From the NCBI RefSeq assembly GCF_019857185.1, contig NZ_JAHWXP010000002.1, positions 682,001 to 746,000 on the forward strand: a stretch of DNA of 64,000 nt. Direction: 5' to 3'. The notes under the pieces were generated by a model. It did no database searches, was not told the origin of the DNA, and worked only from the letters and a program-made list of their open reading frames with translations. Each line of letters begins with the position of its first letter. The first letter of the stretch is position 1. This stretch comes from Alteriqipengyuania abyssalis (GTDB taxonomy: Bacteria > Pseudomonadota > Alphaproteobacteria > Sphingomonadales > Sphingomonadaceae). The translations under genes and the position numbers were made by a program. Positions 1 to 64,000 of this stretch are shown here, piece after piece.

Positions 1-128
1 ACCGCGACCAGATGACCGCGGGCCAGGTGCTGACGATCGTGCAAGGCCACGGCTACGCGATCCAGGATGTCTCGACCCTCGAACCCGATCTGGAAGACGT
101 GTTTGTCCAGCTGACCGGCGCGGGGTAA
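1..128 (+). CDS. ABC transporter ATP-binding protein, C-terminal fragment
   Basis: Only the last ~41 codons are inside the window, read in the frame starting at base 3 and ending at TAA 126-128. The tail reads ...LEPDLEDVFVQLTGAG. An LEDVFxxLTG ending is typical of ATPase subunits of ABC-2 type export systems (drug, Na+ or polysaccharide exporters), where it follows the nucleotide-binding domain. The Walker motifs are outside the window, so the substrate cannot be inferred. The assignment rests on this short C-terminal signature. Confidence 0.65.
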   Translation, partial: RDQMTAGQVLTIVQGHGYAIQDVSTLEPDLEDVFVQLTGAG

Positions 129-212
129 CAATCTGACTTTGCGCCGGTTTGTCCGCGAACTGGTGCACGGCGCGATAACCATTGGTCAATCACCAGCCGC
201 TAGAACGGCTGC

Positions 213-2138
213 ATGGCACATTTGCCACCTTTGTATCACCTGCGGCCCGCATGGCTGCGTCAGGCCTTCTTCCTGATCGCGCTGGCATGCGCCGTTTGCG
301 CCGGACAGGCCAGCGCCTGCGTGGGAAGCGCTGACCCGCTCATACAACGGCTTGAAATCGAGGTCGGTCGCAACCCGCTCGCGGCGCTCGACAGCATTGC
401 GCAGGAAATCGCGGATACCGATCCGCTGGACAAGCGCCGGCTGGCCGAATTGTACATCGTCCAGGCAAAGGCGCTGAACATGGGCGGTCTGGATTCCGCG
501 CCTGCGCTGAAAAAGGCGCGTAGCGCGGCCAGCAAGCTCTCGGAGCGGGCACCGGCCAATATCCTGCTGCAGATGAACGCCTATTACGACCTGCCCGACG
601 ACCGGGCGAAGCGCAAAGCGCTTGCCTCCCTGGTGCGCAGCTATCAGTCGCTGCCGGACGGAAGCAGCGCGAAGACCTGCCGCGCGGTCGATCTGGCCTT
701 CAACTACAGCTTTCAGGAAAAGCCGCGCGAAGCCTTCACGTTTGCCTCGCAGGCCTATCTCAACAGCGCCGACGACAAGTCCTCGCCCGCGCGCGCGGAG
801 GCGGCCTCGGCGCTCGCCTATCTCGTCTCCAACAGTCACGATTTCGACTATGCGAAGCAGCTGCATTCCGAAGCACTCGCCATCCAGCTGAAGCTGGGAA
901 TGAGTGACCTTGCCGCGAACGAGCTTCTTGTGCGCGGATATACCGAGCTCAAAGACGGGGACTGGATCAAGGCCGTTGCCGATTTCAGGGAGTCGGCAAA
1001 ACAGGCCCGCAGTTACGACAACCAGTATGCCGTCGATTACGCGCTGCTCGGCGTGTGTCAGGCCGCGCTTGAAGGGGGCAAGATCGCCGATGCGGCGCCC
1101 GAATGCGAGCGCGCCTATCAGGGCCTCGGCAAACCGGACGAGGCGATGGCCCTGCCTGCCACCGCGCTGATGGCGAAACTGCTTGTCGAGCGCGGCGATC
1201 CGGGGAGGGCTCTTGCGATCCTCGATCCCATGATCGCGAAGGGCAAGCAGGAGAACGCCTCCGACGACTGGCTCCTGGCGCTGGAGATCCGGGCGCAGGC
1301 CCTTTTCGCGCTGGGGCGCAACGCGCAGGCCTACGAGCAGATGCGGGAGGCGAGCGAGGCTGCGAAAGCCTTCCACGACACCGAAATGCAGAGCGGGACG
1401 GCTGCCCTCCAGGCGCGTTTCCAGACCCGCGAGTTGCAGCATCGCCTGGCTGAGGAAGAGCGGGCGAGCAGCACGCGCCTGCGGCTCGCGATCGCGGTGA
1501 TCGCGGGCTCGACCACCACGCTGCTCCTGCTCGGCACGCTGATCTTTTTCCTGCTGCGGAACCGCCGCCGCTTCCGCCGCCTTGCGATGACCGACCCGCT
1601 GACCGGGCTGGCCAATCGCCGCGCGACGCTGGAGCGGGTAAGCGCGTCCCTGCCCGGCCCGGACGCCCCGCAGCCGCGTGCCTCGTTCGCGCTGCTCGAC
1701 ATCGACCACTTCAAATCGTGCAACGACACCTTCGGCCACGATGCCGGCGACCAAGTGCTGAGCCAGTTCGCGCGGGTGGTGGAGCGCTGCGTCCGTCCGA
1801 CCGACATCGTCGGGCGCTGGGGCGGGGAGGAATTCCTCGTCATCCTGCCCGCAACCGGGCTGGAGGATGCCCGCGACATCATCGAACGGGTCCGCAGCGA
1901 GGCGGCGCTGGAGGAGTTCGATTTCGCCCCCGGTTACCGGCTGCGCTTCAGCGCGGGGATCGCAATGCCGAGCGAGGCGGGCGGCCTGACCGATGCGTGC
2001 CTCAAGCTGGCCGACCGGCGGCTTTATGCGGCCAAGCACCATGGCCGGAACCGAACCTGTATCGATGCGGGCATAGCATGGGCCGGACCTCCCGCGCCCC
2101 CTTCCAGCGCCGGCTCAGGTTCCGCGCGGGCCGCGTGA
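213..2138 (+). CDS. Membrane diguanylate cyclase with periplasmic TPR-like region (GGDEF)
   Basis: A 641-residue protein expected to make cyclic di-GMP from two GTP. It has an N-terminal signal sequence or anchor (about residues 15-37), then about 380 residues of helical, TPR-like repeats probably in the periplasm. One strong membrane segment (about 424-449) follows, then a cytoplasmic GGDEF domain. The catalytic signature is GGEEF at 537-541. An RPTD I-site lies five residues before it, so both catalysis and product inhibition look intact. No EAL or HD-GYP domain is present. The architecture suggests that a periplasmic ligand or protein contact controls the cyclase. The C-terminal ~25 residues are Ala/Pro-rich and probably disordered. 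The input signal is unknown. Confidence 0.88.
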   Translation: MAHLPPLYHLRPAWLRQAFFLIALACAVCAGQASACVGSADPLIQRLEIEVGRNPLAALDSIAQEIADTDPLDKRRLAELYIVQAKALNMGGLDSAPALKKARSAASKLSERAPANILLQMNAYYDLPDDRAKRKALASLVRSYQSLPDGSSAKTCRAVDLAFNYSFQEKPREAFTFASQAYLNSADDKSSPARAEAASALAYLVSNSHDFDYAKQLHSEALAIQLKLGMSDLAANELLVRGYTELKDGDWIKAVADFRESAKQARSYDNQYAVDYALLGVCQAALEGGKIADAAPECERAYQGLGKPDEAMALPATALMAKLLVERGDPGRALAILDPMIAKGKQENASDDWLLALEIRAQALFALGRNAQAYEQMREASEAAKAFHDTEMQSGTAALQARFQTRELQHRLAEEERASSTRLRLAIAVIAGSTTTLLLLGTLIFFLLRNRRRFRRLAMTDPLTGLANRRATLERVSASLPGPDAPQPRASFALLDIDHFKSCNDTFGHDAGDQVLSQFARVVERCVRPTDIVGRWGGEEFLVILPATGLEDARDIIERVRSEAALEEFDFAPGYRLRFSAGIAMPSEAGGLTDACLKLADRRLYAAKHHGRNRTCIDAGIAWAGPPAPPSSAGSGSARAA

Positions 2139-2166
2139 AGACCGCCCGATCGCGCCGGGGCTGCCT

Positions 2167-2694
2167 CTAGCCCTCCGAGCCGGGCGGCAGGGCGAGCCGC
2201 GCGATATGGTCGCCATCCAGCTCGATCAGCCAGTGCTCGGGGTAACCCGTGATCCAGATCGTCCAGCCGAAATCGAGCAACACATCGAGATGGGCGATTC
2301 CATCGCTTGCCATGAGCGCCACGTCGGTTTCGAGACCGGTATCGTAGGAGAAGCGGATCGTGGTGTCAGGTGCGGTCGCTCGGGCGATCATCGTGCCGAT
2401 TGCATCGATGCGCTTTTGCGCGGTCCGGCTGCCATCGGGGCCGTCCGCGTCATTGAGCCAGCAGTGGTCGCTATCGGCAGGTTCGGGGCAATCGGGCCAC
2501 CACACGCCATTGCCCGCGATGCGGATGTGAGGGGGTGTCCAGATCCCGTTGAAGCGCGGCTCGTGCGGAACGCCGCGTTCCACAAGGCGCGGGATGATGG
2601 TCCCCTTCACGCTGGGTGGCGGCGGGGTCGCCTTCAGCGCCGCGCGCCGTTCTTCCAGCTGCTTTCGCTTTTCCGGGTCCATGGGTGTTTGCAC
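2167..2694 (-). CDS. Conserved-looking hypothetical protein
   Basis: A 175-residue cytoplasmic protein with no signal peptide or membrane segment. It starts with a charged helical stretch (EKRKQLEERRAALK), followed by a Trp/Pro-rich region (IWTPPHIRI, VWWPDCPEP) and a C-terminal half ending in GWTIWITGYPEHWLIELDG. The Trp- and Gly-rich spacing looks like a compact beta domain. I do not recognise a family. An internal ATG four codons in (MDPEKRK) is an equally good start. It converges on the diguanylate cyclase gene, with 28 bases between the stop codons. Confidence 0.6.
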   Translation of the reverse strand: MQTPMDPEKRKQLEERRAALKATPPPPSVKGTIIPRLVERGVPHEPRFNGIWTPPHIRIAGNGVWWPDCPEPADSDHCWLNDADGPDGSRTAQKRIDAIGTMIARATAPDTTIRFSYDTGLETDVALMASDGIAHLDVLLDFGWTIWITGYPEHWLIELDGDHIARLALPPGSEG

Positions 2695-2740
2695 ACCGCG
2701 AACCGGGCGCGATCAAGCGAAAAGTGACGGCAGACGGTGC

Positions 2741-3289
2741 CTAGTCGTCCAGCGACCAGTGCGAGGGCAGGCTCGCGAGGCATTCGCCCATTGCCGCAAT
2801 GGTCCGGTCGCGCTCGACGCCGTCGAACTTGACCAGCACGGCCGCGCTTTCGTCGTTCGGCCTGGTCAGCAGAAAACCGCCGGTCTTCTGAATATCATCG
2901 AAATCGAGCTGCAGCGCTTTGAGGGATGACGCGTATTCGAAGATGCCCGGCCCCTGTTCCTTCTTGATGAAGGCCTTGCGATCGGTGACGATCCCCTCGG
3001 TCGTCAGGCGTCGGAAGTCGAACTCCTCGCGATCCACCCCGACATCGGCCGTCGTCAGAAGGTACAGCTGGCTCGTCACACTCGTGCGGCCGATCAGCAC
3101 CGTGACCGCGGTCTTGTCCGCCGCGCTCATGAACAGCATCGAACAGGTGGTGCCCGTCCGCTCGACCTTTGCGGATTGCGCCCCGTCGGCAAACTGGAGG
3201 AATACCTTCGAGGCGGGCTCCTGCGCGGCTACGCCCGATACGGCGATGGCGAGGCCCGCGAAGAGTGCGGCGAAAGGCTTGCTGGACAT
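2741..3289 (-). CDS. Exported hypothetical protein
   Basis: A 182-residue protein starting at the ATG complementary to 3287-3289. A longer frame exists upstream, but only this start places a clean signal peptide (SSKPFAALFAGLAIAVSGVAA, cleaved near AQ-EP) at the N-terminus. The mature part has two cysteines that could form a disulphide: one in GTTCSMLF and one near the C-terminus (MGECLASL). Secondary structure looks alternating beta. The protein is probably periplasmic; I do not recognise a family, although the size and cysteine pair resemble small invasion-associated-locus-B-like exported proteins. It is divergent from nadB. Confidence 0.62.
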   Translation of the reverse strand: MSSKPFAALFAGLAIAVSGVAAQEPASKVFLQFADGAQSAKVERTGTTCSMLFMSAADKTAVTVLIGRTSVTSQLYLLTTADVGVDREEFDFRRLTTEGIVTDRKAFIKKEQGPGIFEYASSLKALQLDFDDIQKTGGFLLTRPNDESAAVLVKFDGVERDRTIAAMGECLASLPSHWSLDD

Positions 3290-3381
3290 TGATGCGATCC
3301 CTGCTGCTGTCGGTTTATCTTCGCCCAACCCAATCCCTTCTCGCTTGTCCAATGACAAAAGCCGTCATAGCTGCATCGGAT

Positions 3382-4977
3382 ATGACACAGCAAAGCGCGC
3401 AACATGATGTCCTCGTGATTGGCTCGGGCGCGGCGGGCCTCACCGCGGCGCTGGCCCTTGCCGAAGAGAAGAAGGTGCTGGTGCTCGCCAAGGGCACGCT
3501 CACCGGTGGCAGTACCGCGTGGGCGCAGGGCGGGATCGCCGCCGTGCTCGACGCGGGGGACACCTTCGAAGATCACATCCGCGATACGATGGTCGCGGGC
3601 GCGGGGCTCAATGATCGCGAGACGGTCGAATTCGTGATCGAGCGCGCGCCGCATGCGATCGACCGGCTGATCGAGCTGGGCGTGCCGTTCAACAAGGAAA
3701 GCGGTGCGCTGCATCTGACCCGCGAGGGCGGGCACTCGCATCGCCGGATCGTGCATGTGAACGATGCCACCGGCTGGGCGGTGCAGTCCGCGCTGCTCAA
3801 GGCGGCGGAGGAAAATCCCAACATCACCCTGCTGCCGGGCCGCACCTGCGTCGACCTGATCACCGGGCGGCACGAGCTGCGATATTCGGGCGCGGGCCAG
3901 GTGTGGGGCGCCTACGCGCTCAACGAGGAAACCGGCGAGGTCGAGGCACATGTCGCGCGCGCGACCGTGCTCGCGGCAGGCGGGGCGGGGCGCTGCTACC
4001 TGTTCAGCACTGCGCCGCGCGGAGCGACCGGCGATGGCATCGCGATGGCGTGGCGCGGGGGCGCGCGGGTCGCCAACATGGAAATGATGCAGTTCCACCC
4101 GACCTGCCTCTACAATCTGGAGGTCAAGAACTTCCTGATTACCGAGGCGGTGCGGGGCGAGGGCGGGCGGCTCTACAACCCGCGCACCGGCAAGCGATTC
4201 ATGGAATTCTACGATCCAGAACGGCTGGAGCTGGCGCCGCGCGACGTGGTCGCGCGCGCGATCGACGCCGAGATCAAGCGCTTCGGGCTCGACTACGTCC
4301 ATCTCGACATCAGCCACCAGCCGCCCGAATTCGTGAAGGAGCATTTCCCCACGATCCACGAGAAGCTGCTCGGCCTCGGCATCGACATGACCACCGGACC
4401 GATCCCGGTGGTGCCCGCGCAGCACTATACCTGCGGCGGGGTTCTGGTGGACCTCTATGCGCGCACCGATCTGCCCGGCCTGTGGGCGGCGGGCGAGTGT
4501 ATCGAAAGCGGGCTGCACGGGGCCAACCGCCTCGCCTCCAACAGCCTGCTCGAATGCTTCGTCTTCGGCGAGGCGGCGGCGCGCGATATCCTGTCGATGT
4601 GGGACGAGCTCGACGCCCCGCCCGAAATCCGTCCGTGGGACGCAAGCAGGGTGACAGATTCGGACGAGGCGGTCGTCATCAAGCAGAACTGGACCGAGAT
4701 CCGCCGCTTCATGTGGAACTATGTCGGCATCGTGCGCACGACCAAGCGACTCGAACGGGCGGCGAACCGCATCCGCCTGCTCCAGAGCGAGATCGACGAC
4801 TATTACGGCAGCTTCCGGGTCACGACCGATCTCATCGAGCTGCGCAATCTGGTCCAGGCGGCGGAGCTGATCGTGCGCTGCGCGCTCGAACGCAAGGAAA
4901 GCCGGGGGCTGCACTTCACTCTCGACCATCCGCAGACGGACAGCATTGCCCGCGATACCGTGCTGCTACCGCGTTGA
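3382..4977 (+). CDS. nadB: L-aspartate oxidase
   Basis: A 531-residue FAD flavoprotein that oxidises L-aspartate to iminoaspartate, the first step of de novo NAD synthesis (NadA then condenses iminoaspartate with dihydroxyacetone phosphate). The Rossmann FAD motif VIGSGAAG lies near the N-terminus. GGSTAWAQGGIAA follows, and the fumarate-reductase-like active-site segments TREGGHSHRR, QFHPTCLY and HYTCGGV are all present. The C-terminal three-helix domain typical of NadB is complete. The start was set at ATG 3382 because the Rossmann strand begins at once; ATG 3352 is possible. nadA and nadC are not adjacent, so the gene appears to be monocistronic here. Confidence 0.95.
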   Translation: MTQQSAQHDVLVIGSGAAGLTAALALAEEKKVLVLAKGTLTGGSTAWAQGGIAAVLDAGDTFEDHIRDTMVAGAGLNDRETVEFVIERAPHAIDRLIELGVPFNKESGALHLTREGGHSHRRIVHVNDATGWAVQSALLKAAEENPNITLLPGRTCVDLITGRHELRYSGAGQVWGAYALNEETGEVEAHVARATVLAAGGAGRCYLFSTAPRGATGDGIAMAWRGGARVANMEMMQFHPTCLYNLEVKNFLITEAVRGEGGRLYNPRTGKRFMEFYDPERLELAPRDVVARAIDAEIKRFGLDYVHLDISHQPPEFVKEHFPTIHEKLLGLGIDMTTGPIPVVPAQHYTCGGVLVDLYARTDLPGLWAAGECIESGLHGANRLASNSLLECFVFGEAAARDILSMWDELDAPPEIRPWDASRVTDSDEAVVIKQNWTEIRRFMWNYVGIVRTTKRLERAANRIRLLQSEIDDYYGSFRVTTDLIELRNLVQAAELIVRCALERKESRGLHFTLDHPQTDSIARDTVLLPR

Positions 4978-5082
4978 GCCCGTCCCCGTCGGCGGACAGG
5001 CCGGGGTGAGAAACCGTTAACCCCTTCCCTGATAGCCGCTCCCCGGACGGGAGGCCTCGTTCCATCACGGAGGCCATTTTCG

Positions 5083-5934
5083 GTGCGGTTCTATTGTGCC
5101 ACCCGGCGGGTGTTTCCCCGCCACTACATCTTGCGCATCTTCTTGTTGTGCTTCGTTTCGGTCCACCTGCCGATCCTCGCTTTTGCCGGCACGATGGCCT
5201 GGCTGGGTACGTGGAGCTGGGCGGTTTTCTGGCCGATCCTGCTTGCCACGGTGTTGGGCACCGGCGCGGCAATTTTGGGCATGGCCGGTCTGCTCAAGCC
5301 GATCGGGATCGCGACCGAACAGCTGCGCCGGGTGCAGCGCGGCGAGATGGTGGAGCGCATTCCGGAAGGCGGCCCCGACATGGCGGGCCAGCTGCTCGCC
5401 GCGGTGGAGCTTGCCGCGCAGGCGACGCGCGAGCGGATGGAGAAGGTCCGCAGTCTTGCCGGCAGTGATCCGCTGACCGGGCTGCTCAACCGGCGCGGTC
5501 TCAACGAAAGTCTCCAGGCGGCGCTCGCCAGCGGAGGCAGCGGAACGATCGCGGTGCTCGACTGCGACCGGTTCAAGCAAGTGAACGACACTCTGGGCCA
5601 TGCTGCGGGCGACCGCGCGCTGCGCGCGATTGCCGGCGGAATTCGCGCGCATACCCGCGAGGCTGACACCGCCGCCCGCTGGGGGGGAGACGAGTTCGTG
5701 ATCTACTTTGCGGATCTAGACCCCGATGCGGCCGGGCAGGTGTTGGTGCGGATTCGCGATGCGCTGCACCAGCAGCCCGCCGCCCTGATCGACGATCGGC
5801 CGCTGGGCTTCTCCTTCGGGCTGGCGCGGCTGGGCGGAGCGCAAGGCCACCGCGATTCGAACAGCGCCTTCGATGCCGCCGACCGCGAGCTCTACCGCGC
5901 CAAGCAGGCCTGTCGCGGCGCAATCCCGGCCTGA
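5083..5934 (+). CDS. Membrane-anchored diguanylate cyclase (GGDEF)
   Basis: A 283-residue protein with a GTG start, preceded at good distance by ACGGAGG (5067-5073). It has two membrane helices (about residues 14-36 and 43-70), a short HAMP-like linker (QLRRVQRGEMVERIPEGG) and a GGDEF domain. The signature GGDEF is at 201-205, with READ five residues upstream, a canonical inhibitory I-site. It should make c-di-GMP and be feedback-inhibited. Its small periplasmic loop leaves little room for a sensor, so control is probably through the membrane or HAMP region or by a partner. It is unrelated in input architecture to the cyclase at 213-2138. Confidence 0.88.
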   Translation: MRFYCATRRVFPRHYILRIFLLCFVSVHLPILAFAGTMAWLGTWSWAVFWPILLATVLGTGAAILGMAGLLKPIGIATEQLRRVQRGEMVERIPEGGPDMAGQLLAAVELAAQATRERMEKVRSLAGSDPLTGLLNRRGLNESLQAALASGGSGTIAVLDCDRFKQVNDTLGHAAGDRALRAIAGGIRAHTREADTAARWGGDEFVIYFADLDPDAAGQVLVRIRDALHQQPAALIDDRPLGFSFGLARLGGAQGHRDSNSAFDAADRELYRAKQACRGAIPA

Positions 5935-6044
5935 TCCCATTTTTCGCTGACATAACAATTGCTAATTATGGCTGAATCGGGGCGCTGAGCCATTGGTGGG
6001 GTGTGCCGCCCACCGGGGCGGAAGCAACAGCAAGGACAGACGTC

Positions 6045-6326
6045 ATGAAGAAGTTCGCATTTTTTGCCGCCCTGCCGGTCGCCGCCCTCGCGCTGAGCGC
6101 ATGTGGTCAGGATGACGCCGTCGAAGAGCGTGGCGACATGCTCGAAGAGCGTGCCGACGCAGTCGAGGATTACGGCGACGATCAGGCTGCGGCGATGGAA
6201 GAGCGCGCCGATGAAGCGCCGACCGATGCGCAGGAAGATGCGCTCAACGCCCGCGCCGAGGAAATCGACGACATCGGCGACGAACGGGCCGACGCGCTCA
6301 ACGAACGCGCCGACGAAATGGAATGA
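6045..6326 (+). CDS. Small acidic lipoprotein with internal repeat
   Basis: A 93-residue predicted lipoprotein. The start at ATG 6045 gives a signal peptide ending in the lipobox LSAC, with Cys20 as the lipidated residue. The mature part is almost entirely Glu, Asp, Ala and Arg and predicted helical. A 19-residue unit occurs twice, at 39-57 (AVEDYGDDQAAAMEERADE) and 73-91 (EIDDIGDERADALNERADE), 11 of 19 identical. It is probably attached to the inner or outer membrane facing the periplasm. No family is recognised. It is followed directly by a strong terminator, so it is likely a separate transcript. Confidence 0.75.
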   Translation: MKKFAFFAALPVAALALSACGQDDAVEERGDMLEERADAVEDYGDDQAAAMEERADEAPTDAQEDALNARAEEIDDIGDERADALNERADEME

Positions 6327-6362
6327 GGCTTTTCGCCTGATTCGCCGGAGCTTTCCGGCACG

Positions 6363-6393
6363 GGCCTCCGCCAGCAATGGCGGGGGCCTTTTT
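6363..6393 (+). terminator. Rho-independent terminator after the lipoprotein gene
   Basis: Arms GGCCTCCGCC and GGCGGGGGCC pair over 10 bp with one G-U pair around an AGCAAT loop, followed by TTTTT. It lies 36 bases after the lipoprotein stop codon. Confidence 0.85.
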
Positions 6394-6788
6394 GGTTGTC
6401 GGCCGTGTTTTCCAGCCTCGATTTTGCGCGAAGCGCGTGCTGCTAGCGCACTGTCCCGCCAAGCTGAATCCGCCCGGCTCGATTTTCCCACAGTTTGGTT
6501 GCGGCAGGCCGTGCCTCCCGAATCGGCGCGGGCAGTGCCTTTGTCGACTCGTCCAGACCCTTTGGTGGCCCGTCCCATGGTTTTTTGCGCCGCCGCACCC
6601 TTGCGCCACCCGCCTGCCTGATTCATGTTTGCTGTCCTTCGCGATGCGGACGCGGTCCGGGAGACTTGCAGCAGGGCTCTCGCGAGGGACGCGTGATAGT
6701 GCGGGCAAGATCCGCCAGTGCGCGGTTTAGGAAACAGCATGGGGCGTCACCACGGCGCACCATTCGGGCAATGCGTTAGGGGCGAGCT
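6394..6788. other. Non-coding leader region upstream of nrdA
   Basis: There is no convincing gene in these ~395 bases; the only long frames lack a coding bias and are shadows. Three GANTC sites lie in or near it (6466-6470, 6520-6524, 6620-6624), which are potential CcrM methylation sites in alphaproteobacteria. No NrdR box matching the usual 16-bp AT-rich palindrome and no cobalamin riboswitch was recognised. It presumably contains the nrdA promoter. Confidence 0.4.
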
Positions 6789-8861
6789 ATGGAATTCAGC
6801 ACTGGCGAGGCCGATATTTCCACAATGGGCGAAGACACGGCACGCCCCCAAAGCAAATCGACGGGCGGCAAGACCGCCGGCGGCAAAGGGCAAAAGGGTG
6901 CGAAGGCATCCGGCAAGGCCCAGAAGAAGGCAGTTACGATGGACAAGGATGATCGCGGCTCGGGCGAACTGGTCGCCGAAGCCACCGCCGAGGCGATGGC
7001 CAGGGCGGTCGCGGCGAGCGCCGGCGACACCTCCGACAGCAAGAAGATCAACCCGCGCCGGTTCGAGATCGTCACCGATTCCGCGCGCGATGCGAACCTG
7101 ACCGAATTCGGCAAGGAAACGCTGGAAGACCGTTACCTGCTGCCGGGCGAATCCTATCAGGACCTGTTCGCCCGCGTGGCCGATGCCTATGCCGACGATC
7201 AGGCGCACGCCCAGCGGCTGTACGACTACATCTCGAACCTGTGGTTCATGCCCGCGACCCCGGTGCTGTCGAATGGCGGCACCAATCGCGGCCTGCCGAT
7301 TTCGTGCTACCTCAACAGCGTCGAAGACAGCCTCAACGGCATCGTCGACACCTGGAACGAGAACGTGTGGCTCGCCTCCAAGGGCGGCGGGATCGGCACC
7401 TATTGGGGCAATGTCCGCGGGATCGGCGAGCCGGTCGGCCTCAACGGCAAGACCAGCGGGATCATTCCCTTCGTCCGCGTGATGGACAGCCTGACGCTGG
7501 CGATTTCGCAAGGCTCGCTGCGTCGTGGCTCGGCCGCGTGCTATATCGACATCAGTCACCCGGAGATCGAGGAATTCCTCGAAATCCGCAAACCTTCGGG
7601 CGACTTCAACCGCAAGGCGCTGAACCTCCACCACGGCGTTCTCGTCACCGACGAGTTCATGGAGAAAGTGCGTGCGGGCGAGGAATTCGACCTCGTTTCT
7701 CCGCGCGACGGCTCCGTGCGCAAGACGGTCGACGCGCGCTCGCTGTTCCAGAAGCTGGTCGAAACGCGCCTCGCCACGGGTGAGCCCTATATCGTCTTCT
7801 CCGACACGGTGAACTCGATGATGCCCAAGCATCACCGCGATCTGGGCCTCAAGGTTTCGACCTCGAACCTGTGCTCGGAAATCACCCTGCCCACGGGCCG
7901 CGACCACCTGGGTAACGACCGCACGGCGGTGTGCTGCCTCAGCTCGCTCAACCTCGAAAAGTGGGACGAGTGGAACGGCGACAAGCAGTTCATCGAGGAC
8001 GTGATGCGCTTCCTCGACAACGTGCTGCAGGACTATATCGACCGCGCTCCGCCCGAAATGGCGCGGGCCAAGTATTCCGCCAGCCGCGAACGCAGCGTCG
8101 GCATGGGCGTAATGGGCTTCCATTCCTTCCTGCAGAGCAAGAACCTGCCGCTCGAAGGGCCGATGGCCAAGGCGTGGAATATCAAGATGTTCCAGCACAT
8201 CAGCACCGCGGCCAACGAAGCCTCGATGATGCTCGCGCATGAGCGTGGCCCGTGCCCCGATGCCGAGGAAATGGGCGCGATGGAGCGGTTCAGCTGCAAG
8301 ATGGCGATCGCGCCGACCGCGTCGATCAGCATTATCTGCGGCGGGACCTCCGCCTGTATCGAACCGATCCCGGCGAACATCTACACCCACAAGACCCTGT
8401 CGGGCAGCTTCATCGTGAAGAACCCGTACCTGCAGGAACTGCTCGCCAAGAAGAGCAAGGATTCGACCAATGTGTGGAATTCGATCCTCGAACGCGGCGG
8501 CAGCGTGGCGCACCTCGACTTCCTGACGCCGGAAGAAAAGGCGGTCTACAAGACCAGCTTCGAGATCGACCAGCGCTGGCTGCTCGAATTCGCGGCCGAC
8601 CGTTCGCCGATGATCGACCAGGCGCAGAGCCTCAACCTCTTCATCCCCGCCGATGTCGACAAGTGGGACCTGATGATGCTCCACTTCCACGCGTGGGAGA
8701 AGAAGATCAAGTCGCTCTACTACCTGCGGTCCAAGAGCATCCAGCGCGCGGGCTTCGCCGGCGGCGTGGAGGCGGACAACACCTCCGAAGCGGCGAAGTA
8801 CGAGCTGGCCGCAGGCACGGGCGAACAGACCGATTACGAGGAATGCCTCGCCTGTCAGTAG
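6789..8861 (+). CDS. nrdA: Ribonucleoside-diphosphate reductase, alpha subunit (class I), lacking ATP-cone
   Basis: A 690-residue catalytic subunit of class I ribonucleotide reductase, which makes deoxynucleotides with the NrdB radical subunit. The substrate redox pair is Cys173 (PISCYLNS) and Cys382 (AVCCLSS), and the thiyl radical site is Cys362 (NLCSEITLPT). The motifs PTASIS and SLYY (radical-transfer tyrosines) and the C-terminal CLAC relay (Cys686/689) are present. The first ~85 residues are Lys/Ala/Gly-rich and low complexity, in place of the usual N-terminal ATP-cone activity domain, so overall dATP inhibition is not expected from this subunit. nrdB is ~3 kb downstream rather than adjacent. 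Confidence 0.95.
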   Translation: MEFSTGEADISTMGEDTARPQSKSTGGKTAGGKGQKGAKASGKAQKKAVTMDKDDRGSGELVAEATAEAMARAVAASAGDTSDSKKINPRRFEIVTDSARDANLTEFGKETLEDRYLLPGESYQDLFARVADAYADDQAHAQRLYDYISNLWFMPATPVLSNGGTNRGLPISCYLNSVEDSLNGIVDTWNENVWLASKGGGIGTYWGNVRGIGEPVGLNGKTSGIIPFVRVMDSLTLAISQGSLRRGSAACYIDISHPEIEEFLEIRKPSGDFNRKALNLHHGVLVTDEFMEKVRAGEEFDLVSPRDGSVRKTVDARSLFQKLVETRLATGEPYIVFSDTVNSMMPKHHRDLGLKVSTSNLCSEITLPTGRDHLGNDRTAVCCLSSLNLEKWDEWNGDKQFIEDVMRFLDNVLQDYIDRAPPEMARAKYSASRERSVGMGVMGFHSFLQSKNLPLEGPMAKAWNIKMFQHISTAANEASMMLAHERGPCPDAEEMGAMERFSCKMAIAPTASISIICGGTSACIEPIPANIYTHKTLSGSFIVKNPYLQELLAKKSKDSTNVWNSILERGGSVAHLDFLTPEEKAVYKTSFEIDQRWLLEFAADRSPMIDQAQSLNLFIPADVDKWDLMMLHFHAWEKKIKSLYYLRSKSIQRAGFAGGVEADNTSEAAKYELAAGTGEQTDYEECLACQ

Positions 8862-8936
8862 GTTGGCACTGATTGGGGCTGTGCAAGGAAACTGATAGCC
8901 GAAATCCGCGTCCCGAATGGATGCGTCATTCAAAGA

Positions 8937-8972
8937 AAACCCCGGCGCGCTGAAGGGCGCGCCGGGGTTTTT
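8937..8972 (+). terminator. Strong terminator after nrdA
   Basis: An 11-bp perfect stem (CCCCGGCGCGC at 8940-8950 with its complement at 8957-8967), a six-base loop and then TTTTT. The AAAA before the stem makes it able to act in both directions, serving the convergent gene at 9038-9724 as well. Confidence 0.9.
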
Positions 8973-9037
8973 GTCAGGTTCGCCAAGCGGCGATCATGCA
9001 ATCGCGCCCGGGCGGGGGATGATCGCGGCCTGAGCCG

Positions 9038-9724
9038 TCACCCGGCTGCTTCGAGCGCCTTGAGCAGGGCCTTGGCGGCGGGGGCGGACGAGGCGGGGTT
9101 CTGCCCGGTGATCAGCAGGCCGTCCTCCAGCACGTAGGGGCCCCAGTCCGGGCCGCTGGAATAATTGCCGCCCTTGGCCTTCAGCTCTTCCTCGACCAGG
9201 AAGGGCACCACGTCGGTCAGGCCGACGCCTTCTTCCTCGGTATTGGTGAAGCCGGTCACGCGCTTGCCCTCGACCAGCGGACGGTCGTCCTGTGCCTTCA
9301 CATGGCGCAGAACGCCGGGTGCGTGGCACACCAGCGCGACGGGCTTGTCGGCGGCGATGAAGCTTTCGATCAGCGCGATCGAGGTCTTGTCCTCGGCCAG
9401 ATCCCACAGCGGGCCGTGGCCGCCGGGGTAGAAGACGGTGTCGAAATCGGCCGCCTTCACATCCGCCAGCTTCACGGTTTCGCCCAGCTGCTTCATCGCA
9501 GCATCGTCGCTTTCGAAACGGCGCGTGTCGTCGGTCTGGGCATCGGGCTCGCTGCTCTTGGGGTCGAGCGGCGGGCGTCCGCCAGCGGGCGAGGCGAGCG
9601 TGATGTCAGCCCCGGCATCCTTGAACGCGTAGTAGGGCGCGGCCAGCTCTTCGAGCCAGAAGCCCGTCTTCTTGCCCGTGTCGCCGAGCCGATCGTGCGA
9701 GGTCAGTACCATCAGTACCTTCAT
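9038..9724 (-). CDS. DJ-1/PfpI-family protein (Hsp31-like glyoxalase/deglycase type)
   Basis: A 228-residue protein of the DJ-1/PfpI class-I amidotransferase-like fold. The nucleophile elbow is LVCHAPG, with Cys133 next to His134. GFWLEE near residues 21-26 supplies the acidic partner seen in Hsp31/HchA-like members, which act on methylglyoxal and glycated or electrophile-damaged molecules. The start at ATG 9724 follows AAGGAG at a good distance; an upstream in-frame extension lacks similarity and was left out. It is divergent from a NemR-like regulator and shares operator palindromes with it, which strongly suggests induction by reactive electrophiles. The exact substrate is not visible from sequence. 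Confidence 0.87.
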   Translation of the reverse strand: MKVLMVLTSHDRLGDTGKKTGFWLEELAAPYYAFKDAGADITLASPAGGRPPLDPKSSEPDAQTDDTRRFESDDAAMKQLGETVKLADVKAADFDTVFYPGGHGPLWDLAEDKTSIALIESFIAADKPVALVCHAPGVLRHVKAQDDRPLVEGKRVTGFTNTEEEGVGLTDVVPFLVEEELKAKGGNYSSGPDWGPYVLEDGLLITGQNPASSAPAAKALLKALEAAG

Positions 9725-9765
9725 GATAATCTCCTTCGTTGCGGCACAAACTGGCCACCCATGGA

Positions 9766-9775
9766 TAGACCGGTC
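9766..9775. promoter_or_regulatory. Partial NemR-type operator (half site)
   Basis: TAGACCGGTC repeats the first ten bases of the two full palindromes further upstream. It lies 41 bases before the DJ-1/PfpI start codon. It lacks the right-hand GTCTA arm, so it may be a weak or accessory site. Confidence 0.4.
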
Positions 9776-9859
9776 GGCCGCGCCGTCGCCGCCACTCGCT
9801 TCGATGCGAGGGTGCGGCGACACCGCAGCCGGGTCGATGAAGCGGGATATAGGAATGAT

Positions 9860-9874
9860 TAGACCGGTCGTCTA
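9860..9874. promoter_or_regulatory. NemR-type operator palindrome, copy 1
   Basis: TAGACCGGTCGTCTA: inverted arms TAGAC/GTCTA around a five-base centre. The exact reverse complement recurs at 9984-9998. Such TAGAC-GTCTA palindromes resemble the site bound by NemR-type TetR repressors. It is in the divergent intergenic region, 135 bases before the DJ-1/PfpI start. Confidence 0.75.
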
Positions 9875-9983
9875 GAGCGTCCCTATGCCTAGTTTGACCT
9901 CACCGATCGGCGTGCGTAGGTAAATAAAGCTGATACTCGTGAAAGCTGGCGTAAGCCGAGTCGATCTCCGAAGCGTCCTCGGC

Positions 9984-9998
9984 TAGACGACCGGTCTA
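9984..9998. promoter_or_regulatory. NemR-type operator palindrome, copy 2
   Basis: TAGACGACCGGTCTA is the exact reverse complement of copy 1, and the match extends one further base on one side. It ends 14 bases before the regulator's start codon, a position suited to autorepression. Confidence 0.78.
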
Positions 9999-10012
9999 GC
10001 TGCGCCTATATC

Positions 10013-10621
10013 ATGCCCATGGCCACCGCTTCACCTGCGCAGGATACCCGCTCCGCCATTCTCTCCGCCGGACAGGCGATCATGGGGCGCAAGGGCTATT
10101 CGGGTGTCGGCCTGACCGAAATCCTCACTGCGGCCGGTGTGCCCAAGGGTTCCTTCTACCACTATTTCGCGTCGAAGGACGCCTTCGGGGAGGCGATGGT
10201 CGCCGCCTATTTTGAGGATTACCTGGCCGGGATGGACGCGATCATCGCCAGGTCCGGCCTGACCGCCGCCGAGCGGCTGATGCTCTATTTCGCCGACTGG
10301 CGGGAGAATCAGGTTGCGTATGATTGCCAAGGCCGATGCCTCGCGGTGAAGCTTGGCGCGGAAGTCGCCGACCTGTCGGAGCCGATGCGGCTGGCGCTCA
10401 AGGCCGGAACGGGCGGTGTCGTCTCACGGCTGGAGGCCATGCTGCGGGCGGGCATCGCCGATGGTTCTCTGCGTTTCGAAGGCCATACGGGCGACGTTGC
10501 CGCATCGCTGTACAATCTCTGGCTCGGCGCGAGCGTGATGGTGAAGATCGAGCGTTCGCACGAGCCGTTCGAGGCGGCGCTTCGCACCACGCGCCGGATG
10601 CTGGCGATGTCCCGAGCCTGA
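10013..10621 (+). CDS. nemR: TetR-family transcriptional repressor, NemR-like
   Basis: A 202-residue TetR regulator. The N-terminal helix-turn-helix includes VPKGSFYHYFASKDAFGEAM. The ligand domain carries CLAVKLGAEVADLSE (Cys109 in the first position), which from memory of Escherichia coli NemR matches the segment with its redox-active Cys106. Lys178 in MVKIERSHEPFEAAL corresponds to the NemR lysine that works with it. An extra Cys105 sits nearby. E. coli NemR is a repressor released by hypochlorite, N-ethylmaleimide and methylglyoxal. The start may be ATG 10013 or 10019; neither has a strong ribosome-binding site. It likely represses itself and the divergent DJ-1/PfpI gene. Confidence 0.85.
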   Translation: MPMATASPAQDTRSAILSAGQAIMGRKGYSGVGLTEILTAAGVPKGSFYHYFASKDAFGEAMVAAYFEDYLAGMDAIIARSGLTAAERLMLYFADWRENQVAYDCQGRCLAVKLGAEVADLSEPMRLALKAGTGGVVSRLEAMLRAGIADGSLRFEGHTGDVAASLYNLWLGASVMVKIERSHEPFEAALRTTRRMLAMSRA

Positions 10622-10647
10622 TCGGCTGCCGCGGCTGTGACAGCAAA

Positions 10648-10678
10648 AACCCCGGCGCGCGATATGCGGGCCGGGGTT
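10648..10678 (+). terminator. Hairpin after nemR, probable weak terminator
   Basis: Arms AACCCCGGC and GCCGGGGTT (9 bp) flank a 13-base loop. It follows the regulator's stop by 26 bases but lacks a clear T-run (CTGG follows). Read on the minus strand, it is followed by TTTTT and could end the DUF2171 transcript. Confidence 0.55.
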
Positions 10679-10730
10679 CTGGCGTGAGGGGCCTTAGGGG
10701 GCACCCGCACGTTCTGCCGATGCGCCAGAC

Positions 10731-10973
10731 TTACGCGGGCGTGGTCGCCTTATTGCCGAGGCCAACGGGCAGCGGCGTGCCTTCCTTCAGCACGACGCGG
10801 TTGTCGTCGAGCTTTTCGACCGCGTCGAGCGCGATGAAGTGGTGCTGGTCGTCCATCGCATCCGACTTGGTCAGCTTGATGCGTTCGTCTTCGACCTCAT
10901 CGACCGTGCCGACGTGCTGGCCGGTGGAATCGACGATTTCCATGTGTTCCTTGATGCGGATCTTCTCGAACAT
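10731..10973 (-). CDS. DUF2171 domain protein
   Basis: An 80-residue protein. ATG 10973 was preferred over the TTG four codons upstream because GGAG lies six bases before it. It consists of a single beta-barrel-like unit with the pattern EIVDSTGQHVGTVDEVEDER and LTKSDAMDDQHHFIAL, characteristic of the DUF2171/PRC-barrel-like family of small alphaproteobacterial proteins. The biochemical role of the family is not established. It has a monocistronic setting, with transcription towards nemR and the hairpin between them. Confidence 0.8.
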   Translation of the reverse strand: MFEKIRIKEHMEIVDSTGQHVGTVDEVEDERIKLTKSDAMDDQHHFIALDAVEKLDDNRVVLKEGTPLPVGLGNKATTPA

Positions 10974-11127
10974 AAATTGCTCCAATCGTTCTTTATTTTC
11001 AAAGGCCTGTGTCGGCCTGTCTTACACGAAACCAATGGATGGAGGGGGGGAATCGTTCCGGAGCGGCGGGGCGGGAGCGGCCATGCGTGCGCTTGCGGCG
11101 ATGATGTGAGTGCGGCATTCTGAGCCG

Positions 11128-11703
11128 ATGGGGGAAGAGGTGGCTCTGCATATCGGCGCGGCGGATGTGAGCTGGGGCGAGCTGTGGCCGCTCGGCATCT
11201 TCGCACTGACGGTGCCGGTCGTGCTCATGCTTCCGTGGGCCGCGTGGCATGTGCGAGACTGGCGTATCCGCAAGGCGCGCGCGGCGGGCAAAACCGAAAT
11301 TGCGGACATACTTGCGCTTGATCACGGTGAGGACAACTCGCCCAGGTTGCCGACCGCCCTTCTTCTGAGGGCCGCGCTAACGATGATCGCTTGGCCTGCG
11401 CTGATCATCTTTCAGGAAAACTTCGCCGACGAGCTCGAGCATATGATGGGCGAGGGGTGGGGCTTCGCGGCAGCAATGCTCACCCTCGCCTTCATCACCG
11501 CGTGTGCGTGGATGTGGGAGAAGGTGAAGCGCAACGCGTTGTCGCCCGACGAACTCGCCGCGCTGGAGGAAGAGGAAGAACACCAGCGCTGGATGCGCTC
11601 GATCGATGGCGATTCGATGCCGGGGCTGTTCGTGGCGATCGCTTTCGGGGCGGCGATCCTGGCGGGCATCATATTCTTCGTCCGCGCGATAACCCCGCTC
11701 TGA
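11128..11703 (+). CDS. Hypothetical inner-membrane protein
   Basis: A 191-residue protein with four hydrophobic helices: about residues 18-38 (LWPLGIFALTVPVVLMLPW), 79-96, 106-125 and 166-188. A cytoplasmic-looking charged stretch (SPDELAALEEEEEHQRW) lies between the third and fourth. The ATG at 11128 was chosen over the GTG at 11110 because it begins at a more usual N-terminus; no strong ribosome-binding site is seen for either. No family is recognised. It lies between the DUF2171 gene and nrdB on the nrdB strand, with 153 bases before nrdB, so it is probably independent. Confidence 0.6.
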   Translation: MGEEVALHIGAADVSWGELWPLGIFALTVPVVLMLPWAAWHVRDWRIRKARAAGKTEIADILALDHGEDNSPRLPTALLLRAALTMIAWPALIIFQENFADELEHMMGEGWGFAAAMLTLAFITACAWMWEKVKRNALSPDELAALEEEEEHQRWMRSIDGDSMPGLFVAIAFGAAILAGIIFFVRAITPL

Positions 11704-11771
11704 GCGCCTTCCCGGCGAGGGGCGCGCCCCTCTCACGGCTTATCCACCACCCAGTGCCCGCCCTTGCTATC

Positions 11772-11789
11772 GAATCACCGCTGTGATTC
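11772..11789. promoter_or_regulatory. Palindrome with two GANTC sites upstream of nrdB
   Basis: GAATCAC-CGCT-GTGATTC, a perfect 7-bp inverted repeat. Each arm contains a GANTC sequence (CcrM methylation target in many alphaproteobacteria). It is 67 bases before the nrdB start. It could be an operator or a methylation-responsive promoter element; this is inference. Confidence 0.45.
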
Positions 11790-11856
11790 CTTATGTTGGT
11801 CCACCCAGTAAGATCGTAAACACCGAAGAAGGCCCCCGCGCCCCGGAGAACACCCA

Positions 11857-12921
11857 ATGTCGCTGCTCGAAGCCCGCAAGACCTACAAGCCTTTCGAATA
11901 TCCGTGGGCGTACGACTTCTGGAAGCGCCAGCAGCAGGTTCACTGGATGCCCGAGGAAGTGCCGCTGGGCGAGGACTGCCGCGACTGGGCGCAAAAACTG
12001 TCCGAGCACGAGCGTAACCTGCTCACCCAGATCTTCCGCTTCTTCACCCAGGCCGATGTCGAGGTGCAGGACTGCTATCACGAGAAATACGGCCGGGTGT
12101 TCAAGCCGACCGAGATCAAGATGATGCTCGCGTCCTTCTCCAACATGGAGACGATCCACATCGCGGCCTACAGCCACCTGCTCGACACGATCGGCATGCC
12201 CGAGAGCGAGTACGGCATGTTCCTCGAATACGAGGAGATGAAGGACAAGCACGACTACCTGCAGCAGTTCGGGGTCGACACGGACGAGGATATCGCGCGC
12301 ACGCTCGCCGCGTTCGGTGGCTTCACCGAAGGCATGCAGCTGTTCGCCAGCTTCGCGATGCTGATGAACTTCCCGCGCTTCAACAAGATGAAGGGCATGG
12401 GCCAGATCGTCAGCTGGTCGGTCCGTGACGAGAGCCTCCACTGCGAAGGCATCATCCGCCTGTTCCACGAATTCGTGCGCGAGCGGGACTGCTACACCAA
12501 GGCGGTGAAGGAAGACATCATCGACATCTGCCAGAAGTCGGTGCGGCTGGAAGACAACTTCATCGACCTCGCTTTCGAAATGGGCCCGGTCAGCGGCATG
12601 ACCGCGAAGGAAATCAAGAAGTACATCCGCTACATCGCGGACTGGCGGCTGGGCCAGTTGGGCCTGCAGCCGATCTACATGATCGACGAGCACCCGCTGC
12701 CCTGGCTGACCCCGCTGCTCAACGGCGTGGAGCACGCCAACTTCTTCGAACAGCGCGCGACCGAATATTCCAAGGGCGCCACCAAGGGCGACTGGAACAC
12801 GGTGTGGAGCACCTTCGACAAGCGCAACAAGGCCAAGGCCGCGAACGAAGTCGACGGCGCCGAGGACGACGGTCCGGGGCTGTTCGGCGATGATGCCGGG
12901 GGCGTGCAAGCGGCGGAGTAG
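11857..12921 (+). CDS. nrdB: Ribonucleoside-diphosphate reductase, beta subunit (class I)
   Basis: A 354-residue ferritin-like subunit that holds the metal centre and radical used by NrdA. The metal-binding ExxH motifs are seen in METIHIAAY and VRDESLH, and a further glutamate in FTEGMQL. Tyr105, directly after ETIHIAA, occupies the position of the radical tyrosine (Tyr122 of E. coli NrdB), so this looks like a tyrosyl-radical enzyme rather than the phenylalanine (class Ic) type. No ATP-cone is fused to it. The C-terminus is acidic and flexible (DGAEDDGPGLFGDD...), consistent with a tail that docks on NrdA. It is separated from nrdA by four unrelated genes. Confidence 0.95.
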   Translation: MSLLEARKTYKPFEYPWAYDFWKRQQQVHWMPEEVPLGEDCRDWAQKLSEHERNLLTQIFRFFTQADVEVQDCYHEKYGRVFKPTEIKMMLASFSNMETIHIAAYSHLLDTIGMPESEYGMFLEYEEMKDKHDYLQQFGVDTDEDIARTLAAFGGFTEGMQLFASFAMLMNFPRFNKMKGMGQIVSWSVRDESLHCEGIIRLFHEFVRERDCYTKAVKEDIIDICQKSVRLEDNFIDLAFEMGPVSGMTAKEIKKYIRYIADWRLGQLGLQPIYMIDEHPLPWLTPLLNGVEHANFFEQRATEYSKGATKGDWNTVWSTFDKRNKAKAANEVDGAEDDGPGLFGDDAGGVQAAE

Positions 12922-12997
12922 GTCCGGAATGGACTGGCGGGGTTGACGTTGGAAATCCGGTAGTTCAGATCTTGTTTTGTTCCTACAGGAGGCCGCA

Positions 12998-13654
12998 ATG
13001 CTCGACCCCGATGGCGTTCCTTGCGCTGCAACCGATTTACTGAAAGCCGCGGGAGATACTCCTTACGGTACAATTCTCGCAGATCCGCCTTGGCAGTTTC
13101 AGAACCGTACCGGGAAGGTCGCGCCAGAGCATAAGCGTCTCAATCGCTATGGAACGATGGCGCTGGGTGACATTTGTGATCTCCCCGTCGAGGCGATCGC
13201 GGACAACCCGGCGCATCTTTATCTTTGGGTGCCCAATGCACTGTTGCCCGAAGGCTTGAAGGTAATGGATGCTTGGGGCTTCCGCTATGTTTCCAACATT
13301 ATCTGGGAAAAGGTGCGCAAAGACGGTGGGCCAGATGGGCGCGGCGTCGGGTTCTATTTCCGGAATGTGACCGAGATATTGCTTTTTGGCGTGCGTGGGA
13401 AAAATGCGCGCACGCTTGCCCCCGGGCGGAGGCAGGTCAACATTATTCGCAGCCAGAAACGGGAGCATTCTCGAAAGCCTGACGAGCAATACAAAATCAT
13501 TGAGGAATGCAGCTGGGGACCGCGCATTGAGCTGTTCAGCCGTGGCAAACGCAAAGACTGGACGGTGTGGGGCAATCAGGCGGATGAAAGCTACAAGCCC
13601 GACTGGAAGACCTACGGTTACAACAGCAGTAGTGAGGCTATTGCAGCAGAGTAA
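12998..13654 (+). CDS. MT-A70 family adenine DNA methyltransferase (modification subunit)
   Basis: A 218-residue protein with the catalytic DPPW motif at 29-32, typical of N6-adenine methyltransferases of the MT-A70 family. Later conserved segments are HLYLWVPNALLPEGLKVM, WGFRYVSNIIWEK, and EILLFGVRG. ATG 12998 follows a strong AGGAGG (12987-12992). It overlaps the following endonuclease gene in a TAATG arrangement, so the two are translated together. The pair forms a type II restriction-modification system in which this enzyme protects host DNA by methylating adenine in the recognition site. GC content is lower than in the neighbours, a sign of horizontal acquisition. Confidence 0.88.
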   Translation: MLDPDGVPCAATDLLKAAGDTPYGTILADPPWQFQNRTGKVAPEHKRLNRYGTMALGDICDLPVEAIADNPAHLYLWVPNALLPEGLKVMDAWGFRYVSNIIWEKVRKDGGPDGRGVGFYFRNVTEILLFGVRGKNARTLAPGRRQVNIIRSQKREHSRKPDEQYKIIEECSWGPRIELFSRGKRKDWTVWGNQADESYKPDWKTYGYNSSSEAIAAE

Positions 13655-14388
13655 TGTTCGATACGCTGAAAGAGCGCGGCTTCGAGATCGTTTCGATCAA
13701 TCACGCGCAAGCCATCGTAGAACGGGATTTCCCCGATGCGGAAGCCGAGATTGAAAACGCGCTCTCCGATCTGACGCTTCCGATTTCTGAGATAATCGGC
13801 AGCGGCGGCGGCGAAGCGAAGATGACGCAGCGGTTACGGCGCGGACTGACTGGCGCAAAATGGCCGAAACACAATTTCGAAATCGCCAAAACGGTCGATG
13901 GTGTAGTGAAAGAATCGATTACCCATGAAATCGATCATGTTCGCCGCTTCGAAAACGGTACCTTTGCGCTCGAGATTGAGTGGAACAATAAGGACCCATT
14001 TTTCGATCGCGACCTTGAAAATTTCAAGCGGCTTCACGCAGAGGGCGTTATTAGCGTAGCTGCGATCATTACGCGCGGAAGCGGTATGCAAGCTGAAATG
14101 CTATCGCGGGTCCGCCAGTTCGCAGCCGATAACGCAATTGACAGCTTCGACGTCCTCGATACCCTCGAAATCGATCCCACCACACGGCAGCGCCAACAGA
14201 TTAAGAAGTGGACCGCCGCCGGCATGCCCTTTCAGGAAGCGTGGTCCAAGAAGTTTGCTACCGATAAGTACGGGACAGCTACGACCCATTGGAGCAAATT
14301 AATGGATCGTGTTGCTCGGGGCGTCGGCAATCCTTGTCCTTTGATCTTATTCGGATTGCCGACTTCGATTATCGATATGAACTCCTAA
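13654..14388 (+). CDS. Type II restriction endonuclease, BglII/BstYI-like
   Basis: A 244-residue protein whose start overlaps the methyltransferase stop (TAATG). The central core has Asp94 in THEIDHVRRF and Glu107-x-Glu109 in FALEIEWNNKDPFFDRDL, a D...ExE metal-binding arrangement like that of BamHI/BglII-class enzymes. The following IITRGSGMQ resembles the segment after the active site in BglII. I therefore read it as a BglII/BstYI-family nuclease cutting a site protected by the preceding MT-A70 enzyme, perhaps RGATCY or AGATCT. The recognition site is inference from family resemblance. GC is lower than flanking genes. The end overlaps the convergent nuclease-like gene by 4 bases. Confidence 0.82.
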   Translation: MFDTLKERGFEIVSINHAQAIVERDFPDAEAEIENALSDLTLPISEIIGSGGGEAKMTQRLRRGLTGAKWPKHNFEIAKTVDGVVKESITHEIDHVRRFENGTFALEIEWNNKDPFFDRDLENFKRLHAEGVISVAAIITRGSGMQAEMLSRVRQFAADNAIDSFDVLDTLEIDPTTRQRQQIKKWTAAGMPFQEAWSKKFATDKYGTATTHWSKLMDRVARGVGNPCPLILFGLPTSIIDMNS

Positions 14389-14942
14389 CACCACTCCCGC
14401 CCACTGCCGCCCCAGCGCGTAGCCAGCCCCTCTGCCTCCAGCGTCTCGACCGCGCTCTCGCCGCTGCGGGCGAGGACGCGCAGTTTGCGGCCGTAGCGGT
14501 CGGTGTCGCGGCCGTCGGGGTTGGGGTGGACTTCGAACGCGCCTTCGTTGAGCCACCGGGTCAGGCGCTCGGTCGCGCGGGTGCCGGCGATCCGCTCGGC
14601 CTCGCAGGAAGGCCGCGAAATCTCCGGCGCGTCGATATCGGCGATGCGGATCTTCTCTCCGTTGAGCCAGATCGTGTCACCATCGACCACGCAGGTATGA
14701 CGCGATCCGCCCACGCACAGCGCGAATTGCGCGGAGACGGGCACGGGCGCGGACGGCTTGTCGCTGGCCGCCTCTCCCATCACCGCCTTCCACGGAAACA
14801 GCACTGCAAACAGGCCCAGCGGCAGCACGATGGTCAGCGGGGTGATCGCGCCGCGCCATGAGGAGGCGCGGGGGTTGGCGCGCGGCGTGCCACGCTGGCT
14901 GCTGCGCAGGCCGGTGCGCCGGTAATGAGACTCCTCACCCAT
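14385..14942 (-). CDS. Membrane-anchored thermonuclease-like (SNase) protein
   Basis: A 185-residue protein with a basic N-terminal tail and one membrane segment (about residues 33-52, ITPLTIVLPLGLFAVLF), then a staphylococcal-nuclease-like domain. Family motifs are VVDGDTIWLNGEKIRIADID, APEISRP and DRYGRKL. Such proteins cleave DNA or RNA phosphodiester bonds using Ca2+. The Asp and Arg residues of the core (DGDT, IRIADIDAPE, RYGR) are present, so activity is plausible. The domain is probably periplasmic. It converges on the restriction endonuclease gene with a 4-base overlap, which is likely the insertion boundary of the restriction-modification pair. Confidence 0.85.
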   Translation of the reverse strand: MGEESHYRRTGLRSSQRGTPRANPRASSWRGAITPLTIVLPLGLFAVLFPWKAVMGEAASDKPSAPVPVSAQFALCVGGSRHTCVVDGDTIWLNGEKIRIADIDAPEISRPSCEAERIAGTRATERLTRWLNEGAFEVHPNPDGRDTDRYGRKLRVLARSGESAVETLEAEGLATRWGGSGREWC

Positions 14943-15056
14943 GCGCGCGCTCTTCGCGCGAAACCTCTCAACAGGAGGTAAACGGCGCGGCGTAAGTCAT
15001 TCAAAAAAAGCGGGAGTTCAGTTGCGGATTGCCACCGGGCCCGCGCGTCGGCCCGC

Positions 15057-15497
15057 CTAGAACCACCAAGTCTGCGGGTTGGGCATGGGCCGCCGGTTGG
15101 CCGCAGCGACCAGCGACAGGACGCTGCGCACGCAATACCAGATGATCGTCAGCAAACCGAACCCGACGACCACCAGCGTGACCAGCGCTGCGGACGGATC
15201 GCTTCGGGACGAGTCCGCCGCGGCGATCCACACTGCTACGCCCAGCACGGTTACCACCATCGCGACACTCACCCCAAAACCGATCCAGAAGGTGCGGATC
15301 AGATAGGTGAAGTGGCTTTCCTCCCACGGCTCGCCATCATTCTCCCCGCGCCAGACATAGGCGAGGATCAGCCCGACGAAGACCGAGAGGCCAAGGACCA
15401 GCGTCGCCAGATAAAGCCCCGCGACGATCGCCGGGCGCTGGAAGGTCACTCCGGTCTGCGCCGTCCGGCCCTCGCGCGTGTCATCCCATTCGCTCAT
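15057..15497 (-). CDS. DUF4870-like inner-membrane protein
   Basis: A 146-residue protein with three to four hydrophobic helices (about 25-48, 68-92, 105-127). The segment ESHFTYLIRTFWIGFGVSV, preceded by AYVWRGENDGEPW, matches the pattern of DUF4870-type proteins, in which a short hydrophilic loop precedes an HxxxxIRTFWI helix. Function of the family is unknown. It lies downstream of the formate/nitrite-type channel gene on the same strand, with 79 bases between, and may be cotranscribed with it. Confidence 0.75.
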   Translation of the reverse strand: MSEWDDTREGRTAQTGVTFQRPAIVAGLYLATLVLGLSVFVGLILAYVWRGENDGEPWEESHFTYLIRTFWIGFGVSVAMVVTVLGVAVWIAAADSSRSDPSAALVTLVVVGFGLLTIIWYCVRSVLSLVAAANRRPMPNPQTWWF

Positions 15498-15576
15498 GTC
15501 CGCCCCTTTTCGAAAAGCCCGTGGCGATCATAGGTCCGTGCGCCCATGTCGCAACGCTTTGGGGAGAGGGCTTGGG

Positions 15577-16515
15577 CTAGCGCCTCCGGTTGCGGCGCGT
15601 GCGGGGGCGCTCCTCGCCATAGACGTAGCCATTGTCGAGCTCGGGCACGACCTGCGCGTGGGCGAGCAGCGCGAACAGCAGCCCGCCGCCCACCACATTG
15701 CCCAGCACCGCGGGGACGAGAAATCCGAACAGGCCCTGCGCCACGCCGATCTTCCCGTCGAGCATGATGATCCACAGTTCCGCCGATCCGACGATCGAGT
15801 GCGCGACCCCGCCAAGGTGCATCAGCCCGGTGATCGCGGCGATGATGAAAATCTCCTGCCGTTCGAGATTGGGCATCGCCCAGACCAGCGCGGCGAGCAT
15901 GAAGCCTGCCGGAATGCCCTTCAGGAACGGAGAGGACATCTGGTGGGTGATCGCGTCGAGCGAGGCCAGCGTGATCTGCTGACCGATCTCGGGCTGACCC
16001 GCGATGTTGAAATGGACGAACAGGCCGAAGGCGAAGGTGCCGACCATGTTGCCCGCCAGCACGATCGCCCACAGCCGCATGGTGCGGTTGAAATTGCGCC
16101 AGCACGGGGTCGTCGCCAGCGGGATGACCGCGGTGATCGTGCTTTCGGTAAACAACTGCAGCCGCCCCGCGATCACCGCGATGAAGCCGATCGAATAGCC
16201 CAGCGCCATCAGCAGCGGCATCCACGGCCCGTCGGGCACCTCGGCGGTGAAGATCCCGATCGCATAGGGCGACAGGCCGATCACGAAGCCCGCCGCAATC
16301 GCCGACCACAGCAGCGAGGATGCCGGCCGCTCCAGCTCGTCGATCCCGCGCTGGCGGATGATTTCGTGGACCAGCCGCGCGCTGGCGACCTCGTGGCTGG
16401 AGACGATCTCGCGCTCGTGATCGTCCAGATCCTCGCGCACGATATCGTGGCCGCTTTCCTTCGCGGCGTCGACGCCGTCCGCCTGGTCCTGATCGGCGCC
16501 CTCTTCCTCTGCCAT
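15577..16515 (-). CDS. Formate/nitrite transporter family channel
   Basis: A 312-residue membrane protein of the FNT family, which forms pentameric channels for small monovalent anions such as formate, nitrite or hydrosulphide. The start was placed at ATG 16515, because the longer upstream frame runs through a dispersed repeat. An acidic N-terminal tail of ~65 residues (EEEGADQDQADG...) precedes six hydrophobic helices. Recognisable FNT segments include FTESTITAVIPL, AGNMVGTFAFGLFVHF and NVVGGGLLFALL. The C-terminus is very basic (RPRTRRNRRR). Long acidic N-termini are seen in one subgroup of this family found in proteobacteria. The substrate cannot be told from sequence. Confidence 0.85.
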   Translation of the reverse strand: MAEEEGADQDQADGVDAAKESGHDIVREDLDDHEREIVSSHEVASARLVHEIIRQRGIDELERPASSLLWSAIAAGFVIGLSPYAIGIFTAEVPDGPWMPLLMALGYSIGFIAVIAGRLQLFTESTITAVIPLATTPCWRNFNRTMRLWAIVLAGNMVGTFAFGLFVHFNIAGQPEIGQQITLASLDAITHQMSSPFLKGIPAGFMLAALVWAMPNLERQEIFIIAAITGLMHLGGVAHSIVGSAELWIIMLDGKIGVAQGLFGFLVPAVLGNVVGGGLLFALLAHAQVVPELDNGYVYGEERPRTRRNRRR

Positions 16516-16858
16516 GCGATAAAACCTTGTTGTGCCGGCAGGCATCCGCGCGTGCCGACGCTGAGCGCCCGGGATGGATAATGCGCAACGCGGCGCAAAT
16601 ATCCGCGCCTTTGCATAAAAGCGGTTCGGGCAGGGCAGCGGGATTGCTGCTGTCCTACTCGGATCGGCCCCGCTAGCATCGCGGGCATGGCCCTGTTGAA
16701 TGTTCCTGCCCTGTTGACGACGCATGTGCGCCCAGCGGGCGGGGAGGGTTTTTTGGTCTCTGGACTGTGTGTCAGGTGTGTCAGGCGCGCGCGTTCTCGG
16801 AACTGCGTGGCGCCCTCGCGGCTTGTCCGGGTAACCCAACGCAACAGGAGACCACCAG
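16516..16858. other. Intergenic region with dispersed repeat
   Basis: There is no supportable gene in these 343 bases. The right half contains one copy of a dispersed element (16746-16791) also found at 28058-28103. The left part presumably holds the promoter of the FNT-family gene, but no clear -35/-10 pair was recognised. Confidence 0.5.
16746..16791 (+). repeat. Dispersed intergenic repeat, copy A
   Basis: A GGGTTTT run followed by CTGGACTGTGTG and a tandem (TG)TGTCAGG-TGTGTCAGGC. The 27-base core (16760-16786) matches the reverse complement of 28065-28091 at 25 of 27 positions. The tandem TGTGTCAGG unit gives the spurious repeated peptides seen in all frames. It lies just upstream of the small membrane protein gene at 16859. 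Confidence 0.7.
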
Positions 16859-17155
16859 ATGGCCAATGACGACGTGATTCAGAAGAAGGGATCGAGCAAG
16901 TGGCTGTGGCTCGCGGTGATCGTGGTGCTGGCAGTGGCCGCGGTGATCGTGTTCCTCAACGCCGATGGCGATGAGCCGGCCCTGCCCGACAGCGCCACGA
17001 CCACGCAGGAAGAACGGCTCAACACCGACCTCTCCGACGAATCGGAGCTGACCGAAAACGCGCTCGAGGACGTGAACGGGGTCAACCAGGTCGACACGGC
17101 AACGGCCGACACCACCGACGGCGCGTCGACCGACGAAGTGACGCCGGACGAGTAA
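16859..17155 (+). CDS. Small single-pass membrane protein with acidic tail
   Basis: A 98-residue protein with a short basic N-terminus ([10 protein letters not shown]), one transmembrane helix (about 15-35, [18 protein letters not shown]) and a Ser/Thr/Asp/Glu-rich tail of ~60 residues, likely disordered and periplasmic. ATG 16859 is preceded by CAGGAG at nine bases. No family is recognised. It may be a small envelope stress or divisome accessory protein, but nothing in the sequence decides this. It is followed by a weak hairpin, then argB. Confidence 0.72.
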
Positions 17156-17167
17156 GCCGACAGGGCG

Positions 17168-17186
17168 GGCGGGGCACCGTCCCGCC
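17168..17186 (+). terminator. Hairpin between small membrane protein and argB
   Basis: GGCGGGG-CACCG-TCCCGCC, a 7-bp stem with one G-U pair, 13 bases after the stop codon. Only TT follows, so it would be a weak terminator. Confidence 0.45.
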
Positions 17187-17222
17187 TTCCCAAACCGCGC
17201 GCGTGCGGCTAGCGCGCGGGGT

Positions 17223-18161
17223 ATGAGCGAGACCACCAACTCCCGGGGCGCCCCCGCCGCCGACCCGTCGCTGGATGCCGGCGCCAAGGCCAGCGTGCTG
17301 ATCGAGGCGCTGCCCTACCTGCGCCGCTACGCCGGGCGCACCTTCGTGGTGAAGTATGGCGGGCACGCGATGGGCGATCACGCCGCCGCGGCCAGCTTCG
17401 CGCAGGATATCGTGCTGCTGAAGGCGGTCGGCATCAACCCCGTGGTGGTTCACGGCGGCGGCCCGCAGATCGGCGCAATGCTGGGGCGGCTCGGGGTCGA
17501 AAGCAGCTTCGTCGATGGCCTTCGGGTGACCGACGAGGCAACGGTCGAGATTGCCGAGATGGTCCTCTCGGGCGCGATCAACAAGCAGATCGTCGCCGCG
17601 ATCCATGCCGCCGGAGGGCGCGCGCTGGGTATCTCGGGCAAGGATGCAGGCCTGGTCCGCGCGCGCAAGGTCGCCCGCGATACGCGCACCGAAGACAGCG
17701 CGATCGAACGGGTGGTCGATCTCGGCTTCGTCGGCGAACCGGCTGCGATCGATGCCTCGGTCATCGAGCTGGCGACCAGCGGCGGCCTGATCCCCGTGAT
17801 CGCTCCGATCGGCGCGGGCGAACATGGCGAGACCTTCAACATCAACGCCGACACCATGGCCGGCGCCCTCGCCGGTGCGCTCGGCGCGGCGCGGCTGCTG
17901 CTGCTGACCGATGTGGCGGGCGTGCTCGACGGCAACGGGCAGTTGGTGACCGAGCTTGACGAAGCGAAGATCGAGGCGCTGCGGGCTGAGGGCGTTATCA
18001 CCGGCGGGATGATCCCCAAGCTGGAGACCTGCCTCGCCGCGACCCGCGCCGGGTGCGAGGCGGCGGTCATCCTCGACGGGCGGGTCGATCATGCGATGCT
18101 GCTCGAGTTCTTCACCGCCCGCGGTGCGGGTACGCTCGTCAGGGCGGCCGAAAACGGCTAG
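17223..18161 (+). CDS. argB: Acetylglutamate kinase
   Basis: A 312-residue amino-acid kinase that phosphorylates N-acetyl-L-glutamate, the second step of arginine synthesis. Motifs: the ATP-binding KYGGHAM near the N-terminus, [11 protein letters not shown] binding acetylglutamate, [11 protein letters not shown], and the C-terminal [12 protein letters not shown] and [12 protein letters not shown]. The N-terminal extension of about 25 residues ([17 protein letters not shown]) precedes the kinase fold and could be the helix used for hexamer formation in arginine-sensitive enzymes. No other arg gene is adjacent. The ribosome-binding site is poor (GCGGGGT directly before ATG). Confidence 0.95.
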
Positions 18162-18184
18162 GGCGGCCTTGCCTTCGCTCAGAG

Positions 18185-18206
18185 GCGTCTTACTCTCCTA
18201 AGACGC
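18185..18206. repeat. Inverted repeat between argB and yggT
   Basis: GCGTCTTA and TAAGACGC form a perfect 8-bp stem around CTCTCC. No T-run follows, so it may be an operator or a stabilising hairpin at the argB 3' end rather than a classical terminator. Confidence 0.5.
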
Positions 18207-18236
18207 TCAATCGAAACCTCAGGAGACAGGGCCACC

Positions 18237-18533
18237 ATGCAAGCCCTCTACACCATCTACCAGATCGTCGAACTGCTCACGAACGTGTTCGTGATGCTGA
18301 TCATCGTCCAGTTCGTGATCGGCCTGCTGCTCGCGTTCAACGTCGTCAGCCGCGGCAACGACTTCGTCGTTGCGGTGTACCGCTCGATCAACTCGCTGCT
18401 CGATCCGGTCCTCAGCCCGATCCGCAAGATGCTGCCGCAGACCGGTGCCATCGACTTCTCGCCGCTGGTGCTGATCATCGTGCTGCAGATATTCCTGATC
18501 ATCCTCAGTTCCGTCATCCGGAGCCTTGCGTGA
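18237..18533 (+). CDS. YggT family membrane protein
   Basis: A 98-residue inner-membrane protein with two hydrophobic regions (about 12-36 and 75-95) separated by the family-typical loop [20 protein letters not shown]. YggT proteins are widespread; links to osmotic tolerance, cell shape and division have been suggested but no biochemical role is settled. It is preceded by AGGAGA. Its stop overlaps the folD GTG start (GTGA), so the two genes are translationally coupled. Confidence 0.88.
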
Positions 18534-19423
18534 GCGCACAGCTTATCGACGGGAAGGCCTTCGCGGCAAACTTGCGCGAAAAGGTCGGCGAACACGCCGC
18601 GACCTTCGCCGAGAAGGCGGGGCGCAAGGCGGGTCTCGCGGTGGTGCTGGTCGGTGAAGACCCGGCGAGCGATGTCTATGTGCGCTCCAAGGGCAAGGCG
18701 ACCGTGGCTGCCAATATGGAAAGCTTCGAGCATCGCCTGGCCGCCGACACCACCGAGGATGTGCTGATCGCGCTGGTCGAGCAGCTCAACGACGATCCGG
18801 CGGTCGACGGCATCCTCGTCCAGCTGCCGCTGCCCGGTGACCTCGACGAACAGGCGGTGATCGCCGCGATCGATCCGGGCAAGGATGTCGACGGCTTCCA
18901 TGTCGAAAGCGCGGGGCGGCTGATGGTCGGGCAGGAGGGCTTCGTGCCGTGCACGCCGCTGGGCTGCATGATGATGCTGCGCGACCGGCTGGGCGACCTG
19001 TCGGGGATGAACGCGGTCGTCATCGGCCGCTCCAACATCGTCGGCAAGCCGATGGCGCAGCTGCTGCTCGACGCGAATGCCACGGTGACCATCGCGCACA
19101 GCCGCACCGCGGACTTGCCCGAGGTCGTTCGCCGTGCGGATATCGTGGTCGCCGCGGTCGGCCGACCGGAGATGGTCAAGGCCGACTGGCTCAAGCCCGG
19201 CGCGACGGTGATCGATGTCGGGATCAACCGGCTCGACCCAGCCGAGGGCGAGGCCAAGGGGCGTCTCGTCGGCGATGTCGACTTCGAGGCCGCGAAAGAG
19301 GTCGCGGGCGCGATCACTCCGGTGCCCGGCGGGGTCGGCCCGATGACGATCGCGGTGCTGCTTCGCAATACGCTGGTCGCAGCCTATAGGCATGAAGGGC
19401 TGGAACCGCCGGAGGGGTTATAA
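18530..19423 (+). CDS. folD: Bifunctional methylenetetrahydrofolate dehydrogenase/cyclohydrolase
   Basis: A 297-residue enzyme interconverting 5,10-methylene-, methenyl- and 10-formyl-tetrahydrofolate with NADP. GTG 18530 overlaps the yggT stop. The catalytic lysine lies in [13 protein letters not shown], where the more usual YxxxK is replaced by VRSKGK, with a tyrosine just before it (SDVYVRSK). [10 protein letters not shown] and KDVDGFH bind folate. The nucleotide-binding segment is [17 protein letters not shown], and the C-terminal [14 protein letters not shown] is intact. The stop overlaps the next lipoprotein gene (TAATG), forming a three-gene coupled operon. Confidence 0.95.
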
Positions 19424-20187
19424 TGCGCGCCACGTCGACCATCGCGCTGATCGCGCTTGCCGCAACGCTGGCTGCGTGTGCAGCGGGCGGCCAGCCGCGT
19501 ATCCCGCGCGACCGGATCGACCGCGCGCTCGCCTCTACCCAATATACTGCCCAGCCGAGCCTGGTGGTCGCGCGCGAGAGCGAGTTCGCCCGGGCCGCGC
19601 GCGAGAAGGGCCAGTGGACCGCGTTCCGCGATTTCGCCGCCGACGGTGCGCTGCTGCACGGCCGCAACGGCCCGGTGCCTGCGCAGGCGGTGCTGGCGAC
19701 GCTCGAAAATCCGCCGGCAGCAGTCCAGTGGTCGCCGCGCACCGTGATGATGAGCTGCGACGGGCGGATGGCGGTGAGCATGGGGCGCTTCCGCGATCCC
19801 GAAGGCCTGGTCGGCGATTTCGTGACCGTGTGGACGCGCGATCGCAACGACGATGAATACGACTGGGCCTACGACGTCGGCGGCTATGACGATCCGCAGC
19901 CTGCCCCGGTCGAACGCGATCCCGATGAAATCGTCGCCACCGCCTTCGACGCGGTGCAGGGGCTGGTGGCCGACTGCCCGAAGAACGGGGCGAGCGTGCC
20001 ACCGCCGCCCGCGCTCGGGCCGGCGGGCGACGCCAGGCGAGGCGAGCAGATCTCCCGCGATGGCACGCTGCGCTGGGTGTGGGAGCATCTGCCGGACGGA
20101 ACCAAACACGTCCGCGCGGACTACTACACTTCTGGCGCGTGGGAGACGATTGTCGACAAGCGCCTCGTTTCACCGCCTGAAGACTGA
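19423..20187 (+). CDS. Hypothetical lipoprotein
   Basis: A 254-residue predicted lipoprotein: a signal peptide with lipobox LAAC (Cys19), then a mostly soluble domain. The region from about residue 35 (SLVVARESEFARAAREKGQWTA...) has the look of an NTF2-like/DUF4440 fold: a helix, then FAADGALLHG, then a beta-rich part with MAVSMGRFRDPEG and FVTVWTRD. The C-terminal third carries WVWEHLPDGTKHV and may be a separate strand-rich unit. It is located in the envelope; function unknown. It is translationally coupled to folD by a TAATG overlap. Confidence 0.72.
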   Translation: MRATSTIALIALAATLAACAAGGQPRIPRDRIDRALASTQYTAQPSLVVARESEFARAAREKGQWTAFRDFAADGALLHGRNGPVPAQAVLATLENPPAAVQWSPRTVMMSCDGRMAVSMGRFRDPEGLVGDFVTVWTRDRNDDEYDWAYDVGGYDDPQPAPVERDPDEIVATAFDAVQGLVADCPKNGASVPPPPALGPAGDARRGEQISRDGTLRWVWEHLPDGTKHVRADYYTSGAWETIVDKRLVSPPED

Positions 20188-20208
20188 CCGAGAGAGCGCC
20201 GCGCCCCT

Positions 20209-20832
20209 ATGTTCGAGCTTTTCCTCTCCGCCTTCGTGACCTTCTTCGTGGTGGTCGACCCGCCGGGCTGCGCGCCGATCTATGCCGGGCTGACCAAGGG
20301 CGCGAGCGCGCAGCAGCGGCGCAACATGGCGCTGCGCGCGTGCCTGATCGCGGCGGCAATCCTGCTGGTGTTCGCGCTGTTCGGGGTCGACCTGCTCGCC
20401 GCCTTGCATATCGAGCTCGACAGCTTCCGGATCGCGGGCGGGCTGATGCTGTTCTGGATCGCGTGGGAAATGGTCTTCGAAAAGCGCACCCAGCGGCGCG
20501 AGGAACGCGCGGAGCGGATCGCTGCAAGCCCGGAGGTGGAGGACGTCTCTGTCTTCCCCATGGCGATGCCGATGTTGGCAGGGCCGGGCGCGATCGCCGC
20601 GATCATGCTCCTGATGAATGAGGCGGAATCCGTCGAGCAGATGGCCGTTGTGCTGGGCGCGCTGGCCGCTGTGCTCGCGATCACTGCCGTCGCGCTGATC
20701 GCGGCGGGGCCGCTGATGCGGCTGTTCGGCGACAAGGTCGAATCGGTCATCACCCGCCTGCTCGGCGTGCTGCTCGCGGCGCTGGCCGCGCAATATGTGA
20801 TCGACGGGCTGCGCGGCGCCTTCGCGCTCTGA
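20209..20832 (+). CDS. MarC family integral membrane protein
   Basis: A 207-residue protein with about six hydrophobic helices. MarC hallmarks are the N-terminal FFVVVDPPGCAPIYAGLT, the middle FRIAGGLMLFWIAWEMV and PMAMPMLAGPGAIAAIM. The C-terminal TRLLGVLLAALAAQYVIDGL is also typical. The family was once thought to mediate multiple antibiotic resistance, but its transport role is unproven. It starts 21 bases after the preceding lipoprotein gene and may be in the same transcript as folD. Confidence 0.88.
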   Translation: MFELFLSAFVTFFVVVDPPGCAPIYAGLTKGASAQQRRNMALRACLIAAAILLVFALFGVDLLAALHIELDSFRIAGGLMLFWIAWEMVFEKRTQRREERAERIAASPEVEDVSVFPMAMPMLAGPGAIAAIMLLMNEAESVEQMAVVLGALAAVLAITAVALIAAGPLMRLFGDKVESVITRLLGVLLAALAAQYVIDGLRGAFAL

Positions 20833-20910
20833 CATCTCCGACTTTCCGGACGCGCGCGGTTCACGCGCGGTTAGGGGCCAGCGGCGCAACGTCGCTTGCG
20901 GGAGGAGCTT

Positions 20911-21960
20911 ATGTCGATCAGGATCATCGTCGCGACGTTTCTCGTCTGCCTGCTGGGCAGCGCTGCGGCGGCGCAACCGCTGCCGCGCTACGATCTGGAG
21001 CAGCTTGAGGCTGCGATCGACAAGGGCGAGCTGGGCGATATCGCCGCGCTAGCCAGCACGCAGGGTGGTGAGATCACCTATCGCAAGCGGTTCGACGGCA
21101 AGGCCCCCGGCACTCCGGTAGATATCAAGTCGGCGGGCAAGTCGATCACCGCGCTGGCGGTGGGCATGGCGATCATGGATGGCAAGCTGGCCGGCCGCGA
21201 CGTGGCAGTGTGGCCCTACCTCGGCCACTCGCGGGGCGAGCCGTTCGATTCGATCACGGTGGGCGACCTGCTCGCGATGGCCAGCGCGCTCGACTGCGAT
21301 GACCGGGACGGCAAGTCTCCCGGGCAGGAGGAGCGGATGTACCGGACACGCGAATGGCGCGCCTTCGCGCTGGACCTCCCCGCGCGCAGTTTCACCCGGG
21401 GGGAGAACGGCTATGGCCCGTTCTCCTATTGCACGGCGGGCGTGTTCCTCCTCGGCCAGGTGGTCGAGACGGCGACGGGCGAGCGGTTCGACGATTACGT
21501 CCAGCGCCGCCTGTTCGACCCCCTCGGCATAGCGCGCCCCATCTGGCGGACCTCGCGTAGCGGCGAGATCCAGTCAGGCGGGCAACTGACCATTTCGGAC
21601 GACGCGCTGCTCAAGATCGGTCGCCTCGTCCTCGATCGCGGGGAGTGGGACGGCCGGCAGGTGATCGACCGCGACTGGATCGAGTCGATGCTGACCCCGC
21701 GCCACACGCTGGGCGAACACCAATTCTACGGCGATTTGTGGTGGGCAACCCCGCTGCGCGCGGGCGAGCAATATGTGCCTGCGTGGATGATGAAGGGCAA
21801 TGGCGGTAACATCGTCGCCGTGGTGCCCACCCACGATGCCGTGCTGGTGGTGCAGACGCGTAATTACAACAAGCGCGATGCGGAGCGGCACGCGTTCACC
21901 GCGCTGTGGGCCATGCTCGGCGCGCTTGAACCGGTTACGGCCCCGGCTATTGCAAGGTAA
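20911..21960 (+). CDS. Serine hydrolase, class C beta-lactamase-like fold
   Basis: A 349-residue exported protein; ATG 20911 is preceded by GGAGGAG and yields a signal peptide ending AAAA-QP. The catalytic SxxK motif is SAGK at 74-77. The second motif is Tyr173-Cys-Thr (FSYCTAGVFLLG) instead of the usual YxN. The third motif region reads KGNGGN near residue 295. The fold is that of penicillin-binding-protein/esterase EstB-like hydrolases acting in the periplasm. The altered YxN site argues against a classical beta-lactamase and for an esterase or peptidase. Its 3' end overlaps the convergent Lon N-domain gene by 14 bases. Confidence 0.85.
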   Translation: MSIRIIVATFLVCLLGSAAAAQPLPRYDLEQLEAAIDKGELGDIAALASTQGGEITYRKRFDGKAPGTPVDIKSAGKSITALAVGMAIMDGKLAGRDVAVWPYLGHSRGEPFDSITVGDLLAMASALDCDDRDGKSPGQEERMYRTREWRAFALDLPARSFTRGENGYGPFSYCTAGVFLLGQVVETATGERFDDYVQRRLFDPLGIARPIWRTSRSGEIQSGGQLTISDDALLKIGRLVLDRGEWDGRQVIDRDWIESMLTPRHTLGEHQFYGDLWWATPLRAGEQYVPAWMMKGNGGNIVAVVPTHDAVLVVQTRNYNKRDAERHAFTALWAMLGALEPVTAPAIAR

Positions 21961-22552
21961 CCCGGTCGTCCGTGCCGTTCTGGCGGCCGAAGAAGTACAT
22001 CAGCTGGATCAGCAGCTCGCACCGGGCGGCAAGGTCCGGTGTCTCCAGCAGCGCCTGCTTGGACGCGGCATCGAAGGGGGCGATCTGGCTGACCCCGTTG
22101 ATCAGCGACTGGTCGTCGAGCTGGGCGACCGCATCCCAGTCCACCGAATAGCCCTGAGCATCGGCGAAACGGCGGGCTTCGCGTTCGAACCCGGCGCGCT
22201 CGATCCCGCTGAGCACTTCGTCGCCGTCTTCGGCGATCAGCTCGCCCTCGATCTGGCGGAAGGGGGTGGCGACATCGAGCTCGCGAATCATGCGAAAGCG
22301 GCTCTCCCCGTCGAGCACGAGGTTGTAGCGTCCGTCATCCATCGCCTCGACATCGGCGATCTTGCCCACGCAGCCGATGTCGTAGAGCGGCGATCCATCG
22401 CGCGTGGTCTTGGGCTGGATCATCGCGATTCGCCGGTCGCGCGCCAGCGCATCGCTGACCAGCGCGCGATAGCGCGGCTCGAACATGTGCAGCGGCAATT
22501 GCAGGCCGGGGAACAGGATCGCGCCGGTAAGCGGGAAGATGGACAGGCGCAT
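21947..22552 (-). CDS. Lon N-terminal (LAN/PUA-like) domain protein
   Basis: A 201-residue protein made only of the Lon substrate-binding domain. Characteristic segments are LSIFPLTGAILFPGLQLPLH, MFEPRYRALVSDALA and YDIGCVGKIADVEAMDDGRYN. There is no AAA+ or protease domain, so it is not Lon itself; such stand-alone proteins are widespread and of uncertain function. The start at ATG 22552 leaves five bases to the stop of the upstream CnoX-like gene, so both are probably one operon with the chaperone first. Confidence 0.88.
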   Translation of the reverse strand: MRLSIFPLTGAILFPGLQLPLHMFEPRYRALVSDALARDRRIAMIQPKTTRDGSPLYDIGCVGKIADVEAMDDGRYNLVLDGESRFRMIRELDVATPFRQIEGELIAEDGDEVLSGIERAGFEREARRFADAQGYSVDWDAVAQLDDQSLINGVSQIAPFDAASKQALLETPDLAARCELLIQLMYFFGRQNGTDDRVTLQ

Positions 22553-22557
22553 CGGGC

Positions 22558-23496
22558 CTAACCGAACAGGATCTTGGACAGGCGACGACGGGTGGCGACC
22601 ACCCATGCATCTTCCAGACCGACAGCCTCGAAGATCTGCAGCAGCTTGGTCCGCGCTGCGCCTTCGTTCCATTCGCGATCCGCCTCGACCATGCTCAGCA
22701 GCTCATCCGCTGCGGCATCGCGCTGGCGGGCGGCGAAGGCGGCTTCGGCGTAGGCGTAGCGTGCGTCCATATCGCCGCCCTGGGCCTTCTCGCGCAGCGC
22801 GGCCAGTTCGCCCTCGTCGACCTTCTCGCCCGAGAGTTCCAGCTGCGCACCGGCCTGTGCCACGGCGGGGTCGGCCTTCTGCTCGTCGGTCAGCGCGTCG
22901 AAGGCAGCCTGCGCCTGATCGTGCTGCCCGTTCGCCAGCAGCGCGCGAATCAGGCCGGACTGGATTTCGGCACGGCTCGCGATTTCGGGCGGGGCGGCGG
23001 TCACGATCTCGGTGTAGAGCTGGACGGCTTTCTCGGTCTCGCCCGCATCCAGCAGCTGCTCGCCCATCGCAATCAGCTGCTCGACTTCGGGCATGCCATT
23101 AGTGGCATCCGAATCGGCACCGGCCGCATTGGGATCGATCGGAAGCTGCGCGAGAATCTGGTCGAGCGCCTGCGTAAGCTGGCTTTCGCTGCGCGCGCTG
23201 GTCAGGTCGGCCACGGGGCGGCCCTGGAACATGGCGTAGACGGTGGGGATCGACTGGACCTGGAACTGGCTGGCGATGAACTGCTCTTCATCGACATTGA
23301 TCTTCTTCAGGACCACGCCCTTGTCGGCATATTGCGCCGCGACCTTTTCCAGCATCGGGGCGAGCGCCTTGCACGGGCCGCACCATTCGGCCCAGAAATC
23401 GAGCACCACCAGCTTCGTCATCGACGGTTCGACGACTTCTTTCTGGAAGCGTTCGACCGCTTTCTGTTCCTCGATATTGAGCCCCATGCTGGCCAA
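22558..23496 (-). CDS. cnoX: Thioredoxin-domain TPR protein (CnoX/YbbN-like)
   Basis: A 309-312-residue protein with an N-terminal thioredoxin fold carrying an intact WCGPC active site (FWAEWCGPCKALAPML), followed by a C-terminal ~190-residue helical TPR region. This is the CnoX/YbbN layout, a chaperedoxin that protects substrates and passes them to GroEL/DnaK. The full CGPC (E. coli has SxxC) predicts real disulphide reductase activity. Start: TTG 23496 has AAGGGG at seven bases and is preferred; ATG 23487 is the alternative but is too far from that site. It is upstream of and nearly touching the Lon N-domain gene. Confidence 0.85.
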   Translation of the reverse strand: MASMGLNIEEQKAVERFQKEVVEPSMTKLVVLDFWAEWCGPCKALAPMLEKVAAQYADKGVVLKKINVDEEQFIASQFQVQSIPTVYAMFQGRPVADLTSARSESQLTQALDQILAQLPIDPNAAGADSDATNGMPEVEQLIAMGEQLLDAGETEKAVQLYTEIVTAAPPEIASRAEIQSGLIRALLANGQHDQAQAAFDALTDEQKADPAVAQAGAQLELSGEKVDEGELAALREKAQGGDMDARYAYAEAAFAARQRDAAADELLSMVEADREWNEGAARTKLLQIFEAVGLEDAWVVATRRRLSKILFG

Positions 23497-23681
23497 GTGC
23501 GATCCCCTTCTTTGTCGTGCGGTTGCAGGCTTTCGGTTTGCCCCAATGTGGGCCTTTCGCGGGGGATGTGAAGGGCCTGCAAAAACCTGTAATTTAGCGC
23601 TTGCGGTACCGGGCCCTCGTTGCTAATTGCCCGCTTCCCGTTCCGGAGAGGCCCTCGCGGCCCGCCGGAAACGCCAAGTGA

Positions 23682-23756
23682 GCGGGCGTAGCTCAGGGGT
23701 AGAGCACAACCTTGCCAAGGTTGGGGTCGGGCGTTCGAATCGCCTCGCCCGCTCCA
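23682..23756 (+). tRNA. tRNA-Gly (anticodon GCC)
   Basis: A complete cloverleaf: acceptor arms GCGGGCG and CGCCCGC pair over 7 bp, followed by discriminator T and encoded CCA. The D arm contains AGCTCAGGGGTAGAGC, and the anticodon stem CAACC/GGTTG encloses TTGCCAA (anticodon 23714-23716). The T arm has GTTCGAATC. Length is 75 bases including CCA. Confidence 0.97.
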
Positions 23757-23989
23757 TTTTCTTCAGAACAATCCGGCTTTGCCGGGCGTCCGCGCAGCGC
23801 GGTTCGCCCAGAATCTTCCGCGTCCTGCGCAGCGGCTGCGCGCGCTTCGCCGGTTGCCTGATTTTCATAGACTTACCGACGAACGAACGATTCGGATCGC
23901 CGAAGCGCAATATCGGTCTTGCGCTCGCAAGAATGAAACGTTAGCTGCGGATGATATAAAGTAACACACAAACAGGATCGTTCCCCCTT
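23757..23989. other. Intergenic region between tRNA-Gly and TonB receptor
   Basis: No gene is seen. It includes several short GC-rich hairpins (for example CCGCGC-A-GCGCGG near 23790) and, near 23950-23966, ATGATATAAAGTAACA, an imperfect AT-rich dyad that could be a Zur-type site before the zinc receptor; the match is weak. Confidence 0.35.
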
Positions 23990-26173
23990 ATGAAGCTCTC
24001 CTCCATTGGCAGCCTGCCGCTGCTTGCCATTGCCCTGGCCGCCGTTCCCTGTGCCGCTCAGGTGCAAACGGCCGATGATCCTGCGGACAGTAGCAGTGAC
24101 GATGTCGGCGACGACTTCCACAATCGCACCAGCCAGCAGGCGGACATCGTGGTCACTGCGGGCAGGAGCCTGAGCCAGCTCGACGTGCTTGCCGGCACCT
24201 CGGTCGTCGAGGGGGTCGAGCTGCAGAGAAACATGAATGGTCAAGTGGGCGAGATTCTAGAAGATCTCCCCGGCGTTTCGGGCAGCGGCTTCTCGCCCGG
24301 CGCTTCGCGCCCGGTGGTTCGCGGCTTCAGCGGAGAGCGCGTCCGGGTGATGAGCGACGGGATCGGATCGCTCGACGCATCGAACACCTCGGACGATCAC
24401 GCGGTCAGCATCGACCCGCTGACCGTCGAGCGGATCGAGGTTCTGCGCGGCCCCGCCGTGTTGCTTTACGGCAGCCAGGCGATCGGCGGCGCGGTCAACG
24501 TGATCGACAAGCGCATTCCGCGCAGCATCCCTGACGAGCCGATCCATATCGACGGGCTGGCGAGCTATGACAGCGTCAACGACGAATACCGTGTCGGTGC
24601 TTCGGTCGACGCGCCGCTGGGTGGCGGTTTCGTCGCCCACATCGATGGCAGCTATCTCAATTCTGGCGACATCCACGTGCCTGGCTATGTGCTGAGCGAC
24701 GGCCTGCGCGCCGATCTGCTCGCCGATGCGGCCGAGCATGACAGCGACGGCGAACCCGAGGAGGCCGCCGAACTGCGCGAGGTCGCGAACCAGCAGGGTA
24801 TCGTGCCCAACACCTTCGTAGAGACCAAGTCGGTCAACGCCGGCCTCGCCTTCTTCTCGGGCGGCAGCAATTTCGGTTTCGGTGGTGGCTATTACGAGAC
24901 CACCTATGGTGTGCCCGAAAACCCGGCCGGCGGGCATGAACATGAAGACGGCGGCGATGAGGAAGGCGACGCGGGCGTGTCGATCGGCCTCAAGCAGTAT
25001 CGCGCCGAATATCGCGGCGACCTGGACCTGGGCTCGGGCTTCCTCGACCGGCTGCAGACCCGCGTCGGCTACAGCGACTATACCCACACCGAATTCGAAG
25101 GCTCCGAGGTCGGCACCGTGTTCGATGTCGAAGGGTTCGAAGGGCGTGCGGAGTTCATCCAGGCTCCCGTCGGCAACCTGCGGGGTTCGTTCGGCGGCCA
25201 GTTCTACATTCGCGACTTCTCCGCGACGGGTGAAGAGGCCTTCGTCGCCCCCAACCAGACCGAACAGTACGGCTTCTTCACGCTTCAGGAGCTGAGCTTC
25301 GGCGACTTCCAGCTCGAAGGTGCGGCCCGGTTCGAAACCTCGAGCGTGTCCTCGACCCCGCTGAACGTCGATCGCAACTTCAACATCTTCTCCGGTGCGC
25401 TGGGTGTCTCCTACGACATCGGGGGCCTGCGGGTCGGCGTGAACGGATCGCGCGTCGGCCGTGCCCCTGCGGGCGAGGAGCTGTTCGCCAACGGACCGCA
25501 CGTCGCCACCGGCCAGTACGAGCTGGGCGACGTGGACCTCGAGGTCGAACGTGCGTGGGGCCTGGAAGGCTTCGTGCGCGGCAATGTGGGCCCGGCGACC
25601 ATCAGCCTGACCGCGTTCAAGAGCTGGTTCGACAACTACATCTACCTGAACAACACCGGCACTCTCGTCGAAGAAGACGGCAGCCCCGTGCCGGCCGGAG
25701 AAGAGGGCGGCCTCCCGCTGTTCAACTACCTGCAGCAGGATGCGACCTATTATGGGGTCGAGGCAGAGCTCGCCGTGCCGTTCGTAGAGAGCGACGCATT
25801 CTCCCTGCTCGGTGAAGCGAGTGCCGAGTACGTCAAGGCCGAACTGGCCGACGGCAGCCCGGTGCCCCGCATTCCGCCGCTGGGCCTGACCGGCGCGCTG
25901 ACCGCCAAGACCGGCCCGTTCGAAGTGCGCGGCGAGGTCCAGTACTTTGGCGAGCAGGACGATGTGCCCGCGTTCGAGAGCGCAACCGATGCCTTCACCT
26001 TCGTCAACGCCTCGGTCGCCTGGCGTCCGCTGCGCGGCAACGACAACGTGACGCTGCTGGCCAAGGTCGACAACATCTTCGACGTCGAAGGCCGCCGCGC
26101 GACCAGCTTCACGCGCGACTTCATCCCGATGGCGGGGCGCAACCTCTCGGTCAGCGCACGCTTCAGCTTCTAG
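23990..26173 (+). CDS. TonB-dependent outer-membrane receptor, probable zinc receptor (ZnuD-like)
   Basis: A 727-residue outer-membrane protein. The order is a signal peptide (cleaved near CAAQ), an N-terminal TonB-box-like ADIVVTA (about 51-57), a plug domain with LEDLPGVSGSG, RPVVRGFSGERVRV, IEVLRGPAVLLYGS and AIGGAVNVI, then a 22-strand-type barrel ending in aromatic F (SARFSF). A His/Asp/Glu-rich extracellular loop (GGHEHEDGGDEEGD, about 313-326) and the segment ANGPHVATGQYELGD resemble ZnuD-type zinc receptors. It would import zinc (or another transition metal) using TonB energy. It converges with DoxX 16 bases apart. Metal identity is inference from the acidic-histidine loop. Confidence 0.88.
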   Translation: MKLSSIGSLPLLAIALAAVPCAAQVQTADDPADSSSDDVGDDFHNRTSQQADIVVTAGRSLSQLDVLAGTSVVEGVELQRNMNGQVGEILEDLPGVSGSGFSPGASRPVVRGFSGERVRVMSDGIGSLDASNTSDDHAVSIDPLTVERIEVLRGPAVLLYGSQAIGGAVNVIDKRIPRSIPDEPIHIDGLASYDSVNDEYRVGASVDAPLGGGFVAHIDGSYLNSGDIHVPGYVLSDGLRADLLADAAEHDSDGEPEEAAELREVANQQGIVPNTFVETKSVNAGLAFFSGGSNFGFGGGYYETTYGVPENPAGGHEHEDGGDEEGDAGVSIGLKQYRAEYRGDLDLGSGFLDRLQTRVGYSDYTHTEFEGSEVGTVFDVEGFEGRAEFIQAPVGNLRGSFGGQFYIRDFSATGEEAFVAPNQTEQYGFFTLQELSFGDFQLEGAARFETSSVSSTPLNVDRNFNIFSGALGVSYDIGGLRVGVNGSRVGRAPAGEELFANGPHVATGQYELGDVDLEVERAWGLEGFVRGNVGPATISLTAFKSWFDNYIYLNNTGTLVEEDGSPVPAGEEGGLPLFNYLQQDATYYGVEAELAVPFVESDAFSLLGEASAEYVKAELADGSPVPRIPPLGLTGALTAKTGPFEVRGEVQYFGEQDDVPAFESATDAFTFVNASVAWRPLRGNDNVTLLAKVDNIFDVEGRRATSFTRDFIPMAGRNLSVSARFSF

Positions 26174-26189
26174 GCGGGGCCTCCCCCCT

Positions 26190-26681
26190 TCATCCCGCCT
26201 GGCCGTCCGCGGGGCCGCTGGCACTTCGTGCCTCGGCCTCGCGGGCACCCCTTTCACGTCCCTCCGCCCGCGCCGCCCGGATTTCGGCGCGCCGCGCGCG
26301 GTCCCGTTCGCGCCAGACATCGACCGATCCGCGCGCCTGCCCATAGGCGAACACCATCAGCAGCCCGCCCGCGATGGCGAGGTTCTTGAGCGCGAGTTGC
26401 AACTGCAGCTGGTCGCCCAGCTGATTGTGGAAGAAGAACACCGTCGCCAGCGTGAAGCCGAACAGCAGCAGGCTGCTGATCCGGGTGAGGAAGCCGATTG
26501 CCAGAAACACACCGAACACCAGCTCGAAAATGCCGACCGGCAGCGCCAGATTGGCCGGCAGCGTGGTCACCTTGTCGATGAAGGCCTGCGTCTGGGCGAC
26601 GTTCATCACCTTGGTCACGCCCGAGATGATGAAGATCAGCGCCAGCAACATGCGACCGATTACCGAAGCCAGAAACGCCAT
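26190..26681 (-). CDS. DoxX family membrane protein
   Basis: A 163-residue inner-membrane protein with four hydrophobic helices: IGRMLLALIFIISGVTKV, LALPVGIFELVFGVFLAIGF, ISSLLLFGFTLATVFFF and NLAIAGGLLMVFAYG. This is the DoxX/SURF4-like layout. The C-terminal ~45 residues are unusually rich in Arg, Glu and Ala (RAEIRAARAEGRERGAREAE), likely a cytoplasmic charged helix not typical of the family. DoxX homologues are associated with quinone/thiosulphate or redox stress processes, but the role here is not shown. It starts 70 bases from the reductase gene downstream of which it lies on the same strand. Confidence 0.85.
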   Translation of the reverse strand: MAFLASVIGRMLLALIFIISGVTKVMNVAQTQAFIDKVTTLPANLALPVGIFELVFGVFLAIGFLTRISSLLLFGFTLATVFFFHNQLGDQLQLQLALKNLAIAGGLLMVFAYGQARGSVDVWRERDRARRAEIRAARAEGRERGAREAEARSASGPADGQAG

Positions 26682-26751
26682 CTCAATCGGTCTCCCCGTG
26701 GTTGTGTCGTATCTGTAAACCGCATGCGTGCCTTACGGCTCCCGCAGATGC

Positions 26752-27927
26752 TCACTCCTCCACTTCGAAGGTCAGTTCGGCATGTTCGCGCAGCCGCTCG
26801 ACCAGCTTTTCTCCGAGGATCGAGCCCGGCGTGCCGATCCCGCCCGGCGCATCGCTTTGAAGCAGCCCAATGCCCGTCTCGCCGATCATCCGGCTGGTCG
26901 AGCCATAGCCCGGATCGTACCGCCCTTTGACCGCGTAGCGCAGCGTTTCGCCGCTGGCCGTCTCACCCACGAACAGCACGTCGTAATAGCCGTTCTCACG
27001 CTCTTCGAGCGTAGGGCCTTCGCCGGGCTTGGGCGGCTTCGCGCCGAACGGGTTCTTCATCATCTCGGCGGCAGCGTTCGCCGCCGCCTTGCCTGCTTCG
27101 CCGGGGCTGGTCAGGACCATCTCGTCGTAGCGGAAGTCCGCGCCATAGGGGTGGCCGAGCAGGAAGTTGGTGCGGTGCACGTTCTTTGTGTTGATCGGCG
27201 CCATCACGAAGGGCGCGGCCCACTTGCCCAGATCGCTCTCGTACTTGGGCACCATGCCGCCCGGCTGGTCCGGCCCGTCGAAGCCGGGGGTGAGGCCGAA
27301 GGGGCTGCGCATGATCTTGATGAGCGACGGGTCGCGCGCCATCGCCTTCATGCTCTCGGCAAGGCTGGCGGCAGTGCCGCCGCTGAACGTCCCCTTCATC
27401 GCCCGCACGCGCCCGCGCACCGTCTTGCACGGCGCACCGAAGCGCTCGCGCGCCTCTTTCTGGAGCATCAGCACGCCCAGATCGAAGGGGATCGAATCGA
27501 AGCCCGAGGAGAAGCTGATCCGCGCGCCGCTGGCCTTGGCGTCCGCCTCGTACTTGTCGATCATCTGCCGCATCCACGCGGGCTCGCCGCAAAGGTCGGC
27601 GTAGTGCGTGCCGCTCTTGGCGCAGGCGGCGAGCAGGGGTTCGCCGTAGAGCTGGTAGGGGCCGACGGTGGTGATGATGACCTTCGCCTGCTCGCACATC
27701 CGGTCGAGGCTGGTGGCGTCGGCAGCGTCGGCGACGATGGTGGGGGTGCTATCGGGCGCGCCGATTGCGCGCTTCACCTCGGCGAGCTTGTCCGGATTGC
27801 GGCCTGCCATCGCCCATGTCGGCGCGTCAGGCTTGTCGGCATATTCGCGCAGGAAATGCTCGGCGACCAGACGCCCGGTATACCCGGTCGCGCCGTAGAT
27901 CACGATGTCGAATTGCCCGTCAGTCAT
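26752..27927 (-). CDS. Saccharopine dehydrogenase family / trans-acting enoyl reductase-like protein
   Basis: A 391-residue NAD(P)-binding protein. The N-terminal Rossmann motif is VIYGATGYTGRLVAEHFL, followed by WAMAGRNPDKLAEVK and VIITTVGPYQLYGEPLLAAC, then GTHYADLCGEPAW, all typical of saccharopine-dehydrogenase-like proteins that include mycobacterial trans-acting enoyl reductase Rv2953. The C-terminal portion (~250-390) is a substrate domain. ATG 27927 has GAGGAGAG nine bases upstream. It probably reduces a lipid or other enoyl/imine substrate rather than making lysine; substrate unknown. It is followed by doxX on the same strand. Confidence 0.85.
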   Translation of the reverse strand: MTDGQFDIVIYGATGYTGRLVAEHFLREYADKPDAPTWAMAGRNPDKLAEVKRAIGAPDSTPTIVADAADATSLDRMCEQAKVIITTVGPYQLYGEPLLAACAKSGTHYADLCGEPAWMRQMIDKYEADAKASGARISFSSGFDSIPFDLGVLMLQKEARERFGAPCKTVRGRVRAMKGTFSGGTAASLAESMKAMARDPSLIKIMRSPFGLTPGFDGPDQPGGMVPKYESDLGKWAAPFVMAPINTKNVHRTNFLLGHPYGADFRYDEMVLTSPGEAGKAAANAAAEMMKNPFGAKPPKPGEGPTLEERENGYYDVLFVGETASGETLRYAVKGRYDPGYGSTSRMIGETGIGLLQSDAPGGIGTPGSILGEKLVERLREHAELTFEVEE

Positions 27928-27967
27928 ATGCACTCTCTCCTCTTCTCCCTCGTCACCCCCGCGCTGG

Positions 27968-27995
27968 CGTCATTCCCGCATTCGCGGGAATGACG
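27968..27995. repeat. REP-like palindrome
   Basis: CGTCATTCCCGC-ATTC-GCGGGAATGACG: perfect 12-bp inverted arms around four bases. This GTCATTCCCGC...GCGGGAATGAC form is a widespread repetitive extragenic palindrome in proteobacterial genomes. Only one copy is in this window. Confidence 0.75.
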
Positions 27996-28057
27996 AGGAT
28001 GTGGTGTTTGTGTGCTGCGGAAGGGCTGGCGTGTCAAAGCGGCTTTTTCGCCACAGG

Positions 28058-28103
28058 CGCGCCAGCCTGACACACCTGACACAGTGTCCAGGGGAGAAAA
28101 CCC
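28058..28103 (-). repeat. Dispersed intergenic repeat, copy B
   Basis: The reverse complement reads GGGTTTTCTCCCCTGGACAC followed by the tandem TGTGTCAGG-TGTGTCAGGC. The core 28065-28091 matches copy A (16760-16786) at 25 of 27 bases. Both copies are intergenic and upstream of or between unrelated genes. Confidence 0.7.
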
Positions 28104-28286
28104 TGCCCTCGGCTGAGCGGCCATGGAACGTGGTTCTGGTTGGAAGGGCGAACTGAAAGTGGGATGCATGGCCACACTCTGTCAGCGCTCAGCTGAGTAG
28201 GAAAATAGAGAATGGACGGCGAGGTGGCCGGAATCGCGAAACTTCCTCGCTGCCTCTACTTTTTTGCCTTCTGAATGAATATTCAA

Positions 28287-28787
28287 TCACTTGGAAGGAG
28301 GTTGGTAGCTGATGCTCCTAACCTTGGCTATGATTGGCGCGCGCGCGACGCCCGTGAGGGCGCTGAAATCTGTTCTGATAATGCGAGCGATATCTTCGTC
28401 TTCGAGGAACGGCAAGAACCGTGGGATGTGCCCGGGAGGGGAGAGGGGGTAGGTCTGCGTTTTCAAGATTTGGGCTTGGCTGCTACCTTCATAAAGCCGA
28501 AGATAATGCTGGCACCACAGAACAATGTAAGACGCTTCATCGTCTGATCTGTCTTCAAGCGTCGCTACGCATTCCCGAAGTCGGTTGCGGGCTTCGGCAT
28601 GACGGCCTTCGAGAATACAGATGCGGGCATCGAACGGGGCTTGAAAATCAAGTCGAGTGCCTATTCTGGCCTTTGCTTTATCGAATGCACATCTGGCGTT
28701 TGCAGGCTTATTCCTGCCGGTGAAATAATGAGCGCGAAACAACGCGACGTAACCTGATAGGCGATGAATCACGCTCTCTACATCCAT
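28287..28787 (-). CDS. Hypothetical protein, helical TPR-like, low GC
   Basis: A 166-residue cytoplasmic protein of helical character. Segments such as YVALFRAHYFTGRNKPANARCAFDKAKARIG and DARICILEGRHAEARNRLRECVATLED show the paired-helix spacing of TPR-like units. No catalytic motif is visible. Codon use and GC content are lower than in neighbours, suggesting acquisition or relaxed selection. It is isolated between a repeat-rich intergenic region and dcd, with no strong ribosome-binding site. I do not recognise the family and cannot exclude that it is a truncated remnant of a larger protein. Confidence 0.55.
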   Translation of the reverse strand: MDVESVIHRLSGYVALFRAHYFTGRNKPANARCAFDKAKARIGTRLDFQAPFDARICILEGRHAEARNRLRECVATLEDRSDDEASYIVLWCQHYLRLYEGSSQAQILKTQTYPLSPPGHIPRFLPFLEDEDIARIIRTDFSALTGVARAPIIAKVRSISYQPPSK

Positions 28788-28865
28788 CGTTGAACGAGTT
28801 TCGTCAATCGATCGGAGTCCAGAGCTTCCAGAGTGCCTGTGACGGTGGGAGACGCCAACCCAATC

Positions 28866-29420
28866 CTACAACCGCGGCAGCGTGACCCCGCGCTGGCCCA
28901 TATATTTGCCCGCGCGGTCCTTGTAGCTCGTCTCGCACCGCTCGTTGCCCTGCAGAAACAGGAACTGGCACGCGCCTTCGTTGGCGTAGATTTTCGCGGG
29001 CAGGGGGGTGGTGTTGGAAAACTCCAGCGTCACGTGGCCTTCCCAGCCAGGCTCCAGCGGGGTGACGTTCACGATGATCCCGCAGCGCGCGTAGGTCGAT
29101 TTACCGAGGCAGATGACCAGCACGTCCTCGGGCACGCGGAAATATTCGACCGTGCGCGCGAGCGCGAAGGAGTTGGGCGGGATCGTGCAGACGTCGGTCT
29201 CGCGATCGACGAAGCTGTTCGCCGCGAAATCCTTCGGGTCGACCACCGCGCTGTCGACATTGGTGAAGATCTTGAACTCCGGCGCGACGCGCGCGTCGTA
29301 GCCGTAGGAACTGAGCCCGTAGGAGATGCAGCCGTCACGCCGCTGCGCCTCCTCGAACGGCTCGATCATGCCGTGCTTTTGTGCCTGTTCGCGAATCCAG
29401 CGGTCGGAGAGAATGGCCAT
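28866..29420 (-). CDS. dcd: dCTP deaminase
   Basis: A 184-residue trimeric enzyme converting dCTP to dUTP, the precursor of dTMP. Signature parts are [47 protein letters not shown], and the active-site [20 protein letters not shown] with its conserved glutamate. The start was placed at ATG 29420, which gives the standard N-terminus of the family. Together with nrdA and nrdB it belongs to deoxynucleotide supply, though it is not in their operon. Confidence 0.95.
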
Positions 29421-29476
29421 GGCGCTGTGATGCGCAGCGCTGGCCGTGCGCGCAAGCCTGCGCTGGCGGCTTATCC

Positions 29477-30001
29477 CTACAGCTGTTTTGCGCCCAGCTG
29501 CGGGTTGAGCTTGGCCACGTGGTTCAGCCACTGCTTGGGCCGGCGCAGCATGCTGGCGGGGTAGGTCACCTTGAGCCCGGCCAGCTGCGCCATGCGGCCC
29601 ACGAAATGGATGCAGTTGCGCCGGTCCAGGTCGTAGAACTTGCCCGGCGCGTTGCGCCACGCGGCGACCTCTCGCTTGACGCGGGCATATTGCGCGTCGC
29701 TGAGCGTCACCGTGAAATGCCGGTTGGTGCTGCGCACGCTGCTCTCGCTCTCGGTCATGATCTTGTGCTCGACCGGGCCGTTGAGCACTGCCGTCGTCGT
29801 GTGCTTGGCGGTGAAGCCGAAATTCTCGTCCACCTTGCGGCCATCGCTGGTAGTGCCTTCCAGCACCACGAAGGCATGCGGGTAGCGGCCGAACAGGACC
29901 GACCCGTCGAAGGAATGGAACGACATCCGCACTTCCGCAAAGGCGGTGGTGGACCAGGCGAGCGCAACCAGCGCGACGATCAGCTTGAGCGATTTGAGCA
30001 T
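29477..30001 (-). CDS. Exported hypothetical protein, possibly permuted papain-like
   Basis: A 174-residue protein with a signal peptide ([21 protein letters not shown], cleaved before EVRMSFH). The mature part has a histidine early ([16 protein letters not shown]) and a Cys-His pair late ([17 protein letters not shown]). A histidine-first, then NCxHF order is the pattern of permuted NlpC/P60 (papain-like) hydrolases. If so, it could cleave peptide or acyl bonds in the periplasm. This is inference from motif order only. A perfect hairpin (30004-30026) sits directly before its start codon and may control translation. It is downstream of putA on the same strand. Confidence 0.65.
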
Positions 30002-30003
30002 GG

Positions 30004-30026
30004 GGCGGACCTTTAACAGGTCCGCC
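30004..30026 (-). promoter_or_regulatory. Hairpin at putA 3' end covering the next gene's ribosome-binding site
   Basis: On the minus strand: GGCGGACCT-GTTAA-AGGTCCGCC, a perfect 9-bp stem with a five-base loop, then CCC and the ATG at 30001. The AAAGG that would serve as ribosome-binding site lies at the loop/3'-arm junction. No T-run follows, so a standard intrinsic terminator is unlikely; translational control is a reasonable reading. Confidence 0.6.
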
Positions 30027-30054
30027 ACCACACTGGAACTGCGGTGTTACCCGA

Positions 30055-33000
30055 TCACAGGCTTGCCAGCAGCGTGGCGTTGCCGCCCGCCGCGGTTGTA
30101 TCCACCGTCACCACGCGTTCGGTGGCGAAGCGCGCGACGTAGTTGGGGCCGCCCGCCTTGGGGCCGGTGCCCGACAGGCCTTCGCCGCCGAACGGCTGGC
30201 TGCCGACCACCGCGCCGATCTGGTTGCGGTTGACGTAGAAATTGCCGACCTTGATCCGCGATTCGACGAAGCGGCGGGTTTCCTCGACCCGGCTGTGCAG
30301 CCCGCAAGTCAGGCCGAAGCCGACCGCGTTGATGTCGTCCACCACCTGGCCAAGGTCCTTGCCCTTGAACTTGGCGATGTGCAGCACCGGGCCGAAATTC
30401 TCGCGCTGGAGGTGGCCGATGCCCTCGATCTCGATGATCGTGGGGACCACGAAGCTGCCGCGTGCGAGGGAGGAATCCTCCTTGCCCCGCCAGATCGTGC
30501 GCCCAATCGTTTCCGAGCGCGCCACGTGCCGCTCCAGCGCAGCCTGCGCGTCATGGTCGATCACCGGGCCGACATCGGTGTCGAACCGGGTCGGGTCGCC
30601 GACGTCGAGCGCTTCGAACGCGCCGCGGATCATCGTCAGCATCTCGTCATAGACGTCTTCCTGGATGTACAGCACGCGCTGCGCGGAACAGCGCTGGCCC
30701 GCGCTCTGGAAGGCACTTGAGATGACGTCACGGGTGACCTGTTCGGGCAGCGCGGTGCTGTCCACGATCATCGCGTTCTGGCCGCCGGTCTCCGCGATCA
30801 GCGTCGCAATCCCGCCGTCGCGCGCGGCGAGGCCGCGGTTGATCGCCTGCGCGGTCGCGGTGCTGCCGGTGAAGGCCACGCCTGCGATGCGCACGTCGCT
30901 GGTGATCAGCTGGCCGACCTCGCCGCCGCCGGGCAGCAGCTGGAAGACCTCTTCGGGAATGCCCGCCTGGTGGCACAGCTTGACCGCGAGAGCGGCGATC
31001 AGCGGGGTCTGCTCGGCCGGCTTGGCGACCACCGTGTTGCCCGCTGCTAGCGCGGCGGCGGCGGGGCCGATGAAGATCGCCAGCGGGAAGTTCCACGGGC
31101 TGATCGTCGCGAACACGCCGCGCCCCGCGAGCTTGAGGTAATTGTGCTCGCCCGTCGGGCCGGGCAGCTCGGTAGGGTCGATGAACAGCCGCCGTGCCTC
31201 GTTCGCGTAGTAACGCAGGAAATCGACCGCTTCGCGGATTTCGAGCACCGCGTCGACCAGCGTCTTGCCCGCTTCCAGCTGGCACAGCGAGAGGATCTCG
31301 TCGGTATGCGCTTCGAAAGCGTCGGCTGCCGCTTCCAGCAGCAGCGCGCGCTTTTCACCGCCCAGCGCGTTCCAGCCGGGCTGGATCGCGGCTGCGCGAC
31401 CGATCGCATCATCGACCTCTTCCGCGCTCGCATCGCGACGCGTACCGATCCGCATGCCGTGGTCGAACGGCGCGGTGATCGGGGCGATTTCGCCCGGAAT
31501 CTCGGCCTTGAAGGTGGGCGAGGCTTCCCACTGCCGCTCGCGCATGTCGTGCAGCCGCTTGAGCAGCGGTTCGCGCACCAGCGGATCGGCGAGGTCCACA
31601 CCGGCGCTGTTGCGGCGGCCGGGGAAGATGTCCTTGGGCAACGGAATCGCAGGGTTCCGCTTGGGCTCCAGCGCGGCCAGCTCGGCCACCGGATCGCCCG
31701 CCAGCTCGATCGCCGAAAGGTCCGAATCGGCCATCCGGTTGACGAACGAGCTGTTGGCCCCGTTCTCCAGCAGGCGGCGCACCAGATAGGCGAGCAGGTC
31801 CTTGTGCCCTCCGACCGGCGCGTAGATCCGCACCGGCGTCTTCGCATTGCCCTGCGCCTTGGCGAGCGCGGCGTAGAGCTCCTCGCCCATGCCGTGCAGG
31901 CGCTGGAATTCGAACTGCGTGCCCGCGCCTGCGCGCTGCACGATCGCAGCGATGGTGTAGGCGTTGTGGGTCGCGAAGGCGCCGTAGATCCGCTTGGGCG
32001 CGCTCAGCATCACATCGGCGCAGGCCATGTAGGAAACGTCGGTCGCGACCTTGCGGGTGAACACGGGGAAGTCGTCGAGCCCGGCGACCTGGCTGATCTT
32101 GATCTCGGTATCCCAGTAGGCACCCTTGACCAGCCGGACCATGAACTTGCGATCGTACTTCTCGGCCAGATCGATCAGCCAGCGGCACAGCGGCACGCCG
32201 CGCTTCTGATAGGCCTGCACCGCCATGCCGAAGCCTTCCCAGCGGGTGCCGTCGGGGCGGGCGAACAGCGAATCGTCCGACGCCAGCGCCTCGATAATGT
32301 CGAGCGAAAGCTCCAGCCGGTCGGCTTCCTCGGCGTCGATCGTGAAGTGGATATTGGCGTCGCGCGCGCGCACCGCCAGCTCGGTCACGATCGGGATCAG
32401 CGCCTTCTTCGCCTTTTCGGCATGGAAGATGTCGTACTTGGGATAGAGCGCGGTCAGCTTGACCGAGATGCCCGGGCTGCCGGAAATGGTCCCGTCGCTC
32501 TCGTCCTTAAGACGCTCGATCGCGTCGAGATAGGCTTTGCGATAGCGTTCGGCATCGGCGAAGGTCATCGCCGCCTCGCCGAGCATGTCGAAACTGTGGG
32601 TCAGGCCGCGCGCGCGCTCCGGCCCGGCGCGCTTGAGCGCCTCGTTGATCGACCGGCCGAACACGAACTGTCCGCCAAGGATCCGCATGGCCTGGAAGGT
32701 GGCCTGCCGGATCACCGGCTCGCCCAGCCGGTTCATGGCCCCGCGCAGCGTGCGGCCCATCGCCTTCTGCGTCTGTTCGGGCCGTTCGAGCACTTCGCCC
32801 GTCAGCATGAGCGAGAAAGTCGCTGCGTTGACGAAGGTGCTGTCCGATTCGTTGAGATGTTCTCGCCAGTTGATTTCACCGATCTTGTCGCGAATCAGTG
32901 CGTCGGCAGTGCGTCCGTCGGGCACCCGCAGCAGCGCCTCGGCGAGGCACATCAGCGCGATTCCCTCTTCGGTATTGAGCCCGTATTGGTGCAGGAACGC

Positions 33001-33225
33001 GTCGATCCCGCTGACGTCGCGCTTGCGCGCATCCTGGATCAGCTTGACCGCATAGGCTTGAATTGCTGCATGATCGCGGGTGAAAACCTGGGTTTCGCGC
33101 AGGCGATCGGCAACGCAGGCCGCCTCTTCCTGCCGAAACGCGGCGCGCAGCGCGCCGCGGTCGATCGGTTCGGCACTCGCGATGGGCGCGTGGTCGGCGG
33201 GCGGGTTTTTGGTCATCATATCCAT
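30055..33225 (-). CDS. putA: Bifunctional proline dehydrogenase / L-glutamate gamma-semialdehyde dehydrogenase
   Basis: A 1056-residue enzyme oxidising proline to glutamate in two steps at the membrane. Order: alpha-helical dimerisation/arm region (about 20-130), FAD proline dehydrogenase barrel (about 190-480) with [10 protein letters not shown], then the NAD aldehyde dehydrogenase (about 550-1030). The catalytic Cys is in [11 protein letters not shown], the glutamate in [13 protein letters not shown], and a C-terminal [16 protein letters not shown] is typical. There is no N-terminal ribbon-helix-helix DNA-binding domain, so unlike E. coli PutA it does not repress its own gene. Three clustered ATG codons make the exact start uncertain. 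It is divergent from two Crp/Fnr genes. Confidence 0.95.
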
Positions 33226-33393
33226 ACTCGCTTGGCGAGGTGGACCCGACGCGCGTGCATATCAAGCCTTGTGGTATTTCAAGGGGCTGCAGTTGCCTTG
33301 CCTGCGTGATCGCAGCGGGCTCGACCCGGGCCGCGCGAGCCGTTAGATCAGCGCTCAACGCGAGCCGTGACAAGCAAACGGCCAGGAGGGACA

Positions 33394-34164
33394 ATGACAC
33401 TCGAGCAGGAACTGGCGGAATTCCCGCTGACGGGTCGTTTCCTGTATGGCCGCCTGCGCGACAGCCTGAGCCATGAGGACCGTCGCCTGCTGGAAAACCT
33501 GCCGGAAGAAATCGCAAATTACCAAACCGATACCCGCGTGGTCGAGGCCGGGTCCGCCTGTTCGCGAAGCACGTTGCTGGTCGAGGGGTTCATCATCCGC
33601 GGGCTCGACGGCACCGGCAGCCGGTCGGCGCTGAGCGTGCATGTACCAGGCGACTTCGTCGATCTGCACTGCTTCGCGCTCAAGCGTCTGGACCATAATG
33701 TCGATACGATCGGGCCGGTGAAGCTGGCTTATGTGCCGCACGAAAAGCTTCGCGAGGTACTGCGAGACAGGCCGCATCTGGCGCGCCTGCTGTGGTCGTC
33801 CACTCTGCTCGATGCGGCGATGCACCGCCAGTGGATCATGAAGCTGGAACAGCTGACCACGCCGCGCCGGATCGCGCATGTCTTTTCCGAATTGTGGCGT
33901 CGGCTCGAAATGGTCGGGCTGGCGGACGAGGACGGATTCCAGACTCCGCTGACCCAGGTCGACCTTGCCGAGATGTGCGGCGCGACCCCGGTTCATGCCA
34001 ATCGGGCGCTGCGCGAACTGCGCGAACGCGACCTGGCGACCTTCCGCAAGGGCAGGATCAGCTCGCCCGATCGGGCTGGACTGGAGCAGTATGCAGACTT
34101 TGCGCCCGACTACTTGTATGGTGATGGCGAACTGGCGGTGAAGAGCGAGCTTTTCGCGCTTTGA
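33394..34164 (+). CDS. Crp/Fnr family transcriptional regulator, copy 1
   Basis: A 256-residue protein with an N-terminal cyclic-nucleotide-like sensor barrel (SRSTLLVEGFIIRGLDG, SVHVPGDFVDLHCF) and a C-terminal winged helix-turn-helix (TQVDLAEMCGATPVHANRALRELRERDL). ATG 33394 has AGGAGGG four bases upstream. It lacks the FNR cysteine cluster and the arginine of cAMP-binding Crp, so its ligand is unknown. It is divergent from putA, whose promoter shares the 168-base intergenic region, so putA is an obvious possible target. It is followed by a paralogue 121 bases downstream. Confidence 0.88.
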   Translation: MTLEQELAEFPLTGRFLYGRLRDSLSHEDRRLLENLPEEIANYQTDTRVVEAGSACSRSTLLVEGFIIRGLDGTGSRSALSVHVPGDFVDLHCFALKRLDHNVDTIGPVKLAYVPHEKLREVLRDRPHLARLLWSSTLLDAAMHRQWIMKLEQLTTPRRIAHVFSELWRRLEMVGLADEDGFQTPLTQVDLAEMCGATPVHANRALRELRERDLATFRKGRISSPDRAGLEQYADFAPDYLYGDGELAVKSELFAL

Positions 34165-34285
34165 TTGCATTCTGGGCAAGTTCTGGGGGCAAATTCGGTG
34201 AAGCTAACATGCATCAATAGACTGGCTGCATCACGGCTCGCTAACCGGGCGACTGAATCGCAAACAGGTGGAAAGACACGGGGCG

Positions 34286-35029
34286 ATGGAATTTCCGAAT
34301 ACCGGTGATTTTCTCGCCGGGCGACTTCGCGACAAGCTGGGCCATGACGACCAGGCCTATATCGAATCGCTGATCAGCGAGACTCGCGAGGCGGAATCGG
34401 GCGAAGTCCTGGTATCGCGCGGGACGATCGCGAACAGCAGCACGATCCTGATCTCGGGATACGTGTTCCGCACGATCGAGAGCGGCAACCGCCGCTTTAT
34501 CGTTGGCATCCACGTGCCCGGCGACTTCATCGATCTGCATGCCTTCGCGCTCAAGCGGCTGGATCACAACATCGTCGCCTCCGGCCCGGTCACGCTGGGC
34601 ATCGCGCCGCACCAGCGGCTGCGCACCGCGCTGGAGGAAAAGCCCCGGATCGCCCGCGCGCTGTGGTTCGCGACGCTGCTGGATGCGGCGATCCACCGCA
34701 AGTGGATCCAGATGCTCGAACAGCTCGATGCGCCGCGCCGGATCGCGCATATCTATTGCGAACTGCACCGCCGGCTGGAGCTGATCGGGCAGGCCAACAA
34801 CCGTTCGCTGCGCACGCCCTTCACCCAGATCGACCTTGCCGACATGTGCGGGGTCAGCGCGATCCACGCCAACCGTGCGGTGGGCAAGCTGCGCGAGCTG
34901 GAACTGGCCGAGATTCGCCGCGGCGATCTGTACACGTCCAACTGGGACGCGCTGCGCGAATATGCGCAGTTCGACGGTGCCTATCTCTACAGCGACGGCC
35001 CGCTGCGCTTCGACCAGGACTGGCTCTGA
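34286..35029 (+). CDS. Crp/Fnr family transcriptional regulator, copy 2
   Basis: A 247-residue paralogue of the preceding gene. Shared segments include HVPGDFIDLHAFALKRLDHN, LLDAAIHRKWIQMLEQL and the helix-turn-helix TQIDLADMCGVSAIHANRAV. Sensor residues differ between the two, so ligand or target may have diverged. The start is ATG 34286; a GTG 18 bases upstream is possible. The pair looks like a tandem duplication. No FNR iron-sulphur cysteines or heme motif are visible. Confidence 0.86.
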   Translation: MEFPNTGDFLAGRLRDKLGHDDQAYIESLISETREAESGEVLVSRGTIANSSTILISGYVFRTIESGNRRFIVGIHVPGDFIDLHAFALKRLDHNIVASGPVTLGIAPHQRLRTALEEKPRIARALWFATLLDAAIHRKWIQMLEQLDAPRRIAHIYCELHRRLELIGQANNRSLRTPFTQIDLADMCGVSAIHANRAVGKLRELELAEIRRGDLYTSNWDALREYAQFDGAYLYSDGPLRFDQDWL

Positions 35030-35077
35030 GGGCGGCGGGAGCCCGGTTCGAAAACCGCCGGATGCGCGTGCGCCCGG

Positions 35078-35737
35078 CTAGCCGATGACGTCGCCGACCG
35101 CGCGCCGTGCGGCGGAGCCCCTGGTGGAGCCGACCGACTGCGCGGCATCGAACGCCCCACCTTCGACCGCGATCCTGATCGCCTGCGCGCTGTTTTCGAC
35201 GCCCAGCCGGACGAGGATCGCGGCGCGATACTTCTCGACCGTGCGCGGGCTGATCTCCAGCTCCTTGGCGATCGCCTTGTTGGTGCCCAGCGTGGTCAGG
35301 CTGACCAGCACCTCGCGCTCGCGAGCGGTCAGCCCGGCCAGCAGCGCGCTAGCATGCGCGCGCCGGCGCTGTTCGGCCAGCGTGCGCTTCACCAGCGGGG
35401 CGATCCGCGCCATTTCCTCGGTCAGGGTCGCGCGGGTGAACGGCCAGCCGAGATAGCTGACCGCACCGGCCTGCATTGCCGCAACCACCTGGCCGATGTC
35501 GGGCGAAAGAGCATAGCCGACGACCGGCACCAGCCGCGGTTTGTCACGCATCTTCTCGCACAGGCGGATCGCCGCGCCGTCATCGTCGCTGACCAGCGCG
35601 GTCCCCTCGTTCGAGCCGAAGGCGATAAATTCGTCGATTGTCTCGAAGGGTTCGGCGTGGCCGCCCCCTTCCATCAGCACGTGGCCGATTTCGGCCCGTC
35701 GTTCCCCATTTCCGTCAATTACGAAGACATTGTCCAT
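35078..35737 (-). CDS. LuxR/FixJ-type response regulator with degenerate receiver
   Basis: A 219-residue protein with an N-terminal receiver-like domain and a C-terminal LuxR helix-turn-helix (LTAREREVLVSLTTLGTNKAIAKELEISPRTVEKYRA). The receiver keeps an acidic cluster (VSDDDG) near the phospho-acceptor position. However, the first acidic pair is reduced to one Asp (VIDGNG) and the conserved lysine position reads LGWPFT instead of KP. Signalling may therefore be phosphorylation-independent. It is downstream of fliS on the same strand, after a 179-base gap with a candidate promoter. Its position suggests a role in flagellar regulation, which is inference. Confidence 0.82.
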   Translation of the reverse strand: MDNVFVIDGNGERRAEIGHVLMEGGGHAEPFETIDEFIAFGSNEGTALVSDDDGAAIRLCEKMRDKPRLVPVVGYALSPDIGQVVAAMQAGAVSYLGWPFTRATLTEEMARIAPLVKRTLAEQRRRAHASALLAGLTAREREVLVSLTTLGTNKAIAKELEISPRTVEKYRAAILVRLGVENSAQAIRIAVEGGAFDAAQSVGSTRGSAARRAVGDVIG

Positions 35738-35841
35738 CCCGGCCCCATGATCCTTAACGCCCCCCCATCGGCTGGCCCTGCGCTGCGGATACCCTATCGG
35801 GCCGCAAATATGCGAGAGTTCAATGCCTTGCAGGCTGCGCA

Positions 35842-35870
35842 ATGTTCGGATGCGGCCCGGAGTTTGTCAA
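35842..35870 (-). promoter_or_regulatory. Candidate sigma-70-type promoter for the LuxR-type gene
   Basis: On the minus strand TTGACA (35865-35870), a 17-base spacer, then GAACAT (35842-35847). The -35 is perfect; the -10 matches TATAAT at only 3 of 6. It is located 105 bases before the start codon. Confidence 0.35.
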
Positions 35871-35916
35871 TCCGTGGCCGTCAGGGCGCGAGGAAGATGG
35901 GTCCGAAAAGGGTTAA

Positions 35917-36291
35917 TCAGATCGCGCTGCGCAGTGCGTCGCGGATCTCGATCACGTCGGTACGAAGCTGGCCGATCGCGGCCTCGTCCGTCACGGCGGC
36001 CGAGGCGAGCAGCAGGTGCCGCGCGCCTTCGTAGAAATGCAGCAGGCTGGCGGCGAGATCGTTCTCCCGGTCGACGCCCATTTCCAGCGCGGTGAGGATC
36101 GCGATCCCGCGGGTGATCGCCTCGCTGCGCCCCGCCCGGTTGCCGCGCAGGTCCGCCTGCCGCAGCATCCCCAGCGTGAGCGCGAGTTCGTCGAGGCAAT
36201 AGACCACGATGTCTTGCGCTGTGCCGCCCTTAATGCGGGCGTCGAAATTGCTTTGCCGATAGGCGTCGCGGGGTCGGTTCGCTGCCAGCAT
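35917..36291 (-). CDS. fliS: Flagellar chaperone FliS
   Basis: A 124-residue all-helical export chaperone that binds the flagellin C-terminus and prevents premature polymerisation. Pattern: RPRDAYRQSNFDARIKGG, IVVYCLDELALTLGMLRQAD, RSEAITRGIAILTALEMGVDRE and LLHFYEGARHLL match the FliS four-helix bundle. It starts two bases after the fliD stop, so it is in the same transcript as the long fli operon. Its partner flagellin is at 51337-52164. Confidence 0.9.
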   Translation of the reverse strand: MLAANRPRDAYRQSNFDARIKGGTAQDIVVYCLDELALTLGMLRQADLRGNRAGRSEAITRGIAILTALEMGVDRENDLAASLLHFYEGARHLLLASAAVTDEAAIGQLRTDVIEIRDALRSAI

Positions 36292-36293
36292 GA

Positions 36294-37724
36294 TCAGTTA
36301 CGCTGCGAATTCCACACTTCGATCTGGCTCTTGAGGAATTCCAGAGTCGACTGCGAGGAGCTGATGCGCGCCTCCGAAGCGGAGAAGCGCGCGACCATCG
36401 AGGCCCTGAGCGTCTCCTGCTTTTCGGCCAGTTCGGTGAGGTCTTCGGTGAGATCCTGCGAGAGTGCGGTGTAGCGCGACACCGATCCTGCGAGCGAGCC
36501 GGGGTCGGTGGAGATCGCGTTGTTGCGCGCGATCTTGTCGATCGTGGCGAAAATCCCGTTGATGCCGGGGGTGAACATCGCCGCGACCGCTTCCGGATCC
36601 TTGGCCAGCGCCTGCTCCAGCCGCGCATTGTCGAGCTTGAAGGTGCCGTCGCGCTGGATGCCGAGGCCCAGCTCGGCGAGCGTGCGCGGAGTGCCCTCGG
36701 CGGCGTTGGGCATGATGACCGTGCTGCCGAGCGAGGAGAATTCGCGCCGCAGCGCGCGGGCGCCGTAATCGCGGGCGAGGTCGCCGGTCAGCGGGTCGGT
36801 TGCCGAATTCAGCTCGGCGGCGATCTCGTTCAGCGCGCCGACGATATCGGTCATCGCGCTGATAACCGCCGCCTTGGGATCGCCGAAGCCGATCGTGGTC
36901 GGGTTGCCCGGGTTGGTCCCGGTCAGGTCGAGCGACAGGCCCGGCGCGGCGTTCTCGATTGTGTTGCTGGCGCTGGTACGCTCCAGCCCGTCGAGCTTGT
37001 AGGCGGCATCGCCCGAGGTCGCGAGCAGGCGTGCGGGATCGTCTCCCGGTGCCCAGGCGAGGTTGGCGAGGCCGGGATTCGCCGCATCCTCGCTCGCCTC
37101 GATCACGAAGCCGTTCTTGGTGCCCTCGGGCCCCTTGAGGACCAGCTGTGCGCCGCTGGTGGTCTGCGAGACATAGGCGGTGACGCCCGATCCCTTGGCG
37201 TTAATCGCCTTTGCCACGTCGGCCAGCGTTGCGCCCGCCGCGATGTCGATTGTGACCGCGTCCTTGGACGTGTCCGCGGTAAAGCCGGCATTATCGGTCG
37301 CGCCGAAGCGGATCGTCAGCTGGCCCGCGCCGACCGTGTCGGTCGCGGCGGAGTAGGCCGGCCCGGCGAGGGTCTGCGCCTTGGCGAGCTGGGTGACCTC
37401 CAGCGAATAGGTACCCTTGCCCGAGGTGCCGATCGGGGCGGAAACCTTCGCGATCGCCGAATTGGTGATGTTCGGCTGCGCGGACAGGTCGCCATTGCGG
37501 ACCCGGTCGCCCAGCGCGCTGGCAAAGCCCGACAACATGTTGCGCAGCGTGGAGGCGAGCGAGATCTGCCGCTCGAGCACTTCGGATCGGCTTTCCAGCC
37601 GCTGCTGGCGCGGTTCGAACTGCGCGCGCGCCAGATCTTCGGCCAGCGCGATCATGTCGGTCCCGCTGCCGACACCCAGACGGGTCGCGATCGAGGAGGC
37701 GGAGGTGGTGCCGGTCGTTTCCAT
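36294..37724 (-). CDS. fliD: Flagellar filament cap protein FliD
   Basis: A 476-residue protein that caps the filament and guides flagellin assembly. The N-terminal coiled-coil region (LARAQFEPRQQRLESRSEVLERQISLASTL...) and the C-terminal helix (ISSSQSTLEFLKSQIEVW) frame the central beta domains, as in other FliD. A flagellin-hook-IN-type motif appears near residues 140-200 (FGATDNAGFTADTS...DVAKAINAKGSGVTAYVS). ATG 37724 was chosen over a GTG one codon upstream. It is located after flhB (76-base gap) and before fliS. Confidence 0.9.
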   Translation of the reverse strand: METTGTTSASSIATRLGVGSGTDMIALAEDLARAQFEPRQQRLESRSEVLERQISLASTLRNMLSGFASALGDRVRNGDLSAQPNITNSAIAKVSAPIGTSGKGTYSLEVTQLAKAQTLAGPAYSAATDTVGAGQLTIRFGATDNAGFTADTSKDAVTIDIAAGATLADVAKAINAKGSGVTAYVSQTTSGAQLVLKGPEGTKNGFVIEASEDAANPGLANLAWAPGDDPARLLATSGDAAYKLDGLERTSASNTIENAAPGLSLDLTGTNPGNPTTIGFGDPKAAVISAMTDIVGALNEIAAELNSATDPLTGDLARDYGARALRREFSSLGSTVIMPNAAEGTPRTLAELGLGIQRDGTFKLDNARLEQALAKDPEAVAAMFTPGINGIFATIDKIARNNAISTDPGSLAGSVSRYTALSQDLTEDLTELAEKQETLRASMVARFSASEARISSSQSTLEFLKSQIEVWNSQRN

Positions 37725-37800
37725 CACCCGCTAGAACGGCAGGGCGCGGCGCGAATTAATGGGCGGTCGGCGATTTTGCCGGGCGCGCGGGAAGGGCGCG

Positions 37801-38925
37801 CTAGTTCAGTCGCCCATCTGCATCGAAGCGCAGCGCGACGGGCACCTCGATCGCGGGCAGCGGCGGCATTTCGCCGCGCTTGAGCGAGAGGACATAGGCC
37901 AGCACGGCAGCGATCGCGCCGTACAGATCCTCGCAGATAACCTGCCGTTCGCGGCTGGTGAAGTAGACCGAGCGGGCGAGCTGCGGATATTCGAGCGTCG
38001 GCAGGCCGAATTCGCGCGCCAGCTCCTTCATCGCCAGCGCTTTCTCCCCACGCCCCTTGGCGAGCACGATCGGAGCGGAGGCTTTCTCGGGGTCGTAGCT
38101 GAGCGCGACCGCGAAGTGGGTCGGGTTGGTGATGACGAACTGCGCCTCGCGCATCGCGCCGGAGACCGAGCCTGCGGCGATATCGCGCTGGCGCTGGCGA
38201 CGGGCGGACTTCGCTTCGGGAGAGCCCTCGCTCTCCTTGTTCTCGTCCTTCATTTCTTGGTGGCTCATCTTGAGCTTCTTGTTCCGGCGGACCCACTGGA
38301 TCGGCAGGTCGACCGCCGCGATCACCACCAGCCCGCCGCACAGGACGAGGAACAGCGAAATGACCGACCACCACGCGGTGGTCAGCTGCTGCGACAGGTT
38401 GCCGCGCCCCAGGCCCAGCAGGTTCTCGTAAGAATAGCTCCACCACAGCGCCGCAAGTCCGCCCAGCAGCACGACCTTGAGGATGCCCTTGCCCATCTCG
38501 ATCAGCCCGTTGGGGCCGAACATCCGCTTGAGGCCCGAGGCCGGGTTGATCCGGGTGTGCTTGAATTCGAGGTTCTTGGCGACGAACCGCCCGCGCCCGA
38601 ACGCCAGCTGGCTGACCAGCGTGACCAGAATGACCGGGACCGCGAGTGCGAAGATCGGCGGCAGCGCGGCGGTCAGCCCTTCGATCATCAGCCGGTCGGG
38701 CCGGAAATCGACGATCTCGCTCGAATCGAACTGGAAGCTTTCGCGCAGAAGGTTGGAAATCTCGCTCAGCAGCCAAGGTCCGGCAAAGGCGAGCCAGGCC
38801 GCGCCGACCAGCATGACCGCCGCCGTGCCCAGATCCTTCGAGCGCAGCACATCGCCCTTGTTCGCGGCATCGCGCAGGCGCTTCTCGGTTGGCGCAAATG
38901 TCTTCTCGCCCGCGGTCTCGCTCAT
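37801..38925 (-). CDS. flhB: Flagellar type III export apparatus protein FlhB
   Basis: A 374-residue membrane protein that switches export from hook to filament substrates. The N-terminal KTFAPTEKRLRDAANKGDV precedes four membrane helices. The cytoplasmic domain has the self-cleaving NPTH motif at 267-270, followed by FAVALSYDPEKASAPIVLAKG. The tail is proline-rich. Its ATG overlaps the fliR stop (ATGA). It is the last export-apparatus gene of the fli operon in this window; flhA is not present here. Confidence 0.94.
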   Translation of the reverse strand: MSETAGEKTFAPTEKRLRDAANKGDVLRSKDLGTAAVMLVGAAWLAFAGPWLLSEISNLLRESFQFDSSEIVDFRPDRLMIEGLTAALPPIFALAVPVILVTLVSQLAFGRGRFVAKNLEFKHTRINPASGLKRMFGPNGLIEMGKGILKVVLLGGLAALWWSYSYENLLGLGRGNLSQQLTTAWWSVISLFLVLCGGLVVIAAVDLPIQWVRRNKKLKMSHQEMKDENKESEGSPEAKSARRQRQRDIAAGSVSGAMREAQFVITNPTHFAVALSYDPEKASAPIVLAKGRGEKALAMKELAREFGLPTLEYPQLARSVYFTSRERQVICEDLYGAIAAVLAYVLSLKRGEMPPLPAIEVPVALRFDADGRLN

Positions 38926-39707
38926 GATTCCATCACGCTTTCGGCCTGGGCGAGCGCGACCTGCACCAGATCGGTGAACTGGTCGTAGATCAGCGGGGCG
39001 GCGATGATCAGCGCGGCGATCCCTGCGAGCACACCTGCGGGCAGGCCCAGCGCGAACAGGTTGAGCGAGGGGGCCGAGCGGCTGAGGATGCCGGTGACGA
39101 TCTGGACCAGCAGCAGGATCAGGGTGACCGGCAGCGCGATCCGCAGCGCGGTTTCGAACAAAGTGCCGCCGAACATGAAGATCGTCTCGAACCGCTCGGG
39201 CCCGATCCACGTCTGGCCCGGCGGGAACGCGCGATAGCTCTCGGTGACCAGCGCGAGCCAGTGCAGATGCGCGTTGGTGGCGAGGAAGATCAGCGTCAGC
39301 ACGATGATGAAGTACTGGCCGAAGGCGGTGGTGCTGCCGCCGCCATTGGGATCGGTGGTGGTCGCCATGCTCAGCCCCATGCTGCCGCCGATCACTTCGG
39401 CGGCGATGGTCGGCGCAGCAAAGGCGATCTGCAGGACGAAGCCCAGCATCAGGCCGATCAGCGCCTCACCCGCCAGCGCGAGCATGCCGTCCAGCGTCAG
39501 CAGGGCGGGGGGCGTGGCGACTTCGGGCAGCCAGATCGAAATGAAGATCGCCATCGCGCCGGTGAACGAGATGCGCACCACCACCGGCACGTTGGACGCG
39601 CCGAAGAACGGCGCGGCGAGCAGCGCGGCGCCCACCCGGGTCATTAGGAACACGACCCGCCAGATGTCGGCCTCGAAACCGCCAAGTCCGAAATCGAGCG
39701 CGATCAT
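38922..39707 (-). CDS. fliR: Flagellar export gate protein FliR
   Basis: A 261-residue polytopic protein of the type III export gate, assembling with FliP and FliQ. Pattern: VFLMTRVGAALLAAPFFGASNVPVVVRI, AGEALIGLMLGFVLQIAF and LRIALPVTLILLLVQIVTGILSR are typical. About six membrane segments are seen. It lies between fliQ and flhB with a 4-base ATGA overlap to flhB. Confidence 0.93.
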   Translation of the reverse strand: MIALDFGLGGFEADIWRVVFLMTRVGAALLAAPFFGASNVPVVVRISFTGAMAIFISIWLPEVATPPALLTLDGMLALAGEALIGLMLGFVLQIAFAAPTIAAEVIGGSMGLSMATTTDPNGGGSTTAFGQYFIIVLTLIFLATNAHLHWLALVTESYRAFPPGQTWIGPERFETIFMFGGTLFETALRIALPVTLILLLVQIVTGILSRSAPSLNLFALGLPAGVLAGIAALIIAAPLIYDQFTDLVQVALAQAESVMES

Positions 39708-39716
39708 GGCGCGGCC

Positions 39717-39989
39717 CTAATCCCCGATCCGGGCGATCTCGACGAAGATGTCCTGGGTGAAATCGGTCACCAGCGCCATCATCGATGCGCCCAGCACCAC
39801 CAGCACGAAGGCCACTGCCGCCAGCTTGGGGACGAAGGTCAGCGTCTGTTCGTTGACCGAGGTCGCCGCCTGGATCAGCCCGATCACCAGGCCCAGGCCC
39901 AGCGCGGCGAGCAGGATCGGCGCGGCGACCAGCGCGGTGGTCCACAGCATCCGGTCGGCCAGCGAGAGAAGGACGGACATTTCATCCAT
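39717..39989 (-). CDS. fliQ: Flagellar export gate protein FliQ
   Basis: A 90-residue protein with two membrane helices (MLWTTALVAAPILLAALGLGLVIGLIQAATSV and LAAVAFVLVVLGASMMALVTDF), containing the conserved LxxGLxIGLIQAATSVNEQTL. It forms part of the export gate with FliP and FliR. ATG 39989 and ATG 39980 are both possible starts. It lies between fliP and fliR. Confidence 0.93.
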   Translation of the reverse strand: MDEMSVLLSLADRMLWTTALVAAPILLAALGLGLVIGLIQAATSVNEQTLTFVPKLAAVAFVLVVLGASMMALVTDFTQDIFVEIARIGD

Positions 39990-39998
39990 TGGTCAGGC

Positions 39999-40775
39999 TC
40001 ACACGAAGCTTGAGGCGAGGGAGCCCATCAGCAGCGACCACCCGTCCACCAGGACGAACAGCAGCAGCTTGAAAGGCAGCGAAACGAGCATCGGGCTCAT
40101 CATCATCATCCCCAGACTCATCAGGACGGAGGACACGACGAGGTCGATCACGAGGAAGGGCAGGAACAGCATGAAGCCGATCTGGAACGCGGTCTTCAGC
40201 TCGCTGGTCACGAAGGCGGGCAGCAGGATCGAGAAGGGCACGTCCTGCGGGCTGGCGAACTTGGGCGCATTGGCGATGTCGGCGAACATCTGCAGGTCGT
40301 TCTCGCGCGTCTGGCGGATCATGAATTTGTGGAATTCGCCTCCGGCGCGTTCGATCGCGACCTCGGCGTTGATCTGCCCGGCGGAATAGGGCTCGATCGC
40401 GGCGGTATTCACCCGGTCCAGCGTCGGGGCCATGATGAACAGCGAGAGGAACAGCGAAATCCCGATCAGCACCTGATTGGGCGGCGACTGTTGCAGGCCC
40501 AGCGCCTGCCGCAGGATCGCCAGCACAACGATGATCCGCGTGAAGCTGGTCATCATCAGTAGGATCGCGGGCAGGAAGGTCAGCAGCCCCATCACCAGCA
40601 GCAGCTGGAGCGAGAGGCTCAGCGGTTCGCCGCCCGCGCCGCCAAGCTCGCCGAAGGCGCGGTCGAGCGCGCCAGCGGCGGCACTGTCGGTCGGCACGGC
40701 GGTGGCCGCGTGCGCGATCCCGGTATAGGCAAGCGCGCCGAGCGTGGCGGCCCATCTGACGAGGCGTGCGATCAC
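39999..40775 (-). CDS. fliP: Flagellar export gate protein FliP
   Basis: A 258-residue protein with a cleavable signal peptide (LGALAYTGIAHAATA), typical of FliP, and about four membrane helices. Conserved segments are LLTFLPAILLMMTSFTRIIV, LGLQQSPPNQVLIGISLFLS, and the C-terminal FLVIDLVVSSVLMSLGMMMM. The GTG start at 40775 overlaps the fliO stop (GTGA), showing coupling. It forms the core pore of the flagellar type III export gate. Confidence 0.94.
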   Translation of the reverse strand: MIARLVRWAATLGALAYTGIAHAATAVPTDSAAAGALDRAFGELGGAGGEPLSLSLQLLLVMGLLTFLPAILLMMTSFTRIIVVLAILRQALGLQQSPPNQVLIGISLFLSLFIMAPTLDRVNTAAIEPYSAGQINAEVAIERAGGEFHKFMIRQTRENDLQMFADIANAPKFASPQDVPFSILLPAFVTSELKTAFQIGFMLFLPFLVIDLVVSSVLMSLGMMMMSPMLVSLPFKLLLFVLVDGWSLLMGSLASSFV

Positions 40776-41095
40776 GCAGCGTGCTCCTGTGCGATGGTCG
40801 TGGTGCCGGTGTGGCTAGCGGTGTCGGGCGTCCTGGCGCGCGCCGGAGCCTCGGCCAGACGGGTCAGCCCGCCCTTGGAGGTGGAGACGAGTATCTCACG
40901 CCCGTGAAACTCGATCACCGCGAGCCGCAGGGTGGGGGAGAGCATGGTGGTCTCGACGATGCGGACCGCTTTCTCCCCGCCACCGCCGGGTGCGCCCAGC
41001 TGGCCCTGCATCCGCTTGGCCAGCTTCAGGCTGCCCCAGATCATCCCCCCGATCAGCGGCAGCAGGATCAGCAGCTTGAGGATGTAGATCAGCAT
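40772..41095 (-). CDS. fliO: Flagellar biosynthetic protein FliO
   Basis: A 107-residue protein with one N-terminal membrane helix (IYILKLLILLPLIGGMIWGSLKLAKRM) and a cytoplasmic part with VRIVETTMLSPTLRLAVIEFHGREILVSTSKGGLTRL, the FliO signature. FliO helps assemble the FliP ring. It overlaps fliN by one base at its start and fliP by four at its end. Confidence 0.88.
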   Translation of the reverse strand: MLIYILKLLILLPLIGGMIWGSLKLAKRMQGQLGAPGGGGEKAVRIVETTMLSPTLRLAVIEFHGREILVSTSKGGLTRLAEAPARARTPDTASHTGTTTIAQEHAA

Positions 41096-41451
41096 TACAG
41101 CTGCTCCACCGTCGGCGGCGGTGCGCGCCGGTCTTCGATCGGTGCGCCGTCCGCGCCGCGCACGGTCGGCTGCGGCGCGCTGGTCGGGGTGGACGCAGGT
41201 GCGCCCGCGCCGGAGAGTTCGAGGATGCGGATCGCGAAGCGATTGCCCTGCGCGACCACTTCGCCGCGAGCGATCAGGCGGCCATTGACCATGATGTCCA
41301 GCGGCTCGTCGGTCAGCCGGTCGAGTTCGACCAGGCTGTTCTCGCCCAGCGCCATGATCTCGCGCAGCGGCAGGTTCTTGCGTCCTAGCTCCACCGTCAG
41401 GCGAACGTCGATTTCCTGGATCAGGCCGTAGCCATCGAATGGCATGGTCAT
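41095..41451 (-). CDS. fliN: Flagellar motor switch protein FliN
   Basis: A 118-residue C-ring protein. The SpoA/FliN domain occupies about 13-80: DVRLTVELGRKNLPLREIMAL, GENSLVELDRLTDEPLDIMVNGRLIARGEVV. The tail is proline-rich. It starts three bases after the fliM stop. With FliG and FliM it forms the rotor switch. Confidence 0.93.
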   Translation of the reverse strand: MTMPFDGYGLIQEIDVRLTVELGRKNLPLREIMALGENSLVELDRLTDEPLDIMVNGRLIARGEVVAQGNRFAIRILELSGAGAPASTPTSAPQPTVRGADGAPIEDRRAPPPTVEQL

Positions 41452-41454
41452 GGC

Positions 41455-42351
41455 TTAGATGTCCTTCGCAAGTGCGGTGTAATGGATTTCGAGCGCGACC
41501 CGATCGTCGAGCGCGCCCACCGCCCCCAGGGCGATGGTGATGTCGGCAATCGACAGCGGAACGCTGCGATGGATCGAGACCGGCAGCAGCGCGCCGACCT
41601 GCAATCCGGCGATCCGGTGCAGCGGCAGCGTCATGTCGACCAGCGTTGCGGTCGCAGTCATCTCGACATGGGCGAGCGGCGAGCGGTCGAGCGGCAGTTC
41701 ACCCAGCGTGCGGCGGACCGGCTTGCCCACGGGCGCCTCGCCAGCGAACTGGACGAAGGTGGTCTCGCACACCGCGATGGTGAGCATGAACTTGGGCGTA
41801 TCGGGCCGGCTGACCGCGAAGGTCGCCAGATGGACCGGTGCTTGCGCCGAGGACGGGACGATCTCGCGCAGCACGGTCCCGCGGGCTGCGGCGGCCAGAT
41901 CTTCGCGGCCGCTGGCCTCTGCACAGGCGGAGAGCACTTCGCCTTCGATCTGGCGCGAGAAGCGATCGGCGGAGGCGGGCAGGGCGGGCGCGTCTTCGGG
42001 CGCATCGCCGTCACCGCCCAGCATCCGGTCGAATTCGCCGATCAGCGCGCCGATCCTGGCGCTGGCAAGGATGCCGAGCCCCTTCACCGGCAGCGCGAAA
42101 CGCGCGTGGTGCATCGCCGGACCCAGCGTCTCCTCCAGAGCGTCCGCCGCGCAGGAGGCGGTGTCGACCAGTTCGACCTCGAGCTTGCGGGTATCGAACA
42201 GCGCGGCGAAGCGCGGCTGGAGCGCGCGCGCGAGCCGGGTGCCGAGCCGCGCGAAATCGCCCGCGACGTCGATCGTCTCGAGCGAGTTCGACAACAGCTG
42301 CTCGCAGTGCTGCGCGGTGCGTGTGCCGGTGGAAGACGCGGTTTCGATCAT
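41455..42351 (-). CDS. fliM: Flagellar motor switch protein FliM, short form
   Basis: A 298-residue protein in the fliM position between fliL and fliN. The C-terminal part has the SpoA-like fold (GLQVGALLPVSIHRSVPLSIADITIAL). The N-terminus begins MIETASSTGTRTAQHCEQLL and has no LSQDEIDALL-type CheY-binding peptide, which is usual at the start of FliM. Overall divergence from typical FliM is high. It overlaps fliL by four bases (ATGA) at its start. It probably forms the C-ring, but may not respond to CheY in the standard way. Confidence 0.8.
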   Translation of the reverse strand: MIETASSTGTRTAQHCEQLLSNSLETIDVAGDFARLGTRLARALQPRFAALFDTRKLEVELVDTASCAADALEETLGPAMHHARFALPVKGLGILASARIGALIGEFDRMLGGDGDAPEDAPALPASADRFSRQIEGEVLSACAEASGREDLAAAARGTVLREIVPSSAQAPVHLATFAVSRPDTPKFMLTIAVCETTFVQFAGEAPVGKPVRRTLGELPLDRSPLAHVEMTATATLVDMTLPLHRIAGLQVGALLPVSIHRSVPLSIADITIALGAVGALDDRVALEIHYTALAKDI

Positions 42352-42938
42352 TGGATGATCAGCGAGCGGAAATAGACGTTGTCGACCCCGCCGAAACCCT
42401 CGTGCGCGATCAGCTCGTCGTTGATCGCCTTGGTTAGGCGCTGCTGCAGCTTTTCCTTGCCCTGTGCGCTGGAAATGTCGGCGGCGTCGGTGGAGGCGAG
42501 TTCGACCAGGATGCGCGAGCGGATTGCGAGTTCATGGTCGTGCAGCCACATCAGCACGCGCCCGTCCTTGTGGGTCGAGGCGGCGAGGCTGATCTGGACG
42601 AGGTCCATTCCGCCCGCGAGGTTGGAGGTGAATTCGTCCTGGAATTCGTAATAGGCCGTGCGGTACTTGCTGCCGCCCGATCCGTGGACGACCTTGCCTT
42701 CTTCCTCGCCCTTCTCGCTCTTGATGGCGTAGGGGTCTTCCTCGCCCTTTAGCACGTATTCGGGGCCGGTATCTTCCTTCTTCTCGGTCCCGCCCCCGAT
42801 CATGCCGGTAGCAAAGGCGACATAGGTGCCGCCGCCCCCTGCTCCGAGCAGGACGATGGCCATCAGCAGCATTTTCATGAAGCCGCCCTTCTTCTTCTTG
42901 GGCGCGTCGTCAGCGGTCGTCTGGGCGTCGTTGCTCAT
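42348..42938 (-). CDS. fliL: Flagellar basal-body-associated protein FliL
   Basis: A 196-residue single-pass membrane protein: a basic cytoplasmic start (DDAPKKKKGGFMK), a helix (MLLMAIVLLGAGGGGTYVAF), an acidic linker and a periplasmic domain with LVQISLAASTHKDGRVLMWL and the C-terminal AKGKEKLQQ-like helix (SSAQGKEKLQQRLTKAINDE). FliL surrounds stator units and raises torque. A direct repeat ATTAACCAT occurs at its start and 24 bases upstream. Confidence 0.92.
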   Translation of the reverse strand: MSNDAQTTADDAPKKKKGGFMKMLLMAIVLLGAGGGGTYVAFATGMIGGGTEKKEDTGPEYVLKGEEDPYAIKSEKGEEEGKVVHGSGGSKYRTAYYEFQDEFTSNLAGGMDLVQISLAASTHKDGRVLMWLHDHELAIRSRILVELASTDAADISSAQGKEKLQQRLTKAINDELIAHEGFGGVDNVYFRSLIIQ

Positions 42939-42968
42939 GGTTAATTCCGTCTAGGTTCTGATGGTTAA

Positions 42969-44390
42969 TCAGGCGTAAATTCCGCCGTCGGATTTCGGGC
43001 CGGAGCCGGGCTGGCCGGAGCCTGCGCCGGGGGCGGTGTCGCGGCCCGCCTGACGCGCATTGTCGCGCCGGTCGGACTGGCCATCGCCCGCAGCGCCAGA
43101 CTGGCGCGCATCGGCCTGGCCGCCGTGCGTCGTGGTGCCACCCTGCGCGCCCGCCTGCTGCTGGTGTTGCTGGGTCGGGGCCTGCTGTGCCTCCACCGCG
43201 CGGATATGCGGGCGATCCGCGGCGAGCGCCGCGGCGAGCGATCGCTGCGTTTCATTGTCCTGTGCGGAGACCTGCACATCGAGCGTGCGGCCGCTGGTCT
43301 CAAAGGTCAGCGACAGATTGCCGAGTTCCTTATGCGCGAGCGAGACGGTCGCGCTGCCACCGCCCGCACTGTCGCGCGCGGCGGCGATCCGGTCGACCAG
43401 CGCGGCCAGTTCGGGGAAGCCGGGCATGGCGTTGGCGGTGCCGTTCGCCGGGCCCAGCGGTGCGTGCGCTGCGCCCCTCGGCGCGGCACCCGCGACGAGC
43501 GTGGCGGTGCCGGTGGGTGAGGATGTGCCTGCCTGCTGATCATCGGTCGCACCGGCCCGGTCGGCCGCGCGTACGTTGATGTTGAAGCCCTGCTGCGCGC
43601 TGTCCGTATCGGCCTTGCCGGAGGCGGCGGTGGAGGCGAGTTTCGTGGCGAGCCGACCTGCCGCCTCGCCCTTCGCATCGCCGCGCTGCGCGCCGTCGCC
43701 CTTGCTCTCGCCTTTGCCCTCGCCGGGGGCGAATCCGTCCTCTCCCCTGGTGGCCAGCGCCGTCGGATCGAGCGCGGTGGCGATCCCTGCGGCACCCGCT
43801 GTGCGACCTACGGGGGAGGCGCCAGGTGCCTGATCGCCGCCGGGCTGCCCGGTGCCGGTTGCGCCCGCAGGTATCGTCAGCCCGCGCATCGCCAGCAGTG
43901 CGAGCGGTTGTGCCGCGCCGTTGGCCTGCTGCGTCGTCGCCGCGCCGTCCCGTGTCGGCTGTGCCTTTGCAGCGCCGTCGCCTTCTTTGGGCGAAATGGG
44001 CAGGGCAACGGCAATATCGGGCTGCGCATCCGGCAAGGTCTTGCCGGGCGCTGCGGCAATTGCCGTTGCCTTGCCGGTCTCGCTCGGCGTCGCGGTGTCG
44101 ATGTTGGGCGTGCTAGAAGTGGTGGGAATGGCGACCGCTATCGGCAGCCCGCCAGCGTCGCTCGCCAGCGCCTGCGGGTCTGCCCCGTCGGGCAGGACGT
44201 CATCGCCACCACCGCCCTCAACCGACGCATCCGCGCCCTCTGCATCGCTGTCTGTGGCCGCCTTGCCCAGCGCCTCGGCGAAGGCACCGCGGAGCGTCCC
44301 GCCCGGCTCGAGCGGTGGCAGCCCGTCGAGCGGGAAGCCGGGAATGCGGGTCGATTTGGCGATGCCGAGGTCTAGGAATAGCGCTGTCAT
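42969..44390 (-). CDS. fliK: Flagellar hook-length control protein FliK
   Basis: A 473-residue protein of low complexity (Ala, Gly, Thr and Gln rich), as usual for FliK. The C-terminal domain is recognisable: AVSLAHKELGNLSLTFETSGR-like GNLSLTFETSGRTLDVQVSA, followed by a Gln/Gly-rich tail. FliK is a secreted ruler that triggers the FlhB switch. It is located between fliJ and fliL; 30 bases separate its stop from the fliL start. Confidence 0.85.
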   Translation of the reverse strand: MTALFLDLGIAKSTRIPGFPLDGLPPLEPGGTLRGAFAEALGKAATDSDAEGADASVEGGGGDDVLPDGADPQALASDAGGLPIAVAIPTTSSTPNIDTATPSETGKATAIAAAPGKTLPDAQPDIAVALPISPKEGDGAAKAQPTRDGAATTQQANGAAQPLALLAMRGLTIPAGATGTGQPGGDQAPGASPVGRTAGAAGIATALDPTALATRGEDGFAPGEGKGESKGDGAQRGDAKGEAAGRLATKLASTAASGKADTDSAQQGFNINVRAADRAGATDDQQAGTSSPTGTATLVAGAAPRGAAHAPLGPANGTANAMPGFPELAALVDRIAAARDSAGGGSATVSLAHKELGNLSLTFETSGRTLDVQVSAQDNETQRSLAAALAADRPHIRAVEAQQAPTQQHQQQAGAQGGTTTHGGQADARQSGAAGDGQSDRRDNARQAGRDTAPGAGSGQPGSGPKSDGGIYA

Positions 44391-44467
44391 TGGGGTTCCC
44401 GTCTCCAGTTCCGCACGCGCTATTCAAGATGCGTGCCAAAGCCGGGAAGCGACTGGGAATCGGGCGC

Positions 44468-44854
44468 TCAGCGCGCGGCCAGCTTGTCACGCAAGGTGGA
44501 GGCGGCGGCCCGGTAATCCTCTTCCGCACGGCGGCGGCGGCGTTCGGTCTGGGCGAGCGCGGCCAGCGATGCCTCGGACTGGTTGCGCGCATCGCGGGCG
44601 TGGCGTTCCGCCGTCGCGCTCAAGTCGCGCAGCTGGCTGCTCATCGCGCCCGACCGGCGCAGGCTCTGCGCATCGGTCGCATCGGTCAGCGAGGCGTAGT
44701 GGGTGGCGAGTGCGCGGGTCTTGGCCGACACCGCGTCGAGCCGGGCGCGCTGGGCCTCCGCCTCTGCGGCGGCGAGCGCGGACTGGCGCTGTTCGACCGT
44801 GCGGACCCTCTCGATCAGCCGGGTCCGCCTGTAGCGGCGCTGCTCAGGCGTCAT
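44468..44854 (-). CDS. fliJ: Flagellar export protein FliJ
   Basis: A 128-residue coiled-coil protein rich in Arg, Ala and Glu (RRTRLIERVRTVEQRQSALAAAEAEAQRARLDAVS...). FliJ is the central stalk of the export ATPase ring. Its start overlaps the end of fliI by 11 bases. The sequence is diverged and the assignment rests on composition, length and position. Confidence 0.82.
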   Translation of the reverse strand: MTPEQRRYRRTRLIERVRTVEQRQSALAAAEAEAQRARLDAVSAKTRALATHYASLTDATDAQSLRRSGAMSSQLRDLSATAERHARDARNQSEASLAALAQTERRRRRAEEDYRAAASTLRDKLAAR

Positions 44855-46175
44855 CCGCCATCAGCTCCTCAAGCTGGCCGACCGCCTCGAACAGCCCGAC
44901 ATGTTCGGCGATATCCTGGCCGAGGAAGGCGGACATGCCGGCGTGCATCGCGATCGCCTTGTCGAGCGTTGCGTCCTGCCCCGGACGATAGGCACCCATC
45001 AGCACCAGATCGCGGTTTTCCTCGTAAGTGGCGTTGAGCGCGCGGAATTTGCGTGCCGCGACGACATGCGCCGGGGGCACGATGTCGTTCATCACGCGGC
45101 TGAGCGACGCGCCGACATCGACCGCAGGGTAGCGCCCGCGCTGCGCGATGTCGCGCGAGAGCACGATATGCCCGTCGAGGATCGAGCGGGCGGTATCGAC
45201 CACCGGATCGTTCTGGTCGTCGCCATCGGCGAGCACGGTGTAGATCCCGGTGATCGCTCCACCGGTCTCGGCGGAATTGCCGGCGCGTTCAATGAGTTTG
45301 GTGATGGTCGAGAGCGCGGAGGGCGGATAGCCGCGCGCCGCGCCGGGCTCGCCCAGCAGCATCCCGATCTCGCGCGCGGCGTGGGCCACTCGGGTCAGGC
45401 TGTCGAGGATCAGCAGCACCTTCTTGCCCTGGCTGCGCATCTCCTCGGCAATCGAGGTCGCGAGCATCGCGCCGCGCAGACGCAGGTTGGCCGCGTGATC
45501 GGCGGGCACCGCGACGATCGCGGTCCGCTCCCCCGCAGGGCCGTTCATGTGGCGCGACACGAAGTCCGAGACTTCGCGCGCGCGCTCGCCGATCAGGCCG
45601 ACCACGATCGCATCGGCTTCCGCGCCGCCCACGATCATGTCCATCAGCACCGATTTGCCGACGCCCGATCCCGCCATGATCCCCACGCGCTGGCCCACGC
45701 CGAGCGTGGTCAGTGCGTTGAGCGAGCGGATGCCGGTATCGAATGGCTGGGAGACGCTCGCCCGGTCGAGCGCGCCGGTGCGCCACCCGCCTGCGGGCCA
45801 TTCGCGCCGTGCGAGCACCGGCCCGCCGCCATCGATCGGCTGGCCCGACGCATCGACCGCGCGCCCCAGAAATTCGCGGCCCACCGGGACCATCCCGGGG
45901 CGCCCTTCGGGGCGGACCATCGCGCCCGGGCGCAGCAGCACGGTGTCGCCCAGCATCATCATGATCGTGTTGCCGTTACGGAAGCCGATCGCCTCGGCAA
46001 AATGGCGTTGCCCACCGCCGTGGACGATCGAGCAGACACTGCCGATCGGCACGCCCAGCCCGCTCACCTCGATCAGGCCGCCATCGCAGGCGGCCACGCG
46101 GCCGAAGCGGCGTGGGGCGAGGTCGACCGACCCGCCGGAAAAATCGCCAAGCGTATCGTCGATCAGGTTCAGCAT
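44844..46175 (-). CDS. fliI: Flagellar export ATPase FliI
   Basis: A 443-residue ATPase related to F1-beta that powers the flagellar type III export apparatus. Walker A is GSGVGKS (169-175). VVGLIGERAREV and the Walker B region KKVLLILDSLTRVAHAAREI are intact, as is PPSALSTITKLIERAGN. The start was set at ATG 46175 (MLNLIDD), 10 bases beyond the fliH stop; longer upstream frames overlap fliH. It is coupled to fliJ by overlap. Confidence 0.95.
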   Translation of the reverse strand: MLNLIDDTLGDFSGGSVDLAPRRFGRVAACDGGLIEVSGLGVPIGSVCSIVHGGGQRHFAEAIGFRNGNTIMMMLGDTVLLRPGAMVRPEGRPGMVPVGREFLGRAVDASGQPIDGGGPVLARREWPAGGWRTGALDRASVSQPFDTGIRSLNALTTLGVGQRVGIMAGSGVGKSVLMDMIVGGAEADAIVVGLIGERAREVSDFVSRHMNGPAGERTAIVAVPADHAANLRLRGAMLATSIAEEMRSQGKKVLLILDSLTRVAHAAREIGMLLGEPGAARGYPPSALSTITKLIERAGNSAETGGAITGIYTVLADGDDQNDPVVDTARSILDGHIVLSRDIAQRGRYPAVDVGASLSRVMNDIVPPAHVVAARKFRALNATYEENRDLVLMGAYRPGQDATLDKAIAMHAGMSAFLGQDIAEHVGLFEAVGQLEELMADDA

Positions 46176-46185
46176 TACCGGGCCT

Positions 46186-46794
46186 TCAGCATTGCGAGAG
46201 CGCTTCGGCGATCGCCTGGCGCCACTGGCCGGGGCCATCCTCGACCCCGCCATCCTCGGTATCGATCCGCAGCCCGCCGCGTTCGATCGACGGGTCCGCC
46301 AGCAGGGTGAGCGCAGGGTCGACCAGCGGCTGGACCAGCGCGAGGTCGGTCGGATGGATCCGGATCACCCGCTCGTCGGTCTTGCGCTGGAGCAGCGCTG
46401 CGGCGGCCTCAACCCGGCGCGCGAGCCCTTCGGTGTCGAGCGCCAGCGGCAGCACCGCATCCTCGCACAGCGCGATCACGGTTTCCTGCAGGCGTTCGCG
46501 CAGCGCCTGCGCGCTGTCTTCGTCGAAGCGCGCGAAGGCGAGCGTGATCGCATGGCGCGCAGCGTCTTCCTCCGCGCGGATCGCGGCCATTTCGCGCATC
46601 GCGGCGTCGCGGCCTTCCTCGTACCCTCGGGCATGCGCCTCGGCCACCGGATCGCTCTTTGCAGGCGTATCCGAATTGGCGGCGTAGGCGGGCTGCGCCT
46701 GCGTGTGCGCGCCCCGGAACGCGGCGTTGGGGGTGAACCCGCGCCGCTCGCGCAGCTGGGTGACCGGCAGCCTATACGTAGTCATCGTCGGCAT
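46186..46794 (-). CDS. fliH: Flagellar export regulator FliH
   Basis: A 202-residue protein with a disordered N-terminus, a helical repeat region (AHARGYEEGRDAAMREMAAIRAEEDAARH) and a C-terminal domain (RIHPTDLALVQPLVDPALTL...GLRIDTEDGGVEDG) typical of FliH/YscL. It binds FliI and the C-ring. ATG 46794 overlaps fliG by 23 bases; ATG 46785 is an alternative with a 14-base overlap. Confidence 0.88.
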   Translation of the reverse strand: MPTMTTYRLPVTQLRERRGFTPNAAFRGAHTQAQPAYAANSDTPAKSDPVAEAHARGYEEGRDAAMREMAAIRAEEDAARHAITLAFARFDEDSAQALRERLQETVIALCEDAVLPLALDTEGLARRVEAAAALLQRKTDERVIRIHPTDLALVQPLVDPALTLLADPSIERGGLRIDTEDGGVEDGPGQWRQAIAEALSQC

Positions 46795-47803
46795 CGCCCA
46801 TGATCAGGTCGCCGTCGGCGATCAGGCGCTTGGCGATCGCGATCACCTCGCGTTGTGCGGCATCGACATCGGCGCGCTTGATGCGGCCCATGGTCTCGAT
46901 CTCGTCGCGCAGGCCATCGGCCGCACGGGTCGACATCGCGGCGTAGAAGATCTCGCGATCCTCCTCGTCGAGGCCACGCAGCGAGTTGATGAGCGTTTCG
47001 TTCTCGATCTCGCGCAACAGCGTGCCGATCTGCCTGGTGTCGAGCGCGAAGAGATGCTCGAACTTGAACATCTCGTGTTCGAGCTGCTGGTGGAGTACCT
47101 TGTCGATCTTGCCGATCTGCGGCATCACTTCCTTTTCCACGCTGCGATGCGCGCGGTTGATGATCTCGGCTGCTTCCTTGACCCCGCCCATGGTGATGGG
47201 GACCGAGCCGTGCAGCTTCTCGATCATCGCATCAATGGTTTCTTCCAGGATCGTGATCGCCTGACGCGACACCGGGCCGAGCCGGGCGACCCGGTGCAGC
47301 ACCGGCGTGTGCAGTTCGCGCGGCAGCGCGGCGAGCGCGGCGGCGGCGGTATCGGTATCGAGCTGCAGCAGCAGCACGGCGATCGCCTGCGGGTGCTCGT
47401 CGACCAGCAGGTCGGCGATGACCTCCGGATCGAGCCAGCGCAGGATGCCGAGCGCGGCAGAGGGTTCTTCCTTCTGGTCGGGCGCGACCTGGCGGATCAG
47501 GCTGTCGGCCTTCATGTCGCCGACCGCGCTGGTCAGCATCCGCTTGACGCTGTGGACCCGTCCGTGGGCGGAAATGCTGCCATTGTCGATCGAGCGGGAG
47601 AAGCCGGAGATCGCCTCGGCGATGGCGCTCGGGTCGATCTCGCCCAGGCTGCACATGCGTGCGGCGAGCTGGCGCAGTTCTTCCGGCGCGAGCTGCGAGA
47701 GGATGCCGGTGGCGTCCTCCTCGTTCATCAGCATGACCATGATCGCGGCCCGGTCGATCCCGGCGGTGGAGCCCGTGGCGGGGGTGGCGGCGAGATCGCT
47801 CAT
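46772..47803 (-). CDS. fliG: Flagellar motor switch protein FliG
   Basis: A 343-residue C-ring protein that contacts the stator. Recognisable parts: DRAAIMVMLMNEEDATGILSQL (N-domain), WLDPEVIADLLVDEHPQAIAVLL (middle), and the C-domain charged helix around NSLRGLDEEDREIFYAAMSTRAADGLRDEI. The GQFATF-like linkers and torque-helix charges are present. Its ATG overlaps the fliF stop (ATGA). Confidence 0.94.
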   Translation of the reverse strand: MSDLAATPATGSTAGIDRAAIMVMLMNEEDATGILSQLAPEELRQLAARMCSLGEIDPSAIAEAISGFSRSIDNGSISAHGRVHSVKRMLTSAVGDMKADSLIRQVAPDQKEEPSAALGILRWLDPEVIADLLVDEHPQAIAVLLLQLDTDTAAAALAALPRELHTPVLHRVARLGPVSRQAITILEETIDAMIEKLHGSVPITMGGVKEAAEIINRAHRSVEKEVMPQIGKIDKVLHQQLEHEMFKFEHLFALDTRQIGTLLREIENETLINSLRGLDEEDREIFYAAMSTRAADGLRDEIETMGRIKRADVDAAQREVIAIAKRLIADGDLIMGDADDDYV

Positions 47804-49449
47804 CGTGCGGCCTCGCTCGTCACCGGCTCGGCGAGCATGCGCCTGAGCGCAAGCACCGCGTCATCGGGCTGCTCGCGGGCGATCCGCTGGGCGAGCTGGA
47901 TCTGCGCGTCTAGGTCTTCCCGGTCGAACCCGCTGGCGGGCAGCATGATCTGCGCCGCGCCGTTGGCACCGCCTGCGTCTGCGCCTGCCTTGTCGCCCTT
48001 GGCTCCCTTGCCCTTGAGCATCTTAAGCGCGGGGCGAACCGCCAGCAGCAGCACCAGCAGCACCGCGAGCAGGGCAACCGCGTTGCGCACGACCATCGCG
48101 AACCAGCCGGTTTCGTAGAAGGCGGGCTTGTCGATCACCGCCTCGGTGAAGGGCCGGATCATCACGGTGACCTTGTCGCCGCGCGCATCCTGCGCGCCGA
48201 CCGCCGCGGCAACCAGTTCCTCGATCTTCTTGATGTCGGCGGCATTGGCATTGGCCATCGCGTTCTTGTCGATCGCGACCGCGACAGAGACCCGCTTGAG
48301 CGCGCCGGGGGTGAGGTTGGAGACCGAGACTTCGCGGCCCAGTTCGTAGGTGCGCGAGGCGGAGGTGTCGCCCATCGTCTGCGCCCCGTCGGCGGGCGGG
48401 GTATCCTGCGGTGCGCGGTCCGCCAGTTGCGGATCGGCGGGCGGGGTGTTGGCCGTCGCCCCCGGGATGCCCGCGGCGGGAGCCTGCGAGGTCGAGCTTT
48501 GCTGCGTCGTCTCGCGGCGGATCGCGCCGTCCTTGTCGTAGCTCTCGCGCGCCGAGGTGACCTCGTTCATGTCGAGCTCGACCTGCACCTGGCTGGAAAA
48601 GGCGTCGGCTCCGATCATCGGGGAGAGCAGCTGGTCGACCTGCGCGGTCAGCTTGGCTTCCATCTGAGTCTGCAGGTCGAGCCGTTCGTTGCCCGCGCCT
48701 TCGCGCTTGTCGGTCAGCAGCTTGCCGTGCTGGTCGACCACGCGCACCGCATCGGGCGAGAGCCCCGGCACCGATCCGGCGACGAGGTTGACGATCGCGG
48801 AGACCTGACTTTCGGCGAGTTCGCGGCCCGGAGCCATCCGGACCATGATCGAGGCCGAAGGCGCGACGTTCTCGCGCACGAAGACCGATCGTTCCGCCTT
48901 GGCGATATGCACGCGGACGCTCTCGACCCCGTCGATTTCCTGGATCGTCAGCATCAGCTCGCGTTCCTGCGCGGCGCGCAGGCGGTCGCCTTCCAGCGTG
49001 CGGCTGGCGCCCAGCGGCAGGTTCTCGATCATCTGCGCGCCGGTTTCCGGCGCTGCGATCGAACCGTTGGAGGCAACCACCATGCGCGCGCGATACAGAT
49101 CGCTCTCGCTCACGCTGAGCGCGCCGGTGTCGTTATTGATCTGGTAGTCGATCCCCGCCTGGTCGAGAGTGGCGACCACCGAGGCGCGGCTCGCATCGTC
49201 GAGCGAGGAGTAGAGCACGCGTTGCGGGCCGGGGGCGAGGGTCGCCCACAACAGCGCGGCAATGCCGAGCCCGGCCATGCCGACGAACCACGGCAGCGCC
49301 TTTTTCACCACCGGCTGCGCGGCGAAGGCACGGGCGCGCTGGCCCATGTTGCCCTGGCCGTTCATCAGCGGCTCCAGCACGGAGCCTTGCCCCGGCGGAT
49401 GCTGCCCTGCGCCACCCTGCGGCGCGTTGGCGGGAACCAGACCGGCCAT
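47800..49449 (-). CDS. fliF: Flagellar MS-ring protein FliF
   Basis: A 549-residue protein with two membrane helices (about 53-73, PWFVGMAGLGIAALLWATLA, and about 450-475). Between them are the ring-building motifs: VLYSSLDDASRASVVATLDQAGIDYQI, ELMLTIQEIDGVESVRVHIA, ASIMVRMAPGRELAESQVSAIVNLVA. The C-terminal tail binds FliG. It lies four bases from the fliE stop and starts the basal body structural genes. Confidence 0.94.
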   Translation of the reverse strand: MAGLVPANAPQGGAGQHPPGQGSVLEPLMNGQGNMGQRARAFAAQPVVKKALPWFVGMAGLGIAALLWATLAPGPQRVLYSSLDDASRASVVATLDQAGIDYQINNDTGALSVSESDLYRARMVVASNGSIAAPETGAQMIENLPLGASRTLEGDRLRAAQERELMLTIQEIDGVESVRVHIAKAERSVFVRENVAPSASIMVRMAPGRELAESQVSAIVNLVAGSVPGLSPDAVRVVDQHGKLLTDKREGAGNERLDLQTQMEAKLTAQVDQLLSPMIGADAFSSQVQVELDMNEVTSARESYDKDGAIRRETTQQSSTSQAPAAGIPGATANTPPADPQLADRAPQDTPPADGAQTMGDTSASRTYELGREVSVSNLTPGALKRVSVAVAIDKNAMANANAADIKKIEELVAAAVGAQDARGDKVTVMIRPFTEAVIDKPAFYETGWFAMVVRNAVALLAVLLVLLLAVRPALKMLKGKGAKGDKAGADAGGANGAAQIMLPASGFDREDLDAQIQLAQRIAREQPDDAVLALRRMLAEPVTSEAAR

Positions 49450-49452
49450 CTA

Positions 49453-49814
49453 TCAGACCCCCATCCGCATGATTTCCTGATAGGCGCTGAGCAGTTTGTT
49501 GCGCACCTGCAGGGTTGCTTCGAAGGCCACGCCCGCTTCCTGACGGGCGAGCATGACCTTGGCGATATCGGTGGTTTCGCCGCGTTCGTAGGCGGCGGTG
49601 ATGTCGCCCGAGCGGGTTTGCGCGGCATTGACGCCGTCGAGCGCGCTGCGCAGCGAATCCGCGAACCCGCCATTATCCTGTGCGGGCTGCGCCTCGGTCG
49701 GCGCGGCGGTCTTGTCCTGGTGCAGTTCCTGCAGCACCTGCGTGCGGTCGATGATCTGCTGGCGCAGCGCCATCACCTGATCGATCGCGCCGCCGCCATT
49801 GCCGGATACGGGGT

Positions 49815-49818
<4 letters not shown>
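49453..49818 (-). CDS. fliE: Flagellar hook-basal body protein FliE
   Basis: A 121-residue adapter between the MS ring and the rod. Conserved C-terminal helices: FADSLRSALDGVNAAQTRSGD and DIAKVMLARQEAGVAFEATLQVRNKLLSAYQEIMRM. ATG 49818 overlaps the activator gene's stop by four bases, so it is coupled to the regulator that begins the operon. Confidence 0.93.
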
Positions 49819-51101
<1,283 letters not shown>

Positions 51102-51336
51102 GTTGACCCCGTTCAACCCTTATTATGCCCCTTGGCCGAGGCAGGTTTTTGCCGGTGGACGCACAAAATATGGTTACTTTTAGTCGGAGTGTTTTCCTCA
51201 CGGGTGAAAATACCCATACCGTGAATCTTTCCGACCGCAGCCCTTAACTTCCCGGTTTCCCTGCCGGTCTTGGTCCCAGCTGCTGCGAACCGATCCACCC
51301 CGAGGCAGCGATCTTTTTGTCAGGGAGACTTTGGAA

Positions 51337-52164
51337 ATGAGCGTTATCAACACGAACATCAGCGCGATGAAGGCAGCCAATGCATCGTCGTCGGCCAGCA
51401 AGGCACTGGGCACCGCGATGGAGCGCCTGTCCACCGGCAAGCGCATCAACTCGGCCAAGGACGACGCCGCCGGCCTCGCCATTGCCACTTCGATGACCTC
51501 GCAGGTCCGCGGCATGAGCCAGGGCATCCGCAACGCGAATGACGGCATTTCGATGGCGCAGACCGCTGAAGGCGCGCTCAACGAAGTGACCAACATGCTG
51601 CAGCGCCAGCGCGAGCTGACCGTGCAGGCCTCCAACAACACCTACTCGGCCGACGATCTTGCCAACCTGAAGTCCGAAATGGACGCGCTGAACACGCAGA
51701 TCGGCAACGTGCTGGGCAACACCGAGTTCAACGGCCAGAAGCTGTTCGACGCGACGGCTGGTACGGCCGGTGTGGTCACCATCCAGGCCGGTGCCAACGA
51801 AAGCGACACGGTCGATATCGACCTGTCGACCGACCTGACGGCCGACGCCGATCTGGCCGCCGCCGCCGCTGTCGACGTGACTGCGCTGGCTGCCGGCGAC
51901 ATCGCCAAGTTCGACGCCGCGATCAAGGTTGTCTCGACCACCCGCGCTGGCCTGGGCGCTTCGCAGAACCAGCTGGAATCGGCGGTCACCAACCTCAACA
52001 ACAACATCACCAACCTCTCCGATGCGCGCTCGCGGATCGAAGACACCGACTACTCGACCGAAACGACTGCGCTGGCGAAGGCGCAGATCCTCAGCCAGGC
52101 TTCGGGCGCGATGCTGGCCCAGGCCAACCAGAGCCAGCAGAACGTGCTTTCGCTGCTCCGCTAA
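51337..52164 (+). CDS. fliC: Flagellin
   Basis: A 275-residue short flagellin with almost only the conserved core. The N-terminal D0/D1 is SVINTNISAMKAANASSSAS, ERLSTGKRINSAKDDAAGLAI. The C-terminal D1/D0 is ARSRIEDTDYSTETTALAKAQIL and QANQSQQNVLSLLR. The middle (about 140-195) is an Asp/Ala/Thr-rich stub in place of the D2/D3 domains. ATG 51337 follows GGGAG at nine bases. It is divergent from the sigma-54 activator, followed by a terminator, so likely a single-gene transcript. Confidence 0.96.
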   Translation: MSVINTNISAMKAANASSSASKALGTAMERLSTGKRINSAKDDAAGLAIATSMTSQVRGMSQGIRNANDGISMAQTAEGALNEVTNMLQRQRELTVQASNNTYSADDLANLKSEMDALNTQIGNVLGNTEFNGQKLFDATAGTAGVVTIQAGANESDTVDIDLSTDLTADADLAAAAAVDVTALAAGDIAKFDAAIKVVSTTRAGLGASQNQLESAVTNLNNNITNLSDARSRIEDTDYSTETTALAKAQILSQASGAMLAQANQSQQNVLSLLR

Positions 52165-52194
52165 GCTTTCATTCCAACCACAACCAAAGGCACT

Positions 52195-52225
52195 TGGCCC
52201 GTCGCTTTCGAGCGGCGGGCCATTT
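52195..52225 (+). terminator. Terminator after fliC
   Basis: TGGCCCGTCGC and GCGGCGGGCCA pair over 11 bp with one G-U pair around TTTCGA; then TTTG. It lies 30 bases past the flagellin stop. Confidence 0.85.
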
Positions 52226-52878
52226 GCTTATGCGCTGCCCCCGCCGCCGCATTCGGGGCGATATCCGGCGCGCGGCGTTCGTGCTGCGGCGCAGCCCCCG
52301 ACACTGACGGGCGATTGGCTACGCGGTGGATACAGGGTGGGGCGCGTGCCCCGGTGCGCTACGCGCCAAGCGCGATGCCGCGCATCAGGGAACTAGGCGG
52401 GGGGAAGATCGCCTGCGCCACGACGCGATCGAGGCGCAGTGTCCTCACCTGCTCCCGATCGGCATGACACCATTGCAGCACCATGGCCTTGCGCGGTGCT
52501 TCGGCTCATCGAGTACGAACCAATTACCTGGCCGCGAGCGGAGTCATGCGCGAAACCTCGCCGACCCGTGCGTGGCTCGACAAGCTTGCGAGTGGGGAGG
52601 GGGCGTGCGCGCCATGGCAAAGCGGATGGGAATGCCCGTGCCACAGCACGGCAGCCCGCTGCCGGTTCTCACGAACGGTGCTGGTGAGAGGGCGCGGACG
52701 AGCTGCGAAGCAAGCTCCTGTTTACCATCCGCATTAGTGACGTTGGTAACATGAAGAGCGATCACCGCCCGCAACGACCTGTCGAACCGGCTCCGGCGCG
52801 CGATCGCGTAAAGCATTGTCTCGCCCGTCTGGCGGTGGTTTCCCTTGCGGGCCTCCGCCGACGGGCGAGCGTAGTGGC
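52226..52878. other. Large intergenic region between fliC and motB
   Basis: No gene could be supported in these 653 bases. Open frames exist on both strands but are short on coding bias and have no recognisable motif. The right half has a GTGACGTTGGTAACATG element, a tandem-like motif reminiscent of repeat DNA. It may be a remnant or a non-coding RNA region; nothing more is visible. Confidence 0.4.
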
Positions 52879-53700
52879 TCAGTTCGCGAGGACGATCGAG
52901 ATCCGGCGGTTGCGCGGATCTGCGGGATCGTCCTTCACCAGCAGCTCAGTATCGGCGACGCCTTCGATCCGGCGGAAGCTGTCGTCGGGAATGCCCTCGT
53001 TCATCAGCGTCTGGCGGGTTGCCTCGGCGCGCCCGGCCGAGAGCGACCAGTTGTTGATCCGGCCCGGGTTCTTCCATTTCAGGCTGTCGGTATGGCCGCG
53101 CACGATGATCTCGCGCTTCTCCGGCTCGATCGCCTGCGCGATCGCGGCGAGCAGCTCGGCAGCGTCGCGGGTCAGCACGGTGGTGCCCAGGTTGAACATC
53201 GAGAAGTCGGCATCGTCGACCAGGTCGATCCGTACGCCTTCGGTGGTGTCGACCATCTTGATCTGGCTCATCAGCTTGGCAAGTCGGGGATCTTTCTCGA
53301 GCCTGTCCTTGGTCCGCGAGGTGATCCTCTCGATCATCCGCGCGGCTTCCTTGGGCCCGCCCATCGCATCGCGCGGCACGGTCAGCCCCTTGTTGCCGGT
53401 CTGCCCCTGCCGGTTGGGATAGTCGTCGACATCGGTTAGCGATGCGCCCGAAAGCAGGCCGTTGGCACCCGCGCCGCTATCCTTGATCTTGACCAGCGTG
53501 GGGGTGAAATAGTCGGCCAGCCCGCGGCGCTGATCCTCGGTGGTTGCGCCCAGCAGCCACATCAGGAGGAAGAACGCCATCATCGCGGTCACGAAGTCCG
53601 CATAGGCGACCTTCCACGCACCGCCATGGTGCCCGCCTTCGACCACCGTCACCTTCTTGACGATGATCGGGGGGAGATTGTCACCCTTGGCGGCGGCCAT
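52879..53700 (-). CDS. motB: Flagellar stator protein MotB
   Basis: A 273-residue stator subunit. One membrane helix follows a short basic N-terminus; the proton-carrying Asp35 lies in YADFVTAMMAFFLLMWLLG. The periplasmic OmpA-like peptidoglycan-binding domain includes EIIVRGHTDSLKWKNPGRIN and SAGRAEATRQTLMNEGIP. It is the last gene of the flg-mot operon, one base after the motA stop. Confidence 0.95.
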   Translation of the reverse strand: MAAAKGDNLPPIIVKKVTVVEGGHHGGAWKVAYADFVTAMMAFFLLMWLLGATTEDQRRGLADYFTPTLVKIKDSGAGANGLLSGASLTDVDDYPNRQGQTGNKGLTVPRDAMGGPKEAARMIERITSRTKDRLEKDPRLAKLMSQIKMVDTTEGVRIDLVDDADFSMFNLGTTVLTRDAAELLAAIAQAIEPEKREIIVRGHTDSLKWKNPGRINNWSLSAGRAEATRQTLMNEGIPDDSFRRIEGVADTELLVKDDPADPRNRRISIVLAN

Positions 53701-53701
53701 C

Positions 53702-54565
53702 TCAGCGACCCCGCAGCGCGTCGAGCAGTTCGGTCAGGCCCGGGCGCACCGTGTGGCCGAGGCTGGAACGCGCGCTTTCCACCACCAGCGGCTGCGGGTG
53801 GCCGTAGAGCGATGCGATGATCACCTGCTTGACCGCATGGAAGATCTGCTCGTCCTGCTCGATCACCTGCTTGAGCCGGGTGGCGAGCGGGCCGACCATG
53901 CCATAGGCGAGCAGCACGCCCAAAAAGGTGCCGACCAGCGCCGAACCGATCATCTCGCCCAGGATTTCCGGCGGCTTGTCGATCGAGCTCATGGTCTTCA
54001 CCACCCCCAGCACGGCGGCGACGATGCCCAATGCGGGCAGCGCATCGGCGAGCGTCTGGAGCGCGTGCTGCGGCTCGTGCAGCTCGTGGAAATGGGTCTT
54101 CATCGCATTGTCCATCACCTCTTCCACCGCATGGGTTTCGAGCGTGCCGGACGAGACCACCAGCAGCGTCAGCGTGTCGCTGATCAGGCTGATCAGCGCG
54201 TGGTTCTTCATCAGGTTGGGGTAGGCGCTGAAGATGGTCGAGTTTTCGGGCTCGTTCACATGGCTTTCCAGCGCCACCGGGCCATCTGTCTTGAGCACCT
54301 TCATCAGCTGGGTGGTCAGCGCGATCGCGTCGATGTGGTCCTGCTTGTCATGCTGCGGGCCCTTGAAGATCTTCATGAACGCGCCGCCGATCGCCTTCAG
54401 GTGGGCGAGCGAGTTGCCCGCGATGGTCGCGCCGACCGCGGCGCCCCCGATGATCATCATCTCATAGGGCAGCGCGTGCAGCACCGGGCCCATCGCCCCG
54501 CCGCTGATGACGAAGCCGCCGAAGACCAGGACCAGCAGAATGACGATGCCAATAATCGCGTACAT
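53702..54565 (-). CDS. motA: Flagellar stator protein MotA
   Basis: A 287-residue protein with four membrane helices. The cytoplasmic loop has charged residues for FliG contact. Typical segments are MYAIIGIVILLVLVFGGFVI, PALGIVAAVLGVVKTMSSID, and GSALVGTFLGVLLAYGMVGPLA. It forms a pentamer around the MotB dimer and conducts protons. It begins 27 bases after flgL, so it appears to be transcribed with the flg operon. Confidence 0.95.
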   Translation of the reverse strand: MYAIIGIVILLVLVFGGFVISGGAMGPVLHALPYEMMIIGGAAVGATIAGNSLAHLKAIGGAFMKIFKGPQHDKQDHIDAIALTTQLMKVLKTDGPVALESHVNEPENSTIFSAYPNLMKNHALISLISDTLTLLVVSSGTLETHAVEEVMDNAMKTHFHELHEPQHALQTLADALPALGIVAAVLGVVKTMSSIDKPPEILGEMIGSALVGTFLGVLLAYGMVGPLATRLKQVIEQDEQIFHAVKQVIIASLYGHPQPLVVESARSSLGHTVRPGLTELLDALRGR

Positions 54566-54592
54566 GAATCAGTATCCCCCTAAGCAGCGCGA

Positions 54593-55513
54593 TCAGCGCA
54601 GCATCGAAAACAGGTTGAGATTGGCGAGACGCACGAAGCTGGCCTGGCTGGCTTCGAGCACGGTCATCATTTCCTGAAGCCGGGTCATGGTGACCGCCGG
54701 ATCGGCGCCGCCCATGACCGAGCGTTCTTCCGTAATCCGTTCGACATTATCGACCCGCCGCTCGCTCATGATCTCGAGCCACGCCATGCGCGAGCCGAGC
54801 ACTGTCTGCGCGGTGGTGACCTTGTCGAACCCGGTGTCGAGCGTGGTCAGCGCGTCGCGCGCGGCATCCGCCGCGCCAGCGCCCCCGCCGCGCAGCGCGG
54901 TGCTGAGCGAGGCCAGTTGCGCAAACAGATCGGTCGATGCGCCGCCCGCGTCGGTGAAGGCGAACACGTCCTGCCCGGTCATCCCCGGCTGGATCGTCTG
55001 GCCCTCGCCGATCTCGACAAGGTCGAGCGTGGGCGTGCCGGCATAGGTGGCCGCGCCGGTAACCGGGTCGATATCATAGGCATTGCCGACGGCCTGCCCG
55101 CCGAACAGCGAATGGCCCGAGGCATTGCGGCCATTGGCAAGGCCCAGCAGGCTTTCGCGCAGGCCATCCAGTTCGGTCGCGATAGAGGCGCGCTGCTCGT
55201 CGCTGGTGGTGGCGTTGGCCGCGTGCAGCGCGAGTTCGCGCGCGCGGCTGATCATGGTCGCGATCTGGCCCAGCGCTTCGTCGGTAAACCGCATGTTGTT
55301 CTCGGCCTGGTCCGCATTGCGCGTATCGACCGCGGTGATCCGCTCCTCGCGGTCGAGCATCCGCAGGCGCGCTGCGGCGACCGGATCGTCGGACGATCGC
55401 TCCAGCCGCTCTCCGGTGCCGATCTGCTTCTGCAGGCTCTCCGCGCGCGAGCGCAGCGATCCGATCTGGGTGGCGGAGCGTTCGTAGAAGGCGCCCGTGC
55501 TAAGACTAATCAT
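54593..55513 (-). CDS. flgL: Hook-filament junction protein FlgL
   Basis: A 306-residue flagellin-like protein with N-terminal SLRSRAESLQKQIGTGERLERSSDDPVAAARL and C-terminal helix (TRLQEMMTVLEASQASFVRLANLNLFSML). It links the hook via FlgK to the filament. It overlaps flgK by four bases (ATGA). Confidence 0.93.
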   Translation of the reverse strand: MISLSTGAFYERSATQIGSLRSRAESLQKQIGTGERLERSSDDPVAAARLRMLDREERITAVDTRNADQAENNMRFTDEALGQIATMISRARELALHAANATTSDEQRASIATELDGLRESLLGLANGRNASGHSLFGGQAVGNAYDIDPVTGAATYAGTPTLDLVEIGEGQTIQPGMTGQDVFAFTDAGGASTDLFAQLASLSTALRGGGAGAADAARDALTTLDTGFDKVTTAQTVLGSRMAWLEIMSERRVDNVERITEERSVMGGADPAVTMTRLQEMMTVLEASQASFVRLANLNLFSMLR

Positions 55514-56850
55514 CGGCCAATCCCCAACAGGGTGTCGAAAATATCGCTCGCCACCTGCATCGCCTTGCCCGAGGCCTGGAAGGCCTGCTGGTAGCGGATG
55601 AGGTTGGCGGCTTCGTTATCCAGATCGACGCCCGACTGTTCTTCCAGCGCGATCCGTGCGGAGGACGCGATCGTTTCCAGCGCGCTCTGGGTCACGGTGC
55701 GCCCGGCGACCTTGCTGGAGGTGTCGAACAGGATCGAATTGAGCCCCTCGGCGGGATTGGCCGCGCTCAGCGCTTGACGCATTTCGGCAAGGTTCTGCTG
55801 ATCGCGGGAACCCGCGGGCGACCCGGCCGGAGCTGTGGAAAGACCGGCACCGTCGGTCATCGCCAAGCGCAAAGTGCTGGCGGTCGTGCCCGAGAAGATC
55901 GGCTGGCCAGCAGTCCCGTCCAGCGCGACGCCGTTGGCCTGTGCGGTGTTGATCGCGGTGGCGATGGAACTGGCCACCCCGTCGAGCCGGGTGCTGATCG
56001 CGGCCAGATCGCTAAGCGCAAGCGAGGCGCCCGTGAGGCTGCCCGAGCCCGGGTTGAACGGCGCACCGTCGATCGCGAACGCCAGCGTGCCGTCGGCATT
56101 CGTGCTCGACGTCAGCGTGGCGGCGGTCCCGCCGGATACGAACGCGGTGCCCGGCGATGCGCCGAGGGCCACGGTTACGGTCCCGTCGGGCGCGAAGGAC
56201 GTGTTCACATTGGCAAACCCGCTCATCCGTTCGAGCAGGCTGTCGCGCTGGTCGAGCAGGGCGGCCTGATCATTGCTGCCGGTACCGGCCCGGGCCAGTC
56301 GCAGGTTCACCCGCGAGAGTTCGGCCGCATAGGTGTTGAGGTTCTCGACATCGGCGTTTGCGTCGAAGCGCAGGCCTTCGCCGACCGAGGCGAGGCTGGA
56401 GGCGGTGATGTTGAACTTGCTGGCCAGCGTTTCGGCCTGGCCGAGCACCGCCGCGCGTCGGGCGCTGTCGGTCGGATCGCCCGCGAGCTGCTGCAGCGCG
56501 GCCTCGAACTCGACGATCGAATCGAACAGGCCCGACTGTTCGACCGCCGCCTCGATATTCTGCAGGCCGCCCAACTCCACATTGGCGCGCTGCAGGTCGG
56601 CATTGGTCCGGCGAAGTTCCGCCTGGCGGAAGGCATCGGCGTTGCGGCGGACCTCCGCGATGCGCGAGCCGGAAACCGACACGTCGCCGCCACGGCCCGC
56701 GATGCTGCCGCCCGAGACCTCTTCGATCCGGACCGACCGGCGCACGTAACCATCGCTCGACGCGTTGGCGATGTTGTTCGCCGTCACTTCGAGCGCGGCG
56801 CGTGCCGCGCGCGCGCCACTGGCGCCGATGGAGAGGAGATCGGAGGCCAT
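55510..56850 (-). CDS. flgK: Hook-associated protein FlgK
   Basis: A 446-residue protein with the rod/hook-type N-terminus (GASGARAARAALEVTANNIANASSDGYVRRSV) and C-terminal helix (SGVDLDNEAANLIRYQQAFQASGKAMQVASDIFDTLLGI), both characteristic. The central region is beta-rich and shorter than in enterobacteria. It overlaps flgJ by one base and flgL by four. Confidence 0.94.
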   Translation of the reverse strand: MASDLLSIGASGARAARAALEVTANNIANASSDGYVRRSVRIEEVSGGSIAGRGGDVSVSGSRIAEVRRNADAFRQAELRRTNADLQRANVELGGLQNIEAAVEQSGLFDSIVEFEAALQQLAGDPTDSARRAAVLGQAETLASKFNITASSLASVGEGLRFDANADVENLNTYAAELSRVNLRLARAGTGSNDQAALLDQRDSLLERMSGFANVNTSFAPDGTVTVALGASPGTAFVSGGTAATLTSSTNADGTLAFAIDGAPFNPGSGSLTGASLALSDLAAISTRLDGVASSIATAINTAQANGVALDGTAGQPIFSGTTASTLRLAMTDGAGLSTAPAGSPAGSRDQQNLAEMRQALSAANPAEGLNSILFDTSSKVAGRTVTQSALETIASSARIALEEQSGVDLDNEAANLIRYQQAFQASGKAMQVASDIFDTLLGIGR

Positions 56851-57185
56851 TATCCCTTGTCTTCCGGTTCGGGTTGAGCGGGGAGGAAGCGTTCAAGCTG
56901 CCGTTCGATCGCGTCGGCGAAACCGAGCTGGCCCGATTTCGCGGTCAGATCGGCAAAGCGCTCGTCGCGCATCTCGGTGAAGGTATCGTCGCTGCCTTCG
57001 AACAGGTCGTTGCCGCCGAAATCGGTCTTGCGCGCGCTGGCCAGCATCTGTCGCAGCAACACCGCCTCGAACGCCTGCGCCGCCTCGCGCAGCTCGGCGC
57101 GCTGATCGGCTGCACCCTCGCGCGGGCCGCCCAGCGGGGTCGGCGCGCGGGTGAGCGAGAAGTCCATCGGGGCGAGCGCGCTCAT
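56850..57185 (-). CDS. flgJ: Rod-binding protein, FlgJ N-terminal domain type
   Basis: A 111-residue protein equivalent to the N-terminal rod-binding half of FlgJ (ELREAAQAFEAVLLRQMLASARKTDFGGND...FTEMRDERFADLTAKSGQLGFADAI). The muramidase domain of enterobacterial FlgJ is absent, as in many alphaproteobacteria, so peptidoglycan opening needs another enzyme. It overlaps flgI by four bases. Confidence 0.9.
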   Translation of the reverse strand: MSALAPMDFSLTRAPTPLGGPREGAADQRAELREAAQAFEAVLLRQMLASARKTDFGGNDLFEGSDDTFTEMRDERFADLTAKSGQLGFADAIERQLERFLPAQPEPEDKG

Positions 57186-58279
57186 ATGATCACCACCTCG
57201 GCGGTCAGCGACCCAGCCTGCTTGAGCGCCTCGAGGATCGCGACCAGATCCGCCGGGCTTGCACCCAGCATGTTGAGCGCATCGACCACATCGGCGAGGT
57301 TGGCACCGCCCGGCAGCGCGGTGACGTAGCCACCGCTCTGGCGGGCCTCGATATTGCTGTTCGGCTCCAGCGCGGTCTGCCCGCGAGAGAACGGTGCGGG
57401 CTGGACGATCGTCGGGTCCTCGTCGATCCGCACCACCAGGCTGCCGTGGCTGACGGCGGCGGGCGCAAGGCGCACCGCGCTGGAGATCACGATCGTGCCG
57501 GTGCGGGAGTTGACGATCACCTTGGCCGCGCGCTCCGCGGGCGTGATGTCGAGCATCTCGATCTCGGCCATCAGCGTCGCGCGGGTGTCCGCGCCGGGCG
57601 GCAGCATCAGCGCGAGCGTCACCGCATCCTCGATCCGCGCCATGCCCGGGAAGCGTTCATTGATCGCATCGCGCACGCGGCTGATGGTGAGGAAGTCGGC
57701 GTTGAACATGTTCCAGCGCAGCACTTCGCTGAAGTCGAAATTGGTGCTGACCGCGCGTTCCACGCTGGCCCCGTCGGAGATGCGGCCCACGGTCGGCACG
57801 TTGACGGTCAGCTTCGAACCGTCATTGGCGGAGATGCCAAGGCCACCGACAGTCAGGTTGCCCTGCGCCATCGCGTAGATCTCTCCGTCCGCGCCGTAGA
57901 GCGGGGTCAGGATCAGCGCGCCACCGCGCAAGGACTTGGCCTTGCCGATGGTCGAGACGGTGATGTCGATCTTCTGGCCGGGCTTGGCGAAGGCTGGCAG
58001 TTCGGCGGTGATGATGACGGCGGCGGCGTTCTTGAGCGCCGGATTGACCCCGGGCGGCAGTTGCAGGCCGAGCCGGCCCGATACGCCGCGCATCGCCTGC
58101 GTCGCATAGGCGAAATTGTCGTCGCCCGTGCCATCGAGCCCGACCACGATGCCATAACCGGTCAGCTGGTTGGAGCGGACCGACTGGAACTGGCCGATGT
58201 CGCGCACACGCTCTGCCGACGCATTCGCGGGCAGGGCGAAGGCGCACAGGGCGGCGATCAGCAGGAAGAATCGGTTCAT
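57182..58279 (-). CDS. flgI: Flagellar P-ring protein FlgI
   Basis: A 365-residue periplasmic protein with a signal peptide (FFLLIAALCAFALPANASA) and conserved VRDIGQFQSVRSNQLTGYGIVVGLDGTGD. The C-terminal ANLADVVDALNMLGASPADLVAILEALKQAGSL is typical. It forms the P ring in the peptidoglycan layer; its chaperone FlgA begins at 63789. ATG 58279 was chosen as it starts the signal peptide. Confidence 0.95.
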   Translation of the reverse strand: MNRFFLLIAALCAFALPANASAERVRDIGQFQSVRSNQLTGYGIVVGLDGTGDDNFAYATQAMRGVSGRLGLQLPPGVNPALKNAAAVIITAELPAFAKPGQKIDITVSTIGKAKSLRGGALILTPLYGADGEIYAMAQGNLTVGGLGISANDGSKLTVNVPTVGRISDGASVERAVSTNFDFSEVLRWNMFNADFLTISRVRDAINERFPGMARIEDAVTLALMLPPGADTRATLMAEIEMLDITPAERAAKVIVNSRTGTIVISSAVRLAPAAVSHGSLVVRIDEDPTIVQPAPFSRGQTALEPNSNIEARQSGGYVTALPGGANLADVVDALNMLGASPADLVAILEALKQAGSLTAEVVII

Positions 58280-58296
58280 GGCTCTCGGGCTCCGGA

Positions 58297-58968
58297 TCAG
58301 AACGGCGAAACGATGGAGAAGAAGCGCGACAGCCAGCCGGGCTTGCCCGCCCGCTGCACCGCGCCCTTGCCGCTGTAGGCGATCTGCGCGTCGGCCACGC
58401 GGATCGAGGCGATGCGGTTGTCCGCGTCGATATCGGCGAGGCGGATGATGCCCGACAGCTGGACCCATTCTTCGCCCTGGCTGAAGTTCATGACCTTCTC
58501 CCCGCGGACCAGCGCGGTGCCATTCGGGCGGACTTCCGCGATGGTCACGGTCAGGTCGCCGCGCAGGCTGGAAGTCTGCGCCGCATTGCCAGCGCCGGTG
58601 AAGGAGGCGGCGGCGGAGGCGTTGAGATCGCCCGGGTCGACCGGGATGAAGTCCGGCAGGTCGAGCCCGGCATTGCCGTCGCGCTGGGTCTTGCCGCTGG
58701 TCGCCTTGGTCGTGCTGGTCCGCTCGATCAGGACGATGGTGACGAGATCGCCCACGCGCGCGGCGCGGGTGCCGTTGTAGAGCGGGGCGTAACCCTGGCT
58801 CGCCTGATAGATCGCACCGTCATTGCCGTAGGTGACCGCGGCCACCTGCTGCATCGGCGCGGCGGGCGGCGGGGGCAGCGTGGCGCTGAACCCGGCCGGG
58901 CGCGTATCGCCCGCGCACGCGGCGAGCGACATGGCGAGCGGGATGGCGAGGAGGATGCGGATATTCAT
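58297..58968 (-). CDS. flgH: Flagellar L-ring lipoprotein FlgH
   Basis: A 223-residue lipoprotein (lipobox SLAAC, Cys18). Conserved: GDLVTIVLIERTSTTKATSGKTQR and EKVMNFSQGEEWVQLSGIIRLADID. It forms the L ring in the outer membrane. It lies 17 bases upstream of flgI. Confidence 0.95.
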   Translation of the reverse strand: MNIRILLAIPLAMSLAACAGDTRPAGFSATLPPPPAAPMQQVAAVTYGNDGAIYQASQGYAPLYNGTRAARVGDLVTIVLIERTSTTKATSGKTQRDGNAGLDLPDFIPVDPGDLNASAAASFTGAGNAAQTSSLRGDLTVTIAEVRPNGTALVRGEKVMNFSQGEEWVQLSGIIRLADIDADNRIASIRVADAQIAYSGKGAVQRAGKPGWLSRFFSIVSPF

Positions 58969-58992
58969 GAAAGCGGGCCTCGAGCGGTCTGA

Positions 58993-59781
58993 TTAAAGGG
59001 TCTGGTTCGCGTTGCGCAGCATCTCGTCGACTGCCGAGACCATCTTCGAACTGATTTCGTAGGCGCGCTGCGCCTCGATCATCGCGACCAGTTCTTCCAC
59101 GATGTTGACGTTGGAGCCTTCCAGCATCCCCTGGCGGATCTGGCCGCGCCCGCCTTCGCCCGCGATGCCCAGTTCGGCAGCGCCACTGGCGGCGGTTTCG
59201 GCGAGGAAGTTGTCGCCGATCGCCTGCAGGCCGGACGGGTTGGTGAAGCGCGCGATCTGGATCTGGCCCAGTTCGGTCGGTTCGGATTCGCCGTTGATGG
59301 TGGCCGACACGGTGCCGTCGGGCGCGATCGCGATTGCGCTCGCGCCTTCGGGCACGGTGATTTCCGGCTGCACGGCAAAGCCCTGCTGGGTCACCAGCAT
59401 GCCTTCGGCGGAGCGGGTGAAATTGCCCGCGCGGGTATAGCCGGTGCGGCCGCCCGGCATGGCGATCTGGAAGAAGCCGTCCCCGTCCAGCGCAAGGTCG
59501 AAGGCATTGTTCGTGGTGTCGAGCGTGCCTGCCGTCATGATCTGGCTGGTCGACTGGACCGCGACGCCGGTGCCCAGGTTCAGGCCGGTGGCATAGGCGG
59601 TCTCGCCCGAGGACTTCTGCCCGGCAACGCGCGCATCTTGGTAGGCGAGCGTCGCGAAATTGGCGCGGTCGCGCTTGAAGCCGGTGGTGCCGACGTTGGC
59701 CAGGTTGTTGGCGATGACACGCATGCGCGCGTCCTGGGCCTCGAGCCCGGTACGGGCGACCTGGAGTGCGGATGTGGGCAT
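58993..59781 (-). CDS. flgG: Distal rod protein FlgG
   Basis: A 262-residue rod protein with N-terminal SALQVARTGLEAQDARMRVIANNLANVGTTGFKRDRANF and C-terminal GSNVNIVEELVAMIEAQRAYEISSKMVSAVDEMLRNANQ. It is the major distal rod component. It lies between flgF and flgH. Confidence 0.95.
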   Translation of the reverse strand: MPTSALQVARTGLEAQDARMRVIANNLANVGTTGFKRDRANFATLAYQDARVAGQKSSGETAYATGLNLGTGVAVQSTSQIMTAGTLDTTNNAFDLALDGDGFFQIAMPGGRTGYTRAGNFTRSAEGMLVTQQGFAVQPEITVPEGASAIAIAPDGTVSATINGESEPTELGQIQIARFTNPSGLQAIGDNFLAETAASGAAELGIAGEGGRGQIRQGMLEGSNVNIVEELVAMIEAQRAYEISSKMVSAVDEMLRNANQTL

Positions 59782-59798
59782 GTCCTTAAATCCTCTAG

Positions 59799-60539
59799 TT
59801 AGGTAAGACGCATGAGCTGTGCGCCGCTCTCGTCGAGCTGGCGCGCGGTCGACACGAGTTTGGAGCGCATCGCGAAGAGGCGCTGCTCTTCGATCATCGC
59901 GACCAGCACTTCGGTCGGCTTCACATTGGATTGTTCGAGCGCGCCGGAGTGGACCCGCGCCTCCTCATCGAGGGGCAGGATCCCGCCGCCTTCGACCCGG
60001 AAAAGCCCGTCGAGCCCCTTGGCGATGGGCGAACCTTCCCAGCTCGCCAGCTTGATCCGGCCGACTTCCGCGGGCGGCGCTTCGGGCGCGTCGGGATCGC
60101 TGCGGGTCACCGTGCCGTCTTCAGAAATGGAAATGCGGCCACCCGGCGGGACCGTGATAGGCCCCGTGTCCCCCAACACCGGGTGGCCGTCCCCCGTCAC
60201 CAGCAGCCCGGTCGCGGAGATCGAGAGGTCTCCGCGGCGCGTATAGGCTTCGGTGCCGTCGTCTGCCTGGACCGCCATCAGCGACTTGGTCGCGATGGCG
60301 AGGTCGAGATCGCGGCCGGTCTCGATCACCTCGCCGCCCGTCATGTCCGCACCGGTCACCCGCGCGACCTGCATCGATCGCGCCTCGTTCGGGTGCCCTT
60401 CGATGGTCATCGCGCGCTGTTCGATCAGCTCGGCCCGGAACCCCAGCGTATCGGTGTTCGCCATGTTGCTGGCGATCGCCCGCTGGCGGTCCATCGAGGC
60501 CTGCATGCCCGAAAGCGCAGTGTAGATCAGGCGGTCCAT
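59799..60539 (-). CDS. flgF: Proximal rod protein FlgF
   Basis: A 246-residue rod protein (MDRLIYTALSGMQASMDRQRAIASNMANTDTLGFRAE at the start; NVKPTEVLVAMIEEQRLFAMRSKLVSTARQLDE at the end). It is four bases from flgE. Confidence 0.93.
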   Translation of the reverse strand: MDRLIYTALSGMQASMDRQRAIASNMANTDTLGFRAELIEQRAMTIEGHPNEARSMQVARVTGADMTGGEVIETGRDLDLAIATKSLMAVQADDGTEAYTRRGDLSISATGLLVTGDGHPVLGDTGPITVPPGGRISISEDGTVTRSDPDAPEAPPAEVGRIKLASWEGSPIAKGLDGLFRVEGGGILPLDEEARVHSGALEQSNVKPTEVLVAMIEEQRLFAMRSKLVSTARQLDESGAQLMRLT

Positions 60540-60543
60540 CGGA

Positions 60544-61353
60544 TCAGGTCCGCAGGTTCATGACGGTCTGCGAAATCTGGGTCGCGGTGTCGATCGCCTT
60601 CGCATTGGCCTGGAAATTGCGCTGCGCGGTGATCAGGCCGACCAGTTCCTCGGCAATATCGACGTTCGAGCGCTCCAGCGAGCCTGACAGCAGCGCGCCA
60701 TACTGGCCGTTGCCCGGTTCGCCGTAGCTGGCGGCGCCGGAAAAGCCGGTCGATTCCCAGTTGGACGAGCCGACGGGCTTGAGGCCGTTGGGGGCCATGA
60801 AGGTCGCCAGAGCGACCATCCCCACGGGTTCGTTCGAACCATCGGCGTAGGATGCGCGGATCACTCCGTCGCTGCCCACCGTGACCCCGGCATATTCGGC
60901 ACCGGCGGCGTTGGTCACCGGAATCTGGACATCCTGCAGCGCGTTCGAGGTCGGCTCGCCATTGGCATCGACCGCGTAGGCCTGCAGACGGTTACCGTCA
61001 TTGTCGACGATCCCGCCGCTCTCGTTGATCGTGAACGAGCCTGCGCGGGTATACAGCGTGCCGCCGTTCTCGCCGCGCATGGTGAAGAAGCCGTCGCCGG
61101 TGATTGCCATGTCGAGCGCGGAGCCGGTCTGTTCGATCGGGCCGAGCGAGAAGTTCTGCGTGATCGCCTCGACCGAGGAGCCGATGCCCTGGATCGTGCG
61201 GGGGTTGCTGAGCGCGGACCCGGCGACGATTTCGGCAAATTCGGTGCGCCCGCGCTTGAACCCGTAGGTCTCCGAGTTGGCGATGTTGTGCGCGATCGTG
61301 CCGAGCGAGGACTGCGCGTTCTTGAGGCCGTTGAGCGAGGTGTAGAAGGACAT
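60544..61353 (-). CDS. flgE: Flagellar hook protein FlgE, short form
   Basis: A 269-residue protein in the flgE position between flgD and flgF. N-terminal SFYTSLNGLKNAQSSLGTIAHNIANSETYGFKRGRTEF and C-terminal VDIAEELVGLITAQRNFQANAKAIDTATQISQTVMNLR are hook-type. It is much shorter than typical FlgE (about 400 residues or more), indicating that an outer hook domain is missing. It should still form the hook tube. The name is from position and hook-type ends. Confidence 0.85.
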   Translation of the reverse strand: MSFYTSLNGLKNAQSSLGTIAHNIANSETYGFKRGRTEFAEIVAGSALSNPRTIQGIGSSVEAITQNFSLGPIEQTGSALDMAITGDGFFTMRGENGGTLYTRAGSFTINESGGIVDNDGNRLQAYAVDANGEPTSNALQDVQIPVTNAAGAEYAGVTVGSDGVIRASYADGSNEPVGMVALATFMAPNGLKPVGSSNWESTGFSGAASYGEPGNGQYGALLSGSLERSNVDIAEELVGLITAQRNFQANAKAIDTATQISQTVMNLRT

Positions 61354-61368
61354 GTGAAGGCTCCCTTA

Positions 61369-61677
61369 TTAGGCGTCGTTCGCGGCCGGGCTTGCGCCGT
61401 CGACCCCGGTGGCTGCGATCAGCGCGTCGAGCTTCTCGACGATCTTCTCCAGCGTGGTGTTGGTTTCGGCGGTGCCGGCGAGCGAGGAGAACTGCGCCAT
61501 CTGCGCCAGCATCTCCTTGTTATCGACCGGGTCGAACGGGTCCTGCTGCTGCATCTGCACGGTCAGCAGGCGCAGGAAATCACCCTGGCCCAGCTGGTCC
61601 ATGGTGCGACCCTGGGTGTTGGTGTTCGATGTGCTCGAGGCGGCGGCCGCGCTCGCAAATGGGTTCACGCTGGTCAT
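61369..61677 (-). CDS. flgD: Hook cap protein FlgD, short form
   Basis: A 102-residue protein with the FlgD N-terminal signature LGQGDFLRLLTVQMQQQDPFDPVDNKEMLAQMAQFSSL. Usual FlgD is about 220 residues with C-terminal Fn3/tudor-like domains; these are absent. It lies between flgC and flgE and overlaps the flgC stop region by four bases. Confidence 0.88.
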   Translation of the reverse strand: MTSVNPFASAAAASSTSNTNTQGRTMDQLGQGDFLRLLTVQMQQQDPFDPVDNKEMLAQMAQFSSLAGTAETNTTLEKIVEKLDALIAATGVDGASPAANDA

Positions 61678-62096
61678 TTCATCCTCATCGTTTCCAGCAT
61701 CAGCTGCTTGGCGGTGGACATGGCTTCGACCATGTTGCTGTACTGGCGCGAGGCTTCGAGCATCTCGATCATCTCGGCGTTCTCATCGACCGGCGCTTCC
61801 CACACATCGCCGTTCTCGTCGGCGAGCGGGTGGCCCGGATCGTGGCGACGCACCGGCGCGGTGTCGGAGCGTACGACGCGGTCGACGCGGACCGAGCTGA
61901 GCCCGCTCTGCTTGTCGAGTTCCTCGGCAAAGACCGTGCGGATCGGGCGGTAGGCTTCGTCCGCAGAGCCCGCGACGCTGCCCGCATTGGCGAGGTTGGA
62001 CGCGGCAGCGTTCATCCGGACCATCTGCGCGGACATCGCGCGGTAGCCCATCTGGAACATGCTCATCGGCGCGTTGGTGTTTCCCGGCATGGTCAT
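61674..62096 (-). CDS. flgC: Rod protein FlgC
   Basis: A 140-residue proximal rod protein: MFQMGYRAMSAQMVRMNAAASNLANAGSVAG, then VDENAEMIEMLEASRQYSNMVEAMSTAKQLMLETMRM. ATG 62096 overlaps the flgB stop in ATGA, which fixes the start. Confidence 0.94.
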   Translation of the reverse strand: MTMPGNTNAPMSMFQMGYRAMSAQMVRMNAAASNLANAGSVAGSADEAYRPIRTVFAEELDKQSGLSSVRVDRVVRSDTAPVRRHDPGHPLADENGDVWEAPVDENAEMIEMLEASRQYSNMVEAMSTAKQLMLETMRMK

Positions 62097-62440
62097 TCGC
62101 CCCTGATCGCGCGGGTCAGCGTTTCGACGCGACCCTTCAGGAAACCGAGCGTGGCGGTGTAGGCGACCGCGTTCTCCGCGAAGGCGGCCTGTTCGGTCCC
62201 CATCTCGACGGTGTTGCCGTCGAGGCTGGCCATGGTGGGAATGCGATAGACGGTGGCGCGCTGGGCGGCGCTTTCGCTTTCGCTGCCCGCCAGGCGTGCC
62301 TGCAGCGCGGCACCAAAATCGATGTCGCGCGCCTTGTACCCGGGGGTGCCGGCATTGGCGATGTTGGAGCCGAGCACGGCCATGCGTTGCGCACGGACTT
62401 CCAGCGCTGCTCCATGGATGCCGAAAAGGCCCTCGTTCAT
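62093..62440 (-). CDS. flgB: Rod protein FlgB
   Basis: A 115-residue proximal rod protein (FGIHGAALEVRAQRMAVLGSNIANAGTPGYKARDIDFGAALQ; C-terminal NAVAYTATLGFLKGRVETL). ATG 62440 follows GTGGAG at nine bases; a GTG five codons upstream was rejected. It is the first gene of the flg operon, behind the sigma-54 promoter. Confidence 0.93.
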   Translation of the reverse strand: MNEGLFGIHGAALEVRAQRMAVLGSNIANAGTPGYKARDIDFGAALQARLAGSESESAAQRATVYRIPTMASLDGNTVEMGTEQAAFAENAVAYTATLGFLKGRVETLTRAIRGE

Positions 62441-62478
62441 TGCAATCGTCTCCACGCCTTCGTGTGTCGCTCACAGTA

Positions 62479-62494
62479 AGCAAGGGGCGTGCCA
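62479..62494 (-). promoter_or_regulatory. Sigma-54 (RpoN) promoter of the flgB operon
   Basis: On the minus strand TGGCACGCCCCTTGCT, an exact match to the TGGCACG-N4-TTGCW consensus, with GG (-24) at 62492-62493 and GC (-12) at 62480-62481, ten bases between. It lies 38 bases upstream of the flgB ATG. The activator gene at 49815-51101 fits. Confidence 0.92.
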
Positions 62495-62622
62495 ACTTGT
62501 GCGAAAGGCGCAGAAACGCGAGGCTTGCCGGGTAGGGCGGCAAGCGATTGCCGGTCGGCGGCAAAAATCGGGCGCTCAACCCTGAAACCGCGCGAAACCC
62601 TGCCGTTCTTGTTGCCGTGAAC

Positions 62623-63303
62623 ATGATTGCGACATTTCTCGACCACTGGTTCGACCCCGCCTCGCTGGGAATCGTGCTGGGCGGCACTGTGCTGGCGACG
62701 GTGCTGCGCTGCGGGCTGGCCGAGACGCGGCTGGCACTGGCGAAGATCGCCGCGCTTGCCGCGCGACCCTTCGATCCCGACCGCGCCCGCGCGCAGATGG
62801 CGCGGCAGATCCGCGACATTGCGAAAGAGGGCTTCGTGCGGGCGGAGCCGGTCCGGTTCGGCGATGGCGAGTTCGACCATCTGGCCGACGTGCTGATCAG
62901 CCGCCGCTCGATCGACGCGCTGCATTGCGAGCATCAGGAGCAGACGCGCGCCCGCGTCGAGGCGGCGCAAACCGCGGTGCATGTGCTGGGCCAGGCGGCG
63001 GAGCTGGCGCCCGTGCTGGGCCTCGCGGGCACGCTGGTTGCGCTGGGCACGATGACGCCGGATGGGACCGCTGGCGGGATGACCGGCGCGATCGCGATGG
63101 CGGTGGTCACTACGCTCTACGGCATTGCCGCCGCGAACTTCCTGTTCAGCCCGCTTGCCGCCGCGATCGAGCGCCGCTCCGCGCGGGAGGAACGCGACCG
63201 TCAGGCGGTGCTCGACTGGCTCGAAAACGGGGTTCGCGCGGCGGCCCCGCGACCGGTCGCCGATCCATCCGCCGGGCGGCGCATCTTGCGGGAAGTGGTG
63301 TGA
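62623..63303 (+). CDS. MotA/TolQ/ExbB-like proton-channel protein
   Basis: A 226-residue protein with about three to four membrane segments: TFLDHWFDPASLGIVLGGTVLATVL, ELAPVLGLAGTLVALGTM and AIAMAVVTTLYGIAAANFLFSPLAAAI. The segments APVLGLAGT and TTLYGIAAAN are the pattern of MotA/TolQ/ExbB channel subunits. The true motA is elsewhere in the window. ATG 62623 (GTG 62617 possible). Its stop overlaps the next gene's GTG start (GTGTGA), so the two are a pair. It lies between flgB and flgA. Confidence 0.82.
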   Translation: MIATFLDHWFDPASLGIVLGGTVLATVLRCGLAETRLALAKIAALAARPFDPDRARAQMARQIRDIAKEGFVRAEPVRFGDGEFDHLADVLISRRSIDALHCEHQEQTRARVEAAQTAVHVLGQAAELAPVLGLAGTLVALGTMTPDGTAGGMTGAIAMAVVTTLYGIAAANFLFSPLAAAIERRSAREERDRQAVLDWLENGVRAAAPRPVADPSAGRRILREVV

Positions 63304-63734
63304 GCATTCGCGGTCTCACCGGCTGGCAGACCTCGCTGGCGGATCTCTCGCTGATCCTGTTCGCGGTGGTCGCCGCGTCCTATCGCGGGGACCCGGCAGA
63401 GGAGGCTGTGCCGAGGCCCGAGGAGGTCGAGCAGGCGCTCGACGTCGCGCTCGGTCAGCCGATGGCGGTGTTCCGACCGGGTGGCGATGCCGATCTGACC
63501 CGCTGGCTCTCCGCGCAAGAGCTGGACGAGGGCGCGCTCGCGACGGTGATCGTGCGCCACCGGCCCGGCAGTGCGGCGCGTGGGGCGAGCGAGGCCGCGC
63601 GCCTCGCGGATGAGATCGAGCGGGCGGGCCATCATGCGCGGCTGGTGGTCGAAACCTCCGCTGCGCCGGAAACGCTGGTGACGATCGCCCACGACCGGCC
63701 TGATTATGGCACGCAAATTGCAGATACGCGGTGA
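63300..63734 (+). CDS. Small single-TM partner of the MotA/TolQ-like protein (ExbD/MotB-like N-terminus)
   Basis: A 144-residue protein starting with GTG that overlaps the preceding stop by four bases. The N-terminal membrane helix carries one acidic residue (WQTSLADLSLILFAVVAAS, Asp15), the mark of MotB/ExbD/TolR subunits. The rest (about 45-140) is a small periplasmic domain with VIVRHRPGSAARGASEAARL and LVTIAHDRP, a weak resemblance to half of an OmpA-like fold, but no recognisable peptidoglycan-binding motif. Family unrecognised. It would pair with the channel protein upstream to use a proton gradient. The pair is absent from standard flagellar gene lists. Confidence 0.72.
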   Translation: MSIRGLTGWQTSLADLSLILFAVVAASYRGDPAEEAVPRPEEVEQALDVALGQPMAVFRPGGDADLTRWLSAQELDEGALATVIVRHRPGSAARGASEAARLADEIERAGHHARLVVETSAAPETLVTIAHDRPDYGTQIADTR

Positions 63735-63788
63735 ATAGAGGTGGGCGCGTCGCCCGCCGCGACACGCCAGACCCGGAGCACTGCGATC

Positions 63789-64000
63789 ATGCCCAAGCTT
63801 TCCCCCCTGTTTGCTGGCGGCCTGCTGGCCGCAATCGCTGCCGCATCCCCGGCCATCGCCAGCGGGCCGATGGACCCGGCGGCGATCGACCGTGCGGTGA
63901 TGGAATTCACCGGCGCCGGGATCGGCCAGCCGGGCGGCGCGCGCCTGCCCGTCGATCGGCGGATGCGTCTGAATGCCTGTGGCACGCCGCTGCAGCTCGA
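63789..64000 (+). CDS. flgA: P-ring assembly chaperone FlgA, N-terminal fragment
   Basis: The first 70 codons are inside the window. A signal peptide (LSPLFAGGLLAAIAAASPAIAS) is followed by MDPAAIDRAVMEFTGAGIGQ and VDRRMRLNACGTPLQL, the pattern at the start of the FlgA SAF domain. FlgA helps P-ring (FlgI) assembly in the periplasm. The C-terminal part is outside the window. Confidence 0.85.
   Translation, partial: MPKLSPLFAGGLLAAIAAASPAIASGPMDPAAIDRAVMEFTGAGIGQPGGARLPVDRRMRLNACGTPLQL

Follow-up and report, generated by a model that had tools for sequence, protein, structure and literature searches.

TolQR and ExbBD combine a three-helix channel (A) subunit with a small partner (B) subunit that has no OmpA domain. 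SiiAB of Salmonella SPI-4 is a MotAB-like pair whose output is other than swimming, and which serves type I secretion. The stators of the flagellum (FIT) have in common a membrane domain of four helices, a torque interface with four or more helices, a plug with a linker, and an OmpA domain, and PomAB, the sodium-driven stator of Vibrio, falls in this flagellar ion transporter clade, TGI4 (PMC12505986). PomA is described as having a sodium site with three threonines, a sodium path lined in part by the end of the first transmembrane helix (TM1), and charges at R88, D114 and E96 that are called indispensable for motility (PMC10374538).

Here we compare with these systems a two-gene locus in a stretch of 64,000 nucleotides from Alteriqipengyuania abyssalis, which is called the window below. 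The pair lies inside a flagellar cluster, and the features needed for the comparison are as follows:

62623..63303, plus strand: channel (A) subunit gene, ATG at 62623, 226 aa, stop at 63301-63303; MotA/PomA family without the first transmembrane helix
63300..63734, plus strand: partner (B) subunit gene, GTG at 63300, 144 aa, stop at 63732-63734; a reduced relative of MotB/PomB, as judged through its kin
62093..62440, minus strand: flgB, divergent neighbour upstream of the pair
63789..64000, plus strand: start of flgA, which runs beyond the window end (ChapFlgA PF13144, E 1.1e-8)
53702..54565, minus strand: the true motA of the same cluster, for comparison (TIGR03818, 330.7 bits against a cut-off of 303.8)
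52879..53700, minus strand: the true motB of the same cluster, for comparison (MotB_plug and OmpA matches)

The first-pass annotation of this DNA had reported the pair with these coordinates, with products of 226 and 144 residues and with ORFs sharing four bases (GTGA), and translation confirms both reading frames. It had also placed the pair correctly in its surroundings, with flgB divergent, flgA downstream, and a separate true motA and motB at 52879-54565. Past the window end, the strand of flgA continues with flgM, a FlgN-like gene (25.8 bits, under the Pfam cut-off of 30.5), an SLT transglycosylase gene, flhA and a sigma-70-family gene that is fliA by position. The pair stands far beyond chance: the channel protein matches the Pfam family MotA_ExbB (PF01618) at E 2.7e-12, and 31 of 32 loci read for the close subgroup, to which the window pair belongs, preserve the four-base overlap. 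A more divergent subgroup of relatives keeps the overlap in 14 of 19 loci. The same genome contains a second, different flagellar cluster on contig C3 (~570-606 kb; L142, L145), with matches to flgI, motA and motB; the pair was not matched there.

The channel protein is a relative of MotA and PomA by sequence and by fold. PomA is its top NCBIfam model, although at 62.7 bits it scores far under the cut-off of 341, and also its top sequence in the PDB, with an E-value of 1.8e-12 for the protein alone and 1.7e-22 with the family profile. In the AF2 monomer model (pLDDT 90, pTM 0.81), three short helices separate the first membrane helix from the second, and one further helix is C-terminal. When this model was submitted to Foldseek, all 23 PDB chains at E<=0.001 are MotA or PomA flagellar stators, and TolQ and ExbB appear only from E 0.025 on. 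The likeness to TolQ/ExbB suggested earlier therefore does not hold, PomA being the best match in NCBIfam, among PDB sequences and in the fold search; kinship with TolQ/ExbB is rejected on sequence and fold, both of which are nearer to MotA/PomA. The number of membrane helices in the channel protein, three, is as in TolQ/ExbB. Two more MotA_ExbB genes are found elsewhere in the source genome, and both look like Tol/Exb A subunits. At one relative's locus (L025, genome G079) the channel protein has only 197 aa and lacks, in frame, the segment that leads from the cytoplasmic FGD motif to the following membrane helix.

The helix missing from the channel protein is the first one of PomA. The protein begins at TM2, with residue 9 aligned to PomA 27-29, and has no match to MotA_N in Pfam; the square four-helix transmembrane domain of flagellar stators is thus absent from the pair. 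An overlooked upstream start carrying TM1 was considered for the window gene and rejected, as no hydrophobic stretch lies upstream. To extend the comparison to other loci, the frame upstream of TM2 was scored for a hydrophobic stretch of 17 residues with a mean >1.5. The controls were 28 PomA-type genes, the best of the matches in 63 genomes outside the family, from other families of the class. The stretch is present in 27 of them; for the remaining gene (L074) the anchor had been set wrongly, and inspection by eye shows the helix. In the close subgroup the stretch occurs in one of 53 loci (L021, borderline at 1.68 and ahead of the likely start), with one locus that ends at a contig edge (L016) outside this judgement. 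It occurs in none of the 20 divergent loci, three of which are too short upstream to score. Among 34 further copies, the stretch is found in three (G007, G052 and G056), precisely those located away from flgI. These genes (L162, L174 and L167, respectively) are full-length PomA-type stators with TM1, and add a third type of MotA-family gene to a few of the family's genomes. In PomA the end of TM1 contributes to the lining of the sodium path, so ion flow through a channel without this helix is uncertain.

Residues of the pore were compared in an alignment of 58 rows, comprising 11 of the 33 close sequences, 19 of the 20 divergent ones and the 28 PomA-type controls. P130, G133, G136, T137, Y166, G167 and P177 are identical in all 58 rows. 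T164 is threonine in 57 rows and T163 in 52, the latter being replaced by alanine in five of the 19 divergent rows and by serine in one of the 11 close rows. In the alignment with the PomA chain, T137, T163 and T164 of the window protein correspond to PomA T158, T185 and T186. Since the three sodium-site threonines of PomA are kept in the window protein, the earlier description of the pair as proton-driven is doubtful, and sodium may perhaps be the driving ion. The same alignment pairs A67, E75 and S93 with PomA R88, E96 and D114. By these alignment columns, two of the three PomA coupling charges (R88 and D114) are gone from the window protein and the E96 equivalent, E75, is kept. The R88 column holds arginine in 27 and lysine in one of the 28 PomA-type rows, and arginine in 3 of 11 close and 3 of 19 divergent rows. 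Aspartate fills the D114 column in 27 of 28 PomA-type, none of 11 close and 14 of 19 divergent rows; the E96 column has glutamate in 10 of 28 PomA-type and 7 of 11 close rows, and aspartate or glutamate in 19 of 19 divergent rows. As far as sequence can tell, the divergent subgroup retains more of the torque interface than the subgroup of the window.

The partner protein is modelled by AF2 with fair confidence (pLDDT 75) as a single membrane helix, residues 8-28, and a small periplasmic domain. The helix starts with W-x4-A-D, as it does in the cluster's own MotB. The partner counts cover 32 close loci and 19 of the 20 divergent ones, and leave aside the 34 further copies. Two remarks of the first-pass annotation on this protein, a membrane Asp15 and no clear peptidoglycan-binding domain, extend to its relatives. 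Asp15 lies inside the sole predicted transmembrane helix and is invariant in the 33 aligned partners of the close subgroup, and a transmembrane aspartate is also present in 19 of 19 divergent partners. Searches of the window-type partners for OmpA, MotB_plug and ExbD domains gave 0 of 33 for each, so that neither the plug with its linker nor the OmpA-type wall-binding domain of flagellar stators is recognisable in this subgroup. The window partner alone has no match of note in Pfam or NCBIfam, and the window-type profile finds no MotB or other stator in the PDB at E<=5. Foldseek with the partner model gives no PDB hit at E<=0.001; the best is CetZ at E 5.5e-3, followed by SiiA at 0.014. Designed repeat proteins were returned by the PDB sequence search with the partner alone (E 3.3e-5), with no significant stretch, and were taken as chance matches.

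The kin of the partner are more informative. All 19 divergent-subgroup partners match OmpA at E<=1 (best 1.2e-6) and 17 of 19 match MotB_plug at E<=1 (best 8.5e-8), most of these matches being weak. ExbD is matched by one of the 19, at E 0.31, against OmpA in all 19, and an ExbD/TolR reading of the partner's periplasmic domain was rejected on this comparison. The divergent-partner profile matches PomB in the PDB (E 4.8e-14) and the window's MotB across the OmpA part (probability 86, E 4.6e-6), and hhalign connects the window-type with the divergent partners (probability 95, E 3.7e-8). Since the divergent partners match MotB/OmpA and the window-type partners match them in turn, the window partner can be placed through its kin as a relative of MotB/PomB, with a periplasmic part that is recognisable only in the divergent subgroup.

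We surveyed 199 genomes of the family, of which 133 have a detected flgI. The channel profile matches in 88 of the 199; three of these are full-length PomA-type genes, leaving 85 TM1-less copies. As many as 83 of the 85 share a contig with flgI, at a distance of 4348-5649 bases, and all 83 are on the strand opposite to it; the remaining two (G143 and G152) lie on contigs of only 5.5 and 8 kb, where flgI has no match. This linkage agrees with the earlier suggestion that the pair is a further stator-like unit belonging to the flagellar cluster. The channel gene is divergent from flgB in all 20 regions read for the divergent subgroup, and a FlgA-like gene lies downstream of the channel gene or pair in 57 of 69 loci, as found with a profile that had been iterated on the very loci counted. 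A MotA with MotA_N is also present in 83 of the 85 TM1-less genomes, the exceptions being G036 and G143. In G036 (L141), the matches to the two genes of the pair extend over most of each gene. This genome was rejected as a case of the pair serving as sole stator: with flgB and flgF broken and no match to MotA_N in the genome, the cluster looks to be decaying.

Among the flgI-bearing genomes, 84 of 133 carry the TM1-less form. At most 49 of the 133 have no copy, an upper bound because the search scored no more than 14 candidates per genome; this indicates that flagella can manage without the pair. The flgI region was read in 20 copy-less genomes, including one region that ends at a contig edge (L107): there is no MotA-like gene in 19, and the other (L106) has a weaker MotA-like match that does not adjoin a flgB. 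In 14 of the 20 pair-less regions flgB is present, with flgA directly adjoining in 11, ~1.5 kb off in two and unfound in one. With flgA beside flgB where the pair is absent, the pair behaves as a cassette at the flgB/flgA junction. The window-type partner, searched with the single sequence, is found in 40 of the 199 family genomes, one of which (G163) has no channel match. Samples of the order (246 genomes) and of the class (385 genomes) contain 40 and 4 genomes, respectively, that match the partner profile, and each of these belongs to the same family. Close relatives of the pair include four Citromicrobium records and one Erythrobacter record.

We read the pair as a PomAB-family, flagellum-dedicated, ion-driven unit with an output other than standard torque, and assign to this reading a probability of about 0.58. 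The A subunit is nearer to MotA/PomA than to TolQ/ExbB, and the transmembrane aspartate of the B subunit and the pore prolines of the A subunit, P130 and P177, are in place. As pore and kinship are kept, and the four-helix domain, the plug with linker and the wall-binding domain are not found in the window's subgroup, the pair is classed as a derived variant and not as a standard stator. The loss of TM1 and of two of the three FliG-coupling charges, together with the unrecognisable plug and OmpA anchor, suggests that it is most likely no standard torque unit. Such a unit would be a derived paralogue of a PomAB-type flagellar stator. By homology, five channel subunits would surround two partner subunits, and the channel ring would turn as ions, perhaps sodium, pass Asp15 of the partner. 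Linkage ties the pair to the flagellum; the rotation or ion flow could be passed on to something else at the base of the organelle, be it the periphery of the motor, the true stators, or the zone around rod and P-ring. With somewhat less than an even chance, the pair is an ion-driven flagellar rotary unit that does not generate torque; it would have shed TM1, part of the rotor face and, in one subgroup, the anchor and plug, kept an intact ion channel, and turned its rotation, perhaps powered by sodium, to another job at the flagellar base. Such a job might be to open the envelope for the rod and P-ring, to hold a periplasmic ring in a clamp, or to gate the true stators. Stator tuning and P-ring construction, roles put forward in the first-pass annotation, may be counted among the candidates.

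Alternatively, the motor could use two ordinary stators, with the pair as the second one in the manner of MotCD or MotPS; the pair would then join the ring, drive FliG with altered interface charges and draw its wall anchor from another protein. The flagellar linkage and the MotA/PomA homology of the channel agree with this explanation, as do the retained E96 equivalent, the D114 equivalent kept in 14 of 19 divergent members, and the OmpA and plug signals of the divergent partners. Sodium-site threonines beside a MotA that does not have them would result in a mixed-ion motor. We nevertheless regard an ordinary second stator as unlikely: TM1 is absent, the window protein has neither the R88 nor the D114 equivalent, and no plug or OmpA domain is recognisable in any of the 33 window-type partners.

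Rates of evolution bear on whether the pair is functional at all. Between the window and three relatives, dN/dS is 0.17-0.29 for the channel gene, 0.30-0.38 for the partner gene and 0.04-0.11 for flgB; the pair is under constraint, yet evolves faster than this rod gene. Graded loss of parts and the faster evolution would be expected of a stator relic in decay that has survived with little function left. The flgI genomes without a detected copy (at most 49 of 133) also fit such a relic, as does genome G019 (L130), where the channel gene has an eroded pore motif, a FlgA-like frame follows directly, and a partner gene was looked for at the locus and not found. However, erosion of the pore where the partner is gone is also what would be expected, in this one case, if both proteins work only together. 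No internal stop is present among the family channel matches listed, 83 copies are at the same place, the pore is nearly invariant and the aspartate invariant, and dN/dS stays within 0.17-0.38. A relic is, on balance, quite improbable. In a tree without outgroups, the TM1-less and PomA-type rows are split with support of 98/87, and the close and divergent subgroups receive 100/100 and 75/58. When the tree is rooted with two Tol/Exb-like and two MotA rows, a single clade for both subgroups is not rejected (p-AU 0.47), and the deep order is without resolution.

A Tol/Exb-like envelope energiser that lies in the flagellar cluster by chance only is scarcely credible: three membrane helices, a small periplasmic partner domain and the Foldseek matches to TolQ/ExbB from E 0.025 on speak for it, but sequence and fold are nearer to MotA/PomA, the partner's kin match OmpA in 19 of 19 cases and ExbD in one (best E 0.31), 83 genomes have the flgI linkage, the two other MotA_ExbB genes of the genome look like Tol/Exb A subunits, and the Tol/Exb combination of an A subunit closest to TolQ/ExbB with a B subunit carrying an ExbD/TolR domain is not observed.

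The region between flgB and the pair, and the end of the partner gene, contain sequences that may control these genes:

62539..62552, plus strand: palindrome GGCAAGCGATTGCC, candidate activator site in the divergent region between flgB and the pair
62480..62494, minus strand: sigma-54-type promoter sequence TGGCACGCCCCTTGC, for flgB, position kept
63707..63721, plus strand: sigma-54-type promoter sequence TGGCACGCAAATTGC, within the last part of the partner gene, likely serving flgA

The palindrome, GGCAR-N4-YTGCC, is located between flgB and the pair in 70 of 72 channel-gene loci, compared with 1 of 14 pair-less loci and 0.2% of shuffled regions. It occurs four times in the window (62539-62552, 51140-51153, 44032-44045 and 52650-52663), whereas 0.44 occurrences were expected. 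The cluster encodes a sigma-54 activator at 49815-51116, and the palindrome is a candidate site of this protein. In a number of relatives the palindrome is doubled, ~20 bases apart. The sigma-54-type pattern ahead of flgB is found in 70 of 72 loci versus 0.8% of shuffles, and the one near flgA in 42 of 57 loci versus 1.8% of shuffles; a strict sigma-54 motif ahead of the pair itself is present in only 6 of 72 loci. Across the window, the loose pattern occurs at the level of chance (4 found, 4.12 expected), so the promoter claim rests on the conserved position. At the pair-less loci (L101-L119) flgB keeps the promoter in 13 of 14 cases but the palindrome in only one, which suggests that the activator site there may have moved or changed.

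The preferred reading of the pair, as a PomAB-family unit with another output, draws attention to a widespread natural series within one bacterial family. TM1 is lost throughout this series, and the plug, the anchor and the rotor charges are lost to differing degrees; the ion pore, by contrast, is nearly invariant, and the gene holds its position at the flgB/flgA junction. Such natural variants offer a way to test which parts of a stator ion-driven rotation requires and which serve torque only. They also point to an unexamined, possibly powered, component of these flagella.

The first-pass annotation had not recognised the pair as a described system, and we found no description of it in the searched, largely open-access literature on stators, stator paralogues and sphingomonad flagella. 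Campylobacter FcpMNO were considered as TolQR-like flagellar parts and dismissed, as they are PilMNO homologues (PMC11870540). Phaeobacter inhibens has an orphan second motA (PMC12363192), which appears to be a different case from the window pair.

Of the described systems, PomAB is the best match of the window A subunit by sequence and fold, and has the pore motifs and the three sodium-site threonines in common with it; the window pair differs from PomAB in having no TM1, no R88 or D114 equivalents, and no recognisable plug or OmpA domain. With the MotAB of its own cluster the pair shares the order of the A gene before the B gene, the location in the flagellar cluster, PF01618 and the W-x4-A-D start of the B helix. 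That MotA, however, is full, with MotA_N, and its MotB has a plug and an OmpA domain; in the alignment this MotA has alanine and glycine at two of the three sodium-site positions, unlike the window channel. TolQR and ExbBD resemble the pair in their three-helix A subunit and small B subunit without an OmpA domain, but are farther in sequence and fold, and the window pair is linked to flgI. Like SiiAB, the window pair is MotAB-like and probably has an output other than swimming, and the SiiA periplasmic domain is a weak fold match of the window partner (E 0.014); SiiAB goes with type I secretion, whereas the window pair goes with the flagellum.
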